A stretch of DNA of 64,000 bases, taken from NCBI GenBank assembly GCA_023255955.1, contig JAGDWD010000007.1:1-64000 (forward strand). The letters run 5' to 3'. The stretch is from Desulfurococcales archaeon. Its GTDB lineage: Archaea > Thermoproteota > Thermoprotei_A > Sulfolobales > NBVN01. Made by a program: the position numbers and the translations under genes. The notes below the pieces were generated by a model, which was given only the letters and a program-made list of their open reading frames with translations, was not told the origin of the DNA and made no database searches. The number at the start of each line of letters is the position of its first letter. The stretch's first letter is position 1. Positions 1 through 64,000 of the stretch are shown one piece after another.

Positions 1-340
<340 letters not shown>

Positions 341-398
341 CTTGGGCGGGGTAGTGCTGCGTTTAAGGGCCTACGTGCGGCGCTTTGCTTACGTTTTG

Positions 399-407
399 CT
401 TATATTC
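399..407 (+). promoter_or_regulatory. TATA box of the hxlB-kinase operon
   Basis: The sequence cttatattc lies 26-34 bases before the ATG of hxlB, which is the spacing expected for an archaeal TATA box driving a leaderless or short-leader transcript. It separates hxlB transcription from the rRNA. Confidence 0.5.
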
Positions 408-432
408 CTTTCTTACGGATTTCGAGTAGGGA

Positions 433-1038
433 ATGCTTAGAGCGTTCAAGAGGGCGTACCTCTCTCTGGTGAAGTTCCTGGAAGCGTCTATTAACCTCAT
501 ATCCGACTCTGAGCTAGACTCACTAGCAAACCTACTGGAGTCAGTGTATAGGGAGGGTAGGAAGGTCTTCGTCGTCGGTGTTGGGAGGTCGGGACTTGTC
601 GGCAGGGCATTTGCTATGAGGCTCATGCACCTCGGGTTCTCTGCTTACGTGGTTGGTGAGACCATAACACCGTCTGCTAGGGCTGGGGACGTGCTCATAG
701 CTATCTCAGGCTCCGGGAGGAGTGCGGCGGTAGTAGCTACTGCCGAGGTAGCGAAGAGTCTCGGTATGAAGGTGGTGGCACTCACCTCCTATCCAGACTC
801 TCCACTAGCTAAGCTAGCGGACATGGTGATAACAATACCTGGGAGAACTAAGGTAAGTCAGGAGGATAGGTGGGAGGTTAGGCAGCTCCTAGGACTCCAC
901 GAGCCGTTAGCACCTCTGGGAACGCAGTTCGAGCTGGTATCTCAGGTAGTGTTAGATTCCATGATATCGGAGCTTATGTATAGGTTAGGGATAGACGAGG
1001 AGGATATGAAGGAACAGCACGCTAATGTCGAAGCCTGA
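433..1038 (+). CDS. hxlB: 6-phospho-3-hexuloisomerase
   Basis: This is a 201-residue single-SIS-domain protein, the usual size for 6-phospho-3-hexuloisomerase, which interconverts 3-hexulose 6-phosphate and fructose 6-phosphate. In archaea without an oxidative pentose phosphate route this reaction supplies ribulose 5-phosphate through the reverse ribulose monophosphate pathway. The SIS fold is seen in VGVGRSGLVGRAF (about residues 48-60) and the sugar-phosphate serine loop ISGSGRS (about 91-97). The partner synthase HxlA is not in the window. The end overlaps the next gene by 14 bases, so the two are probably co-transcribed from the TATA box just upstream. Confidence 0.9.
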   Translation: MLRAFKRAYLSLVKFLEASINLISDSELDSLANLLESVYREGRKVFVVGVGRSGLVGRAFAMRLMHLGFSAYVVGETITPSARAGDVLIAISGSGRSAAVVATAEVAKSLGMKVVALTSYPDSPLAKLADMVITIPGRTKVSQEDRWEVRQLLGLHEPLAPLGTQFELVSQVVLDSMISELMYRLGIDEEDMKEQHANVEA

Positions 1039-1708
1039 CCCTACAAGCACCCTGTGCTACCCACTGTACGATCGGGACTGCGCGGAGGAAAGGTTATCAA
1101 AGCTTAGAGGAGTCGGGGTTCTGCGGATAGTTAGGTTCCTCGGGAAGGGCCACTCATCCATAGTTCTCGAAGCTGAGCTAGCTACCGGTGTCCACGCAGC
1201 TGTAAAGGTCCTGAGAGCGGACTCCAAGAGGGATAGCCTACTCCTAGAGTGCTTACTCATGAAGCACGCATACCCGCTAGCACCGGAGGTCATAGCATGT
1301 GGAGACGATTACATAGTCATGGAGCTAGTCTCAGGCATCCCAGCAGTTAACATACTGAGGCAGGGGGAGAATGTAGCTACCAACGTAATCAAGATCCTCT
1401 CGTCTGGGCGGGGGCTGGATATCTTAGGTATAGATCATAAGGAGCTCAGTAGAGCTGATAAGCACGTAGTAATAACACACAAAGGCACTGTTAAGATATT
1501 CGACTACGAGAGCGCGAACTTCTCAGACCGCCCGCATAATCTGAGCCGGCTGACATCCTGGCTCCTCCACAGAGTACTCGGATTAGACTTGAGATCCACG
1601 GAGATAACGAACCTGCTGAAGAAGTACAAAGAGGCTGGAGAACCAGCAAGAAGGGAAATATTTTACGAGCTAGTTACTCACGTAATAGAGATTCTCAGGG
1701 AATACTAG
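1025..1708 (+). CDS. Archaeal RIO/eukaryotic-like Ser/Thr protein kinase (COG2112 type)
   Basis: The 227-residue protein has a small kinase-like fold. A glycine-rich loop LGKGHSSIVLEA lies near residues 39-50, an ATP-binding lysine in AAVKVL near 60, a hinge IVMELVSG near 97-104, a catalytic-loop equivalent IDHKELSRADKHV and a metal-binding segment KIFDYESA in place of DFG. This pattern is typical of the short archaeal kinases grouped as COG2112. The HRD motif is replaced by a DHKELS segment, as usual for that group. Its substrate is unknown. It overlaps hxlB by 14 bases, which suggests coupled translation, but no functional tie is evident. Confidence 0.75.
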   Translation: MSKPDPTSTLCYPLYDRDCAEERLSKLRGVGVLRIVRFLGKGHSSIVLEAELATGVHAAVKVLRADSKRDSLLLECLLMKHAYPLAPEVIACGDDYIVMELVSGIPAVNILRQGENVATNVIKILSSGRGLDILGIDHKELSRADKHVVITHKGTVKIFDYESANFSDRPHNLSRLTSWLLHRVLGLDLRSTEITNLLKKYKEAGEPARREIFYELVTHVIEILREY

Positions 1709-1864
1709 AAGCTGGTATGGGTTAGGACTTCATAGAACTTCACAGAGATCGACGCTGGGCCTGCCCTAGGAGCATACCTGAAAAGTCTTCTCAGCAGTGA
1801 GATGGTTGCTGTATGTAGAGCTAGGTTAAGACTTAAAACCTGGCTTCACCTACAGAGTAGCGGT

Positions 1865-1940
<76 letters not shown>

Positions 1941-1974
1941 GATCTGTCCCAATCTATAAAAACCAACTTGTTGG

Positions 1975-3210
1975 TTGAGACTTGGGATGGTAGTGAAGTT
2001 AGGTTTAGCTATGGCTATAGCAGTCTTAGCGTTAGTAGCCCTACAGATCTACTCTCAGACAGTTATGGTTGAGGTAGTGGATACGGTAGATGGGGGGACG
2101 GTCTCCCTTGTACGTAGAGCTGTGGAGAGGGTCCCTCCGGGAGGTCTCTTAGTGCTCTACATCAATAGCTATGGGGGTTACCTAGCCTCAGCTGATAGCA
2201 TAGCCGAGATATTAGTCTCCCGGAACCTCGAATGCGTCGTGTACGTCCCTCCCGGCGGGAAAGCCCTCTCAGCAGCTGCTCTAATCTCTATAGCATGTGG
2301 AAGAATATACATGGCACCCGGCTCAGTAATAGGTGCTGCCAAGCCATACCCGGACGACCCTAAGACAGTCAACTACGTTGCCTCCCGCTTCAAGTCCCTA
2401 GCTAGTAGAGTATTCAAGAACGAGACAGTTGTGGGTGTTGTTGTAAGGTTTGTTACAGATTCCCTATCCCTGACGGATACTGAAGCAGAGGAGTTAGGAA
2501 TAGCGAGGAGGGTCTCTTCCCTAGATGAGTTACTTGATGACCTTAAAGCACCTAGACCTGCCGAGGTGTTCAGTAAGGACATCTGGGACAGAATTCTCTC
2601 CATCATATCTGACCCACTCATATACTCGATAGCTCTAACAATAGGTACGTTCCTGATAATAGCTGAGGTATTAGTGACAGGATTCCAAGGATATGTAATA
2701 GCCGGGGTACTACTACTAGCCGCGGCACTCTACGGAATGAGTCTGATACCTCCAGACATCCTAGTACTCGCCCTCATGGTTTCGAGCGCTATATTAGTGC
2801 TAGTAGAGTTCCTAAATCCAGGAATACAGGGTTTCGGTATCGCCGGCATGGTGTTGCTTGCCTTAGGTATCTACATGGTCCTCAGAGGGAGGCCTGTCCC
2901 GATAGGGGAGTCAGTAGTGGTAGGTGTAGCAACAGCTCTCGGTGTGCTCGGGGTCTTCTTCGGCTTTATCATATATAAAGCAACACAGGCAGCAAGACTC
3001 AGGAAACCGAGGTTAGTAGATGTCTTACTAGGTGCTGAAGGTATCGCTAAAACCGACATAAAGCCCTCCACTCCAGGTGTTGTCCACGTTCTCGGAGAGG
3101 ACTGGTCAGCTTACAGCCTCAGCGGTGAAATACCTGCCGGGAGTAAGGTGGTGGTTAAGGAAGTTCGTGGACTATTTCTGTACGTAGAGAGAAAGGTTGA
3201 AGCATCGTAG
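1975..3210 (+). CDS. NfeD family membrane-bound serine protease (ClpP-class)
   Basis: The 411-residue protein has an N-terminal signal/membrane segment (about 8-26), a ClpP-like protease domain, four or so membrane helices (about 215-335) and a C-terminal NfeD OB-fold (about 340-411). A probable Ser-Lys dyad is visible: Ser99 in GGKALSAAAL and Lys140, matching the Ser97/Lys138 spacing known for Pyrococcus 1510-N. Family members cleave the C-terminal hydrophobic region of partner stomatins. The stomatin gene follows 250 bases later, matching the conserved NfeD-stomatin pairing. The start is TTG; an ATG lies four codons further in (1987) and is also possible. Confidence 0.88.
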   Translation: MRLGMVVKLGLAMAIAVLALVALQIYSQTVMVEVVDTVDGGTVSLVRRAVERVPPGGLLVLYINSYGGYLASADSIAEILVSRNLECVVYVPPGGKALSAAALISIACGRIYMAPGSVIGAAKPYPDDPKTVNYVASRFKSLASRVFKNETVVGVVVRFVTDSLSLTDTEAEELGIARRVSSLDELLDDLKAPRPAEVFSKDIWDRILSIISDPLIYSIALTIGTFLIIAEVLVTGFQGYVIAGVLLLAAALYGMSLIPPDILVLALMVSSAILVLVEFLNPGIQGFGIAGMVLLALGIYMVLRGRPVPIGESVVVGVATALGVLGVFFGFIIYKATQAARLRKPRLVDVLLGAEGIAKTDIKPSTPGVVHVLGEDWSAYSLSGEIPAGSKVVVKEVRGLFLYVERKVEAS

Positions 3211-3463
3211 CAATTAAACCACGCGCCTGAACCACTTCAACACTCCTATAATTGTTTCCAAGTTTTGCGGGGTTAAGTTATTTAGTAGCTCCTATAGTGT
3301 TAGCAGTTATAAGGTAGTTGAGAGGTCCTTAGAGCAAGCTCTCCCGGGCTTGAATAGCTCTTAATAGACTTCGAGAAAGAATAGAGATGCGATGATTTAG
3401 AAGCTAAATCTCTTCTAGTTAGACTTAATAACCTTGTATGTAACATAGTTACGGTGCGGTAAC

Positions 3464-4351
3464 TTGGATTTAGCTACTCTGATTATCTGGTTAGTCATAC
3501 TAATGTTCTTAGTGGTGATTATATCTAGGAGCATTAAAATAGTCCCGGAATATGAGAGGCTAGTAGTCTTCAGGCTAGGTAGGATGATAGGTGTTAGAGG
3601 TCCAGGTCTAGTAATCCTCGTCCCGATTATAGATACCGCAACCAAGGTAGACCTCAGAGAATTTGTTGTGGATATTCCGCCACAGACATGTATAACGAAG
3701 GATAACGCCCCGGTGGACATAGACCTACTAGTGTACATGAAGGTGTTCGACCCAGCACTAGCAGTTACTTCTGTAAGTAACTATGTAACTGCCGCGACCG
3801 GCATAGCTATGACTACACTGAGAGCTGTAGTAGGTGACCTAATACTGGACGATGTCTTAGCTAAGAGAGAGTACATAAATAGCACACTGAGAGCTAAGCT
3901 AGACGAGATAACGGATAGGTGGGGCATAAAGGTAACCTCCGTCGAGATTAAGGAGATAAAACCCCCAAGAGACGTTCAGGAAGCTATGATAAAGCAGATG
4001 GCTGCTGAGAGGAATAGGAGGGCCATGATTCTCGAAGCAGACGGTAAGAAGCAGGCAGCTATACTTGAAGCAGAAGGCTATAGAGAGTCGCAGATAAAGA
4101 AAGCTGAGGGAGACAAGCAAGCAGAGATCCTGAGAGCTGAGGGTATAGCAAGGTCTCTAGAGCTTGTAAACGAAGCAGCTGCTAGAGTAGGTGTGAACAC
4201 CCTCTTCCTCCAGTACCTAGAGACCCTGGCAAAGATAGCTGAAAGCCCAGCAACGAAGATAGTTGTACCGATGGAGTTAATGACCGGGATTGCCAGAGTA
4301 CTAAGCTCTATCGGGGTTATTAAAGGTTCTGAGGAAAGAGGCAGTGAGTAG
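3464..4351 (+). CDS. Stomatin/prohibitin-like SPFH domain protein
   Basis: The 295-residue protein has one N-terminal membrane segment (about 5-24), an SPFH/band-7 domain (about 28-190) and an alanine/glutamate-rich coiled coil with repeats such as ILEAEGYRESQ (about 170-240). These are the hallmarks of prokaryotic stomatins, which form large rings on membranes. The hydrophobic C-terminal part is the known target of the partner NfeD protease, encoded immediately upstream on the same strand. The start is TTG, and a TATA-like cttaataacc about 35 bases before it suggests the gene also has its own promoter. Confidence 0.9.
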   Translation: MDLATLIIWLVILMFLVVIISRSIKIVPEYERLVVFRLGRMIGVRGPGLVILVPIIDTATKVDLREFVVDIPPQTCITKDNAPVDIDLLVYMKVFDPALAVTSVSNYVTAATGIAMTTLRAVVGDLILDDVLAKREYINSTLRAKLDEITDRWGIKVTSVEIKEIKPPRDVQEAMIKQMAAERNRRAMILEADGKKQAAILEAEGYRESQIKKAEGDKQAEILRAEGIARSLELVNEAAARVGVNTLFLQYLETLAKIAESPATKIVVPMELMTGIARVLSSIGVIKGSEERGSE

Positions 4352-4446
4352 CTGGGTGAAACAGTAGCTTAGCTAGCAGTATATGCTCTGTGAGGAATTA
4401 GTACGTACCTGTAAAATAAATAATCTATTCTTGAGAGTCTTACTGT

Positions 4447-4815
4447 GTGATAATTAAGATGTGTGTTGAGATTAGGGAGTACGTAGTCAGGGATTTCATG
4501 AAGGTAGTGATAGTATGTTCTGAGGAGCCTCACGCCGTTGGTGACCTTCCAGGCCTTCCTTACTGCTTCGGCTGTGATAAGAGTCTCTCAATAGGTGATG
4601 TGGTTATATGCTACTCAAACGAAATCTCGTTACCTAGTGGGGGGAGAGTTGTTATCGAAGGTACGAAGGTTCTCGGTGAAATCAGGTCGATCTCTTACAT
4701 AGTTAAAGGAATTAAGTGCTCCACCGACCCGGAGAAACTGTATGAGGAGGTCGTAGAGTTAGTGGAGAAGCTCTGCTCTAGTATGAGAAGTCCTAATGAC
4801 GCGGCCTCAGAGTAA
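4447..4815 (+). CDS. Hypothetical protein, 122 residues
   Basis: I do not recognise this protein. It is a soluble 122-residue product starting at GTG (a later ATG encodes MCVEIREYVV). It contains five cysteines in the first two thirds, including a CFGC pair at about residues 41-44, and ends in a probable amphipathic helix (about 95-113). It is followed by another small unknown gene and a JAMM protease gene on the same strand with short gaps, so the three may form an operon. Codon use looks like that of the neighbours, which supports a real gene. Confidence 0.6.
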   Translation: MIIKMCVEIREYVVRDFMKVVIVCSEEPHAVGDLPGLPYCFGCDKSLSIGDVVICYSNEISLPSGGRVVIEGTKVLGEIRSISYIVKGIKCSTDPEKLYEEVVELVEKLCSSMRSPNDAASE

Positions 4816-4839
4816 CACTGAGAAGGCATCTTAACCTAC

Positions 4840-5181
4840 TTGCCGGGTACACATCATCGGCCTACTCAATATTACGCTCACTTCAACGCTTTTATTCTGC
4901 CTGTAGAGCGTATTGAGGGACTGGATATGATAAAGATATCCAGAGAGGCTGTCTACAGGTTTAGAAAGGGCGGGTTAGAGGGTGTCTGCGAGGTAGTTGC
5001 TGGTCAGAAAGGGAGGTTCGTAGTTTTACATAATACTCTCAAGGGTAAGTACATCGTTGGGGACAAAGAAGAGGAGTGGAACATATTGGAGCATCAGTCA
5101 TTTAGAGACGTAAAGAACGTTGTAGTAGATTACGAGGACTTACCTCAAGATATTAGAAGAGCTCTATCTAAAGTGAGGTAA
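4840..5181 (+). CDS. Hypothetical protein, up to 113 residues
   Basis: The reading frame starts at TTG (4840), but the first 30 residues look less protein-like; an internal ATG at 4927 (MIKISREAVYRFRKGG) is the more likely start and gives 84 residues. The product is basic with alternating strands and helices and no cysteines in the core. I cannot assign a family. The end runs directly into the JAMM reading frame, whose first codons follow within a few bases, and a GAGGT motif sits in the last codons, so the two genes are probably translationally linked. Confidence 0.55.
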   Translation: MPGTHHRPTQYYAHFNAFILPVERIEGLDMIKISREAVYRFRKGGLEGVCEVVAGQKGRFVVLHNTLKGKYIVGDKEEEWNILEHQSFRDVKNVVVDYEDLPQDIRRALSKVR

Positions 5182-5182
5182 G

Positions 5183-5590
5183 ATAGCTAAGGTAGTTATC
5201 CCCAAAGGTATTGTCAGCTTAGTCTGCAGTATTTCGAGGAGGTACAGTAAGGAGTTAGCGGGGGTCTGCCTAGGATTTAAGCAGGGAGATGAAGTGGTCG
5301 TAAATGAGTTAGTTATCGGGGAGAACCTCTCTGAAAGTCCGGACAGGTTCTATCTGGATCCTGTAGCTCTACTAGAAGCATTTAAGTACGCGGAGCTCTC
5401 CGGCTACGACGTTGTAGCGATGTTACATACTCACAGAGAAGGGACAGCACCTAGCTTACTAGATCTTGAGGGTATGAAGCTGTGGCCCATCCCCTGGATA
5501 ATAATTGACGAGTCAACGTGTACAGTAAGAAGTTGGGTCGTAGAGGAAGATATACCAAAAAACATACCTACAGATCTGCTACACGCCTGA
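5183..5590 (+). CDS. JAMM/Mov34 metalloprotease (start codon unclear)
   Basis: The protein has the JAMM zinc-metalloprotease pattern: a glutamate in KELAGVCLG, then MLHTHREGTAPSLLD, the H-x-H...S-x2-D zinc motif (6 residues between the second His and Ser, one fewer than the common 7). Archaeal relatives remove small ubiquitin-like SAMP tags, so a desampylase-type role is possible but inferred. The only canonical start (GTG at 5294) would delete the first strand and the catalytic glutamate. Open coding sequence with clear family character (KVVIPKGIVSLV) extends back to about 5183, after a TGA at 5174, and contains no ATG, GTG or TTG. The end overlaps the convergent reductase gene by 12 bases. 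Confidence 0.75.
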   Translation: MAKVVIPKGIVSLVCSISRRYSKELAGVCLGFKQGDEVVVNELVIGENLSESPDRFYLDPVALLEAFKYAELSGYDVVAMLHTHREGTAPSLLDLEGMKLWPIPWIIIDESTCTVRSWVVEEDIPKNIPTDLLHA

Positions 5591-6595
5591 CCATCCAGGT
5601 CTTCTCATATTGATTACTTCCTTGTTTACGAGGTTAGGGGGTATCTTCCCCTCATAGAAGGCTATCAGGTTCTCCGCTACGGCTTCCGCCATGGCGTGTC
5701 TAGCCTCATATGTAGCACTCCCAATATGAGGTACTAGTACAGCGTTCTTCAGTGCTGTCAGCGGGTGGTTCGGGTTTAGAGGCTCTTCCTCGAAGACATC
5801 GAGGCCGGCTCCTGCGATCCACCCTTCCCTCAGAGCTTTAACCAGTGCGTTAGTATCTACTATAGCACCCCTAGCAGTATTTACGAGTATGGCTGTTTTC
5901 TTCATTAATTTAAGTCTCTCCTCGTTAATTAAGTGCTTCGTCTGCGGTGTTAGAGGAACATGTATTGTCACTATATCAGCCTCTCTAAGTAAGTCCGTCA
6001 ATTCCCTGAATTCTACTCCAAGCTTCCTCTCAGCTTCGAGGTTCCTAACTACATCGTAGTATATCACCTTCATACCGAAACCTTGAGCACCTATCTCAGC
6101 TACACGTGTCCCTATCCTACCCATCCCTATGACGCCTAGAACCTTACCCTTAAGCTCTACTCCCAGCATCATCTTCGGGTGCCAAGCAGTTCGAGATCGA
6201 GCCCACTCCCCCCATCTAACAAAGATATCTGACTCCACTATCCTCCTAGCTACAGCCAGTATGAGGGCCCAAGTGAGCTCTGCCGTCGACTCCGTTAAAA
6301 CCCCCGGTGTGTTGGTCACATATATGCCTAGCCTAGTAGCACACCCTACATCTATGTTATCAAACCCAACTGCGTACTGAGCAACTATCCGTAACCTAGG
6401 TGAGCTACTAAGTAAATTACAGTCTATTTTGTCAGTGAGTAGAGATACTAGCGCGTCAACCTCCTTAACCTTCTCGAGGAGGACCTCGTAGGGTGGATGG
6501 TGGTATCTATCCCAAACCTCAACTTCATAATATTGGGAGATCCTGGCAATTACGTCATCGAAAAGCTCCCTAGTTATGAAAACCTTAGGTTTCAT
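5579..6595 (-). CDS. gyaR: Glyoxylate/hydroxypyruvate reductase (D-2-hydroxyacid dehydrogenase)
   Basis: The 338-residue protein is a D-isomer-specific 2-hydroxyacid dehydrogenase. The Rossmann motif GVIGMGRIG lies at about 153-161, the substrate-binding arginine in NTARGAIVD at about 238, the glutamate in GLDVFEEEP at about 266 and the catalytic histidine in VPHIGSAT near 287. Overall similarity in length and motifs is closest to the glyoxylate reductases of Thermococcales (GyaR), which reduce glyoxylate or hydroxypyruvate with NAD(P)H; a 3-phosphoglycerate dehydrogenase role is less likely because no ACT domain is present. It converges with the JAMM gene and is divergent from the aminotransferase. 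Confidence 0.85.
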   Translation of the reverse strand: MKPKVFITRELFDDVIARISQYYEVEVWDRYHHPPYEVLLEKVKEVDALVSLLTDKIDCNLLSSSPRLRIVAQYAVGFDNIDVGCATRLGIYVTNTPGVLTESTAELTWALILAVARRIVESDIFVRWGEWARSRTAWHPKMMLGVELKGKVLGVIGMGRIGTRVAEIGAQGFGMKVIYYDVVRNLEAERKLGVEFRELTDLLREADIVTIHVPLTPQTKHLINEERLKLMKKTAILVNTARGAIVDTNALVKALREGWIAGAGLDVFEEEPLNPNHPLTALKNAVLVPHIGSATYEARHAMAEAVAENLIAFYEGKIPPNLVNKEVINMRRPGWSGV

Positions 6596-6742
6596 ATTTA
6601 CCTCCCCTGCTCTTTTGCGAGGTATTTTATAAGTTTTTATCTATTAATAGACAATGGGGACTTCACGTTTAAATCGACTTATGTTCCGCAGAAATAAGCC
6701 TTATTATTTAAGCCAAGTAAATACTTTGTGAGGGTCAGGTAA

Positions 6743-7954
6743 GTGAAACCCCCTACCTTAGAGATGAAACCTATAGTATCGGAACTTCTAGGTGAGGCAG
6801 CATTTGTCTACATAGCTAAAGCGCGAGAGCTTGAGAGAGCCGGTCATAAAGTCATTAGCTTCGGTGTTGGACAGCCAGATATACCGACATTCCAGCACAT
6901 AATAGATGAAGCAAAGAAGGCTCTTGATGCTAAGTTTACTGGGTATACTGAGACACCCGGGATTAGGGAGCTGAGAGAGGCTATCGTAGAGTACTTAAAT
7001 AGTAGGTATAGTGCTGGTGTTAAACCTACGGAGGTGATCGTAACTCCGGGAGCTAAGGGCGCGATATTCTTAGCCTTAGCTAGCTACATAAACCCAGGTG
7101 ACGAGGTAGTTGTCCCGGAACCGTCCTATCCGGCATATCCTGAGGTCGCTAGGTTCCTGGGTGCTAAGCCAGTATTTGTACCTCTAAAGTGGTTAGGATC
7201 TTCAGGAGGTTTCGTACTTGATGTAGAGGCTATAGAGGCAGCGATAACACCTAGAACGAAAGCCATAGTAGTGAATAACCCACACAACCCGACAGGAGCC
7301 CTCTTCACGCCATCCCAGGTTGAGAAGATATATGAGATAGCTAAGGAGCATAACCTAATGATACTTGTAGATGAGATATACGATAACTTCATCTACGATA
7401 ACCAGCCGTTCAGATCCTTCTTATCCTTCAGTGATTGGAGGGACTACGTCCTGTACATAAACGGGTTCTCCAAGACCTTCTCGATGACTGGATGGAGGCT
7501 TGGGTACCTAGTTACTAGAGAGGAGATAGCCTCGAAGCTCACTAGACTAGCTGTAAACATATGGTCCTGCCCAACATCGTTTGCTCAAAAAGCTGCTATA
7601 GCGGCTATTAAAGGTCCTTGGGAACCAGTCAAGGAGATGATTAGGTTATTCCAGCAACGTAGAGACGTTATAGCTAGGAAGTTGAATGAGGTGAAAGGTT
7701 TCGAAGTATGGCCTAGCACCGGAGCGTTCTACATCTTCCCAAGGATCAGGAAAGTTCTTGACGCTGCGAACCTCTCAGTCGAGGAATTCGTTGAGAAACT
7801 GCTCTACAGTAAGTATGTTGTGACCCTACCGGGGTCAGTCTTCCCCGACAAAGCCGGCAAGGACTTTATTAGGCTGAGCTTCGCTATCGACGTAAAGCTG
7901 ATAGAGGAGGGAGTCGAAAGAATAAAACAGTTCGTAGAGTCCTTAGGGATCTGA
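6743..7954 (+). CDS. Aspartate aminotransferase family (class I, PLP-dependent)
   Basis: The 403-residue protein is a fold-type I aminotransferase. The PLP lysine is in GFSKTFSMTGWRLGY (about residue 244), the PLP-phosphate region in TPGAKGAIFLA (about 103-113), the conserved NNPHNPTG motif near 174-181 and DEIYDNF near 212. These match archaeal AspC-type enzymes, which transfer amino groups between aspartate, glutamate and 2-oxoacids; aromatic or branched substrates cannot be excluded. The start is GTG, and the gene is divergent from gyaR with a shared AT-rich spacer holding promoters for both. Confidence 0.85.
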   Translation: MKPPTLEMKPIVSELLGEAAFVYIAKARELERAGHKVISFGVGQPDIPTFQHIIDEAKKALDAKFTGYTETPGIRELREAIVEYLNSRYSAGVKPTEVIVTPGAKGAIFLALASYINPGDEVVVPEPSYPAYPEVARFLGAKPVFVPLKWLGSSGGFVLDVEAIEAAITPRTKAIVVNNPHNPTGALFTPSQVEKIYEIAKEHNLMILVDEIYDNFIYDNQPFRSFLSFSDWRDYVLYINGFSKTFSMTGWRLGYLVTREEIASKLTRLAVNIWSCPTSFAQKAAIAAIKGPWEPVKEMIRLFQQRRDVIARKLNEVKGFEVWPSTGAFYIFPRIRKVLDAANLSVEEFVEKLLYSKYVVTLPGSVFPDKAGKDFIRLSFAIDVKLIEEGVERIKQFVESLGI

Positions 7955-8037
7955 GAGTGTCAGACATTAGAGGTTATCTTAACTAGCAATCAGTCATTAA
8001 CTTAAAATAAGTTCGTTTTTATATAGTTGTTTTACAG

Positions 8038-8064
8038 CTGAAAGCCCCGCCCTATAGGGCGGGG
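8038..8064 (+). repeat. Hairpin repeat, IS200/IS605-like end (copy A)
   Basis: The segment ctgaaag is followed by a perfect 20-base palindrome (8045-8064, ccccgccctatagggcgggg). The same arrangement, with a TTATAACTGAAAG edge, recurs at least six more times in the window. It resembles the terminal hairpins of archaeal IS200/IS605 or TnpB elements, but no transposase gene is adjacent. It might also act as a terminator for the aminotransferase gene. Confidence 0.6.
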
Positions 8065-8130
8065 TAAAGATGTTAGATAGTCGTATGAAGCCATGAAGTA
8101 CGAGCTTCAAAAACCACCTCCCTTAAGTAG

Positions 8131-8204
8131 AGCCGCCGGCGGGATTTGAACCCGCGACTTCCGGCTTACGAGGCCGGCGCTCTACCGAGCTGAGCTACGG
8201 CGGC
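8131..8204 (-). tRNA. tRNA-Thr (anticodon CGT)
   Basis: On the minus strand the acceptor GCCGCCG pairs with CGGCGGC, the D arm is AGCTC/GAGC, the anticodon stem CCGGC/GCCGG encloses the loop CTCGTAA (anticodon CGT), and the T arm GCGGG/CCCGC encloses TTCAAAT. The discriminator base is U, usual for archaeal tRNA-Thr. CCA is not encoded and no intron is present. Confidence 0.96.
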
Positions 8205-8229
8205 TCCAGGAAGATCTTCTAATACCATT

Positions 8230-8237
8230 CTTATAAG
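8230..8237 (-). promoter_or_regulatory. TATA box of tRNA-Thr
   Basis: The palindromic octamer cttataag ends 26 bases before the 5' end of the mature tRNA on the minus strand, the expected position for an archaeal TATA box. Confidence 0.6.
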
Positions 8238-8439
8238 TTTCTAAGATCTTACGTCCCTTAAATTTAAGGGAAACGTGTAGCATATTAGAGCATTGTTTAA
8301 GAAAGCTCGGTTTCGATACGATCATTATCTTAAGTTCCATTTAACCACAGCTATTTAGGGCGGTGCTTCCTAGCAAAGGTGCTTAGGAGTAGCCAGGATA
8401 TAGGCACATTAGCATATTAGTTTGTGACATAGCTACTGT

Positions 8440-9054
8440 TTGGTGATGAGTATAGGGAAGGGAACAATATATGAAGTGCTGTCGAAGCTGTGGGATCTAC
8501 GTGAGGATCTAATAGAGTTTAAGGAGGTGAAGCCCGATAATCCTCACGGTCTCTACATATATGATAAAGAGAGAGATGTATGGGTATTTTTCTCATCTAA
8601 GCAGGGTGATGTCTTCATACCTAGAGTAGATGGTTACTACGTTATCTATTTCGACAATGCTAGATGTCCCGCGTGCCGGAAATACGATCTTCACTGGTTT
8701 CCCTACGTTAGGCAGAACGCAGGTAGGTTCCCGAACCATTATTTTATCATAGTTTTATGTGAGTGGTTTGCTAGGGAGTGTAAGTCTCCGGTAGCTAGTA
8801 ACACATTTACTTACTATGCTGTACATGCGTCACCTACAACGGTTCTCCTCTACGTGAAGGACGGGAAAGAAGTCTATAGAGAGACCTATGACGGCTACTT
8901 AAAGACTGAGGAGCTTGAGAAGGTTGTTGGTGGGTTTAAGGCGAGGGCTGAGGCTTTCGAGAGAGGGGAAAAGGTGAGTAAACCTATAGAGGAGGGACCG
9001 GACATTATTAAGCTTCTTAGGCAGATACTCTCGGGTGCTGGGAAGGATGTTTAA
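8440..9054 (+). CDS. Thioredoxin-like protein with CPAC motif
   Basis: The 204-residue soluble protein carries a thioredoxin-like core. The strand YYVIYFDNARCPACRKYDLHW holds a CPAC active site (about residues 78-81) after an 70-residue N-terminal extension, and SPTTVLLYVKDGKEV supplies the cis-proline strand. Two further cysteines (LCEWFAREC) lie in the next helix. A disulfide or sulfur-transfer function is likely. Its end overlaps the cysteine desulfurase gene sufS by about 20 bases (or 8 if the later ATG is used), and folE follows, so the protein may serve sulfur mobilisation; that link is inferred from context. Confidence 0.7.
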   Translation: MVMSIGKGTIYEVLSKLWDLREDLIEFKEVKPDNPHGLYIYDKERDVWVFFSSKQGDVFIPRVDGYYVIYFDNARCPACRKYDLHWFPYVRQNAGRFPNHYFIIVLCEWFARECKSPVASNTFTYYAVHASPTTVLLYVKDGKEVYRETYDGYLKTEELEKVVGGFKARAEAFERGEKVSKPIEEGPDIIKLLRQILSGAGKDV

Positions 9055-10327
9055 CCCCTATGAGATAAGGAACGACTTCCCCGTACTTAACAGGATAGTT
9101 AGGGGCCGTAAGCTTATCTACTTAGACAATGCGGCTACCTCCCAGAAGCCTAAGCAGGTAGTAGCAGCCATAGCTAGGTACTACTTGTGGCACAACGCTA
9201 ACGTACATCGAGGTCTCCACACACTATCTCAAGAAGCGAGCCAGCTCTATGAGGAAGCCCATGACGCTGTAGCTAAGTTTATCAACGCTAGAAGCTGGGA
9301 GGAGGTGATATTCACCTATAATGTGACCGAGGCAATAAACCTAGTCTCGTTTACGTGGGGGCTACCCAACGTAAATCCGGGAGATGAGATCGTCGTTACT
9401 GTGATGGAGCATCACTCCAACATGCTTCCTTGGAGGAAGCTAGCTAAGATAAAAGGAGCTAAGATAGTATATGTTGACATAACTAACGGCGGTGAGCTAA
9501 CCTTTGACGAGTTTGAGAAGGTAATTAATAGGAGAACTAAGGTGGTTGCTGTAACCTTGATGAGCAATGTTCTCGGTACAATAACAGTTGACGTAGTTAA
9601 GAAAGTTAGTAAGCTTGCTCACGAGTACGGTGCTATCGTAGTAGCTGATGGAGCGCAGTACGTACCTCACGCCCCCACAGATGTCCGAGACCTTGGAGTA
9701 GATTTCCTAGGTTTCAGTGGGCATAAGATGTTAGGTCCTATGGGGATAGGAGTGTTGTGGGGTAGGAAAGAAATCCTGGAGGAGCTCGAGCCATTTAAGT
9801 CTGGTGGGGACACGATTAAGGACGTTACCCTAGATGATGTAGTATGGCACGACCTTCCTTGGAGATTTGAAGCTGGGACTCCTAACGTCGCTGGTGCTGT
9901 AGGCCTCAAAGCAGCAGTCGAATATCTTACCCGTCTTGGTATGGATTCCGTTAGGGAGCATGAGAGGGAATTGGTTAAATACACCTTCAAGAGATTCAAC
10001 GAAGAATTGGGCGATGAGATTGAGGTGTACGGACCCAAGGATCCGGAACAGAGAGGTGGAGTAATAGCGTTCAACGTTAAGGGGCTTAATCATCACACGG
10101 TAGGGATGGCTCTAGACATGTTCGGAATAGCTGTTAGAACTGGAATGCACTGTGCTCACCCACTCCACTACCGGCTTGGACTGAAAGGAACTGTCAGAGC
10201 TAGTTACTACATATACAACATAAAGGAGGAGGTAGACGAGCTAGTACAGGCACTTAAGACTATTACAATGCTTAAGGATAAGTTGCAGACCGGAGAGGTT
10301 GATGAGAGGGTATGCACAGGAACCTAG
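9035..10327 (+). CDS. sufS: Cysteine desulfurase, SufS/CsdA type
   Basis: This 430-residue group II cysteine desulfurase converts cysteine to alanine and an enzyme-bound persulfide for Fe-S clusters or tRNA thiolation. The PLP lysine lies in FSGHKMLGP (about residue 231) and the persulfide cysteine in RTGMHCAHPLH (about 373). VMEHHSNMLPW and the N-terminal YLDNAATSQKP are also typical of SufS. The GTG at 9035 may not be used; the ATG at 9047 overlaps the stop of the thioredoxin-like gene. The end overlaps folE by 16 bases. No SufBCD genes are in the window. Confidence 0.92.
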   Translation: MLGRMFNPYEIRNDFPVLNRIVRGRKLIYLDNAATSQKPKQVVAAIARYYLWHNANVHRGLHTLSQEASQLYEEAHDAVAKFINARSWEEVIFTYNVTEAINLVSFTWGLPNVNPGDEIVVTVMEHHSNMLPWRKLAKIKGAKIVYVDITNGGELTFDEFEKVINRRTKVVAVTLMSNVLGTITVDVVKKVSKLAHEYGAIVVADGAQYVPHAPTDVRDLGVDFLGFSGHKMLGPMGIGVLWGRKEILEELEPFKSGGDTIKDVTLDDVVWHDLPWRFEAGTPNVAGAVGLKAAVEYLTRLGMDSVREHERELVKYTFKRFNEELGDEIEVYGPKDPEQRGGVIAFNVKGLNHHTVGMALDMFGIAVRTGMHCAHPLHYRLGLKGTVRASYYIYNIKEEVDELVQALKTITMLKDKLQTGEVDERVCTGT

Positions 10328-10944
10328 AACACAGTGAGGAGAAAAGACTGAGACAGGAGAGGATAAGGTCTCTTATAGAGGAGCTAATTAAATCCCTCGG
10401 CGAGGATCCAGGAAGAGACGGACTTAGAGACACCCCGGATAGAGTATCTAAGATGCTAGTAGAGGAACTAGCTATGGGCTACTTTGTGGATCCACAGGTC
10501 TATGTTAAGACCTTTGAAGTAGAGGAATATGCTAGTAGGGAGGGCCTAGTTGCTGTAACAAACATCCCAATAAGATCTCTCTGTGAGCATCACCTCCTCC
10601 CATTCTTTGGTTATGCTCACGTAGTCTACATACCCTCAGGTAAGGTCCTAGGTTTCAGTAAGTTTGCTAGGGTCATAAAGGTCCTCTCAAGCAGGCTTCA
10701 AATCCAGGAGAGGTTGACGGAGCAAGTCGCAGACTTCCTCAATGAGGTGCTGAATCCTAGGGGTCTGATGGTATTGATTGAAGCTCTTCATACATGTGCT
10801 CTAATAAGGGGGGTTGAGGAATCCATGACTATGACTACTATGGCTGTGAGAGGGGTCTTCGAGGAGCAGAAGGATATGGTTAACCTAGCACTCCAAATAG
10901 TAAACTCAAGTAAGCTCCAGCTACCTAAGTTTGAAGGATTCTAG
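10312..10944 (+). CDS. folE: GTP cyclohydrolase I (type IA)
   Basis: The 210-residue protein matches GTP cyclohydrolase IA, which makes 7,8-dihydroneopterin triphosphate. The zinc cysteines are visible as SLCEHHLLPF (Cys91) and HTCALIRG (Cys162), together with the EHHLLPFFGYAHV core and GLSKFAR-like GFSKFARV. In archaea this product leads to 7-deazaguanine (archaeosine) and possibly pterin cofactors; many archaea use the unrelated MptA instead. It is the last gene of an overlapping three-gene operon with a thioredoxin-like protein and sufS. Confidence 0.93.
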   Translation: MHRNLEHSEEKRLRQERIRSLIEELIKSLGEDPGRDGLRDTPDRVSKMLVEELAMGYFVDPQVYVKTFEVEEYASREGLVAVTNIPIRSLCEHHLLPFFGYAHVVYIPSGKVLGFSKFARVIKVLSSRLQIQERLTEQVADFLNEVLNPRGLMVLIEALHTCALIRGVEESMTMTTMAVRGVFEEQKDMVNLALQIVNSSKLQLPKFEGF

Positions 10945-10987
10945 TAGTTAGCTTTTAAGATTAAGCATATCCTCATATGCGGGAACA

Positions 10988-12436
10988 GTGGTGAGTGGCT
11001 CAATAGAGTTCTTCTTTAATCCGAAGGTAGTGGCCGTAGTTGGAGCATCAAGAAGACCGGGTAAAGTTGGCTACGAGCTACTTAGAAACTTGAAGGAGAT
11101 GTATAAGGGTACTCTATACGCTGTAAATCCTGAGGCTAAAGAAGTTCTCGGTGTTCCAACATATCCTAGCATACTTGACATACCTGAAGAAGTGGATGTC
11201 GCTGTTATCGTTGTCCCGGCGGAGAAGGTTGTGGAAGCTGCGGAGGAAGCAGGTAGAAAGGGGGTTAAGGGACTCATAGTCATCTCAGGGGGATTCAAGG
11301 AGATCGGACCTGAGGGTGCTGAAAGAGAGAGAAAGCTTGTTGAAGTAGTTCGGAAATACGGAATGAGGCTTATCGGACCTAACTGTGTCGGTGTCTATGT
11401 TCCTAAGTCTGGAATAAACACCCTGTTCTTGTCTAAAGAAAGACAGGGATATCCACCCCACGGATTTATAGCATTCGCTTCACAGTCCGGGGCTTTCGGA
11501 TCGGCTGTATTAGATTGGGCCGCCATGAGAGGTATAGGTATTAGTAAGTTCATTAGCTACGGTAATAAGGCTGATGTTAGTGAGGTTGACGTACTGCTCT
11601 ATCTCAAAGACGATGAGGACACTAAGGTAATAACCCTCTACGTGGAGGGGGTGGAGAATGGGCCAGAGTTCTTCAGAGCTCTAAAGGAGGTAACCAAGCA
11701 CAAACCGGTTGTCGTATTAAAATCTGGGAGAACTGAGGCAGGCGCTAGAGCCGCTTCGTCTCACACCGGCTCGCTTGCTGGTTCTGATGCTGTATATAAC
11801 GCCGTTTTCAAGCAGTCAGGTGTTATAAGAGCATACGGTATGGAAGAGCTCTTCGACTTAGCTATGGGATTAGCAATGCAGCCCCCAGCAACCGGGGATA
11901 GAGTAGCAGTTTTAACTGTGGGTGGGGGCTCAGGGGTTATGGCGACAGACGCTCTAGCAGATCTAGGTCTGAAAGTCCCGAAACTCTCGGATCAGAGCAT
12001 AGCTAAGCTGAGAAAAGTTCTGCTTCCCTTCGCCTCACCTTATAATCCGGTAGATGTTACGGGCTCAGCCGTAGATGAACACCTAGTTGAGGCAATAGAA
12101 ATCTTGATAACCTCCGGCGAGGTAGATGCTGTCATGTGGTTACCGTACTATATGGTTCCAGGGCTCACACCTGAACTGAATAAGAAGTTCGTGGAGAGAG
12201 TGAAGAAGGTGTTCAAGGAGACTGGCCGTGTTATCCCTATAGTTGGGGTAGCAACTGGGGGATCCTACACAGCTATGTACGCTAAGGAAGCTGAGACCAT
12301 GGGAATACCTATGTACGTTTCACCGGAAAGAGCTGCTAAGGTAATTAAAGCTCTCGTAGATTATGGAAGGTGGTTAAGAGGTACTGGGTACCTGGAGCAC
12401 CACATTGAGAGGTTCTACCGCTGGTTCGTAGGTTAA
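10988..12436 (+). CDS. acdA: Acetyl-CoA synthetase (ADP-forming), alpha subunit
   Basis: The 482-residue protein has the three-subdomain alpha part of the NDP-forming acyl-CoA synthetases: a CoA-binding Rossmann domain beginning VVAVVGASRRPGKVGY (about 14-29), a ligase domain with FASQSGAFG, and the phospho-histidine region SSHTGSLAGSDAVY near residue 258. The enzyme converts acetyl-CoA, ADP and phosphate to acetate and ATP. The ATP-grasp beta subunit is absent both as a fusion and as a neighbour, so it must be encoded elsewhere. The start is GTG. Confidence 0.9.
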   Translation: MVSGSIEFFFNPKVVAVVGASRRPGKVGYELLRNLKEMYKGTLYAVNPEAKEVLGVPTYPSILDIPEEVDVAVIVVPAEKVVEAAEEAGRKGVKGLIVISGGFKEIGPEGAERERKLVEVVRKYGMRLIGPNCVGVYVPKSGINTLFLSKERQGYPPHGFIAFASQSGAFGSAVLDWAAMRGIGISKFISYGNKADVSEVDVLLYLKDDEDTKVITLYVEGVENGPEFFRALKEVTKHKPVVVLKSGRTEAGARAASSHTGSLAGSDAVYNAVFKQSGVIRAYGMEELFDLAMGLAMQPPATGDRVAVLTVGGGSGVMATDALADLGLKVPKLSDQSIAKLRKVLLPFASPYNPVDVTGSAVDEHLVEAIEILITSGEVDAVMWLPYYMVPGLTPELNKKFVERVKKVFKETGRVIPIVGVATGGSYTAMYAKEAETMGIPMYVSPERAAKVIKALVDYGRWLRGTGYLEHHIERFYRWFVG

Positions 12437-12469
12437 AAACTGAATACTAACAGAAATTCATTTACTGTT

Positions 12470-14842
12470 CTATCTGAAGTCGAAGAGTGTTTTACCAGCT
12501 CTAGATACAGATTCCAACTGCTTCTCACTGACACCGAAGTACTCTAGTATACGCATAGCCGCAGGTATTATTTGATGTTTTGTGTAGTAATCAACATCTA
12601 CTTCGCTAGGTTTAACCATGAAGTATGGTAGAGCCCTAGAGGATATAGATCCCTCACCCCTCACTATGACGTAACCTACTTTATCTCCCTTCTCCACTTT
12701 AAATCCTAAGCTGATCATCTTCCTGGCTACGGTTACATGCGGTGCGCTAACCTCGTACTCATCTAGGGACTTAGTTAGGGTTTTCCATATAACTAACTTC
12801 TCCACCGGTATCCTCTGGTTCTTAAGTTCAAGTATTACGTTCCTCACATAGTCTACAGCTCTCTTCACGTCCCCTGTCTCCAGGACTATCTTAGCTACGT
12901 TTTCCTGCACTTCCTTAGCTATCTCGGACCAATCACCTCTAACAGCCTCAAAACCCACAATATCGATCCTACCATCCTCAAGAATACCCACATATCTTTT
13001 CTTAGCCTCAGTGAAGAAGACCCTCCTATATATCTTATCCACCTTTATCTCCAGCTCCAGAACTTTCATGACCTCATCTATGAATTTATTAACCTCCGGC
13101 TTGTTAGAGACGAAGAGGGAATCTGTGTCCCCGTATATTACCTCAAGACCTAACGTCTCAGCTATCTCAATTGCTTTCCTTATAATCTCCCTACCTACCG
13201 CTGTAACTGCTTCAGCTCCTTGCCTGAAGTACCAGCGAGCACCTACCCACCCCATATATCCGTAGGAGGCGTTTGCCAATATCTTGAGGGCTCTCTGCCT
13301 CTCATCGAGAATAACATACTCCGGTGAGCCAGGCTCATATCTCTTCATCTCCTCGCGAACACTCCTCCTCAACTTAATCAACGTCTCCAGGACGCTCTTA
13401 TAGAACCCCGGCGGCTCCTTTCTAAAACAGTGATTCACCCCCGGGATTTCGTAGCAGGAGTCACCGCAACCACAGTTAACGTACGTGTCCGGACCTATAT
13501 TGAATTTTATCATTATGTTCGGGTACATGGAGGTAAAGTCCAGGACCGCTATGTTCTCATGTATCCCTTTCCTAGGCTCCAGAACCACTGCTCCTTTATA
13601 GGGCTCATACTCTCTTTCTACTCTATTCGGTATGAGCTCACCCATCTTAACCGCTGATCTCATTAGATACCATTCTAACCTATAGCCCACTGAAGCCGCA
13701 CCGACCTGATCGAGAGGTAAACCTGTTAGTGAGGAGAGCTGGATAGCGAATGGGAGAAACTTCTCGAATAGCTTGAATGTAGATATTACATCATCTCTAG
13801 CGTACTCCAGGAGCTTCGGCCTCCTACTTTTATCATCCCAGTATCTAAATATTTCGTGACCGGGAATCAGGGTCCTCTCGCTTCTTTTAACAATACCGAA
13901 GTACTCAGCAACAACATCTAAAGACTTCACCTTGATTTCAGGGATTTCCTCAGCGAAGTCGTATATATCCACGTGGAGTCTGCCAGGTATAGAATAATGA
14001 CCGTGCACTGAGGGCCTAGGAATCCCACCACGTGTTCTCCCTATATCGAACAGTAGACCAACTTTACTCGCTCTCTCTACTAGATACGGAAGGTCGAATC
14101 TATTAGAATTGTATCCGACAACTATGTCTGGATCATAGTTGAGTACGTAATTCATGAACTCTTTAATTGCTTCTCTATCCTGGGGTGGCGACCCTTCTGA
14201 AGCTGTAAAAAGTTTCAGGTCTCCATCAGATGTCGCTACAGCTATGATTATGATCGGATCACGTGTCGGGTCAACACTGCCACGTGGATTGTATACTTCT
14301 ATGTCTAGGGCGAGGGTCTTAATCTTAGGTGGGGTATAGATCTTTAGGGGCTTTAACTTTCCAACTAGAGAATAAACTGAGTTTACCCTATAGCCGGATA
14401 CCCCTTCTAGAGGTTCGACCTCAGCTTCATACCACTGGCACGGGGGAGTATCATTGTCTAGAATGTACCTCATACTGAACCGGATGTCTGCCTCAACTAC
14501 GTCAACCACACCTTTAATCTTTTTAACTGCCTCTCTGTACTCGCGGACGGCCTCAGGTTTAACTGTAGTTACTTTAAGTACCTTAACCGGCTTCCCGTAG
14601 TATTTTCTGCTACCTACTTCAACTGAAACTATAGGTGAGTCTCCCCTAGATAGAAGTTTTATCTTGTTCACTATGTCCCGCTCATTAGCTCCCTCTTCAA
14701 GGATAGCATAGAAGTAGGGTCTGAAACTCCTATCTAAGATTAAAATCCTTCTGTGGTCTTCAGCTATAGCCCAGAGAAGTATGGCTGGGATGCCGCTATG
14801 TATTTCGTAACTTACATCAAGTAGGTAAAACCTTATTAACAC
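12470..14842 (-). CDS. Archaeal family B DNA polymerase
   Basis: The 790-residue protein has a complete proofreading exonuclease (Exo I LALDIEVYN, Exo II VGYNSNRFDLPYL, Exo III YARDDV) and polymerase domain (motif A DFTSMYPNIM, motif B ILANASYGYMGW, motif C YGDTDSLFV). All catalytic carboxylates are present, so it should be an active replicative or repair polymerase. A C-x-C...C zinc-like segment (CGCGDSCYEI) lies between motifs A and B, as in other crenarchaeal PolB enzymes. Which of the crenarchaeal PolB paralogues it is cannot be settled from the sequence alone. Confidence 0.94.
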   Translation of the reverse strand: MLIRFYLLDVSYEIHSGIPAILLWAIAEDHRRILILDRSFRPYFYAILEEGANERDIVNKIKLLSRGDSPIVSVEVGSRKYYGKPVKVLKVTTVKPEAVREYREAVKKIKGVVDVVEADIRFSMRYILDNDTPPCQWYEAEVEPLEGVSGYRVNSVYSLVGKLKPLKIYTPPKIKTLALDIEVYNPRGSVDPTRDPIIIIAVATSDGDLKLFTASEGSPPQDREAIKEFMNYVLNYDPDIVVGYNSNRFDLPYLVERASKVGLLFDIGRTRGGIPRPSVHGHYSIPGRLHVDIYDFAEEIPEIKVKSLDVVAEYFGIVKRSERTLIPGHEIFRYWDDKSRRPKLLEYARDDVISTFKLFEKFLPFAIQLSSLTGLPLDQVGAASVGYRLEWYLMRSAVKMGELIPNRVEREYEPYKGAVVLEPRKGIHENIAVLDFTSMYPNIMIKFNIGPDTYVNCGCGDSCYEIPGVNHCFRKEPPGFYKSVLETLIKLRRSVREEMKRYEPGSPEYVILDERQRALKILANASYGYMGWVGARWYFRQGAEAVTAVGREIIRKAIEIAETLGLEVIYGDTDSLFVSNKPEVNKFIDEVMKVLELEIKVDKIYRRVFFTEAKKRYVGILEDGRIDIVGFEAVRGDWSEIAKEVQENVAKIVLETGDVKRAVDYVRNVILELKNQRIPVEKLVIWKTLTKSLDEYEVSAPHVTVARKMISLGFKVEKGDKVGYVIVRGEGSISSRALPYFMVKPSEVDVDYYTKHQIIPAAMRILEYFGVSEKQLESVSRAGKTLFDFR

Positions 14843-14923
14843 CTCCCAACTCCAAGATGCTCCTAGTTACATAACTAATAAAGTTAGTTTCGGTATTCCG
14901 AGGTCTAACCTCACAGAAAGAGA

Positions 14924-16171
14924 TTAACCTCTAGCTGTAGCTGAGATTATTTTTATCACGTCACCGTCGGCCAGTATGTAGTCGGATCCAACCCTCTTGT
15001 TTTTATTGACTACATAGGCCGCTAAGAAGCCCTTAGCTAGTTCTGTATGTACCATCTCGGCTAGTTCTAGAGCAGTAGTACCTTGCCTAACCAGGTAAGC
15101 GTCGGGTAGTATATTACCGTCTTTATCACTAAACCTTGAAGGGTTTTCAACTGGATAGACAACTAGCATCCTAAGCACGTCGAATACTGCTGCGTTAAGA
15201 GAGTTCTGAATACCGGTGCCTCCATATTTCTTCATGAACGCCTCTATTTTCTCTAGAACATGTTTTTGCTTAGCGGTAAGTTTAGACTCATCGACTACGC
15301 GGAATTCGCGGTCACCTGGTAAATAGTCTATGAAGCCTGACCTAGCAGCTTTTCTAAGAACAAGCTCGTATAGGGCGCTGGCAGGTATGATCAACTTTTT
15401 ACCTCCTAATACGGAGAGAACCTCTTTAAGGTTGTCCTCAGCTTCCGGTACATCCATCTTATTTGCTACTATAACCATAGGCTTAGCCTTCTCCCTCAGC
15501 TTCTTCGAGAAAAGTCTGAGCTCTTCCTCTCTCCACGAGCTGGGCTTAGTATTCTCAAGCTTACTATCTTTTAATGCTTCAACTACATGCTCCCTCTTAA
15601 TTGATAGACCGGAAACTCTCTTCGTAATCCTAGCGATTACCTCGTCCCAGGGAATGTTATCTAGTCCGCGGGAGAATCTGTCCCAGTCGCGGGAGATAAC
15701 ACCGTAAAACCACTCATCAACCTCGAACTCTATGGACTCTATCTCCTCTAGAGGGCTGTAGTAGCCGGGCTTTACCGGGTTGCCCTCCTCATCGGTTTCA
15801 CCAGCCATATCCACGATATGGAGAAGGACGTCTGCCTGCCTGAGATCATCCATAAACTTATTTCCCAGCCCTCTACCCCTATGAGCGCCACGAATTAAGC
15901 CAGCAACATCGTAGAGCCTCACAGGTATGAACCTATTTCCTTTAAGGCACGCGGAGTTCTTAGGGTTGCAGTAGGGTAATCCGAGATCTACATGAGCACA
16001 CCTCTTCCTGACGTAGGCTATACCGATATTGGGGTTGATCGTTACAAAAGGCCTGTTCTCAATCTTAGCGTCTATGAGGGTCGCAGCAGAGAAAAACGTT
16101 GTTTTTCCTACGTTAGTCTTACCGACTAGGCCTACAGTGGGCATAGGAGGAGGCAACTCCGCCACCAACAA
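14924..16171 (-). CDS. Obg/YchF-like GTPase with TGS domain
   Basis: The 415-residue protein has the G1 loop VGKTNVGKTTF, a G3 motif DVAGLIRGAHRGRGLG typical of the Obg-YchF group, G4 NKMD, an inserted helical segment and a C-terminal TGS domain (about 345-412). It belongs to the archaeal YchF-related translation GTPases, which bind ribosomes or RNA. The first ten residues before MPTVGLVG are not conserved in such proteins, so the ATG at about 16144 is a more likely start. It lies head to tail with the polymerase gene. Confidence 0.87.
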   Translation of the reverse strand: MLVAELPPPMPTVGLVGKTNVGKTTFFSAATLIDAKIENRPFVTINPNIGIAYVRKRCAHVDLGLPYCNPKNSACLKGNRFIPVRLYDVAGLIRGAHRGRGLGNKFMDDLRQADVLLHIVDMAGETDEEGNPVKPGYYSPLEEIESIEFEVDEWFYGVISRDWDRFSRGLDNIPWDEVIARITKRVSGLSIKREHVVEALKDSKLENTKPSSWREEELRLFSKKLREKAKPMVIVANKMDVPEAEDNLKEVLSVLGGKKLIIPASALYELVLRKAARSGFIDYLPGDREFRVVDESKLTAKQKHVLEKIEAFMKKYGGTGIQNSLNAAVFDVLRMLVVYPVENPSRFSDKDGNILPDAYLVRQGTTALELAEMVHTELAKGFLAAYVVNKNKRVGSDYILADGDVIKIISATARG

Positions 16172-16389
16172 CTTTAGCGATCCTAAACTTAAGTTACTTT
16201 GCAGTTGAGTGTGTTTCTATGGATAAAGAGGTTAATTACTAGGGAGTTTGAAACATATTCTAATTTTAAGAATCAGCAGTACTAACTTATTCGTTTTGTT
16301 AGCTGAAATATTTTTAGTAATGTGATAGACCGATTACGTAACTAGCTATCTTTATTAGTTTATCTCGGTACTGCATCTTGGTCACTGCC

Positions 16390-18207
16390 ATGGGAGGGTT
16401 CATCTTTATAAGGTCTTTAAGGGATGCTAACGTAGTTCCTTTAGTTGAGATTACTGTTAGGAGAATGGAGTTCCGAGGGAGGGATTGTAGCGGTATTGCC
16501 TGGATAAGTAGTGAGGGCCTGAAAGTAGTTAAAGATTCGTGTCCTATCTCCAGTCTATTTCATAAGTACAATCTAGGAGGTATTTCAGCTACTGTAGCTC
16601 TAGGTCACACTAGGTACTCCACACACGGGAAAGCCGATCCCAGGAACGCACACCCACATCTAGATTGTAAAGGGTTCGTAGCTGTAGTAGGGGATGGTGC
16701 TTTAAGGAATTATGAGGAGCTTCAGCTAGAGTTGGTAGAGCGAGGTCATAAGCTAGTATCGAAGTCAGACTTCGAGTTAGTGTCTCACATGGTGGAGGAA
16801 TTTATTGATAGGGGGTTGAGCTACGTTAAGGCTTTCACAGAAGCTGTGCGGAGGACTAGGGGGCTCATATCGATTCTAGCATTATTTAGAGATGGTACGG
16901 CAGTAGCATATACGTCTCACCAACCGATCTACGTGGGGTTAAGCGAGGATTTTATCACTATTTCATCAACGATGTCCGGGCTCTACGGAAACTCGAAGAG
17001 CTTCACAAAGATTGATGGTGGTGAAGTAGTTATCGTAGCTAGCGACGGTTCCGTTTCGTTTTTAGATCTGCAGGGAAGGACAGCACTTAAGTCTTTCTCA
17101 GCATATAGCTTAGAGGAATATTTAGTAGCGACGGATGGTTACCCGCACCACATGCTCCGCGAAATTTATGAGGTGCCTTACAGTATTTTAAGGACTGCCT
17201 CCGCTATCCAGGCAAAGTACTTAGAGCTCGCTTCAAAGATAATTCTTAGAAGTAACAGGGTTTTCGTAGTAGCCAACGGGACAAGTCTTCACGCAGGTAT
17301 GGTCTTCTCGTACTACCTTTCTGAGCTAGCTAATATTGTGCCGGTAGTTGTCAGCGCATCAGAGTTCCTCCTGTACTACCTCGATAACATCGGTGTTGGG
17401 GACTCTGTAATTGCTGTCAGCCAGTCCGGAGAGACCTCCGAAGTTGTGAGATCAGCTTACGAGGCTAGACTCAGAGGGGCTACAGTCATAGGTGCTACTA
17501 ACAACATCAACTCCAGATTAACGAGGTTCTCAAATCTATACCTTCCGATAGCCGCAGGTCCCGAGCTAGCAGTCCCAGCAACTAAGACATTCGCGTCAAC
17601 TCTGATACTCATGTACGTTCTCGCTAGGTCCGTCTCATCTATGGCTAGTTCAACTAGTTCTAAAGTCCTGGACGAGGTTTGGAACGAGGTAGAGAAAGTG
17701 CATGTGGAGCTCAGTAGCAACCTAGGTAGGGTAGATAATGAAGCTAGGGAAGCGTCAAAGGTTATTGTAAATTGCTCTAGTGGTTATGTGGTTTCAAGAG
17801 GGATAACATACCCTCTAGCATTAGAGGGAGCTCTGAAGATCAAGGAATCGGCATATGTTCATGCTGAAGGTGTTGAGGGTGGAGAGCTGAGACATGGCCC
17901 GATCTCAATACTCGATAAGAACATGTTCGTGGTGTTTATAGAGCCTCTAGAGCGAGCAGCAGCTGAGGATACGCTGAAGATGGTAGAGGAAGTTCAGAGC
18001 TATGAAAGCCCGGTAGTTCTCATCTCACATAGTTCTAAAGTAGTAAGAGGCTTAGAGACCGTGATCAACGTCCCAATGATTGGGAGGTACTTCACGCCCA
18101 TCAGTATAGCAATATCTCTTCAACTCCTAGCTTACTGGATAGCTAGGTATAGAGGAGTTAACGTAGATCAGCCGAGGAGGTTAGCTAAGGTAGTGAAAGT
18201 AGAGTGA
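16390..18207 (+). CDS. glmS: GlmS-type glucosamine-6-phosphate synthase with degenerate glutaminase domain
   Basis: The protein has the GlmS layout: N-terminal Ntn-hydrolase domain (about 1-220) and two SIS domains. The synthase part is intact (ESAYVHAEGVEGGELRHGP and the C-terminal DQPRRLAKVVKVE). The glutaminase part is not. GlmS normally begins Met-Cys-Gly, with the cysteine as nucleophile; here the ATG at 16390 is followed by Gly-Gly (MGGFIF). The oxyanion-loop HNG is replaced by GDG (near 16690-16698), while GHTRYSTHG and SDFE remain. Glutamine hydrolysis is therefore unlikely; it may use free ammonia or an external donor. A TTG at 16378 gives four extra residues and does not restore a cysteine. 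Confidence 0.88.
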   Translation: MGGFIFIRSLRDANVVPLVEITVRRMEFRGRDCSGIAWISSEGLKVVKDSCPISSLFHKYNLGGISATVALGHTRYSTHGKADPRNAHPHLDCKGFVAVVGDGALRNYEELQLELVERGHKLVSKSDFELVSHMVEEFIDRGLSYVKAFTEAVRRTRGLISILALFRDGTAVAYTSHQPIYVGLSEDFITISSTMSGLYGNSKSFTKIDGGEVVIVASDGSVSFLDLQGRTALKSFSAYSLEEYLVATDGYPHHMLREIYEVPYSILRTASAIQAKYLELASKIILRSNRVFVVANGTSLHAGMVFSYYLSELANIVPVVVSASEFLLYYLDNIGVGDSVIAVSQSGETSEVVRSAYEARLRGATVIGATNNINSRLTRFSNLYLPIAAGPELAVPATKTFASTLILMYVLARSVSSMASSTSSKVLDEVWNEVEKVHVELSSNLGRVDNEAREASKVIVNCSSGYVVSRGITYPLALEGALKIKESAYVHAEGVEGGELRHGPISILDKNMFVVFIEPLERAAAEDTLKMVEEVQSYESPVVLISHSSKVVRGLETVINVPMIGRYFTPISIAISLQLLAYWIARYRGVNVDQPRRLAKVVKVE

Positions 18208-18265
18208 AACTTCTTTATGTTGTCGAGGAGATCGTTTTTATTCGTAAGCTTCCGAAATAACCTAG

Positions 18266-19321
18266 GTGACACTCGTGAGGCAAGCTAGAGGGGGTATACA
18301 CAAAGTAGTAGTAACGCTACTAATAGTTGCTATGGCAGTATCCGGGATACGGGTTTTACCTAGTAGTGTTCTCCTAGCTACCTCCCCCAGTAAAGTAGTC
18401 TACACAGATCCGCAAGGTGATTCATTCGGCCCCGGAGCTTATGTCTTCAACCCTTCCCTCGCTGAAAGCTACAAACCGGAGTACTTCGACCTAACAAGTT
18501 TTTCTGTAGATATAGATAGCAGTGTAGTCAGATTCTCCATAGGTCTAACCGCGATAGCTAACCCACTAAATTCACCGCTAGGATTCTCCCCTCAGGTAGT
18601 TCACATATACATCGTTGGGGAGTGTAGTACTAGAAGATCTGATACGCTAGGTCTTAATGTCCGGCTGAGGTCGGCAGATTCCTGGTGTGCGAGCGTAGTT
18701 ATCACCCCAAACCTAGGTAACTACAACTCTAGGATAGTGTTAGCTAGTGGAACTGAGGTGGAGTTGAAGAAAATCTACGTAGCTGAAAATAATACGATCG
18801 TAGCTGAGGTCCCATCTGAGCATCTTCTAGATATTATAGAAGGGAATGTAGAGAGGTGGAGATTCTTTGTAGCAGTTACAGCATACGACCCCAAGTCCCC
18901 CGATGGACTTATTGATGTAGGCTTGCCGGGCTCTAATGCCTCAGTTATATATAACGGAACAGAGCTCCCCAATCCAGCACTTCTACCTAGGATCCTAGAT
19001 ATCCTTACCGACACAGTAGAAGATCAGTATGCTATGTTGGGTGCCTACCCACTCCTACGTGGGGATATAGCCACGGTCGCTGCCTACCCATATCTAGAGA
19101 AGCTACTGCTACCGTTCGAGTTTGTGACTAGGATCGAGTTCATAACTACAACTAGTTTCGCAACTACCACATATCTTAAGGTATACGAGGTACCTGGGGT
19201 AACAACTACTACCACTCAATATGTTCAAGTACCTAAGTACGGTGTGGAGCTATATGTCCTTGCGCTAGTATGCGTAGCTCTAGTCGTGGTTTTAGCCTAC
19301 GGACTGAGGAAATTCAAGTAA
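18266..19321 (+). CDS. Secreted, C-terminally anchored surface protein (glucodextranase C-terminal-like domain)
   Basis: The 351-residue protein has an N-terminal signal segment (about 13-38), a beta-rich domain starting DPQGDSFGPGAYVFNP, which resembles the SLH-like C-terminal module of glucodextranases, a threonine-rich stalk (about 295-325, runs of TTT) and a C-terminal membrane helix followed by RKFK. It is therefore probably anchored to the membrane with its sugar-binding-like domain outside, perhaps in the S-layer. Several N-x-S/T sequons (NNT, NGT, NAS) could be glycosylated by AglB. The start is GTG or nearby. Confidence 0.7.
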   Translation: MTLVRQARGGIHKVVVTLLIVAMAVSGIRVLPSSVLLATSPSKVVYTDPQGDSFGPGAYVFNPSLAESYKPEYFDLTSFSVDIDSSVVRFSIGLTAIANPLNSPLGFSPQVVHIYIVGECSTRRSDTLGLNVRLRSADSWCASVVITPNLGNYNSRIVLASGTEVELKKIYVAENNTIVAEVPSEHLLDIIEGNVERWRFFVAVTAYDPKSPDGLIDVGLPGSNASVIYNGTELPNPALLPRILDILTDTVEDQYAMLGAYPLLRGDIATVAAYPYLEKLLLPFEFVTRIEFITTTSFATTTYLKVYEVPGVTTTTTQYVQVPKYGVELYVLALVCVALVVVLAYGLRKFK

Positions 19322-19381
19322 GTGCTGTGAAGGATGAGAGTCTCGCTTCATGAGGATATACTTGACTAATGTTTTAACATC

Positions 19382-21175
19382 TTAATCGTGCATGTAAAGC
19401 AATCTGACCTTTCTACTCTCCTTAGATATCTTTTCAAGTTTGGTGAAGCCTACACGTATAAGCTGCACTACCTTTCCCGGTGGGAACTCCAGCAAGGATT
19501 TCTCACCTAGCCCTCGAAGAATCTTGAGTTTAAGTCCTTCAGGTTTTAGTAGCTCCAGCCTTATACACTGCCTAGCCGGAACCCAGTGAACTATCTTGAG
19601 TCCTTTCCTCCTTGCTTGGTCTAAGTCCGTACCTATGAACCTGGCTTCAGCTATACTGTCAGATAATTTCTCTAGTGAGATGTTGCAGAACTCTAAAAGT
19701 CTTAGAGCTCCATCCTTACTTAGTATGTCAAGGTCTTCTCTACTTATGAGCACCTCAACAACGTCTTCTGAGCCTACATCAATCAGTCTAAAACCTAGAG
19801 ACTGTGTAGTTGGGTGATAAGGAAGTCTGAGCTGTCTTATATTGGGATCCTTCGGCACATCCCTAACCACCAATTTAACAGGGTTAAACACCGCCATGAG
19901 CCTAGGAGTTACTGGATCTATTTTCTTCCTATTTAATGAGGCTATGTTCTCCCAGCTAATTGTCGCGTCCGTACCTTTAACTCCAACCTCCATTATTATC
20001 TCCTTTATGACCTCAGGGAGTATACCACGTCTTCTCAGGGAGCTTATAGTTCCAAATCTAGGATCATCGATACTGATAGCCCCCCTACTCCGCCTAAGGG
20101 TCTCCTTTATCTTAGACTTACTCAGAATCATACCTTCGAGTTTGAGTCTCCCTAGGTTTATTACCTCAGGGTATTCCCAACCTAACGCTTTATACACGTA
20201 AAGTTGCTTCAAAGTATTCAAAGCATGCTCTTTTCCTCTAAGTATGTGTGTAACCCCCATAAGCTTGTCATCCACACCAGCAGCGAAATTATATGTCGGC
20301 CACACCACGTATTTACTGCCGGTAAGTGGGTGGGGGTACTTAGATGTGTCTATTATACGAAACGCGACCCAGTCTATTAATGAGGGATCGGGGCTCGTGA
20401 GGTCTGTCTTAACCCTCACCACAGCTTCCCCTTCTCCGAAGTGTCCTGATAGCATTCTATCGAATAGCTCCAGTGATTTCTCTGGTGACTGGTCCCTGTG
20501 AGGACACCCCCTCCTCTCGAGCTTGTACCTCCTGAAATCATCACGCTTACAGAGATCTACGTAGGCGCCTCCCTTAGAGATGAGTTCCTTAGCTACCTGG
20601 TAGTATATCTCCATTCTCAGAGACTGTACGTACTCCTCGTCCCATGATATTCCTAACCACTTTAGATCCTCCTTAATTGCTCTATACGCTTCGGGCATAG
20701 GTCTCTTCGTTCTCGGGTCTGTATCCTCAAACCTAAGTATGAACTTACCTCTATACTCCCGAGCGTATTCGTAACTTAGTAGAGCAGGTCTTGCGTTGCC
20801 TAGGTGAATATAGAAATCAGGGTTTGGAGCGAACCTCGTCTTGATAATGCTGTATTTATCTGAGTTCGGGAGGGGTGGCAGTGTCTTAGGCTCCTGCAGT
20901 CTCTTCTTTCCGGCTTCCTCGAAAATCTCCGGGTACTTTTCCCTCGCTAGACTTAACTGCTCCTCGATGCTGAGGCTGTTTACGAAGTTCACAACTTCCT
21001 TAACTATCTCCACTACCTGTTTCGCGTATTTTTTGAGTTCAGGTAGCTCTGCGAATACTTTACTAACTACAGCACCTTCGAGAGCCTTTCCTCCGTGCTC
21101 TATAGAGTTCTTTAAGGCGTGCTTTATTGCTACTTGCCTTACCCTATCTACCTCCACTAACCCTGACACCCTCAC
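19382..21175 (-). CDS. gltX: Glutamyl-tRNA synthetase
   Basis: The 597-residue protein is an archaeal class I glutamyl-tRNA synthetase. The HIGH-type signature is YIHLGNARPA (about 121-130), the KMSKS-type signature is ILSKSKIKE (about 349-357), and RFEDTDPRTKRP follows the first. A beta-barrel anticodon-binding region makes up the C-terminal third, as in archaeal/eukaryotic enzymes rather than the helical bacterial type. It probably charges tRNA-Glu, and tRNA-Gln too if an amidotransferase is present elsewhere. Its start overlaps the preceding gene by 32 bases, so they form an operon with the prenyl synthase. Confidence 0.94.
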   Translation of the reverse strand: MRVSGLVEVDRVRQVAIKHALKNSIEHGGKALEGAVVSKVFAELPELKKYAKQVVEIVKEVVNFVNSLSIEEQLSLAREKYPEIFEEAGKKRLQEPKTLPPLPNSDKYSIIKTRFAPNPDFYIHLGNARPALLSYEYAREYRGKFILRFEDTDPRTKRPMPEAYRAIKEDLKWLGISWDEEYVQSLRMEIYYQVAKELISKGGAYVDLCKRDDFRRYKLERRGCPHRDQSPEKSLELFDRMLSGHFGEGEAVVRVKTDLTSPDPSLIDWVAFRIIDTSKYPHPLTGSKYVVWPTYNFAAGVDDKLMGVTHILRGKEHALNTLKQLYVYKALGWEYPEVINLGRLKLEGMILSKSKIKETLRRSRGAISIDDPRFGTISSLRRRGILPEVIKEIIMEVGVKGTDATISWENIASLNRKKIDPVTPRLMAVFNPVKLVVRDVPKDPNIRQLRLPYHPTTQSLGFRLIDVGSEDVVEVLISREDLDILSKDGALRLLEFCNISLEKLSDSIAEARFIGTDLDQARRKGLKIVHWVPARQCIRLELLKPEGLKLKILRGLGEKSLLEFPPGKVVQLIRVGFTKLEKISKESRKVRLLYMHD

Positions 21176-21602
21176 TAGTAAATACTATAAAGTACTTTAA
21201 CGGTCTTGAGGTAGGATCCTCATGCAGTAATAGAACACTACCTTTGAATTCTGATTTGATGCTCCTAACTTCTCCCTTATTCGTTACTACGTAAGCAATA
21301 AGATCCCCCGGACTTACCTGGTCTGCTACATCTACTAGGAAATACACTTCTACCCCACTCAGTTCCAGGATATCTAACCGGGAGTTCACCCCAACATTTA
21401 AGCAGACATCTTTTCTCTCATTGCAGATGGTTAGATCGCGGTCTACAATACCTCTCGATATCAACTCCCGTGCTAGGTCGGAACAGCTCACCTCACTACC
21501 ATTCACGTAGCATCTGACAGGCTTGTAATACCTTAAGACCTCCTCTATGTCTTTAAGAACCTTAGTCGTAGCATCACCAGGTCTTGCAGACAAGAAGTGC
21601 AC
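21144..21602 (-). CDS. Conserved archaeal protein, DUF2118-like
   Basis: The 152-residue protein has an N-terminal region with three cysteines (VRCYVNGSEVSC, TICNE) and a C-terminal beta-sandwich pattern VADQVSPGDLIAYV...KGEVRSIKSEFKGSV that looks like a biotinyl/lipoyl-type hybrid fold, but without the modified lysine context. This resembles the archaeal family DUF2118; the assignment is from memory of the pattern and not confirmed. It lies between the prenyl synthase (2-base gap) and gltX (overlap), so the three genes are co-transcribed. Confidence 0.6.
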   Translation of the reverse strand: MHFLSARPGDATTKVLKDIEEVLRYYKPVRCYVNGSEVSCSDLARELISRGIVDRDLTICNERKDVCLNVGVNSRLDILELSGVEVYFLVDVADQVSPGDLIAYVVTNKGEVRSIKSEFKGSVLLLHEDPTSRPLKYFIVFTSEGVRVSGGR

Positions 21603-21604
21603 CG

Positions 21605-22615
21605 CTAGTAGGATCTCCTAGTTACGTAATAAGCCAGCTGCTTTAGTGTCTCTCTAGACCTCAGATCTCGTGGGTGCGTAGAATCGAGTGCCTCGATACC
21701 CCTCCTTATGAAGTCCTCAGCAAGTTTGTTGCTGTAGTCTAGAGCTCCTAGCTCTATCAGTACTCTAGCCGCTTTCTCTAGTTCCTCCCGGGAAGCTTTC
21801 GTGTTCCCTAGGGCGCTCATAATTACCTTCCTTTGCTCCTCACTAGCTCTTTCAAGAGCATATATTACTAATATCGTCTTCTTACCTTCCCGGATATCAC
21901 TATACTTAGGCTTCCCCAGGACCTTCTCATCAGCTACTAATCCCAGCTCGTCGTCCCTTATCTGGAAGGCTATACCTATATTGAAAGCGAAATCCGCGAG
22001 CTTTGCTATGTCCTCATCTGGTGCTCCCGCTATGATGGCTCCAATAACTACTGAGGACTTGAAGAGAGCGGCAGTCTTCTTTCTAACCATCTCGATGTAC
22101 TCGTCGACGGTGACAGTCTCCCTCGATTCAAACATTATGTCCATAGCCTGACCCTCAGCAACTGTCGTAGCTGCCCATGTAAGTTCCCTTATTGCGGAGA
22201 GCACCTTTTCGTAGTTTAACCCATAGTCCAGCAACCTTAAGAGAGCTTCATAGGACTTAGCGAAGAGAAGATCCCCAGCAACTATGGCCAGTCCCTCACC
22301 CCAGACCTTATGTACAGTCGGTACACCCCTTCTATATTCATCTCGGTCTATTATGTCGTCATGTATTAAGGTAAAGTTATGTAGTATTTCGACAGCTGCT
22401 GCCGCCCACGACGATATCTCGGGGGAGAGTCCGTACATCTTGGATGCGAGAACTAGAGCGAGAGGTCTTAACCTCTTACCACCAGCTCTAACTAGGTGCA
22501 TTGATGCTTCGTAGAGTTCTCTGGGTTTTCCTGAGACTATCTCCTCTATTCTTCTGTACGTCATACTGCTGACAAGATTCGCGAGGTCTACTACGTCTCC
22601 TGGAAGTTCCAACAT
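21605..22615 (-). CDS. Polyprenyl (farnesyl/geranylgeranyl) diphosphate synthase
   Basis: The 336-residue protein has both aspartate-rich motifs of trans-prenyltransferases: LIHDDIIDRDEYRRG (first, about 83-97) and FQIRDDELGL (second, about 210-219), plus GGKRLRP near 46-52 and GKKTILVIYA. It condenses isopentenyl diphosphate with allylic diphosphates to make the C15/C20 precursors of archaeal ether lipids. The residues before the first motif suggest a C20-range product, but chain length cannot be fixed by eye. It is the first gene of the operon with the DUF2118-like gene and gltX. Confidence 0.92.
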   Translation of the reverse strand: MLELPGDVVDLANLVSSMTYRRIEEIVSGKPRELYEASMHLVRAGGKRLRPLALVLASKMYGLSPEISSWAAAAVEILHNFTLIHDDIIDRDEYRRGVPTVHKVWGEGLAIVAGDLLFAKSYEALLRLLDYGLNYEKVLSAIRELTWAATTVAEGQAMDIMFESRETVTVDEYIEMVRKKTAALFKSSVVIGAIIAGAPDEDIAKLADFAFNIGIAFQIRDDELGLVADEKVLGKPKYSDIREGKKTILVIYALERASEEQRKVIMSALGNTKASREELEKAARVLIELGALDYSNKLAEDFIRRGIEALDSTHPRDLRSRETLKQLAYYVTRRSY

Positions 22616-22707
22616 TCCACCTCAAACAAGTTAAATACTGACAGTTATATTTCTTGGTTCTTGTATTGAGCTAGCTAGAGCTAATATCCTTCTTATGCAA
22701 CGTCTAC

Positions 22708-23358
22708 TTGCTGGTAGGGTGCATGAATCAGCTGGAAATTAATGAGGTTAGGAGGTACCTCGAGGAACTCGAGGAGGCTCGCGAGCAACTCATTAAGGTC
22801 GCTAGGGAGGTTTCACAACTAGTTAGGGCAGTGGTATCGTTATCTGTACGTAGGAGGAGGGAGGATGCTCACAGGTATTATCAGGAGCTCTCAGATAGAT
22901 TTAAGTCGCTTCTAGAGGTATCATCTAAACATCCAGAGCTCACATACTCTAATTTCTTCTACTCTATTGCGGCTGAGTATGTGGAGGCGGTACAGCTCTA
23001 TTCGGTAGTCTTTGAGGGGAGGCTTCTAACTCTAAGTGAGCTTAACGTACACCCCATACCTTACCTGCTAGGACATGCTGATCTAATTGGAGAGTTAAAG
23101 AGGCTTTCTTTAGAGCATCTTAGAAGGGGTGAGTATAGAGAGAGCTTTACCTACCTTGAGTTAGCTGAGGGCATATACGAGGAGCTCTCATCTATCGACA
23201 TAGCAGACCCTATTGTACCGGGGCTTAGAAGGAAGCTGGATGTATATAGGAAGGTCATAGATGACTGGAAGGTTCTACTCATAGATATAGAGTCTAGAGT
23301 GAAGCTAGAGAAAATATGTGGTAAGATACTTGAAAGAGGTTTGACATCGACTGATTAA
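22708..23358 (+). CDS. Translin family protein
   Basis: The 216-residue all-helical protein matches the archaeal translin family (COG2178), octameric RNA/ssDNA-binding proteins related to the C3PO nuclease. Telling features are the conserved helix around AAEYVEAVQLYS and the downstream YLLGHADLIGELKRLSLEHLRRG (written here in part), which corresponds to the translin signature. The catalytic acidic residues of the TRAX subunit are partly represented by EYVEA. The likely start is TTG at 22708, though an ATG six codons later (MNQLEINEV) is equally good. Confidence 0.82.
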   Translation: MLVGCMNQLEINEVRRYLEELEEAREQLIKVAREVSQLVRAVVSLSVRRRREDAHRYYQELSDRFKSLLEVSSKHPELTYSNFFYSIAAEYVEAVQLYSVVFEGRLLTLSELNVHPIPYLLGHADLIGELKRLSLEHLRRGEYRESFTYLELAEGIYEELSSIDIADPIVPGLRRKLDVYRKVIDDWKVLLIDIESRVKLEKICGKILERGLTSTD

Positions 23359-23401
23359 ATATGCTGTCAGCTAAAGAATAGTAAGAACCTAGGTGTGAGC
23401 T

Positions 23402-24679
23402 GTGTCCGAGTTCGTGATAGATCGTGTCTGGGCGCTTCAAGTCCTCGACTCGAGAGGGGATCCTACTGTTGAGGTAGTTGTGACCACGAAAGGTGGTGGG
23501 GTCGGTCGAGGTATAGCTCCTGCTGGAGCGTCACGCGGGAGTAGAGAAGCTCTGGAGCTCCGCGATGGTGGTAGGAAGTACCTAGGTAGGGGTGTGGAGA
23601 AGGCAGTTGAGGCCGTGAATAAGTATATAGCTCCAGCCATAATCGGAATGAGCTCCTATAGGTTTAGGGAAGTTGATAGAAGGATGATCGAGGTAGATGG
23701 AACTCCAAATATGTCGAGACTGGGAGCTAACGCTACTACGGCTACCTCATTTGCTGTCCTCAACGCGGCAGCTAATACAGAAGGCTTACCGCTCTTCGAG
23801 TTTCTAGGGGGTAGGAGAAGCCGTCTCCTACCGACTCCGTTAATGAACGTAATTAATGGAGGTGCGCATGCGGGGAATGAGCTCTCGTTTCAAGAATTCA
23901 TGATAGTCCCTGTAGGAGCTTCAACATTTTCAGAAGCTTTAAGAGTAGCTGTGGAGGTCTATAAGACCTTGAAGGGATACCTTAAGGAAGTGTACGGGCC
24001 GATGGCAACGAACGTAGGTGACGAAGGGGGTTTCGCCCCACCCATGAAGAGTGTTAGGGAGGCGCTCGAGGCGTTGGTGAAGGCTGTAACACGGGCTGGT
24101 TACGAGGTTGGTAAGGATGTGTTACTAGCTCTAGATGTAGCTGCTTCCCAGATCTACAGGGACGGTAAGTACGTAGTTGACCGCAGTGAGATGACAGCTG
24201 AGGAGCTTCTAGAGCTCTATCTCAGGCTAGCTGAGGAGTTCCCTATAGCGAGTATCGAGGATCCCTTTGCGGAGGATCAACCTAGGTACTTTAAGGAATT
24301 GAGGGACAAGCTGAAGGGTAGGTCCCTAGTTATAGGTGATGACCTGACAGTGACCAGAGCTGAGCTGGTCTCTGAGTACTTCCTGGGAGGCGTAATTGAT
24401 GGTACTATCATTAAGGTTAACCAAGTAGGAACCTTTACTGAAGCTGAAAGATCTATAACAACCCTTAAGGAGCTCGGGGGGAGAGCCATAATAAGCCATA
24501 GGAGTGGTGAAAGTGAGGATACTACCATAGCCCATATAGCTGTAGCATATGAGATCGGTCTAATAAAAACCGGTGCCCCCGCTAGAGGGGAGAGGACGTC
24601 TAAGTACAACGAGCTACTTAGGATTGAGGACTACCTATCTGGAGACGCTATATATGCTGGATCTAAATTCCTTAAGTAA
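23402..24679 (+). CDS. eno: Enolase
   Basis: The 425-residue protein interconverts 2-phosphoglycerate and phosphoenolpyruvate. It carries the N-terminal DSRGDPTVEV and GAPSGASR-like APAGASRGSREA, the metal ligands in LLALDVAAS, SIEDPFAEDQ and VIGDDLTVT, the catalytic lysine in TIIKVNQVGT and the SHRSGESEDTTIA loop. It is complete and of normal length. The start is GTG just after a GGTGTGAG-like site. It stands alone on the plus strand, near translin. Confidence 0.96.
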   Translation: MSEFVIDRVWALQVLDSRGDPTVEVVVTTKGGGVGRGIAPAGASRGSREALELRDGGRKYLGRGVEKAVEAVNKYIAPAIIGMSSYRFREVDRRMIEVDGTPNMSRLGANATTATSFAVLNAAANTEGLPLFEFLGGRRSRLLPTPLMNVINGGAHAGNELSFQEFMIVPVGASTFSEALRVAVEVYKTLKGYLKEVYGPMATNVGDEGGFAPPMKSVREALEALVKAVTRAGYEVGKDVLLALDVAASQIYRDGKYVVDRSEMTAEELLELYLRLAEEFPIASIEDPFAEDQPRYFKELRDKLKGRSLVIGDDLTVTRAELVSEYFLGGVIDGTIIKVNQVGTFTEAERSITTLKELGGRAIISHRSGESEDTTIAHIAVAYEIGLIKTGAPARGERTSKYNELLRIEDYLSGDAIYAGSKFLK

Positions 24680-24794
24680 TCCAGTGGGGTTGGAGGTTTA
24701 ACTCTAGCATAGCTGATATAACTAATGCCATTATTCTCCGCTTGGTTTAATCTCTTATTGCAATCTACAGACTAAATAACTCATTAAGGGACCA

Positions 24795-24825
24795 AGCCCT
24801 CCAGGGGCAGGAATTGTGGTTATAG
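24795..24825 (-). repeat. Possible degenerate hairpin repeat (copy H)
   Basis: On the minus strand ctataaccacaattcctgcc followed by cctggagggct resembles the TTATAACTGAAAG...GGGC hairpin repeats elsewhere in the window, but with several mismatches. It is the weakest member of the set. Confidence 0.25.
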
Positions 24826-24867
24826 TTTTTAAAGAAAGTCTGGGTCAGCTTATGAACGGGATAGTCT

Positions 24868-25125
24868 GTGGGCGTTGAAACGGTAGTTGAGACCATTAGC
24901 TCAATCTTCCAACCACTTATCGGTATAGTATCTAGCGGTAGCCTATCTAGAATCATTGCTGTTACCGGTATCTCAATACTCCTCATGATGGCCGTTATTT
25001 ATGTTGTATACGGGTTCATAAAGCTAGGGAAACTCTTGTGGAATCTCCGAGTAAGGAGCCTAGCACTAGGTCTAACAGTCATCGGTGTAGCACTGATATG
25101 TTTAGCTATAGTCCTTCCTTACTAG
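24868..25125 (+). CDS. Small membrane protein, 85 residues
   Basis: The product has two probable membrane helices, IIAVTGISILLMMAVIYVVY (about 29-48) and LALGLTVIGVALICLAIVLP (about 65-84), joined by a short basic loop (KLGKLLWNLRVRS). The N-terminal 25 residues are amphipathic. I do not recognise the family. A TATA-like gtttttaaag precedes the GTG start by about 35 bases, so it is likely a short independent transcription unit, or the first gene before the HD phosphohydrolase. Confidence 0.55.
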   Translation: MGVETVVETISSIFQPLIGIVSSGSLSRIIAVTGISILLMMAVIYVVYGFIKLGKLLWNLRVRSLALGLTVIGVALICLAIVLPY

Positions 25126-25189
25126 AAGTTAACCTATTTTTCTCATAACTATAAAGTCCTCTACAGAATAATTAAAATGGGTCGGATCT

Positions 25190-26443
25190 GTGGAGAAAGC
25201 TGTCTACATCTACGACGAGCTCCATGGGTACATAAAGCTAGTTGGGGTCTTTAGGGATATAGTTTACACTAAGGTCTTCCAGAGGCTTAGGAGGATAAAA
25301 CAACTCCCGTTCGCTTGGTACGTCTACCCAGGCGCAACACATACAAGATTCTCACACGCTTTAGGGTCGATGCATATAGCTGACTTAGTAGCTAAGAGGC
25401 TTTATGAGGGTGGATATATAAGTAAGGACGATCTAACAGTAGTTAAAGTAAGTGCCTTACTTCATGACATAGGACACCTACCCTACTCCCACTCTCTAGA
25501 GCCCTTCTTAATGGATCTTTTAGGGATGGGACCTAAGGAGATAGCTGAGCTGATAATAACTCAAGACCCTGAACTAAGGGAAGTCTTCGAGAAACATGGT
25601 ATTAGTAGTAACGACGTTGTTTCCATATTGAAAGGGGAGAGCAGTTCCGCTATATTAAATGAACTGGTTTCGAGCGATATAGATGTTGACAGGCTAGACT
25701 ACCTCCCAAGAGACGCTTATCATACCGGGGTAGCTTATGGGAACATAGATCTGCATAGACTAGTAACATTCTTAACTCCCGGGAGCTCCGGGATAGCTGT
25801 CCCAATAAAGGCTCTGAACGCCTTAGAGAGCTTCTACATAGCGAGGCTACATATGTATAAGGCTGTCTATTACCATAAGACTATAACGGGCTATCAGATA
25901 CTATTGAGAAACGTTTTGTCAGAGTTCATGAAGTACAGGGAGTTGAGGGAAGTACTTGAAACATATATGAGTCAGCACGGGCTTCTGAGGTCCATTCAAG
26001 ACGGAAGCTATTTCTTGTGGGATGACTCGCTAATATCGGGACTACTAAACTACGCTCTAACCAAGAGGATTCTATCCCCTGAGGCTGAGGACTTAGTTAG
26101 TAAGCTCCTTAATAGAAGGGGGTATAAGTCCGTAGTAAATGAAGTATCTGTTTGTTGGGATCAAAAGAAGGTAGCACTCAGAAGTGAGGAGTTAAGGGTT
26201 CTTATTGAGACCGAGACGTCTCTCACACCACCTAAAGTAGTAGTCTTCGCTGAGGCTGTTCCCATCTATACTGTTGGGAAAGCAGCCAGAGTTATAGACG
26301 ACGGGAGGGAAAGGGAGATATTAGAAGTTGAGGAAAGTCTAATGCGGTACATACCCCCATATATATGCTTCTCCAGACTTTACGTACTTCCTGAATACGA
26401 GGAGGAGGTTAGGGAAGTATTAGAGAAGTTCCTTAAGCATTAA
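25190..26443 (+). CDS. HD-domain phosphohydrolase (SAMHD1/dGTPase-like, COG1078)
   Basis: The 417-residue protein has the HD signature HTRFSHALGSMH (about 47-58), ALLHDIGHLPYSHSLE (about 90-105) and DVDRLDYLPRDAYHTG (about 164-179), the pattern of COG1078 proteins related to SAMHD1. These enzymes hydrolyse dNTPs to nucleosides and triphosphate, and a dNTP pool function is likely. The start is GTG. Its last 24 bases overlap the convergent acetyltransferase gene. Confidence 0.87.
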   Translation: MEKAVYIYDELHGYIKLVGVFRDIVYTKVFQRLRRIKQLPFAWYVYPGATHTRFSHALGSMHIADLVAKRLYEGGYISKDDLTVVKVSALLHDIGHLPYSHSLEPFLMDLLGMGPKEIAELIITQDPELREVFEKHGISSNDVVSILKGESSSAILNELVSSDIDVDRLDYLPRDAYHTGVAYGNIDLHRLVTFLTPGSSGIAVPIKALNALESFYIARLHMYKAVYYHKTITGYQILLRNVLSEFMKYRELREVLETYMSQHGLLRSIQDGSYFLWDDSLISGLLNYALTKRILSPEAEDLVSKLLNRRGYKSVVNEVSVCWDQKKVALRSEELRVLIETETSLTPPKVVVFAEAVPIYTVGKAARVIDDGREREILEVEESLMRYIPPYICFSRLYVLPEYEEEVREVLEKFLKH

Positions 26444-26872
26444 ATACGCGTCCTCACCATCCGGGTAGTACTCCCTCAAAACAGACACTATCTTGTATCC
26501 AAGTTTCTTATATAGAGATATTGCGGCAACGTTGTTAACTGAAACCTCTAGAACAGCCTCAGGAACACCTCGGGTCTTAAGTCTGTTCTCAAATTCTCTT
26601 AATAATGCTTCACCTAACCCCCTTCTCCTGAACCTTTCGTCGACAGCTATCGAAATCAGGTGACCTCTCGTGTTGTGTTCGATTATACCGAGAGAGTACC
26701 CTACAACTTCTTTATCACACTCTACTACAAGGAAGAGTTCCGGAAATAGATGGTAGTATATGATGAAGATATAGCAAGGATAAGGATAGGGAAACGCTTT
26801 ACTCTCTATTTCACACACCTTAGCTAGGTCCTCTTGGCGGAATTCTCTGATAGAGCATCCTTGAGCAAGCAC
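26420..26872 (-). CDS. rimI: N-terminal acetyltransferase, RimI/Ard1-like (GNAT)
   Basis: The 150-residue protein is a GNAT acetyltransferase. The acetyl-CoA loop is RRRGLGEALL (about 74-83), followed by LEVSVNNVAAISLYKKLGYK, typical of RimI/Naa10 proteins. An N-terminal IREFRQEDLAKVCEIESKAFP is also characteristic of the archaeal enzymes, which acetylate protein N termini including Alba in Sulfolobus. The gene converges on, and slightly overlaps, the HD phosphohydrolase gene. Confidence 0.85.
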   Translation of the reverse strand: MLAQGCSIREFRQEDLAKVCEIESKAFPYPYPCYIFIIYYHLFPELFLVVECDKEVVGYSLGIIEHNTRGHLISIAVDERFRRRGLGEALLREFENRLKTRGVPEAVLEVSVNNVAAISLYKKLGYKIVSVLREYYPDGEDAYLMLKELL

Positions 26873-26991
26873 TTACTTGCCCAGTAAACATGTTTTATTC
26901 CGTATTTAGCCCTAGCAATACTGTTGAGCTCTCAAGCAATGAATTGTTTGGGGATGATTAGTTTAAGAGCCTCATCAAGAACGTTAATTGG

Positions 26992-28125
26992 GTGGGAGTA
27001 GCGTACTGGGAGTTAGTAAGACCTGATGCTGTAACAGTATGGAGGAGTAGGGTGGTGAGGGAGAAACTTTCGTGGTATTACGACGTTATGGTGAACAAAG
27101 CTCCTGCGAAGTTCGTCATAGCTAGGTACATCCCGACTGAGGGAGATTTAGGAAAGATGAATCTTGAGGAGCTCTGGGCTCTACATGATAGTCTATCCAA
27201 AGAGTTTTCCAAGCTTTTTCACCAGGCTAAGAACCGTAAGCTTACGTATGCCGATGTAGTTAAGCTTGATAAGCCCAGGATCAGCTATCTCGACGTTAAG
27301 GTTGAGATAGCTAGGAGGATCCTAGAGCAATGCCGTTTTTGTGAGTGGAGGTGTAAGGTTAACAGGCTGGGAGGTGCCCGAGGCTTCTGCAGGCTAGCTA
27401 ATGAGACATACATATCGTCATACTTCCTTCATGTAGGTGAGGAAGCGCCGCTCGTTCCGAGCGGAACAATATTCTACGGCTCATGCAATTTCAGGTGTGT
27501 GTTCTGCCAGAACCACGACATATCGCAGGAAAACCCCTTCAGCGGGTGGAAGGTTACAGCTGAGGAGCTAGCTACTATTCAGGACTACCTCAGGCAGGAA
27601 GGTGCTAGAAACATAAACCACGTGGGAGGAGATCCCACACCGAATATCTACACTATACTGAGCTCACTAAAGTATGTAAGAAGTAATGTCCCACAACTTT
27701 GGAACAGTAACATGTACCTCACTGAGGAGTCCATGAAGTTACTGCTAGACGTTATAGATATATGGTTACCTGACTTCAAATACGGAAATGACTCATGCGC
27801 TCTCAGACTCTCTATGGTTAGGAACTACGTGGAGGTAGTGACCAGGAACCTGAAAGCTCCTTGCGAGAGGGCTGACCCTATAATAATAAGACACTTAGTG
27901 CTCCCAAATCACGTTAGTTGCTGTACAGAGCCTGTCCTAACCTGGATCTCGCATAACTGCCCCTCAGCGCTGGTGAATGTGATGGGGCAGTACAGACCGG
28001 AGTACCTTGTTTTAAGGTATCCAGAGAAGTACCGAGAGATAGCTAGGAGACCGTCAGCAGATGAGATGAATCAAGCTTACAGTATAGCAAAGAAGTTGAA
28101 GATAGACTTCGAGGACGTTAGTTAA
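26992..28125 (+). CDS. Radical SAM protein (PflA-like, COG1313)
   Basis: The 377-residue protein has the radical SAM motif FYGSCNFRCVFCQN (Cys-x3-Cys-x2-Cys, about 162-175), preceded by a cysteine cluster CRFCEWRCKVNRLGGARGFC (about 117-136) that may hold another metal site. HVGGDPTPN is the GGEP-like SAM-binding segment. It belongs with the uncharacterised pyruvate formate-lyase activase-like proteins of COG1313. The N-terminal 110 residues are a less familiar extension. No glycyl radical enzyme is nearby, so the substrate is unknown. Confidence 0.8.
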   Translation: MGVAYWELVRPDAVTVWRSRVVREKLSWYYDVMVNKAPAKFVIARYIPTEGDLGKMNLEELWALHDSLSKEFSKLFHQAKNRKLTYADVVKLDKPRISYLDVKVEIARRILEQCRFCEWRCKVNRLGGARGFCRLANETYISSYFLHVGEEAPLVPSGTIFYGSCNFRCVFCQNHDISQENPFSGWKVTAEELATIQDYLRQEGARNINHVGGDPTPNIYTILSSLKYVRSNVPQLWNSNMYLTEESMKLLLDVIDIWLPDFKYGNDSCALRLSMVRNYVEVVTRNLKAPCERADPIIIRHLVLPNHVSCCTEPVLTWISHNCPSALVNVMGQYRPEYLVLRYPEKYREIARRPSADEMNQAYSIAKKLKIDFEDVS

Positions 28126-28165
28126 AGGACCTTACAATAAAAATTGCAGTAAAAATCATTTAATG

Positions 28166-28780
28166 CTAGCTCTTACTCTCCCTTGGTTTTAGATATATCT
28201 TTCCTCCGATTATCGATGAGTTAGGTATCAGAGCCTTAGTTCCGTCAGCTTTTACTACTACTGTAAATAGTGTTGCTACATCCTCTACTACTCCATCTTC
28301 ACCTGCTATTATCACCTTATCACCTATCTTAAAGGGCCTCGCTATTAGAAGGAATAGTCCGGCTATTGCCTGCCCAAGAACTTGTTGTGATGCGAAGCCC
28401 ACTACAATACCTAGGAAACCACCTAGAGCTACCCCAGCAGCACCTCCAGCAACACCACCAGCTATAGATGCGGCTAGGGCACCTATACCTATAATTCTCG
28501 TGATGTTCCTGACAGCGGCTGCTGTCGGGTGATCATATCTCACCCTCATCATCCAGTAGATAGTAGTAGCTATTCCGGATACTATGAGATAACCAAATGC
28601 TACTGCGAGGAGTATCTGAACGTAGACAGCGTACTCACCTATATCAACCTTGAATGCTGGAAGTAAATCTTTAAATACGTACTGCACCAAGGCTGCTGCT
28701 ATGACGTATAGAACTATGTAGAGAACTAACGTGGCTATAGACCTTGACACCTTACCTACAGGAGATTCTTGCTGTGTCAT
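28166..28780 (-). CDS. MscS-family mechanosensitive ion channel (short)
   Basis: The 204-residue protein has three membrane helices (about 13-34, 48-72, 88-130). The pore-lining helix is glycine/alanine-rich (GGVAGGAAGVALGGFLGIVVGFASQ region), followed by QQVLGQAIAGLFLLIARPFKIGDKV, the MscS signature, and a beta domain with DGTKALIPNS. It stops after the beta domain and lacks the alpha/beta C-terminal vestibule of E. coli MscS. It probably relieves osmotic pressure. Confidence 0.88.
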   Translation of the reverse strand: MTQQESPVGKVSRSIATLVLYIVLYVIAAALVQYVFKDLLPAFKVDIGEYAVYVQILLAVAFGYLIVSGIATTIYWMMRVRYDHPTAAAVRNITRIIGIGALAASIAGGVAGGAAGVALGGFLGIVVGFASQQVLGQAIAGLFLLIARPFKIGDKVIIAGEDGVVEDVATLFTVVVKADGTKALIPNSSIIGGKIYLKPRESKS

Positions 28781-28851
28781 GAAATAACACCATGTTATTT
28801 TATGTAAAGCACCTTATAAGTTTTTCAGTATTGAAACCATGGCGATGTAAA

Positions 28852-29712
28852 TTGCTGACGGTGATAGCTGGATCAACTGTAGACTATGTAGGTAGTAACA
28901 TCCAAGTAGGAGGCCCAGCCTACTATATCGGTACAGCTCTAGCGCACCTAGACGGGAGAGCACGCATAGCGACAACGAGATCTAGAGCCTCCAGCATACT
29001 TAGAAAATACTTCAACCACATCGATGTTATTGAGGTCGGAGTAGGTGAGACAGTCTTCAACATACAAATATCTGATGGTAGCAGATCTCTCCAGGTCCTG
29101 AGATCTGCCAGAATGAGCTTACCTAAAATACTTGATTTTCTGGAATCGTCAGGTTACATAGTCATATCAACGACCTTAGATGAGCTGAGTTTCGCGGAGC
29201 TAGAGAAGTTAGTTGAAGAAAGGCTTGCCGTTATAGACGTGCAGGGTTTTGTGAGGGTTGTAGTCAACGGGAATCAAGTAACTACAGCTCCGAAACGTGT
29301 TTTTGAGTTGGGTAAGTATCTAGGCAATTCGGTGAGGTCTGTTTTGAGGGGAGAGAGGTGTGAGTTCCCGGAAGAGTGTTGGGTTGACCCACTATGGTGT
29401 GCCGAGAATCTGCGGGCTGACGTGGTCATAACAGATGGAGAGGGCCCAATAAGGGTAGCTCGACATGGAGATAGGTACGTGTATGAGGTAAGACCTCTAG
29501 CAGGTCTTTACGGGAGACCTATCGGACTAGGGGATGTTTTCACAGCGGTTCTCTCTCACTATCTACTTAATGTAGGAGAACCCCTTCCTGAGGCTGTAGC
29601 AGTAGCATCTATAGCAGCATCACTGAAGCTTAGAGACAGACATCCTTGGTTCACTCTCCACGAGTTAGCAGTACTAAGAGATAAGGTCTTAATCACCCGC
29701 ACCAGGCCTTAA
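28852..29712 (+). CDS. PfkB-family carbohydrate/nucleoside kinase
   Basis: The protein of about 286 residues has the ribokinase fold: an N-terminal strand LLTVIAGSTVDYVG, the substrate loop QVGGPAYYIGTAL, and near the C terminus RPIGLGDVFTAVLSHYLL, the anion-hole/catalytic aspartate motif (usual GAGD, here GLGD). The substrate is not evident. An ATG at 28792 opens the frame further upstream, but a TATA box (cttataag, about 28811-28818) lies inside that extension, so the TTG at 28852 is the better start. Confidence 0.72.
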   Translation: MLTVIAGSTVDYVGSNIQVGGPAYYIGTALAHLDGRARIATTRSRASSILRKYFNHIDVIEVGVGETVFNIQISDGSRSLQVLRSARMSLPKILDFLESSGYIVISTTLDELSFAELEKLVEERLAVIDVQGFVRVVVNGNQVTTAPKRVFELGKYLGNSVRSVLRGERCEFPEECWVDPLWCAENLRADVVITDGEGPIRVARHGDRYVYEVRPLAGLYGRPIGLGDVFTAVLSHYLLNVGEPLPEAVAVASIAASLKLRDRHPWFTLHELAVLRDKVLITRTRP

Positions 29713-29788
29713 TTCACTCCACTTTAGACCATGGAAATAACGTGCTCTACGGTTAGATTAGTTCATGAGGCTAGCTTGCGAAAGTGTG

Positions 29789-30028
29789 TTATATCTTCTT
29801 TGATAACTTCTCTTTCTCCTCCTTAAGAGTCTCCTCAAGTTCTCTAGCAAGTCTTAGGGAAGCGCTTACAACCTCTTTATGTCCCTTATCAATAAGCATC
29901 TTAAGGAACCTAGCCGCACACTTACTGCTATGGAAGGCTAGCTCTACCTCACCGGTGTTGATCACTATGCCTTGACCCTCCGGGAATACCCTACCACACA
30001 CAAGGCAGGTATAGCGGCGATACCTCAG
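29789..30028 (-). CDS. L24e/TRASH-like zinc-finger protein (start codon unclear)
   Basis: The protein has an L24e/TRASH-like zinc ribbon: YTCLVCGRVFPEGQGIVI, then FHSSKCAARFLKML, giving Cys-x2-Cys...Cys, followed by a charged C-terminal coiled helix (ELEETLKEEKEKLSKK). The only canonical start, GTG at 30001, would fall on the valine between the two zinc cysteines and remove the first. The frame is open back to a TAG at about 30044 with no ATG, GTG or TTG. A CTG at 30028 (giving MRYRRYTCLVC) is the most natural beginning. Function is unknown; it could be an accessory ribosomal or metal-sensing protein. Confidence 0.55.
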   Translation of the reverse strand: MRYRRYTCLVCGRVFPEGQGIVINTGEVELAFHSSKCAARFLKMLIDKGHKEVVSASLRLARELEETLKEEKEKLSKKI

Positions 30029-30160
30029 TTCACATACCCATAAACTCTAGTAGTCCTCGAAATTAAAGATCCTCCACTTCCTATTCCTTACTTTGATGTG
30101 GATATTATCCTGACCCTAGGGTACACTACTTTCAGGAGAAGGAGAGATCGCGTCAACGAG

Positions 30161-30197
30161 ATTACAACTGAAAGTAGCCCTAGAGGGCTGAGAGGAG
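30161..30197 (+). repeat. Hairpin repeat, IS200/IS605-like end (copy F)
   Basis: The sequence attacaactgaaag is followed by tagccctagagggctgagaggag, a diverged copy of the TTATAACTGAAAG hairpin repeat. The stem agccct/agggct is retained. The 30029-30271 spacer holds no other recognisable feature except a TATA-like tatattat before the HIT gene. Confidence 0.45.
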
Positions 30198-30271
30198 ATC
30201 AGCTAGATAGATGTCTTGTGAAGAACTATATTATATTCACGTAGAAGTAGAGAACTCTTTGGGTATAGCGT

Positions 30272-30769
30272 GTGAGGATCTTATGGGCTCCTTGGAGAAT
30301 GAACTACATTAGGAAAGCCTCAGAAGTAGCTGAGTGCATATTTTGTAAAGCCTCTAACTCCACTAACGATGAGGAAAACCTAGTAGTGTTCAAGACAAAA
30401 CACAGCATAGTCATGCTTAATGCGTACCCCTACAATACGGGCCACGTCATGGTAGCACCTAGAAGGCATGTATCTAGAGTTGAGCTACTCCATGATTACG
30501 AGGTTCTAGACCTCTTCAACTCTCTTAAAAACATAATAGAGTGTTTAAATGAAGAGTATAAACCTGACGGATACAACATAGGCCTTAACATCGGTAAGGT
30601 AGCGGGGGCAGGGATTGAAGCGCATTTACATATTCACGTAGTACCTAGATGGCTTGGTGATACGAACTACATGCCCGTCATAGCAGATACTAAGGTAATG
30701 CCTGAAGACTTGAAAACAACTCTATCTAGGCTTAAGAGTAGGGTTCGGATAGCTAATTCTCCATATTAA
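30272..30769 (+). CDS. HIT-family nucleotide hydrolase/phosphorylase
   Basis: The 165-residue protein has the histidine triad EAHLHIHVVPRWLGD (about 113-127) and the N-terminal WAPWRMNYI and CIFCKAS typical of archaeal HIT proteins related to Ap4A phosphorylase; the CxxC pair may bind zinc. It probably cleaves dinucleoside polyphosphates or AMP conjugates. The start is GTG; the WAPWRMNYI segment is conserved at the N terminus, which supports this choice. Confidence 0.88.
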   Translation: MRILWAPWRMNYIRKASEVAECIFCKASNSTNDEENLVVFKTKHSIVMLNAYPYNTGHVMVAPRRHVSRVELLHDYEVLDLFNSLKNIIECLNEEYKPDGYNIGLNIGKVAGAGIEAHLHIHVVPRWLGDTNYMPVIADTKVMPEDLKTTLSRLKSRVRIANSPY

Positions 30770-30915
30770 ATACTACTAAATTCTTTCCATCTACCTCGCT
30801 CGGACTTTTCCTGCTGATTGTCCTCAGATTAGACCTCTAACCTATTATCTCGCTCCTTAGGGGTCAGCACTACTTATAAGTGAGGTCTCGACGTAGTTCT
30901 TGGGGGTGAGGTCGG

Positions 30916-31560
30916 GTAGTAGCTAGGTTTTCGGTTTTTGTAGTTAATCCGAGGATATTCATTGAGGTTATATCTACCTTAAGGAAGTATGGAGTAGAGT
31001 TTAGGGTGCCTGATGTTTCCGATGTTATGTGCTTTAAGGATGAGATACTGGTAGTTGATGAGGAGGGGTTGAACGTAGCGGGAGATCTTAGGCAGTTGGA
31101 GAAGGTGTGTGGAGGTATACTTGAAGTACGTGAACCTCGTGAGGTAGGTACTACAGTACTGGACATCATACTTAGAGATTCGAAGCTCGTATCTATAGGT
31201 ATAGATATCGGAAAGAAGATAGCTTATGCTGTGCTAGCTGGGGGGAAGCTCGTTACGTACGGTTATGTGGATAGCATGAGTGAGATAAGTAAATTGCTAG
31301 ATATGTTTGGGAGAAGTAGTTCGCGGACTATACTGCTTGGCGTAGGTGCTGAGCGTGCTGAGCACGTCTTAGGAGACCTCTCCACAATTCTCGATGATGA
31401 GAGAGTGGCAGCAGCGTACATAGTTGAGGAGAGTAACACTAATAGAGCTGTGACCCCGGAACTCATAGGTGTAGATACGAAGAACCTAACTAGAGATTTT
31501 AGAGCAGCTATATCTATAGCTGTGAGAGCCTACGAGAGGTATTTGTCAGCAAAAATATAG
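30916..31560 (+). CDS. Conserved archaeal protein, RNase H-like fold (start codon unclear)
   Basis: The C-terminal part has VSIGIDIGKKIAYAVLAGGKL, the first strand pair of an RNase H/actin-like fold with an aspartate in DIG, and a late aspartate (VDTKNLTRDF). A GTG at 31006 would give 184 residues. However coding sequence of good quality (ARFSVFVVNPRIFIEVIS) continues upstream to a TGA at 30907. It contains no ATG, GTG or TTG. A GGTGA ribosome-binding motif (30905-30909) is six bases before a GTA codon at 30916, which is the best candidate start and gives 214 residues. No function can be given. Confidence 0.55.
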   Translation, partial: VVARFSVFVVNPRIFIEVISTLRKYGVEFRVPDVSDVMCFKDEILVVDEEGLNVAGDLRQLEKVCGGILEVREPREVGTTVLDIILRDSKLVSIGIDIGKKIAYAVLAGGKLVTYGYVDSMSEISKLLDMFGRSSSRTILLGVGAERAEHVLGDLSTILDDERVAAAYIVEESNTNRAVTPELIGVDTKNLTRDFRAAISIAVRAYERYLSAKI

Positions 31561-31570
31561 CATAAACTAC

Positions 31571-31936
31571 CTACTCTAAGAAGAACATCTTCCTTAGGAC
31601 TCTCGCAGCCCTACTTCTTTTACTTCTCTTCTTCCTTTCTATTTCCTCTAGTACTTCCTCTCCATATATAGCTGCGATAAATGTTCTGACTTGCTGATCC
31701 TGAATATCTGAAGGCTCTATTTTCTCAGCAATTAGTATCAATCTGTCGAGCTCCTCCTCCGTCGCATAATCGAGGGGGCTACCTACTCTCCTATTATTTT
31801 CCCACCGCTCATAAAGATGCGTCACTATCTCTACAGCCTCACTATTTGAGTAGAAAGCAGCCTTCCTCCAAGGTTCAGCACTCAAATCCACTAAGTCCAT
31901 GATCCTCTTCTTCTTTGCCTCTAGACTACCACCCAA
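31571..31936 (-). CDS. Hypothetical protein, about 110-121 residues
   Basis: The frame is open further upstream, but the upstream part is antisense to the divergent winged-helix gene, so the real start is probably TTG at 31936 or ATG at 31900. The product is helical and charged, with AEPWRKAAFYSNSEAVEIV and a basic C terminus ERKKRSKRSRAARVLRK. I do not recognise the family. It shares a short promoter region with the divergent regulator, where a palindromic TATA (ttataa, near 31969) could serve both. Confidence 0.55.
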   Translation of the reverse strand: MGGSLEAKKKRIMDLVDLSAEPWRKAAFYSNSEAVEIVTHLYERWENNRRVGSPLDYATEEELDRLILIAEKIEPSDIQDQQVRTFIAAIYGEEVLEEIERKKRSKRSRAARVLRKMFFLE

Positions 31937-31988
31937 ACTAGGACCCGCATTTATTAGCTTTCTAACATTATAAGTTTCACGGTATGTC

Positions 31989-32687
31989 TTGAATATCGAG
32001 GAGAAGATCATTAAGTACTTGAAGGAGAACCCTGGAGCCACCCCCAGATTGATAGCTGATGCTCTCGGGATCCCTCTAAACCAAGTACGTCTAGTCCTCA
32101 ATAAGCTTAGAGATGCGGGATATGTAGTTAGAATTCCTGGAGAAGGTTACTACGCAAGGTTTCGAAGCCCGGACACTGAGATGGAGGGAAGTAATGACTA
32201 CCTGAGGGTAGGGGACATTAGCGGGGCAGGACTAGTAGCAGAGATCAAGAGCATCGTTGATCAGCTAGCTATCCGAGTTGATAAACTAGAGAAGGAGGTG
32301 AAGGAGATTAAGTTAGCTCTTGAGGCCCTCATAAAAGCCAGCGCGAACTCTAAGCCAAGGGTTTCTCATTCCCACGAAGTGAGTGAGGACAGGCTAATCA
32401 AGGAGATTAAGTCTAGGAAGGTAATGAGGATGAGTGATGCCCTAGCTATATCATCAAAGCCTATAGATGAATATGTAAGTACTGGAGCCGTTAAGGTAGT
32501 TTCAGACTTAGTAGTAGATCCCGACTTCTACAATAATTTCTTGAGTAAATTCCCGATCAGGAAATCCGATATTCTAAGCTTAACCGATGAGGAGAGGGCC
32601 CTCATGAATGCTATGATAAGAGAGGGGATAGTGTACCTACATGGAGGAAGGGAATACAGAACTCTACAGAAAACTCAGAGTCCGTAG
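31989..32687 (+). CDS. Winged-helix DNA-binding protein with coiled coil
   Basis: The 232-residue protein begins with a winged helix-turn-helix (KIIKYLKENPGATPRLIADALGIPLNQVRLVLNKL, positions about 6-40), followed by a coiled coil (IKSIVDQLAIRVDKLEKEVKEIKLALEAL region, about 86-115) and a second small domain. It is probably a dimeric or oligomeric archaeal transcription regulator. The TTG start lies about 20 bases after a ttataag box, suggesting a leaderless message. Its target is unknown; the divergent gene at 31571-31936 is a candidate. Confidence 0.65.
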   Translation: MNIEEKIIKYLKENPGATPRLIADALGIPLNQVRLVLNKLRDAGYVVRIPGEGYYARFRSPDTEMEGSNDYLRVGDISGAGLVAEIKSIVDQLAIRVDKLEKEVKEIKLALEALIKASANSKPRVSHSHEVSEDRLIKEIKSRKVMRMSDALAISSKPIDEYVSTGAVKVVSDLVVDPDFYNNFLSKFPIRKSDILSLTDEERALMNAMIREGIVYLHGGREYRTLQKTQSP

Positions 32688-33091
32688 ACCTGGATCACTA
32701 AGGTTCGCCTACGAGGTCCATCAAATTCGAGGAGAAGCACCTCCTGCCACGTTCCACGAACTAGTCTACCACCTGATAAAGGCAGAACCTTCGACTGTCC
32801 TATAACGAGGGATGCTATATGTGCGTGTGCATTATCATCTATCTCATCATGTTTCCACCCAGCACCCGGTGGGATGACTCTCTTAATCCATGAGATATAG
32901 TCATCTGATATTCTAGGTTCATACTCGTTGATAGCTATGGCGGCTGTAGCATGTGGAGTGAAGACTAGAACGAGGCCATTAGCTATTTTAGATTCTTTGA
33001 CAGCTTCTTCAACAAGGTGCGTTATCTTGACCACATCAAACCTGTTTCGTGATTCAATATTGTACTCCTTCATGAATACACGGCAACTCAA
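32675..33091 (-). CDS. YjbQ/UPF0047 family protein
   Basis: The 138-residue protein matches the YjbQ (UPF0047) family: VFTPHATAAIAINEYEP, DDNAHAHIASLVIG and GTWQEVLLLEFDGPRRRTL are its conserved segments, with the histidines and glutamates of the proposed active site. Family members have weak thiamine-phosphate synthase activity; the physiological role is unsettled. The likely start is the ATG encoding MKEYNIES (a few codons inside). It converges on the winged-helix gene with a 13-base overlap. Confidence 0.88.
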   Translation of the reverse strand: MSCRVFMKEYNIESRNRFDVVKITHLVEEAVKESKIANGLVLVFTPHATAAIAINEYEPRISDDYISWIKRVIPPGAGWKHDEIDDNAHAHIASLVIGQSKVLPLSGGRLVRGTWQEVLLLEFDGPRRRTLVIQVYGL

Positions 33092-33152
33092 CCCTTAGCC
33101 CAGAAGAGAGTGTACTTTACGGTAAATATTTGGAGAACCCGGTTCTAACCGA

Positions 33153-33191
33153 CCTCCTCCAGCCCTGAATGGTAGGCTTTCAAGTCTTAAC
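33153..33191 (-). repeat. Hairpin repeat, IS200/IS605-like end (copy B)
   Basis: Read on the minus strand the segment is gttaagacttgaaagcctac followed by cattcagggctggagg, another diverged copy of the TTATAACTGAAAG hairpin family. No transposase gene is adjacent. The rest of the 33092-33366 spacer holds no recognised gene. Confidence 0.45.
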
Positions 33192-33366
33192 TCGATGATG
33201 CTCACCTAACACAGAGAAGTAAACTTAAAGTATCAGTGAGTTAATACCTAGATAAAACTCGTCTGTAATATGTTGAAACAGCTTTGAGTTGAAGTATGTC
33301 CAGGTCTATTATTTTGTTCTAAACCATATTTAGCTCGAGAACATCTAAGATAGAGCTAGGGGTTCC

Positions 33367-33891
33367 ATGAGTTATATTAGCGGAGCCTACGCTACTCATG
33401 CTGATGAACTGAGTAATTACCTTCCTATTGATCCAGATCAGATAGTCGATCTAGTTTCGAATATAGTATTCGTTAACTCTGTAGTAAACGTAGTTAAAGC
33501 TCTAGGTTTTCAGGAACATTTAGATGGGTTGCTGTCCTCACTTAGAGATATGGTCGGGACCTTCATTGTAGCTCTCGCTGTCGAGAATACCTACGTTGAG
33601 GGGCTAGCGTCTCTACTTAGTACAATGGTAGGTCACAGACTCTGGGATATCGAGTTGTCAGAGGAGGAGCTAGCAGACTTTCTCAGTATGCTTGTAGGTT
33701 ATAGGGTGTCCCTGTCCAGGGGTGAGTTAGATGGAGAGAGCTCTTTAGAGTTGATCAACATGACGTGCTACTACCTGAGGATAGTAAGATGTGAGGAACT
33801 AATCAGTTTCGTCAAACCCCTAACTCCTGCTATAGCACTTCAAGTAGCACTTACGGGTCTTGCCGTATCTGTAGGAGGGGTGGGGGGTTAG
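33367..33891 (+). CDS. Hypothetical helical protein, 174 residues
   Basis: The 174-residue product is largely helical and hydrophobic-amphipathic without clear membrane spans except possibly the glycine-rich C terminus (ALQVALTGLAVSVGGVGG). I do not recognise it. Its stop codon is immediately followed by the ATG of the zinc-finger gene, so the two are translationally coupled. Start ATG is well placed, about 30 bases after an AT-rich segment. Confidence 0.55.
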   Translation: MSYISGAYATHADELSNYLPIDPDQIVDLVSNIVFVNSVVNVVKALGFQEHLDGLLSSLRDMVGTFIVALAVENTYVEGLASLLSTMVGHRLWDIELSEEELADFLSMLVGYRVSLSRGELDGESSLELINMTCYYLRIVRCEELISFVKPLTPAIALQVALTGLAVSVGGVGG

Positions 33892-34203
33892 ATGGTTGCC
33901 TACAATATTGATATAATATCGGAGAAACTTATTGATGTTGTAATTAGGAGGGCCGTCGGCTTTAAGATAAGGAACTTCAAGATTAAGGCTAGTTCCTCAG
34001 CGTTTGAGCAGATAGTGTTGAGAGCTATAGAATCCACATCTAAGTACCTAGTAAACAAAAGCGGCATGCAACTATATTGCAATATCTGCGGTAAAGGACC
34101 CTACACACGTAAAGGGATGTATCTCCACCTCCTTAGGACACACAAATACGAGATAAAGAACATGATAAAAGAGGATCTGCGAGAACTCGAGCTTGCTAGT
34201 TAA
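33892..34203 (+). CDS. C2H2 zinc-finger protein, 103 residues
   Basis: The C-terminal half has a single C2H2 finger: LYCNICGKGPYTRKGMYLHLLRTH, i.e. Cys-x2-Cys-x12-His-x4-His (about residues 62-85). The N-terminal half is a basic helical segment (RRAVGFKIRNFKIKAS). Small C2H2 proteins occur in crenarchaeal chromosomes and viruses as DNA-binding regulators. It begins directly after the TAG of the preceding unknown gene, so the two probably work together. Confidence 0.7.
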   Translation: MVAYNIDIISEKLIDVVIRRAVGFKIRNFKIKASSSAFEQIVLRAIESTSKYLVNKSGMQLYCNICGKGPYTRKGMYLHLLRTHKYEIKNMIKEDLRELELAS

Positions 34204-34317
34204 GTTATCATTGCATAAGGTAGTATTAGAGCCTCAGCCCTAAACATGTAGATTCTCTACTTGCTCTATAATTTATGGGAACCTCTAACCAGTTAAACAT
34301 TCGTTAAGTATTCTTAG

Positions 34318-34444
34318 GCGGCGGATCCCAACTTGGGAGGGCTGCGAGGCCTCGCGGACCTCACTGCCCTCCCAACGCGGCCGGCTTAACTTCCGGGATC
34401 TGACGAGTCCGGGTGTTTCCCGACCGCTATGGTCGGGATCCGCC
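34318..34444 (-). rRNA. 5S ribosomal RNA
   Basis: On the minus strand the sequence is about 125 bases long, with terminal helix I formed by GGCGGATCCC (34444-34435) and its complement (34320-34329). It contains the conserved 5S internal segment CCCGGAAGTTAAGCC, and the loop E/helix IV-V region follows (GGGAGGGCAGTGAGG). The gene is far from the 23S, on the opposite strand, as in other Thermoproteota. A TATA-like gcttaaaagt (about 34468-34477) is 24-33 bases upstream on the minus strand. Confidence 0.95.
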
Positions 34445-34492
34445 AGTCTATTTCTTTGATAGTGGACTTTTAAGCTTTACGAGTGTGGACTG

Positions 34493-34507
34493 ATGGTAAC
34501 TTACCAT
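34493..34507. promoter_or_regulatory. Palindrome upstream of xerA
   Basis: The sequence atggtaacttaccat is a perfect 7-base inverted repeat around one central base. It sits just before the likely TATA box of xerA (tttaaaaa, near 34524) and after the 5S promoter. It could be a regulator site or part of a recombination site; nothing more can be said from sequence. Confidence 0.35.
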
Positions 34508-34561
34508 TACGGTGCCAATACCTTTAAAAACATGTAGAAGCCAGAGTGTTTACGGTGTGCT

Positions 34562-35464
34562 ATGGTTAAATTGAATCTCCCACCGCCTAGCTGCCGAGAG
34601 AGCTGTGATCTGAACCTTCTTGCTGAGGAGTTTTTAGCTAATCTTGAGGCGTCGGGAGCATCTCCGAGTACTGTGAAGGCATATAAGCACGCTATAAAGG
34701 ACTTCATTGAGTTTACAGGTAAAAAATACGTTAATGAGTTGACGGCAAGCGATTTTACTGCGTGGAGGTTAAAACGCTTAAAGGACGGCTTTAAATATAG
34801 TCGTGGAAGTAAGGAATCAAGTAGCTGGACTCTCTATTACTACTCACTCTTCGTAAGGTCCTTTCTTAAGTGGTTGGGAGTCCTTAAAGACCCCCTTCCG
34901 TCGGTAGGTAAGCCTAGGAGGAGGAAGCTCCATACAGTTCTAACAAGAGATGAGGTAAAGAAGCTACTAAGCGCTTCGAGAGACATAATTGATTTGCTGA
35001 TAGTATCACTCCTACTAGAAACAGGTCTTAGAGCTAGGGAAGCCCTCTCCCTGAGGAAGTCAGATATAGACATGGAGAAACGTGAGATTAAGGTACTTAA
35101 TGCTAAGTTCGGTGAGAGTAGGATAGTCTTCATAGGACCTCTAACCTACGAGGTTCTATCGAGGTATCTACCGCTCATAGGGGATGGAGATAGGGTCCTT
35201 CAAATTACGTATACCGGGCTCTATAAGAGACTTAAAAGCCTTGCGATGAGGGCTGGGGTAGACCCGAGGAAAGTTAGGCCACATGTTTTTAGGCACACGT
35301 TTGCGACGGAGTCTTTGAGGAGGGGAATAGCCTTACCAGCGCTTCAGACTCTTCTAGGCCATAGAGACATAAAGACGACGCAGGTGTACCTACACCTAGC
35401 TGTCGAGGATATTAAGGAAATGTACTATAAGGCTTTCTACAATAGAGAACAGGCAACTACTTAA
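34562..35464 (+). CDS. xerA: Tyrosine recombinase XerA
   Basis: The 300-residue protein has a SAM-like N-terminal DNA-binding domain (about 15-105) and a tyrosine recombinase catalytic domain. The catalytic residues are seen: Arg in ETGLRAREALSL, Lys in NAKFGESR, HVFRHTFA, LLGHRD and the tyrosine in TQVYLHL. This is the archaeal XerA type that resolves chromosome dimers at dif sites. It lacks features of viral integrases. A leaderless start is suggested by the TATA-like run about 30 bases upstream. No dif site could be recognised with confidence nearby. Confidence 0.88.
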   Translation: MVKLNLPPPSCRESCDLNLLAEEFLANLEASGASPSTVKAYKHAIKDFIEFTGKKYVNELTASDFTAWRLKRLKDGFKYSRGSKESSSWTLYYYSLFVRSFLKWLGVLKDPLPSVGKPRRRKLHTVLTRDEVKKLLSASRDIIDLLIVSLLLETGLRAREALSLRKSDIDMEKREIKVLNAKFGESRIVFIGPLTYEVLSRYLPLIGDGDRVLQITYTGLYKRLKSLAMRAGVDPRKVRPHVFRHTFATESLRRGIALPALQTLLGHRDIKTTQVYLHLAVEDIKEMYYKAFYNREQATT

Positions 35465-35487
35465 TGTAGGGCTCGGCATACTGTATC

Positions 35488-35534
35488 TCAGTGTTTGCCC
35501 CCCACATCATCAATCATGAACTAGATCTCATCAT
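35488..35534 (-). ncRNA. Candidate box C/D sRNA
   Basis: On the minus strand there is a box C ATGATGA (35534-35528), a 10-base guide, a D'-like ATGA, a C'-like TGATGAT and, after about 14 bases (GTGGGGGGCAAACA), a perfect D box CTGA (35491-35488). A TATA-like CGTATAAG lies 32 bases before box C. The D'-C' spacing is tight and D' deviates from CTGA, so confidence is moderate. The RNA would guide 2'-O-methylation. Confidence 0.45.
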
Positions 35535-35613
35535 TACCAGCACTTTCTTCTGGTTACTACCTGAACTTATACGAGTACTAAGTTTATATTAGGTGTTATA
35601 ATCTCATCTTGGT

Positions 35614-36594
35614 GTGATCTTGCCTAGGGTCCTCATTCTAAGCGGAAATGACCTTGAAATGCTTTTAAAGCCTGACCTTCTAGTAAACGAGATAGAGAAG
35701 GCCTTCACATTGTTCTCAGAAGGAGCTACCGTGACGCCCCCAAGAACAGTTATGTGGGTTGAAGGTAATTGGTGGGGGATAATGCAGTCCTACGTCCCAG
35801 GATATGGTGTCGGAGTTAAGGTAGTGAACGTTATCCCACGAAATGTTGAAAGAGGTCTCCCGACAATTCAAGCAGTTGTCAATCTTTTCGATCCTGTGAG
35901 TGGGACACCCCTAGCTGTAATGGATGGAGGGGTTCTAACAGCTTTGAGAACCGCTGCTGCTAGTGCTGTTTCAGCTAAGTATATGGCACCTGAAGTTAAG
36001 GGCCCTATAGCAATAATAGGTACTGGATATCAAGCAAGGTACCAGCTAAGGTTCGTCTCCTCCATATACAGAACCGACGAGGTGCTGGTATACGATATCC
36101 GTGAAGAAGCTGCTGAATCATTCAAGAAGTTCGCTGAGGATTTAGGGTTTAAAGTCGTAAAGTGTCGCAGTGCTAGTGAGGCTGTAGAGCGAGCTAACCT
36201 GATAATAGAAGCATCCACAACTAGAACACCAGTCATTGAGGGTCGGTACCTTAGAACACCCAGCCACGTCATCTCTATTGGCGCTCACGTAAGGGATGCT
36301 AGAGCCTTCGACGATGAGGTAATTAAGAGAGCGGAGGTAATAGTTGTTGATTCAAGAGAAGCGGTTATGCTTGAGACTGGTGATATTAGAATACCCATAG
36401 AGAAGGGGTTAATAACTATTGATAAGGTATATGAGCTAGGTGAAGTTGCTTCGGGTAAGAAACCTGGGAGAATAACTAAAGAAGGTATCACAATCTTTAA
36501 GAGTGTCGGTTTAGCTATTCAAGACGCAGTAGCAGCTTCAGTAGCTCATAGAGAAGCTATAAAGAGGAGGATCGGTAAGTATATCGATTTATGA
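35614..36594 (+). CDS. Ornithine cyclodeaminase/mu-crystallin family (possibly alanine dehydrogenase)
   Basis: The 326-residue protein has the NAD-binding motif AIIGTGYQARYQL (about 131-143), TALRTAAASAVSAKYMA and a conserved lysine in GVKVVNVIP near 71-79, all standard for the ornithine cyclodeaminase/mu-crystallin family. Family members in archaea act as ornithine cyclodeaminase, alanine dehydrogenase or imine reductase; the sequence does not separate these. The start is GTG. Confidence 0.85.
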   Translation: MILPRVLILSGNDLEMLLKPDLLVNEIEKAFTLFSEGATVTPPRTVMWVEGNWWGIMQSYVPGYGVGVKVVNVIPRNVERGLPTIQAVVNLFDPVSGTPLAVMDGGVLTALRTAAASAVSAKYMAPEVKGPIAIIGTGYQARYQLRFVSSIYRTDEVLVYDIREEAAESFKKFAEDLGFKVVKCRSASEAVERANLIIEASTTRTPVIEGRYLRTPSHVISIGAHVRDARAFDDEVIKRAEVIVVDSREAVMLETGDIRIPIEKGLITIDKVYELGEVASGKKPGRITKEGITIFKSVGLAIQDAVAASVAHREAIKRRIGKYIDL

Positions 36595-36681
36595 TGCCTT
36601 AACCCTGCAAGAAGCTGTTTTTAGTTTGAGAGCACAGGAAATCCTATTTTCCCTTTTCAGTAGCCACGAATTTTCAGTTTA

Positions 36682-37170
36682 TTAAAGTAGGAATAATGTT
36701 CTCAGTAGTTCTATACCTAGAGCTACCGCGGAGTAGACTATTAGAGATGCTATAACTACCCCAAGTTCTATAAGTACTACGGATTTCGCCCTCGGAAAAC
36801 CTAGGAGATAAGCAACTAGAGAGCCTGTCCAGGCTCCCGTACCCGGTAAAGGTATTGCTACGAAGATTACTAGTCCTATAAGACCGTACTTTCTAACCTT
36901 CTCTGAGTGATCCCGTGCTCTACGAAGAACTGATATGTAGATCCTCTCAAGAACATCCCAACGCTTTACTACTAACTGCTCTAGGTAGTTAAGGAGTGGG
37001 AGCACTATAGGTGCTATAACTAAATTACCTACTACAGCAATAAGTGACGCTACTGCGAACTCGAAGTCATCATTAAAGAGGATGCGTGCTACAGGTATAG
37101 CACCCCTAACCTCAGATATCGGCATCATAGACAGCAGGAAGACCAGTATATACCTGCTAACACCCTCCAC
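36682..37170 (-). CDS. COG2426-type small membrane transporter
   Basis: The 162-residue protein has four or five membrane helices, a start FLLSMMPISEVRGAIPVA and a central IPLPGTGAWTGSLVAYLLG, the signature segments of the COG2426 (putative small multidrug export) family. Transport function in archaea is not established. It is transcribed toward the PATE-like hairpin at 37211-37247 from the other side, i.e. its start lies next to that repeat. Confidence 0.82.
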   Translation of the reverse strand: MEGVSRYILVFLLSMMPISEVRGAIPVARILFNDDFEFAVASLIAVVGNLVIAPIVLPLLNYLEQLVVKRWDVLERIYISVLRRARDHSEKVRKYGLIGLVIFVAIPLPGTGAWTGSLVAYLLGFPRAKSVVLIELGVVIASLIVYSAVALGIELLRTLFLL

Positions 37171-37210
37171 GACTCATCTAGACAATATTATAAGGAGCAA
37201 TATAACTGAG

Positions 37211-37247
37211 CTCCTCCTGCCCTGAATAGCGGGTTTTCAGTTTATAA
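37211..37247 (-). repeat. Hairpin repeat, IS200/IS605-like end (copy C)
   Basis: Read on the minus strand the sequence is ttataaactgaaaacccgct followed by attcagggcaggagg, a clear copy of the TTATAACTGAAAG hairpin family. It lies just upstream of the COG2426 gene, where its ttataa could act as part of that gene's promoter. Confidence 0.55.
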
Positions 37248-37303
37248 CTTGTAAAATCTGAGACGTGAGGACTTAACAATTTTAAACTAGTTTAATTATT
37301 TAT

Positions 37304-37675
37304 TTACTTATTTAGTTGATGTATGTAATGTTTCCAAGAACATAAAATTCTTGGTAAGTCTCTCTGAACTAGTAGAGGATTTTTACTCTTCAGGGTGGGG
37401 CTACTTCTACGTTTAATCGTGTAGCCTATAAATACGAGGATTATGCCTAGTACTATGAGTATTAAGTATCTGAAGTCTACTCCAGATTCTGTCTCTTTCG
37501 TTATTTCTGGGGCTGTTACTGTAATTGTAGCTTCAGTAAGGAGTGTGGTGAGGGTTTTTGCTTTATGTGATAGGTGCGTGTTGTAGGGTGTTGCTGATAG
37601 GGCTTTAATGTAGGTGTTGGGGTGTTTCTCCGTGTATATCCCCGATTTCGTTTCTATGTCGTAGCTACCACGGGT
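37304..37675 (-). other. Out-of-frame coding segment: probable C-terminal membrane anchor of AglB
   Basis: Directly after the aglB stop, a second minus-strand frame (-1 relative to aglB) is open for 123 codons to a TAA at 37304-37306 and contains no ATG, GTG or TTG. It encodes a Thr-rich stalk (KTLTTLLTEATITVTAPEIT), then FRYLILIVLGIILVFIGYT, a clear membrane helix, and KRRSS. The layout is that of an extracellular stalk plus C-terminal anchor. The most economical view is a frameshift, genuine, programmed or a base error, that separates it from aglB. A perfect 7-base inverted repeat (37334-37340/37348-37354) lies near its end and may help terminate transcription. Confidence 0.6.
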
Positions 37676-40020
37676 TTATATACTGCTAGGAGGACGTATA
37701 CTGAGTACGATCCTTGACTGAATAGTAGGGATGTTGATATATATGCCGGCTCGAAGAGGGTGAGGTTGGGTCTAGGTATTTCAGGTGGTATTTGCGGGTC
37801 CTTATAGATGAATACTGCTCTAAAGCCGCTAGGTCCCCAGACCCTATAGGCTGCGTCAAGGAGCATCCCGTAGAGGAGCGTAGAGGTTAGGTTCTTAGAG
37901 GTCCAGTCAGGAAGCCCTACTGCGACTCCGGCTGCTGAGCTACTATATACGTACACAGGTGGGTTCTTACCGGCTATCTTGTATATTGCTGCTACTCCCT
38001 TAGCAGCATCAGCACCGAGGATAGTTCCTCCTAGAACTAGGGGGCCGGGGCTGAATGTGGATGTAGATGTGTCGACTAGGAACACCTCGTAGGCAGCCAC
38101 ATAGAGTTTGTCTGGTCTTATCCTAAATTTCTGGGTCATTATGTCGAGTGCTCTTTCCTCAGTACTTGTTAGAGCGTCTGCTAAGATCTCTATCTGAGTA
38201 GCGTTGATAGTAGCTCCATCTGCTACCGAGGCTCTCTGACCTACAACACTGATCCAGTAACCGTAGTCCCACCAAGACACTATTACAGAGTCCTTCGACG
38301 TGTTTTCCCTAATCCATCTCAGGGCATCTACCCATACGGGAGCCTCTACATTGAGGCCTAAAGACGCTTCCACTAGTGTTGGGAGCTGAGCAGAGTACGC
38401 TCTAACCCACATAGTTGATGCTTGGAGAGCTGCGGAGCTAAGGAATATCAGTAACAACACAATTGATAATATCCTAGTCAGAAGTGAGGTCCTCCCTACT
38501 AACATCCTGGTTACTATGACGTGGAGGAGCATACCCGCAAGAATTACGGTCGGCACAGCTAGGAGGTAGATAAAGTATGAGATGTTGAGTGATCCAACTA
38601 GTGCTAGTGCGAACAGTACTATCAGGAAGAACTCGTCGTCCCGTGACATCGAGGCTATACCTAGCGATATTAGGCCCACGGCCGTAGCTAGTGAGACAGC
38701 AAATGTGGATGCTGGGAGTCCCTGTCTTGAATATATGAGCGCGCCGATAATCACTACTAGCGACGCTATAAGTACGTACCAACCATACCTCGAAGATCTT
38801 TTCCTAAGGAGGTTACTCAGGACTATGTAGGATATGGATAGGACCGCATAAACTACAGCGATACCTAGGCTAGCTATAATGTCCTGAGCACCGGATGGCT
38901 GGTACTCCGCAACAGTCTCAACGAGAACGTGAGATAGGCTACCAAGCCCTACTGCTGCTAGAGCTTTACCGGCTAGGGCTATTCCCCCTCTCAGCACTAC
39001 GTAGGTTCCTCCTAGCGCTACCAATACTAAGATTAGTAAGTACAGTATAGACGGTCTTTCAGCTAGGGTACCTAGCTGAGGAGCGAACCTACCTACCTTT
39101 AGTCTATGGACAGCGTAGCCTATTAGAAGTAGAATTAGGGAGGCAGGTCCGAGAATCCCTACAGACCTCACAATATATCTGAGCCCGTAGGTAGGTGCTG
39201 CTAGTTGAAGTATGAATAGAGGTAGGTATTCGAGAATCCACATGAGTACCTCTTGCTTCGATGGTGACCTTAGGAGAGGTATGAGCACTATGTGAGCTAC
39301 CATAGCAGCGAAAACAACGTTGAAGCCGGCCCAGCTCAGAGCTGCGAGTCCTAGTGCTAAGCCAGCTAGTGAAGCTGTGAGGTAGTCTTTTCTTTTCCAG
39401 GCTCTGATATGTAGGTATACTGCCAGTGAGAGGAAAGCTAAGCCTATGGAGTACTTCACTGTAAATCCTGCTAGTTGCCTGCTATTAAACATGAGTGAAT
39501 ATACTAGTGAAGCTAGTCCTGCCGATACATCGCCCGACACCTCCCTTAAAGCAAGATAGACCCCTACTAGCGATATGATAAAGAAGAGCGGTGGCAGGTA
39601 AACCATCCACTCGTAGAGTGTTAGTGCTGGGTTAAACACCTTCGCTACCTGGTATGTGATTATGCTGAAGAACGGGAGTCCTATGTAGACACTGTGAGTG
39701 AAGTCCCTGCCCCAAGGATACCAGAATATGTGGGTCAGGTTATTGTAGTGATTCAAATATGTCAGGTAATCGAGTCCTCGCTCCAGAAGAATGTTAGCCA
39801 CGAAATACTCTTGGAACGGATCGAGCTCGTAGAGGGTCGGTCCATACCCATACTTATTCGAGTTCCACACTAGCTGTAGTCGAAGATGTGAACCGTAGAT
39901 AGCTGAGAAAAGTAGGAGGGTTAGGCCTAGAACTAGAGAGAACCTTCTACTAGCTAGAATGGAGACCAACCTACGTTTCCTCGTAGGCTCTCGATGCGAC
40001 CCACGCTCAGCTCTAGTCAA
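37654..40020 (-). CDS. aglB: Oligosaccharyltransferase AglB/STT3
   Basis: The 788-residue protein has about 13 membrane helices and the STT3 landmarks: a first external loop with ELDPFQEYF (a DxD-like acidic site), and the SVVSWWDYGYWISVVG motif (WWDYG, about residue 580) in the C-terminal domain. It transfers lipid-linked glycans to Asn-x-Ser/Thr of secreted proteins such as the S-layer. The C-terminal domain seems to end abruptly at VYKPVVATT, where a different frame continues with a stalk and anchor. The start near MTRAERGSHREPTRKRRL has a basic cytoplasmic tail. Confidence 0.93.
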   Translation of the reverse strand: MTRAERGSHREPTRKRRLVSILASRRFSLVLGLTLLLFSAIYGSHLRLQLVWNSNKYGYGPTLYELDPFQEYFVANILLERGLDYLTYLNHYNNLTHIFWYPWGRDFTHSVYIGLPFFSIITYQVAKVFNPALTLYEWMVYLPPLFFIISLVGVYLALREVSGDVSAGLASLVYSLMFNSRQLAGFTVKYSIGLAFLSLAVYLHIRAWKRKDYLTASLAGLALGLAALSWAGFNVVFAAMVAHIVLIPLLRSPSKQEVLMWILEYLPLFILQLAAPTYGLRYIVRSVGILGPASLILLLIGYAVHRLKVGRFAPQLGTLAERPSILYLLILVLVALGGTYVVLRGGIALAGKALAAVGLGSLSHVLVETVAEYQPSGAQDIIASLGIAVVYAVLSISYIVLSNLLRKRSSRYGWYVLIASLVVIIGALIYSRQGLPASTFAVSLATAVGLISLGIASMSRDDEFFLIVLFALALVGSLNISYFIYLLAVPTVILAGMLLHVIVTRMLVGRTSLLTRILSIVLLLIFLSSAALQASTMWVRAYSAQLPTLVEASLGLNVEAPVWVDALRWIRENTSKDSVIVSWWDYGYWISVVGQRASVADGATINATQIEILADALTSTEERALDIMTQKFRIRPDKLYVAAYEVFLVDTSTSTFSPGPLVLGGTILGADAAKGVAAIYKIAGKNPPVYVYSSSAAGVAVGLPDWTSKNLTSTLLYGMLLDAAYRVWGPSGFRAVFIYKDPQIPPEIPRPNLTLFEPAYISTSLLFSQGSYSVYVLLAVYKPVVATT

Positions 40021-40237
40021 CAGAGACCCCAGAGTAGTAAGAGAGGGCTAAATAATATCTTCTACTGTTCTAGGTTTCCACTCATAACTAAGGTAGCCGT
40101 ACTTTATTAGCTTCAGAGTATTGCTGTGGGGAGTGAAGTGGTAATATACCATGAACTTTCCAGAGGACTGTCTTACAATGACCTAAGAAAGCTTGATCTG
40201 AGCTCTTTAGTTACATACGAAAATTTGGGGGGACTAT

Positions 40238-40648
40238 ATGCGGTTTTCAGAAGCATTTAAGTTGTCAGTAAGGCTCATGGTCACGACATCATCCCATACG
40301 GCAATACTCCTCGTTTCATTCATAATAGCTCTACTATCTTACCTTGTACATGAAACAGCCGCTTCCAACCTAGTCCCACTCCTTGCGACTATTTCTGGGT
40401 TGACGATAGTAGAGTATGGCAAGCAAACAATTAAGCAGGTATTCTGTTTGATGATTTTAAGTGGTGCGCTACCAAAGCAACTTAACATACTGAAACTACT
40501 GTACTCCCTAGTTATAAGCGTCCCCTTAACCCTGTCTACAGCTCCCACAGAAAGGATTGAGCTTACTCTCCTAACTTTCCTATTCCTTGAGGTCTTGACA
40601 ACCAGTCTACTCTCCTATTATCTGAGGAGGGTTAGGTCTGGACTATAG
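40238..40648 (+). CDS. Small polytopic membrane protein, 136 residues
   Basis: The product has about four membrane helices (about 19-37, 44-60, 67-85 and 90-125) with short loops. I do not recognise a family. A strong ribosome-binding G-run (ggggggac) precedes the ATG. It is followed after 110 bases by an ABC ATPase gene on the same strand; ABC ATPases of that type need a membrane partner, and this is the only membrane gene beside it, so a functional link is possible but unproved. Confidence 0.55.
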   Translation: MRFSEAFKLSVRLMVTTSSHTAILLVSFIIALLSYLVHETAASNLVPLLATISGLTIVEYGKQTIKQVFCLMILSGALPKQLNILKLLYSLVISVPLTLSTAPTERIELTLLTFLFLEVLTTSLLSYYLRRVRSGL

Positions 40649-40759
40649 TAGCTAGCGAGACTATGTCTCATTTTATCGCTGATCTCAGCTAGCTAAGTTA
40701 GAGGTTACTACGTAAGTCAAAAGCAAAAAACTGCTGTACTGAACACACTCAATGGAGGT

Positions 40760-41461
40760 GTGAGAGTGAGCGAGGTTGTGGTACTCCTGAGAGATGTCTG
40801 GAAAACGTATACATCTTCAGGGGTAACTACGGCTGTATTAAGAAATGTGAGCATGGTTGCTTATAGAGGTGAGATAGTCGGGATTCACGGTCCTAGCGGT
40901 TCAGGTAAGACCACTCTCCTCAAGATAATAGCTGGTCTTGAAAGACCTGACAAAGGAGATGTCATAGTCGACGGATACAACCTCAACATGCTCGATGAGT
41001 ACGGTCTGGCTATGTTTAGGAATAATGTCTGTAGTTACATACCTCAGGACTTTGCTGTAATCGATAACATGACTGTATATGAAAATGTGGAAATACCGCT
41101 TCTACTGGCTGGTGTAGATCCAGGTACTAGAATGAAGAAAGTTATGGAGGTTTTAGACTATGTCGGACTTAAAGACAAGGTATATCAGAAGGTCGGTAGG
41201 TTGTCGGGTGGGGAGAAGCAGAGGGTCGCTATCGGGAGAGCCTTAGTAACTACACCCTCAGTACTGCTTGCTGATGAGCCGACAGCAAGCTTAGACTGGT
41301 CAAACGCGATAAAGGTAGCGGAGCTTTTTCTAGACATTAAGAAAGATTTTGGTACGACTATCATACTCGTAACTCACGACGCTAGGTTACTTGAGTATGT
41401 GGATAGGTCGATGAGCCTAGTTGATGGGACGTTAAAGCAGATAAGCTCCCCCAGACTCTGA
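40760..41461 (+). CDS. ABC transporter ATP-binding protein (LolD/MacB-like)
   Basis: The 233-residue ATPase is complete: Walker A GPSGSGKTTLLK (about 44-55), Q-loop YIPQDF, signature LSGGEKQRVAIGRAL, Walker B VLLADEPTASLD and switch histidine LVTHDARL. It is most like the LolD/MacB/FtsE branch, which works with MacB-type permeases in export or membrane-protein extraction. No such permease is adjacent. The start is GTG, after an ggaggtg ribosome-binding site. Confidence 0.9.
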   Translation: MRVSEVVVLLRDVWKTYTSSGVTTAVLRNVSMVAYRGEIVGIHGPSGSGKTTLLKIIAGLERPDKGDVIVDGYNLNMLDEYGLAMFRNNVCSYIPQDFAVIDNMTVYENVEIPLLLAGVDPGTRMKKVMEVLDYVGLKDKVYQKVGRLSGGEKQRVAIGRALVTTPSVLLADEPTASLDWSNAIKVAELFLDIKKDFGTTIILVTHDARLLEYVDRSMSLVDGTLKQISSPRL

Positions 41462-41465
41462 GTAG

Positions 41466-41669
41466 CTACTTAAACCTCTTCTCGATTGTGAGAACTATAG
41501 TGCTATCCTTCTCGTATGCGTCTATTACAGAGAGGCCGCACCTGATAGCTTCGTCTACAGCATATTCAACCACATCTTCAGACACTTCCAGAGTAGCTAC
41601 TTCACCTAGCTTCATGTTTCTACCCATATTCTCTATGACTCTACGTACTTCCTCCCTCCTAGTTAGCAC
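41466..41669 (-). CDS. Hypothetical protein, 67 residues
   Basis: This small charged protein has an N-terminal helix (REEVRRVIENMGRN), then alternating strand-helix-strand (EVATLEVSEDVVEYAVDEAIRCGLSV). I do not recognise it. It converges on the ABC ATPase with a gap of four bases. Codon use is normal for the window, and the composition fits a real protein, but the length makes this uncertain. Confidence 0.45.
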   Translation of the reverse strand: MLTRREEVRRVIENMGRNMKLGEVATLEVSEDVVEYAVDEAIRCGLSVIDAYEKDSTIVLTIEKRFK

Positions 41670-41708
41670 GGTATACCCACCTAACTCCTCTTTACCTCAT
41701 ACGCTAGA

Positions 41709-42040
41709 TTATAACTGAAAGCCCTGCTCCTCAAGGCGAGGATGGTGGTGTTTGTTTCTTGGTTTTTCCTCTGCTATGATTATCACGTAGACTTTCCTGC
41801 TGTGTAGTGGCTCGACTTTCTGTACTTCACCGGTAGGGCGCAGTACTAATGCCCTGTCTCAGTACTTTATGGCTGAGCACTCAGCAAATACTAACCTGAA
41901 CGAATCTATCATCATGAATGGATGCTGATAGAAGCTTTGTTGAGCAGTGACGTATGTCCAGGTGAGGAGCCTTCAATGCCCCGGTTGCTCCGCAGATGGG
42001 GGCAGCCTAAATAGATGTTGGGAACCGAGGAACCCCTAAG
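41709..42040 (-). mobile_element. Decayed insertion-element remnant with hairpin repeat (copy D)
   Basis: The segment begins with ttataactgaaag and a GC-rich hairpin (41709-41741), the same repeat seen elsewhere. On the minus strand broken frames upstream include CGATGALKAPHLDIRHC-like and ALVLRPTGEVQKVEPLH fragments that could be the tail of a TnpB-like protein, but stops and shifts prevent a firm call. The 384-base gap between 41670 and 42053 holds nothing else I can recognise. Confidence 0.35.
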
Positions 42041-42053
42041 GAAAGCCCACCAT

Positions 42054-42635
42054 CTAGAGCTGGGAGGCCTCTAAACCCAGTACATAGCTAACTACTTTTT
42101 CATCATTTAACCAGTCTACATATACCCTACAAGGTCTTAACCCTGTTACCACATCAGCAACCTCCTTCACTATCTCATCCATTTTCTTTCCTGTTACATC
42201 AACCTCACAAACTTTCTCAGAAGGATGCTCGGAGAGTGCGTTGTTTGTGCAGATACCTAATAGTTCTGCCTCAACATTCTCAATTACCTTCTTTAATGGC
42301 CATCCTCTATTCAATAATCGTTGCGCGAGTTCTACAGGGTTTAGCCTGAGAACCACTATTTTATCGAGAATATCGTCGTCCACGATCTCGCTGTAGTGCC
42401 CGATAATTAGGACTCTTCTCTTCTTAAGAACTAAGCTCCTTATGTAATTCCGCAAACCTGCTTCATCAACTACGTAGCTGAGTCTATCATCATCATATCG
42501 AGTAAGAAACCTCCCCTCTATAGCTATGACACTGAGCTCTACAGGCTCCATCTCGAGTAGTTTAGCGAGATGCTCACCTACAACTGACTTCCCAGTTCCA
42601 GGAGTACCACTGAGAGCCACTACTAACTTCTCCAC
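42054..42635 (-). CDS. AK6/Fap7-type adenylate kinase-like NTPase
   Basis: The 193-residue protein has the P-loop SGTPGTGKSVV (about 9-19), LIIGHYSEIV (the H-containing AK6 motif) and NALSEHPSEKVCEVDVTG, typical of the AK6/Fap7 (hCINAP) family. Members act in 40S/30S subunit maturation with uS11 and have adenylate kinase/ATPase activity. It reads away from the rSAM and translation genes on the same strand. Confidence 0.87.
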   Translation of the reverse strand: MEKLVVALSGTPGTGKSVVGEHLAKLLEMEPVELSVIAIEGRFLTRYDDDRLSYVVDEAGLRNYIRSLVLKKRRVLIIGHYSEIVDDDILDKIVVLRLNPVELAQRLLNRGWPLKKVIENVEAELLGICTNNALSEHPSEKVCEVDVTGKKMDEIVKEVADVVTGLRPCRVYVDWLNDEKVVSYVLGLEASQL

Positions 42636-42923
42636 CCTTCAACCCACTCTGAAGAGCGGATCCTTAGTTATAAACAGGTTTGAGAATATGTCACATACTT
42701 ATGTAGGTGGGAACCTTAGATTAGTAGTACCGTAGACTATAGTCTCCCAATAAACAGGAGCCTAAAGTATCATCTACGGAGAAACATCAATAGATGATGC
42801 TCGTAGTCTTCAGAGGCTTCGAATTTCTAATTAGTTTAAAATAGTAATAACGTTCATCAGCGACTACTCCATGACGATTAAGTAAAGCAGTACAGGAAAT
42901 CCGGTGTTGTTGTGGCATAGATC

Positions 42924-44081
42924 CTAGTAGTAATCTCCTAGTAACCAGACATTGCCCAGGTAAATCTCCCTGAGACCGGCTCTAATAGCTTCGCTCCTCG
43001 CATTTAAGGCATGGCTCTTACTTGTTGGAGGTAGATCTCTGAGTATGTTGTCAGGATGGAAAGCAAGGAGTATGTAGGGTATGTTATTACTTAGAGAAGC
43101 AAGGAATCTAGCTATCTCTCCCACCTCGTATTCATCTACGTAGCCGGGAACCAGGAGAGTACTAACAACGAGTAGAGGTACCTCAGGTCTCCTCTCCGCT
43201 AGATCCACTAATAACTTAATGTTTTCTTTAATTCTCTCAACAGCTTTCCTCCCATCTACACCAGTTAATGCCTCATATATCTCCGGGGACCATGCTTTCC
43301 AATCTATCTTTACTATGCCCCCTGATGCTATGCTGACCTCAGCCATCTGCCTCATAATTGACGGATTCTCCAAGCCGTTAGTCTCCCAGCATATCCTCTT
43401 TATACTCCCAGCATTCTTTTCCATCATTATTTTTCTGGATGCCGTGATCGCGTGGAGTGTTTGTGGACCGGGATCGCCCCCAAAGTAACATATACACGTG
43501 ATTCTCTCATCCATAGCCTCCTCTACTAACTCGTTAACGGTTCTGAAGTATCTCCCCCTAAGTTTATCGTTGGTAATAACTGTTTTATGTTCCCAATTCT
43601 GACAAAAAAGACAGTTAAGATTGCAAGCAAAGTAGAAGACAGCTAGATTATAGAAACCGACCTCAATACCTCTAGACCTAGTATATGTTGGGTAACCTCT
43701 CGAAGTGTTTGCTGGGCATACAGGCCCGGCAACACAGTTTGTGGGATGCGGATCGTAGTACCACATAACGATTCCAACTCTGGGGTCAGACGTTATGGGA
43801 GCTAGGCGACCACCCTTATTGGTCCAGAACCCACAGAAACCTAGAGATCCCTCCGGAATCAAGCACTCGTTAACGCATATCCTGCAAGTAGTGTTACCCG
43901 TTCTTGGTGGTTTCTCAGGTAAGCCCAGACTAAGCCTGTAATTCGAATGTGCCTTACGAGCCCTCTCAAGAGCAGCGACATTCGAACTTCTTAAGCACCT
44001 CGAGCAGGCACCTATAGTACTGCTAACGGTGTTCGACCTAGCTCCGCAAATCTCGCAAAGACCCAGAGAGCCCCTAAACAC
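42924..44081 (-). CDS. Radical SAM protein with N-terminal zinc-finger regions (COG1180/1313-like)
   Basis: The 385-residue protein has two zinc-type clusters at its N terminus (CEICGARS...CSRCLRS and CRICVNEC...GFCGF) and a radical SAM core with YFACNLNCLFCQNWEHK (Cys-x3-Cys-x2-Cys, about 154-170) and YFGGDPGPQT as GGEP-like motif. It belongs to the PflA-related archaeal proteins of unknown substrate. It and the COG1313-type protein at 26992-28125 share the cysteine-rich prelude but are clearly separate proteins. Confidence 0.8.
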   Translation of the reverse strand: MFRGSLGLCEICGARSNTVSSTIGACSRCLRSSNVAALERARKAHSNYRLSLGLPEKPPRTGNTTCRICVNECLIPEGSLGFCGFWTNKGGRLAPITSDPRVGIVMWYYDPHPTNCVAGPVCPANTSRGYPTYTRSRGIEVGFYNLAVFYFACNLNCLFCQNWEHKTVITNDKLRGRYFRTVNELVEEAMDERITCICYFGGDPGPQTLHAITASRKIMMEKNAGSIKRICWETNGLENPSIMRQMAEVSIASGGIVKIDWKAWSPEIYEALTGVDGRKAVERIKENIKLLVDLAERRPEVPLLVVSTLLVPGYVDEYEVGEIARFLASLSNNIPYILLAFHPDNILRDLPPTSKSHALNARSEAIRAGLREIYLGNVWLLGDYY

Positions 44082-44103
44082 GCTCTACTAGGTAAATTAT
44101 AAC

Positions 44104-44823
44104 CTAAGTATTGAACAACTGAGGAAGCTTTTTCAGTATCTCTCTTACTGCTTCTTCAATAGGCATCGACGGATCTATTACCTGCCTGAAAAATAGTCCA
44201 GTCCTACCAATCTCATCTCTCCTACTTAGAACCTCCACTCTCTCCATAACAGTAGCTATACTTACCCCTAAGAGCTTAGCTACGTAGTGCTCGTAACCTA
44301 CGACAGGTGATTCTTTATGACCCCTCTCGGTTGGCACAATCAGTACTAACGACTTATTAACTCCGGGAACCCTAACATCCTTAACTATTTCTTCGTAGGA
44401 GAGTTCCCCTCCGAACTTATAGAACTCCAACTCCCTCGGGCTAGGCCTCTCTAGAAGGAATGAGACCGTTAACTTACTACTCGGATCCAGCTCATAAAGA
44501 ACCTTCAGAGCAGACTTAGGTGTAGCCTTAATAATTAGCTTCCTAAAGATTCTTTGCCCTCCCCGCTCCAAGCAGGCCTCAACAAGCGTTGGAGAGGCTA
44601 CGTAAGGTATTACTACATCCACATCACTATCTCGATCTACATCTCCCCTCGCTACAGACCCGTGAACTATAGGTAAATACCCACACTGAATGAGGATTTT
44701 CATTATATTGGCAGCTACCTCCCTTAGTTTCTCTAAATACCCCCATCTTTCTTGATCGTAAATAACTTCCCTAAACTCCGGGACCTTAACAACCTTGTGT
44801 TTAGGATATCTGTGCTGCATCAA
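44104..44823 (-). CDS. Nucleotidyltransferase-domain protein (COG2413-like)
   Basis: The 239-residue protein has the minimal nucleotidyltransferase signature PIVHGSVARGDVDRDSDVDVVIPY (Gly-Ser...Asp-x-Asp, about 54-77), followed by a helical C-terminal domain. The family resembles archaeal COG2413 predicted nucleotidyltransferases; the substrate is unknown. It is downstream of the m5C methyltransferase gene on the same strand, 22 bases before the radical SAM gene in transcription order. Confidence 0.8.
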   Translation of the reverse strand: MMQHRYPKHKVVKVPEFREVIYDQERWGYLEKLREVAANIMKILIQCGYLPIVHGSVARGDVDRDSDVDVVIPYVASPTLVEACLERGGQRIFRKLIIKATPKSALKVLYELDPSSKLTVSFLLERPSPRELEFYKFGGELSYEEIVKDVRVPGVNKSLVLIVPTERGHKESPVVGYEHYVAKLLGVSIATVMERVEVLSRRDEIGRTGLFFRQVIDPSMPIEEAVREILKKLPQLFNT

Positions 44824-44932
44824 CTAAGATTCTATCTTAGCTAGTATTTATTGCATAAACCAGCTTTTCTAACTTAGTTAGGTCGTGACGGTTAAGATAG
44901 AGTATATAGAGTGTTCTGCGTAAACTAAGTAG

Positions 44933-46294
44933 CTACCTCCTAGTAGTCTTCTGCAGTAGTGCGTAGAAGAAACCTATAGTTTTATGCTTATGAGGCCATA
45001 CTCTCATGGTACCCGGTATAAATCCATCACTGTACGGTCCTCTAATAGGGATCAGGCTGATTTTTCCTCCCTCTTTTTCAAGTATCTTACTTACAACGTC
45101 TTCGTTTTCCTCTCGCAGTAGAGAACATGTTGTGTATAGTATATACCCTCCTGGTTTAACTAGCTTGATTGCCGCCTTCAACAGCTCATACTGCAGTTGA
45201 GCAAGCTTAGGTACATCACTCTCCATTAGTCTCCACCTCAGATCCGGGTTCTTAGCTAAAGTACCGTCAGATGAGCACGGTGCGTCAACCAGCACCTTAT
45301 CAGCTATCTCCTCTCCAAGGATTCTAGGCGCCTCTCTACCATCTTTAACGTACGTCTTAACAATGATGATCCCAGCTCTCTTAACTAGCTCCTCTAATCT
45401 CCTCATCCTGGTCTTATCGACGTCAAAGGCATGTATAACCCCGCTGTTCCTCATTAACTCAGCCATGTGTTCAGTCTTACCTCCTGGGGCGGCAGCTAGG
45501 TCCACTACAACCTCTCCAGGTTTAGGATCGAGTACTATAGAGGCAAGCGCTGCGGGCTCCTCCTGTATTATTATCTTACCGGATCTGAAGAGCTCTGACT
45601 TATCGAAGTTATATGGGCCATCGAACTTTATGACTGTCGGTACTACGGTCGAAACCTCCGGGTTTTTCCCCTCCTCCTGAAGTTTCCTCAGCACCTCATC
45701 AATACTAGCCTTCAAAGTGTTTACTCTAATACTTATCTTGGGTCTCTCCATGAAGGCGTTCAAGATCTTGTCAGCCTCATCTTCACCAACAAGATTTATC
45801 AAGCTCTTCGCGTACCATGCTGGAACAAGATATCTGAGCTCTAGCTCATCATCGGGAGTTCGGGGAGTGATCTTGTAGTTCTTAAGCTCTTTAACTGTAT
45901 CTACGAACCACATACCAGCATATGGATGGGCTCTAGAGGAAAGCCACGCAGCAGTTCTTTTTATGCTTTCGTACTTATTCGCATATCTGATCCTGTTTCT
46001 AGCGTAAAGCTCTAAGTAGATAAAAACTCTTAATGCTGCCCGCAATCTTGAGTCAAGTAAGAAGGGGCTTTTAGACCCAGTTAAATCCTCTATTACCTTA
46101 TCTATGATCCCTAAATGGAGCATGATACCGTAGAAAAGAGAAGTAAGAGGTGGATCTTTTCTAGTCCCTAATATTCCAAACTCTTTGAACGCGTCTCTCT
46201 TAGCCTGCTGTGCCGGTTTCACAGCCTCGGATCTGCGGACTGCCTCAATAAGTGCGGCAATATCTTTCCACTCAACTTCATATGGTTCCTTCAC
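44933..46294 (-). CDS. tRNA/rRNA cytosine-5 methyltransferase (NOL1/NOP2/Sun family)
   Basis: The 453-residue protein has an N-terminal NusB-like helical domain (about 10-150), a short RNA-binding segment and an m5C methyltransferase domain with AAAPGGKTEHMAELM (SAM motif), VDAPCSSDGTLAKNP (first catalytic Cys) and LYTTCSLLREENED (second Cys). Both cysteines are present, so it should be active. Whether tRNA or rRNA is the substrate cannot be read from the sequence. Confidence 0.9.
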   Translation of the reverse strand: MKEPYEVEWKDIAALIEAVRRSEAVKPAQQAKRDAFKEFGILGTRKDPPLTSLFYGIMLHLGIIDKVIEDLTGSKSPFLLDSRLRAALRVFIYLELYARNRIRYANKYESIKRTAAWLSSRAHPYAGMWFVDTVKELKNYKITPRTPDDELELRYLVPAWYAKSLINLVGEDEADKILNAFMERPKISIRVNTLKASIDEVLRKLQEEGKNPEVSTVVPTVIKFDGPYNFDKSELFRSGKIIIQEEPAALASIVLDPKPGEVVVDLAAAPGGKTEHMAELMRNSGVIHAFDVDKTRMRRLEELVKRAGIIIVKTYVKDGREAPRILGEEIADKVLVDAPCSSDGTLAKNPDLRWRLMESDVPKLAQLQYELLKAAIKLVKPGGYILYTTCSLLREENEDVVSKILEKEGGKISLIPIRGPYSDGFIPGTMRVWPHKHKTIGFFYALLQKTTRR

Positions 46295-46536
46295 TCGTAA
46301 TCACCAACCTCCTTTATGCCCTAAGTAAGATTCGTAACCCGAAGAATTTTCTCAATAGATGTTAATGATGTCCCGAAGACTAGATGATTAGAGGCCAAAG
46401 TTAGTTACCCGTAATGACTTACTAGTTTAGGTATGGGTAGTCGAGTACTCAGCAGAGCTTGAAATAGCTGAAACATCGCCAGGACAATAACTCTAGAAAA
46501 TAGTAAGTCAGTGTTCGTGAGGTGCATAGTGGAGGT

Positions 46537-46743
46537 TTAGCTGGCACTCGCCTTAGCCTTCCTCGGTACGGATGATGGTGGTATGACCGTAGGTACTGGC
46601 AGTCCCGCTTCCTTTCTTTTCCTGATCCAGTACTCTCTCTTGTTTCTCTGTCTGGGAGGTAGGTTCCTCCTAGGCTTCGGCGGAATCTTCGGGGTAGCGT
46701 TCCGCACTTTACCTGCCTTAGTCATGGATCCGTGTGTAGGCAC
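46537..46743 (-). CDS. Ribosomal protein S30e
   Basis: The 68-residue basic protein begins [20 protein letters not shown], the conserved N terminus of archaeal/eukaryotic S30e (without the ubiquitin-like fusion of eukaryotes). S30e is found in Thermoproteota and relatives but not in Euryarchaeota, which supports the taxonomic placement. It lies downstream of the L44e-S27e-eIF2alpha-Nop10 cluster on the same strand. Confidence 0.92.
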
Positions 46744-46787
46744 TCTGAATTCACCTTATAGAACTAAGTTTGACTGACTTATAAACT

Positions 46788-46982
46788 CTAGCTAGTAGAT
46801 TCCTGCTTACTTAGATCTTCATGTTCTGTCAAGCTCTTAGCTATCACTCTATACTTCACGTATTTATCTACTGGGGAGAACCTAGGTGGACTAGCTACAA
46901 CAGTCCTACTCCCACATTTTGGGCATAGATCCTTCAGTGTGTATGTACCACAAACCTGGCATTTTCTAATGAGGAACCTAAC
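46788..46982 (-). CDS. nop10: Ribosome biogenesis protein Nop10 (GTT start)
   Basis: The 64-residue product matches archaeal Nop10, a component of H/ACA RNPs for pseudouridylation: RFLIRKCQVCGTYTLKDLCPKC gives two Cys-x2-Cys zinc knuckles (written in part), then SPPRFSPVDKYVKYR. Family members begin Met-Arg-Phe, but the codon at the Met position is GTT (46982-46980). In-frame upstream is TGA within a few codons, and no ATG, GTG or TTG precedes the first cysteine. A GGTGA ribosome-binding site lies six bases before the GTT. The gene overlaps the eIF2-alpha stop by five bases. Confidence 0.88.
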   Translation of the reverse strand, partial: VRFLIRKCQVCGTYTLKDLCPKCGSRTVVASPPRFSPVDKYVKYRVIAKSLTEHEDLSKQESTS

Positions 46983-47775
46983 CGAACTTCACCCTCTCAA
47001 AGCTGAAATTCACGTTAAGTTTCCTACTTAAGCTCTCAGCTGCTTTAACGAGGCTTGCGAGCTTATTTTCTAGGACCTTATAGTCTGTCCCGATCAACTC
47101 GATCCTGTATCTAGGAGCACCCTCAGAATAGACCCTCACCCTAATCTCATCCCCCGCCATATCAACTAAGTTCTTTAGGAGTTCCCTTATTCTGTAAACA
47201 CCATCTGGTTCGTATGTTGTTAATGTTAACCTACCGTCAATCTTAACCTGCTTCGATTTTATGTGTTTGGGTATCTCCTCTAGTAGTCCGGTAATCCATT
47301 CATCCGGGATACCCACCTTCCTGAGTACTTCCTCCCCAACGATCGCGACCTCCTCGAATGCTGTCATCACATCACCGTAGGCTTCCTCAAGCTTTAACCA
47401 AACATCTCTATAAGCATCGTCTAGGCTCTTACCCAGCCTCTTCGCTACTACTTCGAGAATCTTTTCTGCTCTATTCTCTCGTTTCCACTCCTTTAACTTC
47501 CTCTTACGCTCTGTCTCAGCGACTCTTTTTAGTGATACGTCAACCTGCCCCTTCTTCCTGTCGACCCTTATGACCTTGACCACTATCTTCTGGCCCTCCT
47601 TTATGACGTCCCTTATGTTCTTAACCCACTTACTGCTTACTTCATTCCATGGTAGATAGGCCTCAAGCCCTCCATACTCATCTAGCTTAACGTATGCTCC
47701 TAAATCGAATATCTTATCGACTGTAGCTACACAGAGCTCATTAATTGATGGGAGAGGCTCCCTCCTTCTAACCAA
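46978..47775 (-). CDS. Translation initiation factor 2, alpha subunit
   Basis: The 265-residue protein has the S1 domain (ELCVATVDKIFDLGAYVKLDEYGG, about 10-85), a helical domain and the C-terminal alpha/beta domain that binds the gamma subunit, as in archaeal aIF2-alpha. With the beta and gamma subunits it carries initiator tRNA. It lies in the conserved order L44e-S27e-eIF2alpha-Nop10, with six bases between it and S27e. Confidence 0.93.
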   Translation of the reverse strand: MVRRREPLPSINELCVATVDKIFDLGAYVKLDEYGGLEAYLPWNEVSSKWVKNIRDVIKEGQKIVVKVIRVDRKKGQVDVSLKRVAETERKRKLKEWKRENRAEKILEVVAKRLGKSLDDAYRDVWLKLEEAYGDVMTAFEEVAIVGEEVLRKVGIPDEWITGLLEEIPKHIKSKQVKIDGRLTLTTYEPDGVYRIRELLKNLVDMAGDEIRVRVYSEGAPRYRIELIGTDYKVLENKLASLVKAAESLSRKLNVNFSFERVKFG

Positions 47776-47781
47776 ATTCCT

Positions 47782-47979
47782 TTACCCCAGAACTCTAACT
47801 ATCTCGCCGAGTATCTTAGCTTTCCCTCCTGTAGGGACAGTTAGCAGGGAATTACAAACAAAGCACTTCACAGGGAACGTAGCGTGGTCAAATACTATCT
47901 GCTCGTTACCACAGGACGGACACTTAACTCTGAGGAATCTACTCCTCGGGATAGGTATGAGTATCTTCCTTCTCTTCAC
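47782..47979 (-). CDS. Ribosomal protein S27e
   Basis: The 65-residue protein has the S27e zinc ribbon [17 protein letters not shown]...[10 protein letters not shown] (C2-C2). It is the small ribosomal protein S27e of the 30S subunit. The start is GTG; the stop of L44e overlaps its first codon by one base, so translation is coupled. Confidence 0.93.
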
Positions 47980-48266
47980 TACTTCACCACCTCGGCTAGC
48001 TCAGCCTTCTTTAGCCTAATCCCCTCCCTATGTAACATGTAGCCACACTTATTGCACTTAAGCCTCAACACCACCTTCTTAGTTACTTTAGCAAATCTCT
48101 TCTGCTCCGGCTTACGCTTACTTCCGTAACCCTCCTGCTTACGTCTGTACCTACGCTCACCTTGAGCAAGAGCCCTCCTTCTACCATGCTTGTATATCGA
48201 CACACTGTGCTCTGTATGTGTCTTACACCTAGGACAGTACGTTCTTATTACCTTAGGTATCTTCAA
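47979..48266 (-). CDS. Ribosomal protein L44e
   Basis: The 95-residue basic protein begins [20 protein letters not shown] and ends with [24 protein letters not shown]: a split C2-C2 zinc ribbon and the long basic loop of L44e (eL42), which sits at the E site of the 50S subunit. It is the first gene of the L44e-S27e-eIF2alpha-Nop10 operon. Confidence 0.95.
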
Positions 48267-48495
48267 TTCTCACTCCTTAAGATAGTTTAGCGAACCGCCT
48301 TAAAAGCGATACGCTACTCAGACACTGTCTAGGCTCTTCAGTCCCGGGGAGATTAGTAGTAAGCCTCCACGTTCTCCCTAATAGATAGTTTTATTATGAA
48401 GAACAATTACATGTGCTACGATAATCCAAGAAAACTGAATTTGCTTTATTTCTGAACTTAATTTAGAGAAAATATATCGTACCTATATTAATTCC

Positions 48496-50190
48496 TTAGT
48501 CGAACTCAGGCTTACTGGACGGTCCCTTCTCTTCTTCCTCTTCTTTACCTTTCTTCTCCTTCTCCTCCTTCTTAAGTGGTGATGCAGCTATTAGATCATC
48601 CACCTTCAATATCGCGGTAGCAGCCTCTGTAGCAGCCCTTATTATCTGCTTCTTTACGAGAAGCGGGTCGATTACCCTCAACTTCCTCATATCTTCAGCT
48701 ACCTTACCATTAAGGACATCTATCCCAGCGTACTTGTTACCGCTAGCATGAAGCTTCCTCAGCTCCATTAAGGTCTCTAGAGGATCCATACCGGCAGACC
48801 TAGCAAGAATCACAGCTAGCTCCTCTAAGGCATCTGCGAAAGCCAACGCAACTAGCTGTTCTTTGCCGCTGACAGTCTCAGCCCACTTTCTCAGCCTCAT
48901 ACTCAGCTCTATCTCCGGGGCACCACCACCAGCTAGGATCTTAGGCTCCTTGAGGACGTTCCTGAGAGCGTTTATAGCGTCATTTATAGATCTCTCAGCA
49001 TCGTCTAACAACATATCGCTCGCACCACGTACTAATATAGTTACGGCCTTCGGGTTCTGGCATCCCTCTACGAAGACCATCTTGTCGTTGCCGACCCTTC
49101 TCTCCTCTACGAGCTCCGCATAACCTAGGTCCTTCTCGGTTAGGTCACGCACGCTTGTAACTATTCTTCCTCCAGTAGCTCTCTCAAGTTTCTCCATATC
49201 GGACCTCTTAACCCTCCTAACAGCTAGTATGCCCTTCTTAGCTAGGAAGTGCTGCGCGACGTCGTCAATACCTTTCTGGCAAATAATGACGTTAGCACCA
49301 ACACTAACTATCTTATCAACCATCTCCTTAAGTAACCTAGTCTCCTCGTCGAGGAACCTCTTTATCTGGTCAGGTGAGGTTATGTTTATCTTAGCTGTGA
49401 TATCCGGTTTCTCTATCTCTAGTGGGGCATCTAGTAAAGCTATTCTAGCCTTCTCAACCCTCTTAGGCATACCTGGGTGGACGACCTCCTTATCTAATAC
49501 TATACCCCTAATGAGTCTGGTATCAGCTAGGGAAGCTCCCTTCTTCTTCTCCACCTTGATGTTGTCTGACCGCACTAAATAGCCTCCCTCAGCTCTCTTC
49601 TCTGCTACCATGATTACAGCATCTAACACTATATTGATGAAGTGGTCGACGATATCGGGAGAAGCTATGTATTTACTAGCTAGCGCAGCATAGGCAATCT
49701 CTCTAAGCACGGGCTTGCTCTTCTCTATCCCCTCAGGGGTCTCTAGGTCTATCTCTACTCTGTCAGCTATCTCATCAAGAATCTCTACAGCTTTCTCAGC
49801 AGCCTTCTTATATCCCTCTATTATTATGGTTGGATGGATGTTCTGGTCTAGTAGGGCCTCAGCCTTATCTAGTAGCATACCCGCTAGTACTACCGCTGAT
49901 GTAGTCCCGTCTCCGACCTCGGCATCAACAGCCTTCGCAGTTTCAACAAGTAGTTTAGCAGCAGGATGCTGGACCTCCATCTCCTTAACTATGGTAGCAC
50001 CATCATTCGTTACGGTGATGTCTCCAAAGCTGTCGACAAGCATCTTATCAAGTCCTCTCGGACCTAGAGAGGTCATCAAGACCTCAGCCATAGCCTTCGC
50101 TGCAAGTATGTTGTTTCTGAGTGCTTCACGCCCATAAGTTCTACTCGTACCCTCCTTTAATACCAGTACAGGTATCCCGTATGCCGCCAT
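48496..50190 (-). CDS. Thermosome subunit (group II chaperonin)
   Basis: The 564-residue protein is a complete thermosome/CCT-type chaperonin. The equatorial ATP site is seen in [14 protein letters not shown] and [12 protein letters not shown], the apical region in the middle, and [16 protein letters not shown] with GIDVLNGKV (ATP hydrolysis Asp) near the C terminus. The tail is acidic/lysine-rich ([15 protein letters not shown]). It folds proteins at high temperature. Only one subunit gene is in the window, so paralogues may exist elsewhere. Confidence 0.96.
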
Positions 50191-50256
50191 ATGTCGTACC
50201 CCATTAGAATTACATTAAAAACTTCTATTTAAGCTTTTATCAAACCCCAACATTAC

Positions 50257-50284
50257 GACCGGAACCCCGCCCTTCAGAGCGGGA
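50257..50284 (+). repeat. Hairpin repeat, IS200/IS605-like end (copy E)
   Basis: The sequence gaccggaaccccgcccttca followed by gagcggga is a diverged copy of the GC-rich hairpin repeat; the stem ccccgccc/gagcggg is partly kept. It lies in the short spacer upstream of the thermosome gene and may have been inserted there by an IS200/IS605-type element. Confidence 0.45.
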
Positions 50285-50338
50285 AGAAATCATATTCCCA
50301 GAACCCCCACTTAACTTAGCCAGAGCAGAGCTACCTAA

Positions 50339-51337
50339 CTACACAACAAACACTCTCTTTATTCCGAGTTTTTCCGATATATAGCTGGCAAACTCCTCAG
50401 CACCATTACTTCGTGCTTTAACTACGTACACGGCCCTGGGATTAACCTGGGATACATAGTAGGCTAGACCATTAAAGTCTGCGTGATCACTGAAGGTAAC
50501 GTGCCATGATCTAGGACCAAGCTTCTTAATAGGTTTCTCAAACTCCCATCCACTTAATACTATCGAGCTAGCACCATTAGGTAACCCAAATCGAGCCCTA
50601 GTAGTATGATCTAGATACACATACCACCTACTCCTGATTATCTCGCTAGCTTCCCTGGTACCTGCCAGAACGTAGTCACCTATCTTCGGACCAAAGCTCT
50701 CAGCTTTTCTAGTCATCATGTAAATCTTTTGCGGTAGTATGAAGGGGGCGTCGATACCACCCTCCCTAAGGATGTTCATCACCTCGTTTACCTTACCGTA
50801 GTAGCCAAAGATGTGTACACCACCTTCAGAGAGCAACTGCTTCACGAAGTCTATAAGTATAGTCTCTATGATGTTGTCGAAGTCGCGGACGTAGTGTGGC
50901 CTACCGTAGACAGCATCCACTATGAGTACGTCAGCGTTTACTAGAGGGGTTGACACGCCGGGCTTTTTGAAGTCGCTACTATAGAGGATCCTAGAACCAT
51001 CACTACATTCTACTAGAACCTGAGCGGTGCCGGGAATATGATGGCTTTTAACTAGCTCCAAGCTAAGATCTCCGATCCTTACTCTCGAACCGTAGTCTAA
51101 CTCCAGCAAGTTACTGTTTACTGGGTATCCAAGTATTGGGAGCCAGTTAAGGGTGATTTGAGTACCGATGAGCTTGTAATTATTTCTAATGCTCATGGAT
51201 AGATTAACGGTATGGTCACTATGTATGTGTGTAACTACCCGAACCTTATCAGATACATTACTGTGACCGTCTATTACAACTCTATTCGCTATGACTATAG
51301 CGCCATCCTTCTCTATTGACACCATGTGCTCTACCAA
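50339..51337 (-). CDS. Metallo-beta-lactamase-fold nuclease (SNM1/CPSF-like, COG1236 type)
   Basis: The 332-residue protein has the metal motif THIHSDHTVNL (about 36-46; HxHxDH), a second-metal region SHHIPGTAQV, LYSSDFKKPG and a C-terminal SWHVTFSDHADFNGL, the pattern of RNA/DNA-processing beta-lactamase-fold nucleases with a short beta-CASP-like insertion. Relatives include archaeal nucleases used in RNA maturation and SNM1-type DNA repair. Which nucleic acid it acts on is not evident. Confidence 0.8.
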   Translation of the reverse strand: MVEHMVSIEKDGAIVIANRVVIDGHSNVSDKVRVVTHIHSDHTVNLSMSIRNNYKLIGTQITLNWLPILGYPVNSNLLELDYGSRVRIGDLSLELVKSHHIPGTAQVLVECSDGSRILYSSDFKKPGVSTPLVNADVLIVDAVYGRPHYVRDFDNIIETILIDFVKQLLSEGGVHIFGYYGKVNEVMNILREGGIDAPFILPQKIYMMTRKAESFGPKIGDYVLAGTREASEIIRSRWYVYLDHTTRARFGLPNGASSIVLSGWEFEKPIKKLGPRSWHVTFSDHADFNGLAYYVSQVNPRAVYVVKARSNGAEEFASYISEKLGIKRVFVV

Positions 51338-51397
51338 CAGGCACCAACTCGCTAACTCCTACTCTAAGTCCAGGTTTGGATACTAGGATTAAAAACC

Positions 51398-52030
51398 CTA
51401 ATAGCTTTCCTTTTCCCCACCAACCCCAACTTGAGGAGAAGATGTAGTACTGAAACCTCTACCATTTCTTAATAACCACCGAGCTAGAGACCTGAACGCC
51501 GCAGCCCTATGTGAGACCGAGTTTTTCTCATCGATAGACATCTCAGCGAACGTCTTACTCCATCCCCTGGGTATGAATATGGGATCGAACCCAAAGCCTC
51601 CTGAACCTCTAGGCTCTCGGGAGATTTCCCCCAACACCTCACCGCTAAATAACCTGATCTCCTTCTCCTCGGGGTTAACTAAGGCTATAACAGACTTAAA
51701 GTAGGCTTCTCTATCATTAACACCCTCCATGAGTTTCAGTATTCCGGCTATACCTATAGTTCGGTATACGTAGCTACTCAAGGTACCAGGAAACATGCCC
51801 AAACTCTTTATGAAGAGACCGGAGTCCTCAACTATGAGTGGCTTTTTTATCGATAAGTAAGCCGACACAGCTGAGTATAGAGCGATATCTTCAAGGCTAT
51901 CTGATTGCACCTCAATCTTCGGGACGTCTAAAGGGATTAACTCTATACCGTAAGTGCTTGCCAGATGGAGCAACTCCTTTATCTTCCCTTTATTTCCCGA
52001 TATTAGGTACAACTTCATGCCGCACACCAA
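51398..52030 (-). CDS. rdgB: XTP/dITP diphosphatase (RdgB/HAM1)
   Basis: The protein of about 206 residues begins KLYLISGNKGKIKEL, carries VEDSGLFIKSLGMFPG and GGFGFDPIFIPRGWSKTFAEM, the conserved segments of the RdgB/HAM1 pyrophosphatases that remove inosine and xanthosine triphosphates from the nucleotide pool. The first ATG-like start four codons upstream of MKLYL is probably not used. A C-terminal extension (GFSTTSSPQVGVGGEKES) is unusual but short. Confidence 0.92.
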   Translation of the reverse strand: MVCGMKLYLISGNKGKIKELLHLASTYGIELIPLDVPKIEVQSDSLEDIALYSAVSAYLSIKKPLIVEDSGLFIKSLGMFPGTLSSYVYRTIGIAGILKLMEGVNDREAYFKSVIALVNPEEKEIRLFSGEVLGEISREPRGSGGFGFDPIFIPRGWSKTFAEMSIDEKNSVSHRAAAFRSLARWLLRNGRGFSTTSSPQVGVGGEKESY

Positions 52031-52161
52031 GAACAGATTGTTTAAACTAGATAACTTCTTTGTCTTTTATAGTTAGTAGCCTCATCTGTTTGTCCCTATA
52101 TATACTATTATAAGGAACGAGTATCTAGGGACCTCCACCCGACCTACAGATATACCGGTGT

Positions 52162-52673
52162 GTTAGGACTGTTGGTGGTAAGAGGAGAGTTCCTGAGTCG
52201 GAGATAAGGAGGATTCTCGGGACTTACGAGGTGAGGAAGGTAGTTGGTTATGCTAGAGTCTCATCACATACTCAGAGGGACGACCCGGAAAGACAGGTAA
52301 GATTGATAGAAGAATACGCTAGGAGGAAAGGATGTGAAGTGGAGGTTCTCAAGGACATTGGTTCAAGGCTGAATGAGTATAGAAAGAACTTTAATAAATT
52401 GTTAGAGATGGTAGTGAACAGGGAGGTCTCGGAGGTTGTGGTGGCTTACCCGGACAGGCTGACGAGGTTCGGGTTTAAGATGTTAGAAAAGTTCTTTGGG
52501 AGTTACGAGGTTAAGATCACGGTAATAAATCAAGAAAGGGAGGAACCTCGAGAGAAGCTCGCGGAGACCTAATCACGGTAATCTCACACCTCGCCGGTAA
52601 GCTCTACGGGGTGAGGTCCCATAGATATAAGGAGGTAGTTGAGGGTGCTAGGAAGCTCGTATGTAGTTCTTAG
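52162..52673 (+). pseudogene. tnpA: IS607-family TnpA serine recombinase, truncated and frameshifted
   Basis: The frame holds the C-terminal end of a MerR-like helix-turn-helix (RTVGGKRRVPESEIRRILG) and then the serine recombinase core VVGYARVSSHTQRDDPERQ, with the catalytic serine in RVSS, and VVAYPDRLTRFG. The N-terminal part of the helix-turn-helix is missing. Near 52566 a one-base loss shifts the frame; the continuation DLITVISHLAGKLYGVRSHRY follows in the next frame to a stop at 52673. These are lesions of an IS607-type transposase. Between 52231 and 52572 an uninterrupted 113-residue piece remains. Confidence 0.85.
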
Positions 52674-52684
52674 CTATAAGTTAA

Positions 52685-53126
52685 AGCATAGCTAAGCAGA
52701 ACTGGAAGCAGGTAGTTCAGTACCTGAGCTACAAGTCCAAGGTCGAGCCCATCGATCCTAAAAATACCTCCTCTACCTGCCCCATGTGTGGAGGTAGGCT
52801 AGTAAAGCTCCGAAGGGGGCGGGTAGTCGCGTGCCCTAAGTGCGGGTTGGAACTAGACCGCCAGCTGTGCGGGGCGGTGAACATATATCTTAAGATGTGT
52901 GGGTTTCCTTAAAGCCCGAGCACCTTCTACCGCCTGATCTCGAGCCTCCGGTGAGGTTGATGAAGAGGTGGGGGAGGTGTTATGGGGCTTTGAGCGGGGT
53001 TACCACGAATGAGGGTGAGAGCTGTGATATACCCTCGATGAACCCGCAAGGGGGCTGAGCTCGGTGAACCCCAAGACCTACATAGGGCTACCAACACCTA
53101 TGTAGGTCGAACCCCCTCACTAATGT
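52685..53126 (+). pseudogene. tnpB: TnpB fragment (C-terminal zinc finger and tail) of the IS607 element
   Basis: Only the C-terminal part of a TnpB nuclease is left: STCPMCGGRL...VVACPKCGLELDRQLCG, the four-cysteine zinc finger followed by the RuvC-III aspartate (LDRQ) and AVNIYLKM. The RuvC-I and II regions are gone. A stop (TAA, 52910) and further frame breaks lie downstream, after which the fragments FYRLISSL, PSMNPQGG and AELGEPQDLHRATNTYVG continue the usual TnpB tail. The element is a fossil and cannot transpose by itself. Confidence 0.85.
53075..53108. repeat. Perfect 12-base inverted repeat at the end of the IS607 fossil
   Basis: The arms gacctacatagg (53075-53086) and cctatgtaggtc (53097-53108) are perfect complements around a 10-base loop. 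The hairpin lies in the TnpB tail, where TnpB elements encode the 3' part of their guide (omega) RNA. It may be the remnant of that RNA's scaffold or terminator. Confidence 0.55.
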
Positions 53127-53152
53127 GCTGATATCTAGGGCTTGAAAATAAT

Positions 53153-53193
53153 CCCGCATCCCTGTTCTGAAGCGTGATACTTTCAGTTATAAA
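53153..53193 (-). repeat. Hairpin repeat, IS200/IS605-like end (copy G)
   Basis: On the minus strand the sequence tttataactgaaag is followed by tatcacgcttcagaacaggg and atgcggg, a degenerate member of the same family as copies A-F. It is next to the IS607/TnpB fossil, which is the only copy with any transposon coding sequence close by. Confidence 0.45.
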
Positions 53194-53223
53194 TGCTTTT
53201 AAGTAGCGTAGTATAAAAGCATT
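53192..53223. promoter_or_regulatory. 10-base inverted repeat overlapping the TATA box of the winged-helix gene
   Basis: The arms aatgctttta (53192-53201) and taaaagcatt (53214-53223) form a perfect 10-base inverted repeat with a 12-base spacer. The right arm overlaps the TATA-like tataaaag (53212-53219), 15-22 bases before the ATG of the winged-helix gene at 53234. A protein bound here would block TBP, so this is a good candidate operator for autoregulation. Confidence 0.55.
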
Positions 53224-53233
53224 AGGGGGATAG

Positions 53234-53533
53234 ATGAAGAGGAGAAGGGAGCATAACGAGCTTAATGAAGAGGTCGAATCTTCGAGAGTTGACTTGAATT
53301 TCAAGGTTGTGTACGAAGATCCTGAGGTGCTGGTAATTAGGGCACCTACCGAGGACGAGCTTGTGGAGATAATCCTCAAGTTACTAAGGGAGAGGCCGAT
53401 GAATATTAAGGAGATACATGGATACCTACCTGGAATAGCTAGTGAGGATAAGATAAGGAAGACTTTAACTAAGCTAGTTAGTGAGGGCAGGGTTTACGTT
53501 CTAGAGGACGGTCGTTTCATAGTTGTTGGATAA
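53234..53533 (+). CDS. Winged-helix DNA-binding protein, 99 residues
   Basis: After a charged N-terminal 35 residues, the protein has a winged-helix pattern: DELVEIILKLLRERPMNIKEI, then GIASEDKIRKTLTKLVSEGRV and the wing YVLEDGRFIVVG. It is likely a small archaeal transcription regulator. The promoter carries a perfect palindrome over the TATA box, which suggests that it represses its own operon. Two small unknown genes follow on the same strand. Confidence 0.65.
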   Translation: MKRRREHNELNEEVESSRVDLNFKVVYEDPEVLVIRAPTEDELVEIILKLLRERPMNIKEIHGYLPGIASEDKIRKTLTKLVSEGRVYVLEDGRFIVVG

Positions 53534-53538
53534 CATAA

Positions 53539-53850
53539 GTGGTGACGTTGTTGTCTGCCCAATCTACCCAGTCAGATATTTCGCAGCAGAGTACAGAGAA
53601 AGGTAGGTGGATTGAGAGAATAGTAAGATCAGCTAAGCAGACATATAAGCTATGTCCATACTTCGATAAGAAGATGAATTCATGCTTCATAAAGATGTTG
53701 AAGTCGCAGAAGAAATCCCGTTGTGATAGGGAGGGTAAGTTCGATACCTGTCCTGTCTTCGCTGAATTCATCGGTGAGCAGTACGATAAGCTTGTAGCTA
53801 CATCTAAGGTCCTTCCTCAAGATTTTCGTGACCTACAGCTAATTCCGTAG
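53539..53850 (+). CDS. Cysteine-containing hypothetical protein, 103 residues
   Basis: The C-terminal 65 residues contain four cysteines in the pattern KLCPYFDKKMNSC...SRCDREGKFDTC, spaced Cys-x9-Cys-x14-Cys-x9-Cys approximately, which could bind zinc or an Fe-S cluster. The N-terminal 25 residues are polar and may be disordered. The start is GTG, five bases after the winged-helix gene, so the two are co-transcribed. I do not recognise a family. Confidence 0.55.
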   Translation: MVTLLSAQSTQSDISQQSTEKGRWIERIVRSAKQTYKLCPYFDKKMNSCFIKMLKSQKKSRCDREGKFDTCPVFAEFIGEQYDKLVATSKVLPQDFRDLQLIP

Positions 53851-53915
53851 CACCCAAATCTTGCTTATATCTTGTCAGCAACTCAAAGTAAATGGGAAAG
53901 TAGATAGAAGGTAAG

Positions 53916-54464
53916 ATGATGAGAAGAGGGTCTGGCGAGTTAATGAGCACTGCTGGAAATGCTGATAACCTGGGTTATGAAAGGAAGAACAGTACTCAGA
54001 TTGAGATAGTATTAACGTTGTCAGCCTGGCTACTCATCTCTTCGGTGATACTACTTTCCGGATTAGTTAGTCGTTACAGAACCCCGAGAAATATCTACGA
54101 TGCTATAACCCTAAGTGCTTTCTTAGTATATATCGGGACACTAGTCACTAGAAGCGTACTCAAAGCCAGACCCTACATATCTGTTCTAGTTTCTTCAACT
54201 CTCCTAACAACTACCTACTACTTCAGGCTACTAAATATATTATTATCCGAACAGGGAAAACTCATACTCATCCCTCTAGTTAACATAGTAGACTTCGGAA
54301 ATGGAAATCCGGGTGTAGTGGCTTTAGACCTAGGGCAAGTAGGCTTTTACACACTTCTATACTTAACGTTAACGATGTTGAGAAATAGGTACATCAATAA
54401 AGTTAAAGTGAAGGACATATCAACCGAAACTTCTCCGACATCACATTCAGCAGGATATGCATAA
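53916..54464 (+). CDS. Hypothetical membrane protein, 182 residues
   Basis: The protein has about four membrane helices (about 28-50, 60-80, 90-108, 140-155) with a polar N terminus. No family is recognised. It follows the cysteine-containing gene after 65 bases and may belong to the same operon as the winged-helix regulator. Start ATG at MMRRGSGEL; ATG at MSTAGNADN (about 12 codons in) is also possible. Confidence 0.5.
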   Translation: MMRRGSGELMSTAGNADNLGYERKNSTQIEIVLTLSAWLLISSVILLSGLVSRYRTPRNIYDAITLSAFLVYIGTLVTRSVLKARPYISVLVSSTLLTTTYYFRLLNILLSEQGKLILIPLVNIVDFGNGNPGVVALDLGQVGFYTLLYLTLTMLRNRYINKVKVKDISTETSPTSHSAGYA

Positions 54465-54670
54465 TCATACAAAAACCTTTCCTAGGTAAAGCCTAATCAT
54501 TTTATACAGACTAGGCGTAGCAATAGTATGTGAGATTATGCGGATTAATCTTATCGCTGTCTCTCATCTATCTTAGGTTTCATTTGCTTTAAGAGAATCG
54601 GAGACTACTAATGACATCTCTCGATGCTTATAGGTATCACCTATCTGAGACGTAGTTTACCCATGAAAGC

Positions 54671-54680
54671 TCTATAAAAG
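54671..54680 (+). promoter_or_regulatory. TATA box of the tandem C/D sRNAs
   Basis: The sequence tctataaaag lies about 24-33 bases before box C of the first sRNA, the expected spacing for an archaeal promoter, and there is no protein start here. Confidence 0.5.
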
Positions 54681-54703
54681 AGTTCTTAGGACTATAATTT
54701 TAG

Positions 54704-54757
54704 GGGATGAAATAGGTCTATAAGCGCTGATAACATGATGTGAAACCCACGCTATGA
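54704..54757 (+). ncRNA. Box C/D sRNA 1 (candidate)
   Basis: The order is a C box GGGATGA (54704-54710, one mismatch to RTGATGA), 16 bases, D' box CTGA (54727-54730), 4 bases, C' box ATGATGT (54735-54741), a 12-base guide GAAACCCACGCT and a D-like ATGA (54754-54757). The layout fits a guide RNA for 2'-O-methylation, with two imperfect boxes. It follows its TATA box and precedes a second sRNA. Confidence 0.5.
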
Positions 54758-54769
54758 CCCTACGATAAC

Positions 54770-54819
54770 GTGATGACTTCCCTCGGCACTGATAAGGTGA
54801 TGTGAAGGCATTTATCTGA
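54770..54819 (+). ncRNA. Box C/D sRNA 2
   Basis: The boxes are nearly ideal: C GTGATGA (54770-54776), a 12-base guide CTTCCCTCGGCA, D' CTGA (54789-54792), spacer TAAG, C' GTGATGT (54797-54803), a 12-base guide GAAGGCATTTAT and D CTGA (54816-54819). Both guides are exactly 12 bases and the D'-C' spacer is 4 bases, as in known archaeal C/D sRNAs. It would direct 2'-O-methylation of rRNA or tRNA at the fifth base upstream of each D box. It ends just at the stop of the flavoprotein gene on the other strand. Confidence 0.72.
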
Positions 54820-54821
54820 GT

Positions 54822-55538
54822 TTATTCCTTAAGAATCTGCTTCATCCTCTTTGGAGCCTCTAAGGAGTATATCTCTTGTGTCTCACGAGTTATTTTCTCA
54901 ATGAGGTCTTTTCCTCCCAGGGTTTCAAGGAGTTTCGGGTTGTAGCGTAGTTCATCGAGATTGTGGAGCTGAGCTGTTTTAGCGACTAAGAAGCCTAGGT
55001 TCGCGGCATCTAAAACAGATTCAGTACTTTCCAAGGCGTCTCCCTGGGCTATGTAGTATGCTAAAGCCCAGGGCGGTATTATAGCGCCCATAGAGTTCAT
55101 GACCGCCATGAGGTATGAGATGGTGGAGATATTACCGCTATCAGCCCCCACAGCGATGAACCCTACGACTTTCCCCTCCATTAGTGATCTACCGGATACG
55201 AATATCATGTTCTCGAGGGACGTCATCCTATCAATTAAGTTCTTTAGTTGCCCGCTCGGACCGTACCAATATATCGGTGTAGCAAATATCACCGCATTTG
55301 AGGAGACGAGCTTATCTAGAATTAAGTTCCCATCGTCAGAGTCAATTACGCATGGAAATCTACATGAGGTCTGACCATCACTGACGCAACCTATACAAGG
55401 TTTAATCGTGTAGTCATAAAGATGTATAAGCTCTACTGAAGCACCTATCAGTTTCGCAGCTTCTACCGCGACTCTTAGTAGTTTATAGCAGTTTCCGTAC
55501 TTTCTGGGTGAAGCATTTATTGCTAATAGCTTCACCAT
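54822..55538 (-). CDS. NADPH-dependent FMN reductase / iron-sulfur flavoprotein-like
   Basis: The 238-residue protein has a flavodoxin-like fold: NASPRKYGNCYKLL (phosphate loop, about 8-21) and TPIYWYGPSGQLKNLIDRM (FMN segment). Between them IKPCIGCVSDGQTSCRFPC has four cysteines, like the compact cluster motif of archaeal iron-sulfur flavoproteins, though the spacing is not the classical one. It probably transfers electrons to oxidants or detoxifies quinones or oxygen. The 5' end faces the Ncs6-like gene. Confidence 0.82.
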   Translation of the reverse strand: MVKLLAINASPRKYGNCYKLLRVAVEAAKLIGASVELIHLYDYTIKPCIGCVSDGQTSCRFPCVIDSDDGNLILDKLVSSNAVIFATPIYWYGPSGQLKNLIDRMTSLENMIFVSGRSLMEGKVVGFIAVGADSGNISTISYLMAVMNSMGAIIPPWALAYYIAQGDALESTESVLDAANLGFLVAKTAQLHNLDELRYNPKLLETLGGKDLIEKITRETQEIYSLEAPKRMKQILKE

Positions 55539-55634
55539 TGATGCCCCCTAGTAGAGCCAGAAATTGCTATTAGATATATAAGCTTTCACCCATCTTCAAT
55601 GTACATCCATGAATTATATTAAATTATATCTAGT

Positions 55635-56384
55635 GTGGACAGTAAGGATATATATGGGAGATGGATGTATGAGAGAATCAAGTGTTCCTATTGCGAGCGG
55701 AGGTCCGCTAATTATCTGAGAAGGCAGTCAGGCGAGAAGCTCTGTGTTACCTGCCTGTATAGAGACCTCGTAAAGGAAGTTAAAAGAGCTTTCTCATTAG
55801 CATATAAACGTGGTGTAGGTCTTAAGGTAGGGATCTTAGTCTGCTCATGCTGGCTTGTTGAAGGTTTCGTACTCTCTAAGATCCTGAACGATATTGAGAG
55901 AGGGTTTCAGGGTGTGACTGTAGGACTTGTTGTCGAGGATTTTTTACTTGGATGTGCTAATGAGCTGAGAAAATACGTGGATGATGTGGTGTTCCTACCT
56001 GGGGAAAGTATTTGTGCTGAGAGGTACCTGAACCCGGAAAGCTTTCTGAATCTCCTAGGTATTAGGTTAGATATCATTGCTGTGCCCCTGACCCTTAACG
56101 ACATACTAGCAACTTTCTTGAGGAATCTATTATACTATAACACCGTGCTGAAGCCGTGGGTTAGTGCTAGAAGCGGGGATCTCAATGTCCTTATTCCAAT
56201 GTATAGAATATTAAGATCGGACATATACTCCTATGCCTTAGTCTCAGGAGTATTGGAGCACGTGGGGAACTGCCCTCGATGTGAAGAAAAAATCGAAATT
56301 GTCGACAAGTTGGTGACCTCAATCTCGATGGAGCATCCAGAGTTACTCTACAGGTTCCTCCGTAGCTATCTAACTTTACCGTAG
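55635..56384 (+). CDS. Ncs6/TtuA-like protein lacking the PP-loop
   Basis: The 249-residue protein follows the layout of the Ncs6/TtuA tRNA-thiolation family: N-terminal zinc finger CSYCERRSANYLRRQSGEKLC (in part) with CxxC pairs, a central Rossmann-like domain, CAERYLNPESFLNLLGI matching the conserved C..R..LN..A...LG segment, and a C-terminal CPRCE with the ERRS-like tail. The ATP-binding PP-loop SGGxDS is absent; at its place is VGILVCSCWLVEG. The GHNxDD motif is replaced by PLTLND. It may bind tRNA or partner proteins without adenylating. TTG or GTG start. Confidence 0.6.
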   Translation: MDSKDIYGRWMYERIKCSYCERRSANYLRRQSGEKLCVTCLYRDLVKEVKRAFSLAYKRGVGLKVGILVCSCWLVEGFVLSKILNDIERGFQGVTVGLVVEDFLLGCANELRKYVDDVVFLPGESICAERYLNPESFLNLLGIRLDIIAVPLTLNDILATFLRNLLYYNTVLKPWVSARSGDLNVLIPMYRILRSDIYSYALVSGVLEHVGNCPRCEEKIEIVDKLVTSISMEHPELLYRFLRSYLTLP

Positions 56385-56426
56385 GGAGGTTCCCGACGTT
56401 TAAATCTCTACCTTAAGATAACTATC

Positions 56427-56747
56427 CTAAATACTTAAATCCCTCTCCCGTCTCTCTGTGGTTGTCGGTAGCTTTATTTCGCCGAAGGCTTTCTCGTAGC
56501 TCTGTAAGTTATTGAGTAATGCTAGTGCCAGAGACTTCATACCTACAGGTGATAGCTTTACCTCCACTAGTAGCTCACGCTCAACTGCTTCGATAGCCAT
56601 GGACCCGTCGGGATTTACTCTGGGGACAGGTTTCTCTACAAAGAATATTATCGTGGCTTCATTAGGGTTTAAGGTCACTATAGCCCCACTAGCGTGTAAG
56701 ACTCTGTAGCTGTCAGACTTCCTCAGCTCGAATCTAGGTAGAGACAT
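56427..56747 (-). CDS. Hypothetical protein, DUF3467-like, 106 residues
   Basis: The small beta-rich protein has HASGAIVTLNPNEATIIFFVEK and ends with VEVKLSPVGMKSLALALLNNLQSYEKAFGEI, which resembles DUF3467 proteins (a pattern of strands and one C-terminal helix). This resemblance is from memory of the motif and unconfirmed. It converges on the Ncs6-like gene and is divergent from the FBP gene. Confidence 0.5.
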   Translation of the reverse strand: MSLPRFELRKSDSYRVLHASGAIVTLNPNEATIIFFVEKPVPRVNPDGSMAIEAVERELLVEVKLSPVGMKSLALALLNNLQSYEKAFGEIKLPTTTERRERDLSI

Positions 56748-56876
56748 CCAAATACCACCAAGTATTAAGGTCTAGCTAAATAATAAGTCAGGAGCTCTCA
56801 GCAATTACTAGTTAGGGGTTTATTTACTTACTCTCTAGTTTATATTTATCTTATTAAAACATCTTGTGGTGGTAGC

Positions 56877-58052
56877 TTGAGCTCCGAGAAGGTTAGGACC
56901 ACGGTCTCCGTAATTAAGGCTGACATAGGGTCTGTCTCCGGGCATGTAGTTGTACACCCAGATACTATCGCCGCAGCTACTAGGGTCCTTGCTGAAGCTA
57001 AGGCGAAGGGGATCATAGTGGATTTCTATGTGACGAATGCTGGTGACGATCTCGAGCTAATAATGACCCACAGAAAAGGTGTTGATTCTCCAGAAGTACA
57101 TGAAGTAGCTTGGAACGCGTTCAAGGAGGCATCGAGGATAGCTAAGGATCTAGGGCTATACGCTGCTGGTCAGGACCTCCTCAGTGAGGCATTCTCAGGA
57201 AACGTCCGTGGGTTAGGTCCTGGAGTAGCTGAGATGGAGTTCTATGAGAGGCCGTCTGAGCCGATCGCTGTGTTTATGGCTGATAAAACTGAGCCAGGGG
57301 CCTTCAACCTCCCCATATTTAAAGTATTTGCTGACCCCTTCAACACTGCTGGCCTGGTCATAGACCCTAAGCTACACCCAGGCTTCAAGTTCGAGATATA
57401 CGACGTATTCGAAGGTAAGTCAGTAATAATGAGCGCACCTGAGGAGATGTACGATATATTGGCGATAATCGGCACTCCCGCTAGGTACATAGTCCGGAGG
57501 GTCTATAGAAAGGTGGATGACGAGATAGCTGCTGTAGTCAGTGTCGAGAGGCTTAGCCTCATAGCTGGTAGGTACGTAGGGAAGGATGACCCAGTCGCGG
57601 TAGTCAGGGCCCAGGCAGGATTTCCAGCCATGGGTGAGATACTCGAAGCATTCGCCTTCCCTCACCTAGTAGCTGGCTGGATGAGGGGATCACACCACGG
57701 CCCGCTAATGCCGGTACCGCAAAGGTATGCTAAGTGTACTAGATTTGATGGGCCACCAAGGATCGTAGGTCTCGGATTCCAGGTCAAGAACTCTAAGTTA
57801 ATAGGCCCTGTAGACCTCTTCGACGATCCAGCGTTCGACGAGACCAGGAGGATGGCACAGGTTGTAGCTGACTATATGAGGAGGCACGGTCCGTTCATGC
57901 CACATAGGCTAGGCCCGGAGGAGATGGAGTACACGACACTACCAGAAGTCCTGGAGAAGCTGAAGGACAGGTTCTTCAAGGTTGAGGGAGCTGTTAAGGC
58001 AGCTAAGCCGAAGGTAAAGTCTGAGCTACTTAGCGATGAATCCAAGGAGTAG
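56877..58052 (+). CDS. fbp: Fructose 1,6-bisphosphate aldolase/phosphatase
   Basis: The 391-residue protein is the archaeal bifunctional FBP aldolase/phosphatase, the gluconeogenic enzyme that makes fructose 6-phosphate from triose phosphates. It has the N-terminal VSVIKADIGSVSGHVVVHPD, the metal-binding aspartates, VGKDDPVAVVRAQ and GWMRGSHHGPLMPVP. The start is TTG after a GGTGGT site. It is immediately upstream of triosephosphate isomerase, forming a gluconeogenic pair. Confidence 0.95.
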   Translation: MSSEKVRTTVSVIKADIGSVSGHVVVHPDTIAAATRVLAEAKAKGIIVDFYVTNAGDDLELIMTHRKGVDSPEVHEVAWNAFKEASRIAKDLGLYAAGQDLLSEAFSGNVRGLGPGVAEMEFYERPSEPIAVFMADKTEPGAFNLPIFKVFADPFNTAGLVIDPKLHPGFKFEIYDVFEGKSVIMSAPEEMYDILAIIGTPARYIVRRVYRKVDDEIAAVVSVERLSLIAGRYVGKDDPVAVVRAQAGFPAMGEILEAFAFPHLVAGWMRGSHHGPLMPVPQRYAKCTRFDGPPRIVGLGFQVKNSKLIGPVDLFDDPAFDETRRMAQVVADYMRRHGPFMPHRLGPEEMEYTTLPEVLEKLKDRFFKVEGAVKAAKPKVKSELLSDESKE

Positions 58053-58075
58053 GGCTATTCATAAGGTGCTAGTTT

Positions 58076-58798
58076 TTGAGTTTCTTTCGAGATCCTATAC
58101 TGCTCATCAACTTCAAGGTTTATGAGCAGTCCATAGGTCGTGGAGCCCTAGCACTCGGTAAGGCTGCTGAGAGAGTCTACCTAGACTTCAAGGGTTCAGC
58201 AACGGTTATTGTAGCACCACCTTTCACTGAGTTGAGGACCTTAGTAGAGTCTCTTGAGGTACCAGTATTCGCACAACACGCTGACCCTGTCGAGCTGGGT
58301 GCTCACACCGGTTCTATCCCGCCAGAAGCAGTGAAGGAGTCTGGTGCCCGAGGCTTCATAGCTAATCATAGTGAGAGGAGGCTGAGGCTAGATGAGATAG
58401 CGTTCCTTGTGGAGAAAGCTAAGCACCTCGGCCTGGGAATAGTGGTATGCGCTACTAGACCTAGAGAAGCGGCAGCCGTATCTGTACTAGAGCCTCATAT
58501 GGTAGCTATAGAACCCCCGGAACTGATAGGTACGGGTCTCGCGGTATCGAGGGTAAAGCCGGAGGTAGTTACGGAGTCTGTTGCCACTATAAGAAAGTAT
58601 AATGCTGACATAGTAATCCTTACCGGTGCCGGGATATCCTCACCGGAAGATGCTGAAGCAGCAGTATTCTTAGGTACTTCAGGAGTCTTAGTCTCATCAG
58701 CTATAGTGAAATCAAAAGAGCCTGAGAGAGTTATGAGGGGTATGGTAGAAGCCATGATCAGGGCAGTCGAGAAACGTAAAAGTCAGGCATATACCTAA
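58076..58798 (+). CDS. tpiA: Triosephosphate isomerase
   Basis: The 240-residue protein is an archaeal triosephosphate isomerase: the catalytic Lys in INFKVYEQS, His in IANHSERRLR and Glu in AIEPPELIGTG are present. Length is that of the short, tetrameric archaeal enzymes. It lies 23 bases after fbp, so triose interconversion and FBP synthesis are co-expressed. Confidence 0.95.
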   Translation: MSFFRDPILLINFKVYEQSIGRGALALGKAAERVYLDFKGSATVIVAPPFTELRTLVESLEVPVFAQHADPVELGAHTGSIPPEAVKESGARGFIANHSERRLRLDEIAFLVEKAKHLGLGIVVCATRPREAAAVSVLEPHMVAIEPPELIGTGLAVSRVKPEVVTESVATIRKYNADIVILTGAGISSPEDAEAAVFLGTSGVLVSSAIVKSKEPERVMRGMVEAMIRAVEKRKSQAYT

Positions 58799-58931
58799 GA
58801 TGTTTGAGATAGATTAAAGATCCCATACTTTAAGTTATTTTGTTGGATTGCATTGCCCTAAGTATAAGCAGTAAGCTGTTTACAATACTACTTCCGAGTA
58901 CTTCATCTTGAATATACTTTGATGTATCAGA

Positions 58932-58939
58932 ACTTTTAA
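58932..58939 (+). promoter_or_regulatory. TATA box of the ATP synthase operon
   Basis: The sequence cttttaag lies about 40 bases before the TTG at 58977. It rules out the ATG at 58944 as the start of the first subunit, since that ATG would lie within the promoter's downstream region before any transcript. A GGTG motif (58967-58970) precedes the TTG by six bases. Confidence 0.5.
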
Positions 58940-58976
58940 GCTGATGTTGCATACCTTACTCTTAGCGGTGTTTCCT

Positions 58977-59282
58977 TTGAGTGATGTCGTGAAGGAGATT
59001 GAGGCGGAAGCCGAGAGGATCATTAGAGACGCTGAGTTGAGGGCTTCCAGGATTATTGAGGAAGCTAAGAAGAGAGCTGAGGAGATATTGAGAGATGAGA
59101 GCTACGTTAGTGAGCTGGAGAGTTTTAGAGCGGAGTTAGAGAAGAAAATCTACGACGAGTGTTCCAGGATTATTGAGGAAGCTAAGAGGAAGGCTGAGGA
59201 GATAGTCGAAGCTCACAAGAAGAGACTCAGCGATGTAGCTAAGAAAGTAGCTGCAGTAGTTGCTGGGATTGATATAGCTTAA
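58977..59282 (+). CDS. A/V-type ATP synthase subunit H
   Basis: The 101-residue protein is almost entirely coiled coil (EIEAEAERIIRDAELRASRIIEEAKKRAEEIL pattern), the character of the AhaH peripheral-stalk subunit. The TTG at 58977 is chosen because a TATA box and a GGTG motif precede it at the right spacing; the upstream ATG at 58944 is inside the promoter. It is the first gene of the ATP synthase operon and pairs with subunit E to form the stalk. Confidence 0.85.
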   Translation: MSDVVKEIEAEAERIIRDAELRASRIIEEAKKRAEEILRDESYVSELESFRAELEKKIYDECSRIIEEAKRKAEEIVEAHKKRLSDVAKKVAAVVAGIDIA

Positions 59283-59296
59283 GGTGAATCAATACC

Positions 59297-61285
59297 GTGT
59301 CGAAGCTGAGATACGCCTTCTTTAGCGATCCTGATATCGCGCTAAGGACTTATGTCATCTCATCTAAGGAGCATGTTGATTCTATACTAGAAAAACTTGC
59401 GCGTATAGGCGTCTTCGAGCCTGTAGCGATGGATAACGCGGGAAAGGAAGTAGAGAAGATTAAGGAGTATATAGCGCTAGTAGAGGAATGTAAGAAGATC
59501 TTTGACATGATCAACTCATACATAGAGGAGCCCCTAACATTCGAGATTACTGAGTTACCTCCAGATGTAAGGCAGGAATTACTGAAGCTTCGTGAGCGGT
59601 TAGGTAATGTCTTAGCCGAGCTTAAGGTTCTCGATAATAGGAAAAAAGAGAATACTGAGAAGTTGAAGGAGCTCGAAATATTGGAGAGATACGTTAAGTA
59701 CTTAGAACCAACATATCGAGGAGCTGGTGGAAGTATCTTAGATTATGATGGGACATTAATTGTTGCTAGAACCGTACTAGGACCGAGAACAGAGGTTGAG
59801 TCTATAAAGAAGAGAGCTTTGTTTACCGTAGGTGAGCTCGCGGTCGACGAGCAAAACGTTATCACAACCTTAATGTTTAAGAGGGACGTAATGGATGAGG
59901 TCATCAAGGAATTTCCAGGAAAGAATCTTAAGGTCATTAAGGTGAGGACGTATGAAGCAGAGACTCTAGGTGATATGGCAGGCAGGATAGGCTCTGAGAA
60001 AGAAGCTGTGAGGAGAGATCTAGAGTACGTTGAAACGAGGATGAGGGAAGTCATAAGAACCAACCTTCCCGATATAGCGTTACTGAAGGTATTGTTAGAT
60101 GCTGAGTATACTAAGATCGAGCTTCTGAAGATAGCTCTAGAGTCTAAGTATCTGTCGCTGCTAGTAGGTTGGATCCCCAGATCTAAGAAGGAGCTTCTGT
60201 TAGGGGAGCTCCGCGGAAGACCTGTACACGTGATATTCGAGGAAGCTGCGGAACCCCCCGTAGACTTCAACAACCTAGAGCCTTTCAGACCGTTCGAGAT
60301 GTTTACAGAGTTAAATGGGTACCCATCACCGAGGGAGTGGGATCCTACTCCATTCCTCACATACTTCTTCGCTTTCTTTGTAGCTCTCATGCTCCCAGAT
60401 GTAGGTTACGCTATCGGGCTTCTCATAGCCTCAAAACTGTTCCTACCTCTCTTCGTGCAGAGTAGGGAAACCCTTCAGAAGCTACAGAGAGTAGTTAACT
60501 TGACAGCTATATGTATGGTTGTTACAGGTCTACTATCGGCAAGCTTCTTTGGGAACCTACTAGGGAGCTACATACCTCTACCACCTGTCCTGCCATCACT
60601 CTCAAGTCTAGAACAAGCTGCGGACTATGTGCTACGGTCTATAGTGCTGGCACTCTACATCGGCTATATCTCCATGCTAGTGACGCACGGTGTTGGGTTG
60701 CTAAAGGCTGTCATAAAGACACGCGATATGTGGACAGCAGTTGGGGAGGTGGTCACGATCTCCCTAATGATATTCGGACCTCCCTACCTAACGTGGAAAT
60801 TGGGTACGATAGATATAGATGTATTTAAGCTAGGTAATATCGTGCCTCAAACCATCGTAGAGTACGTGGTCTTCACGTCTCTTGGTATATACATATTCTA
60901 TAAGATCAAGACTACCGGCCCCCTAGGTGCTATGATGTGGATTTTTGACGTGATAGGACCCTTCGCGGACGTCCTATCATTCATTAGGATAGCAGGTGTC
61001 GGGGCAGCATCAAGTCTGCTAGCAGCAGTGTTTAATACGTACCTAGCCTCCTTTGTAAGTAGTGTTGCATCTATAAACATAGCTATAGGTATCATTGTTG
61101 GAGTAGTTATGGGATTCCTACTACATGTATTCATACTAGCGTCTTCGGTATTAGGACCATACATACACGCACTTAGATTAATTAGCTACGAGATGGCAAC
61201 GAAGTTCTATGAGGGAGCTGGAAGGAGGATAGCGCCGGTTAAAGTATCGCTGGGCCCTGTAATGTTCGGAGGTTCAACTAGATGA
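59297..61285 (+). CDS. A/V-type ATP synthase subunit I (a)
   Basis: The 662-residue protein has a large cytoplasmic N-terminal domain (about 1-345) with coiled coils, followed by about seven membrane helices. The C-terminal half carries FADVLSFIRIAGVGAASSLLAAV with the essential arginine (SFIRIAG), which faces the rotor ring. It is the stator subunit that conducts ions. It follows subunit H by 14 bases. Confidence 0.94.
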   Translation: MSKLRYAFFSDPDIALRTYVISSKEHVDSILEKLARIGVFEPVAMDNAGKEVEKIKEYIALVEECKKIFDMINSYIEEPLTFEITELPPDVRQELLKLRERLGNVLAELKVLDNRKKENTEKLKELEILERYVKYLEPTYRGAGGSILDYDGTLIVARTVLGPRTEVESIKKRALFTVGELAVDEQNVITTLMFKRDVMDEVIKEFPGKNLKVIKVRTYEAETLGDMAGRIGSEKEAVRRDLEYVETRMREVIRTNLPDIALLKVLLDAEYTKIELLKIALESKYLSLLVGWIPRSKKELLLGELRGRPVHVIFEEAAEPPVDFNNLEPFRPFEMFTELNGYPSPREWDPTPFLTYFFAFFVALMLPDVGYAIGLLIASKLFLPLFVQSRETLQKLQRVVNLTAICMVVTGLLSASFFGNLLGSYIPLPPVLPSLSSLEQAADYVLRSIVLALYIGYISMLVTHGVGLLKAVIKTRDMWTAVGEVVTISLMIFGPPYLTWKLGTIDIDVFKLGNIVPQTIVEYVVFTSLGIYIFYKIKTTGPLGAMMWIFDVIGPFADVLSFIRIAGVGAASSLLAAVFNTYLASFVSSVASINIAIGIIVGVVMGFLLHVFILASSVLGPYIHALRLISYEMATKFYEGAGRRIAPVKVSLGPVMFGGSTR

Positions 61286-61370
61286 GGAATTTCAGCAATA
61301 TGCTTCAGAAGTTGCTGAAAACATCTAACGGTTTATTAGGCTTACCCTAGTTAAGCCTGGGGGTCTAAAG

Positions 61371-61847
61371 ATGTCTGAGATCCTCGCGTACATAGGTCCA
61401 GGCCTTGCCGAGGCTCTCGCTGTTATAGGGACTGCGATAGGTATGTACAACGCTATAGCTGCTGGTCTACCTGCCGTGGCGGAGGATCCCGGGCAGAGAG
61501 GTAGGGTCTTCGCATTAGCTTTCCTGCCAGCTACCCAGACATTAGTGTACGGCTTCGTCTACATGTTCTTGATGTACAGCTCTTACTTGCCGGCACTCCT
61601 CAGTAAATACCCTCAGATACCACCAAATATTGCGGCAGGAATCTTCGGGGTAAGTATCTTTGTAGGCTTCGCTGAGCTTTTCTCAGCGTGGATGCAGGGA
61701 AAGGTGTGTGCTGAGGGAGCATCACAGCTAATTAAGACGCGCGGTGCTATCTTCGGCTCGACAATAATACTGGCAGCATACGAGGAGTTCTTCGGGATAC
61801 TTGGGATGGTCTTCGGAATACTGATGGCCTCAATGCTAACAGCATGA
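61371..61847 (+). CDS. A/V-type ATP synthase subunit K (c, rotor)
   Basis: The 158-residue protein has four membrane helices in two hairpins. The first hairpin has PATQTLVYGF and the second AAYEEFFGILG; only the second has the ion-binding carboxylate, so each subunit carries one site per two hairpins, as in NtpK-type rotors. The Thr-Gln pair matches the Na+-ligand region of Enterococcus NtpK, which leaves open Na+ coupling. Confidence 0.93.
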   Translation: MSEILAYIGPGLAEALAVIGTAIGMYNAIAAGLPAVAEDPGQRGRVFALAFLPATQTLVYGFVYMFLMYSSYLPALLSKYPQIPPNIAAGIFGVSIFVGFAELFSAWMQGKVCAEGASQLIKTRGAIFGSTIILAAYEEFFGILGMVFGILMASMLTA

Positions 61848-61866
61848 CGCTATAAAAGTGGGCCCT

Positions 61867-62463
61867 ATGAGTGTAGATGAGCTGAGAAGGACGGTTTTAG
61901 ATAGGGCCAAGTCCGAGGCTGAGGTTATTATAAGAAGGGCTGAAGATGAAGCTACGAAAATCGTGGAGGAAGCTGTAAGAAAAAAGAAAACCATCATCGA
62001 ACAAAAGAAGGCAGAGCTATTAAGAGACATAAACCCAGACGCTAGGATTGCTGAGGCTAGATCCAAGGCCAGGCTTCTAATAGCTAGAGCTAGAAGTACC
62101 ATACTTAAAGAGATCAGAGACCTGATAGAAGACTCCCTCAGAGCTCTACCCCAAGATAAGAGGTTGGAGTCTATTAGGAGACTGGTAGATGAGGCTATGG
62201 AGGAGCTACTAAGGGCTGTCGATAAAGTAGACTACGTAGTAATCAAGGTTTCTACAAGTGATATCAAGTTCTCAGACTACATTAAAAGTTACGTTGAGGG
62301 AAAATATAGAGTAAGAGTTGAGGGTGTGTACGGAACAAACATCCTTGGAGGTGTAATAGTGGAGTGCTTTGGAGGTGAGGTAGCAGTAGATAACTCCTAC
62401 GACAGGAGACTTGAAAAGGCTATTAGAACTATAGTACCGCAGTTACTAGCATCTGAGCGGTGA
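61867..62463 (+). CDS. A/V-type ATP synthase subunit E
   Basis: The 198-residue protein has an N-terminal coiled coil (VLDRAKSEAEVIIRRAEDEATKIVEEA) and a globular C-terminal domain ending with LGGVIVECFGGEVAVDNSYDRRLE, the pattern of subunit E. It forms the peripheral stalk with H. An in-frame GTG at 61858 exists, but the ATG (MSVDELRRTV) fits the family better. Confidence 0.9.
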   Translation: MSVDELRRTVLDRAKSEAEVIIRRAEDEATKIVEEAVRKKKTIIEQKKAELLRDINPDARIAEARSKARLLIARARSTILKEIRDLIEDSLRALPQDKRLESIRRLVDEAMEELLRAVDKVDYVVIKVSTSDIKFSDYIKSYVEGKYRVRVEGVYGTNILGGVIVECFGGEVAVDNSYDRRLEKAIRTIVPQLLASER

Positions 62464-62467
62464 TTGG

Positions 62468-63340
62468 ATGCCATATAAACTGAGTAGATGGGCTCTGAAA
62501 ACAGTTTTAGTGACATACTTAAGCAAGAATCCAAGACTTGAGGAGTTACTGGATTTAGCTCTAGAAGAGAGGTTTGCGGATCTCCCACAAATAGTTTCCA
62601 GGTACAACTCCAGGACTGAGTACCTGAGGCTATCTACAGCAAAAACCGTAGATGAAGTTGACACAATACTCACTAGTTTAACTTGGGAGGAACTTGAGCA
62701 AATCTACGATCTTCTCCCCTCACCCTATGCACGGTACTTTAAGGCTTTCCTACCGCTTTATGATTTCGAGAAGATGTACCCGGCGTTTTCGCGAGGAGAT
62801 TTAAGTGAGGCTAAAACAAGTTTTCTAAGGCAGGAAGATCTCGTGGTGTTTGAGCGTTGCGTTAGGGAAAGAACGTTCACGTGTTTAATTAAGACTTTCC
62901 TAGGAAACATAAGGAAGTGTCTTGGTGTGGGCATATCTAAAGGTTATACCATAACTGTTGAGGACTATTCTGACTCTCTGAAATGTCTTATACTGACTGT
63001 TACAGCGAGCTACACAAAGTATTTCCTAAACATGGTTAAGCTGGGCATTAAGGAAGAGGAGCACCCTGGAGAATTCATCGAGAATGTTCTAAGAGACTTC
63101 AAGAGTGTCTCCGGGTATAAACATGAGTTTGAGAACGTTGTGGATTATCTATCCAGTATCTCCAAGTCAGAACCTTATAGGGTGGCAATACTCGAAGCTC
63201 GTTATGTTTACAGTAAATGCAAGGACTACCTACTTTATTCTCCACAGGTAATAGATCTTCTTACTCTATACCTTCTAAATAGGTACTTTGAGCTTCACAT
63301 ATTGAGGTATACCTTACCTCAGTCTTGGGTGGTGAGATGA
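62468..63340 (+). CDS. A/V-type ATP synthase subunit C
   Basis: The 290-residue helical protein corresponds in position and character to subunit C (eukaryotic d), which connects the central stalk to the rotor ring. Its C-terminal end has YLLNRYFELHILRYTLPQSW, similar to the conserved end of the family. Sequence conservation is low, so the gene order gives most of the support. Its stop overlaps the start of subunit F. Confidence 0.85.
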   Translation: MPYKLSRWALKTVLVTYLSKNPRLEELLDLALEERFADLPQIVSRYNSRTEYLRLSTAKTVDEVDTILTSLTWEELEQIYDLLPSPYARYFKAFLPLYDFEKMYPAFSRGDLSEAKTSFLRQEDLVVFERCVRERTFTCLIKTFLGNIRKCLGVGISKGYTITVEDYSDSLKCLILTVTASYTKYFLNMVKLGIKEEEHPGEFIENVLRDFKSVSGYKHEFENVVDYLSSISKSEPYRVAILEARYVYSKCKDYLLYSPQVIDLLTLYLLNRYFELHILRYTLPQSWVVR

Positions 63341-63681
63341 GTCTACCGAGTGAGACCGTAAAAGGTATTTGTGCTGTCGTAAAGAGGGATTTTGAGCCGC
63401 TAATGAGGATGCTTGGAATTAAGGATGTTTATATTGTTGATAGTTGGGATGAAGCGAGGAGAGCCATAAGCGAGCTAACGGAGCATAAGGATGTTGCCGT
63501 TATAATCGTTCAGGAGGGTCTGATTCCGAGAGAGATCAGCTTCATAGAATTAAACTTACAGAGGAGGTATCCGATCGTCACTGTGATTCCTGACACTAGG
63601 GAGAAGCTCTCAGAGCATCCAGGTACTTACTACAGAGAACTTATTCGTAGATACATAGGTTACGAGGTTTATATAGGGTGA
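63337..63681 (+). CDS. A/V-type ATP synthase subunit F
   Basis: The protein of about 114 residues has the small Rossmann-like fold of subunit F: a central AVIIVQEGLIPREI and RRYPIVTVIPDTRE, and the start SLPSETVKGICAVVKRDF. The ATG at 63337 overlaps the stop of subunit C in an ATGA arrangement and is preceded by GGTGGTGAG; a TTG at 63325 would also open the frame. It binds the A3B3 head and central stalk. Confidence 0.9.
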   Translation: MSLPSETVKGICAVVKRDFEPLMRMLGIKDVYIVDSWDEARRAISELTEHKDVAVIIVQEGLIPREISFIELNLQRRYPIVTVIPDTREKLSEHPGTYYRELIRRYIGYEVYIG

Positions 63682-63686
63682 GAACA

Positions 63687-64000
63687 GTGAGTAGTAGAGT
63701 AGGTAGGATATATAGGATTGCCGGCCCTCTAGTAGTAGCCGTCGATATTCCAAACCCGATGATGTATGAGGTAGTTTACGTAGGTAATGAGGGCCTTATA
63801 GGTGAGGTCATAGCCATTAGAGGTGAGAAGGTATATATACAGGTTTACGAAGAGACAACAGGTTTAACTGTCGGTGAGAGGGTTGAAGCTTCTGGGAGAC
63901 CTCTCTCAGCAGAGCTAGGTCCTGGGCTGATAGGATCTATATATGACGGTCTTCAGAGACCTGAAAAGGACATAGCTAAGCTTCTCAACAATATATTCAT
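63687..64000 (+). CDS. A/V-type ATP synthase subunit A (catalytic), partial
   Basis: The window ends inside this gene. The visible 104 codons start at GTG (five bases after the F stop) and read VGRIYRIAGPLVVAVDIPNPMMYEVVYVG, then GEVIAIRGEKVYIQVYEETTGLTVGE and GPGLIGSIYDGLQRPEK, the beta-barrel N-terminal domain of the catalytic subunit. The nucleotide-binding domain lies beyond 64000. Confidence 0.95.
   Translation, partial: MSSRVGRIYRIAGPLVVAVDIPNPMMYEVVYVGNEGLIGEVIAIRGEKVYIQVYEETTGLTVGERVEASGRPLSAELGPGLIGSIYDGLQRPEKDIAKLLNNIF

Follow-up and report, generated by a model that had tools for sequence, protein, structure and literature searches.

What can a glucosamine-6-phosphate (GlcN6P) synthase still do once the residue on which its glutaminase depends has gone? 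The question was raised by a gene in the window, the whole stretch of 64,000 nucleotides analysed here, which encodes a GlmS-like protein of 605 amino acids. The glutaminase domain of GlmS has a single catalytic residue, Cys1, and isomerisation is carried out by Glu488, His504 and Lys603 (PMC9272926). The N-terminus of the present protein reads M-G-G-F, the ATG at 16390 being followed directly by GGA GGG. The stop-to-stop frame opens 16 codons upstream of this ATG and holds no alternative start giving Cys-Gly; the only upstream candidate in it is a TTG at 16378, which is not followed by Cys-Gly. A TATA-like CTTTATTAG lies where it would fit a transcription start just upstream of the ATG. The protein belongs to a clade of GlmS paralogues of the Gly-Gly (GG) type, named GlmS-b here, and the features of its gene are as follows.

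16350..16358, + strand: putative TATA-like CTTTATTAG, 31-40 bases before the ATG, as read from the sequence
16390..18207 (stop included), + strand: GlmS-b coding sequence, 605 aa, with a pseudo-glutaminase domain and a two-SIS synthase/isomerase half; orthologues share the start
16390..16398, + strand: start codon and Gly-Gly (ATG GGA GGG), with Gly at the GlmS Cys1 position, as in 86/86 orthologues
16390..17079, + strand: pseudo-glutaminase domain of class II amidotransferase fold, residues 1 to ~230; Pfam GATase_6 and GATase_7 (weak), model pLDDT mostly >90
16606..16629, + strand: HTRYSTHG (canonical HTRWATHG), residues 73-80; Trp74 changed to Tyr, Arg73 retained (E. coli numbering)
16690..16698, + strand: GDG for the oxyanion-hole HNG, residues 101-103; Asn98 changed to Asp, as in 85/86
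16768..16770, + strand: Asp127, equivalent to the glutamine-binding residue Asp123, retained in all members
17116..18204, + strand: synthase/isomerase half with two SIS domains, residues 243 to 605; Foldseek TM (target) ~0.85-0.88 against solved GlmS isomerase domains
17824..17847, + strand: E479, K483 and E486, equivalents of catalytic E481, K485 and E488, invariant in 86/86
17893..17895, + strand: H502, equivalent of His504, invariant in 86/86
18187..18189, + strand: K600, equivalent of Lys603, retained in the 85/85 members with sequence reaching there

Two other genes of the window were noted. A Glucodextran_C-type surface protein is encoded directly downstream of GlmS-b (18266-19321, + strand), and this gene adjoins GlmS-b in five genomes of the genus, the present one and four others in which the homologue is the next gene. 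A stand-alone SIS-domain protein of 201 amino acids is encoded at 433-1038 (+ strand), right after the end of the large-subunit rRNA.

The absence of Cys after the initiator Met and the GDG in place of HNG had been pointed out by the sequence-only reading; both were confirmed, and Tyr was found at Trp74 besides. Alignment with relatives showed that the loss is common to all 86 distinct orthologues: Cys1 is Gly in every one, N98 is replaced by Asp in 85 and by Glu in one, and W74 is Tyr or Phe throughout, while all complete canonical GlmS in the comparison keep Cys, Asn and Trp there. ATG, GTG or TTG stands directly before Gly-Gly in all of the first 14 orthologues. With such changes shared by the clade, the loss of glutaminase activity that had been proposed for the protein is nearly certain. 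The old pocket is nevertheless preserved in part, Arg73, Gly99 and Asp123 being invariant across the 86 proteins. The synthase/isomerase half, described earlier as well kept, does hold the equivalents of E481, K485, E488, H504 and K603; the first four of these, together with S303, S347, Q348, S349 and T352, are retained in 86/86 GlmS-b, and K603 in every one whose sequence reaches it. Mean column identity in the glutaminase half is lower for GlmS-b than for canonical GlmS (0.39 vs 0.52), whereas the synthase halves are equally conserved (0.53 vs 0.51). Changes were also found at the connection between the two halves, where W74 is replaced by Tyr or Phe, C300 by Asn, Thr or Asp, and A602 and R599 are variable; these four we take to be residues lining the ammonia channel. 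Near the sugar site most GlmS-b carry the clade-specific changes A400 to Pro, T355 to Val and C300 to Asn.

A profile made from 14 orthologues splits the GlmS proteins of the order into GlmS-b, scoring at least 650 bits, and canonical GlmS, scoring at most 545 bits, and with it GlmS-b was found in 79 of the order's 214 genomes. Outside the order it occurs in the Thermoproteota families f35, f22, f31, f58 and f65. Score alone cannot separate the types there, since the GlmS-b of f31, recognised by their Gly-Gly start, reach only 540-570 bits and one Cys-type protein reaches 588 bits. Unusually high scores with the GlmS-b profile (530-588 bits) were seen for Cys-type GlmS of other Thermoproteota (L191 in genome G412, and L193-L204), and of the Cys-type proteins these may stand nearest to the ancestor of GlmS-b. 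In a tree of 84 proteins, produced by a quick search with the trait columns left in the alignment, a single branch with SH-aLRT 100 divides the GG-type from the Cys-type, so that one ancient loss of Cys1 is the simplest account. Multiple independent losses were rejected, as the tree needs one change only. The open-access literature searched yielded nothing relevant on a Cys-less GlmS of archaea or a GlcN6P deaminase of crenarchaea. A search of plasmids matched only genes annotated as glmS, with identity below 60%, a comparison at the level of annotation.

The search for a second, normal GlmS, which the sequence-only reading had suggested, was successful. A complete canonical copy with MCGI, HTRWATHG and HNG is present in the same genome at G000:C5:93431-95215, on a contig other than that of GlmS-b, and it rules out the Cys-less protein as the sole GlmS of the organism. 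Most GlmS-b genomes likewise carry a canonical copy. In one genome (G142) a short decayed fragment of a canonical GlmS was observed (L178:4919-5116); GlmS-b is kept there and no intact canonical copy is present.

The commonest neighbour of GlmS-b encodes NagA (GlcNAc-6-phosphate deacetylase), found at 23 of the 74 loci with flanks. In 21 of these genomes, from 12 genera of the order, nagA and GlmS-b are no more than 300 bp apart, and the two genes may be co-oriented, divergent or convergent; given the number of genera and the varying orientations, the linkage does not reflect inherited synteny alone. In family f35, nagA adjoins GlmS-b in all seven sampled genomes, and in genomes G207-G209 the GlmS-b gene sits between nagA and ABC-transporter genes. 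No nagA was found near canonical glmS at any of 18 loci. Among the 214 genomes of the order, 56 have both genes, 12 nagA only, 23 GlmS-b only and 123 neither; by genus the figures are 23, 4, 3 and 48 (Fisher p ~1e-12, ignoring phylogeny). Some GlmS-b/nagA clusters contain AnmK (anhydro-N-acetylmuramic acid kinase) and a SIS_2 protein, and AnmK is also seen with a PBP4B-like protein. At L104, L107, L065 and L012, in other genomes, the GlmS-b/nagA neighbourhoods include AnmK and a beta-lactamase-like protein, which suggests salvage of bacterial peptidoglycan sugars.

In the organism itself nagA is on a contig other than that of GlmS-b and so does not adjoin it. It is part of a cluster on contig C5 (L179:2475-7948) encoding a BadF-type GlcNAc-kinase-like protein, a GH84 beta-N-acetylglucosaminidase, a SIS_2 protein, a PBP4B/beta-lactamase-like protein and NagA itself, the last scoring 315.7 bits against a cut-off of 225.65. 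No deaminase gene was found in this cluster, and the GlmS-b on contig C1 is the genome's best candidate for that step. NagB (PF01182, Glucosamine_iso) was found in none of the 214 genomes of the order, the present one included, and none of the order's genomes had GlmD or NagB-II above the cut-off.

Some genomes with nagA and without GlmS-b hold two-SIS proteins that have no glutaminase domain (DISPLACEMENT). These keep the equivalents of E481, K485, E488, H504 and K603 (G194, G190, G037 and G027). In G194, which has no GlmS-b, nagA and a pair of ABC-transporter ATPase genes directly flank the gene for a two-SIS protein of 324 amino acids (L211:5663-7722); this protein is NagB-II-like, scoring 158 bits, which is under the cut-off, and is a candidate SIS-only GlcN6P deaminase. 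In G190 the gene for a 320-aa two-SIS protein adjoins ABC-transporter ATPase genes. It thus looks like a SIS-only deaminase takes the place of GlmS-b in an equivalent gene set. The idea that the two-SIS-only proteins are truncated GlmS-b was rejected, as their similarity to GlmS-b does not exceed that to canonical GlmS, which makes them look like independent replacements.

From these observations GlmS-b is likely to be a GlcN6P deaminase of amino-sugar catabolism that has kept a conserved pseudo-glutaminase domain. The residue losses and retentions, the single origin and the nagA linkage are read from the sequences; which way the reaction runs, and on what substrate, we infer. An ancient GlmS paralogue would have lost its glutaminase activity and taken on the deaminase function, converting GlcN6P and H2O to fructose-6-phosphate and NH3 after NagA in the breakdown of GlcNAc-containing polymers, and the retained N-terminal domain would serve as a pseudoenzyme module of structural or regulatory use. 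The reaction Fru6P + NH4+ <-> GlcN6P is reversible with a Keq of ~0.2 M (PMC11593775), so that breakdown is favoured at ordinary ammonia levels, and a GlmS without glutaminase would be expected to yield Fru6P and ammonia except at very high ammonium. The nagA linkage and the absence of NagB also point to catabolism. Against this stand the separation of nagA from GlmS-b in the organism's own genome and the 23 GlmS-b genomes without a recognisable nagA; another nagA-linked protein, the SIS_2 protein, could be the deaminase instead.

A bolder proposal, which we regard as rather doubtful, is that the dead glutaminase domain became a sensor. With a ligand such as glutamine or glutamate bound in the old pocket, it would set the activity or direction of the synthase half, and a biosynthetic enzyme would have become a nitrogen-regulated catabolic deaminase across the phylum. 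The retained R73, G99 and D123 and the fixed Gly1 and Asp98 are the pocket residues on which the proposal is based.

The role first proposed for the protein, synthesis of GlcN6P from free ammonia or ammonia supplied by a separate glutaminase, is probably the wrong way round, amino-sugar breakdown being most likely instead. As a general explanation it is unlikely, although the catalytic residues of the synthase are intact, the deaminase reaction is reversible (PMC11593775), and two relatives, G142 and G149 (97-99% complete), carry GlmS-b but lack an intact canonical copy. Counting against it as the physiological role are the canonical GlmS of the same genome, the catabolic linkage to nagA, the absence of NagB, a Keq that favours deamination and the alterations of W74, C300, A602 and R599 at the glutaminase-synthase connection. 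GlmS is moreover reported to be the one member of its subfamily that cannot use ammonia (PMC9272926), which speaks against ammonia-fed synthesis. An ammonia route is possible in G142 and G149, where GlmS-b could be anabolic; together with the 23 genomes without nagA, these two mean that in some lineages the role may be biosynthetic or reversible.

GlmS-b could also act on another phosphorylated amino sugar, or be a plain phosphosugar isomerase, within the same salvage gene sets. The replacements of A400, T355 and C300 near the sugar site in most GlmS-b, the AnmK and SIS_2 protein of some clusters and the 23 genomes without nagA are in keeping with such a substrate, but all catalytic residues for Fru6P and GlcN6P are retained and the main partner, nagA, yields GlcN6P, which makes this explanation quite improbable. 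Still less can be said for a pseudoenzyme partner that regulates canonical GlmS by joining it in mixed oligomers. A canonical copy is present in most GlmS-b genomes and the dead pocket is conserved, with R73, G99 and D123 kept; yet conservation of the synthase active site matches that of canonical GlmS (0.53 vs 0.51), which a pure regulator would not need, and GlmS-b persists in genomes without intact canonical GlmS, so that we consider this very improbable. A sequencing or assembly error at 16390-16395, named earlier as what might overturn the observation, or a wrongly chosen start is practically excluded, as 86 orthologues from independent assemblies have the same residues, all 14 orthologues checked have a start codon directly before Gly-Gly, and nothing was found in its favour.

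The deaminase reading has consequences beyond this locus. Automatic annotation likely names GlmS-b as GlmS, since it passes the TIGR01135 cut-off, and yet the use of glutamine by the known mechanism is impossible for it. GlmS-b is a conserved clade widespread in Thermoproteota, which makes the observation more interesting than when it was first reported. If it is a true deaminase, it would provide the step that GlcNAc catabolism has been missing in many thermophilic archaea without NagB, and a biosynthetic amidotransferase would have become a catabolic enzyme by inactivation of its nitrogen-supply domain, with that domain still under selection.

Among known systems, GlmS-b is close to GlmS/GFAT (TIGR01135, EC 2.6.1.16). 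It shares the full-length two-domain architecture (GATase_6/7 and two SIS) and the synthase catalytic residues, is 32-37% identical in the synthase half, and its 440.5 bits exceed the equivalog cut-off of 418.05. It differs in lacking Cys1, the oxyanion-hole Asn and Trp74, in its less conserved glutaminase half (0.39 vs 0.52), and in the predicted arrangement of the domains. AlphaFold2 models of GlmS-b (pLDDT 93.5, pTM 0.93) and the canonical copy (pLDDT 92.1, pTM 0.88) were built from one shared set of 27 sequences. For the canonical model, TM (query) was 0.83-0.90 to chains of human GFAT-1 and wild-type E. coli GlmS but only 0.52-0.55 to the E. coli GlmS C1A mutant (PDB 3OOJ), and the best TM of GlmS-b to whole chains was 0.57. 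The modelling thus predicts that the pseudo-glutaminase domain is placed differently from that of GlmS, a single-chain prediction of moderate weight because GlmS is oligomeric and the placement varies between crystals. The C1A mutant 3OOJ was the top Foldseek match of GlmS-b and represents a laboratory loss of the same nucleophile, one engineered change there against concerted changes in a natural clade here.

With NagB-II (Shewanella type, NF046059) and archaeal GlmD (NF041128), GlmS-b shares a homologous two-SIS half, the proposed reaction and position in the pathway, and the genomic link to amino-sugar catabolism through nagA (12 genera within 300 bp, and 7/7 in f35). Both of these deaminases are without a glutaminase domain, whereas GlmS-b keeps an intact pseudo-glutaminase fold; it scores only 121.3 bits against a cut-off of 430 and 87.7 bits against 580, respectively, and in its synthase half it resembles GlmS more than it does the solved SIS deaminases. 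NagB/GNPDA (PF01182) belongs to an unrelated fold family, and the proposed reaction is the only likeness between it and GlmS-b.
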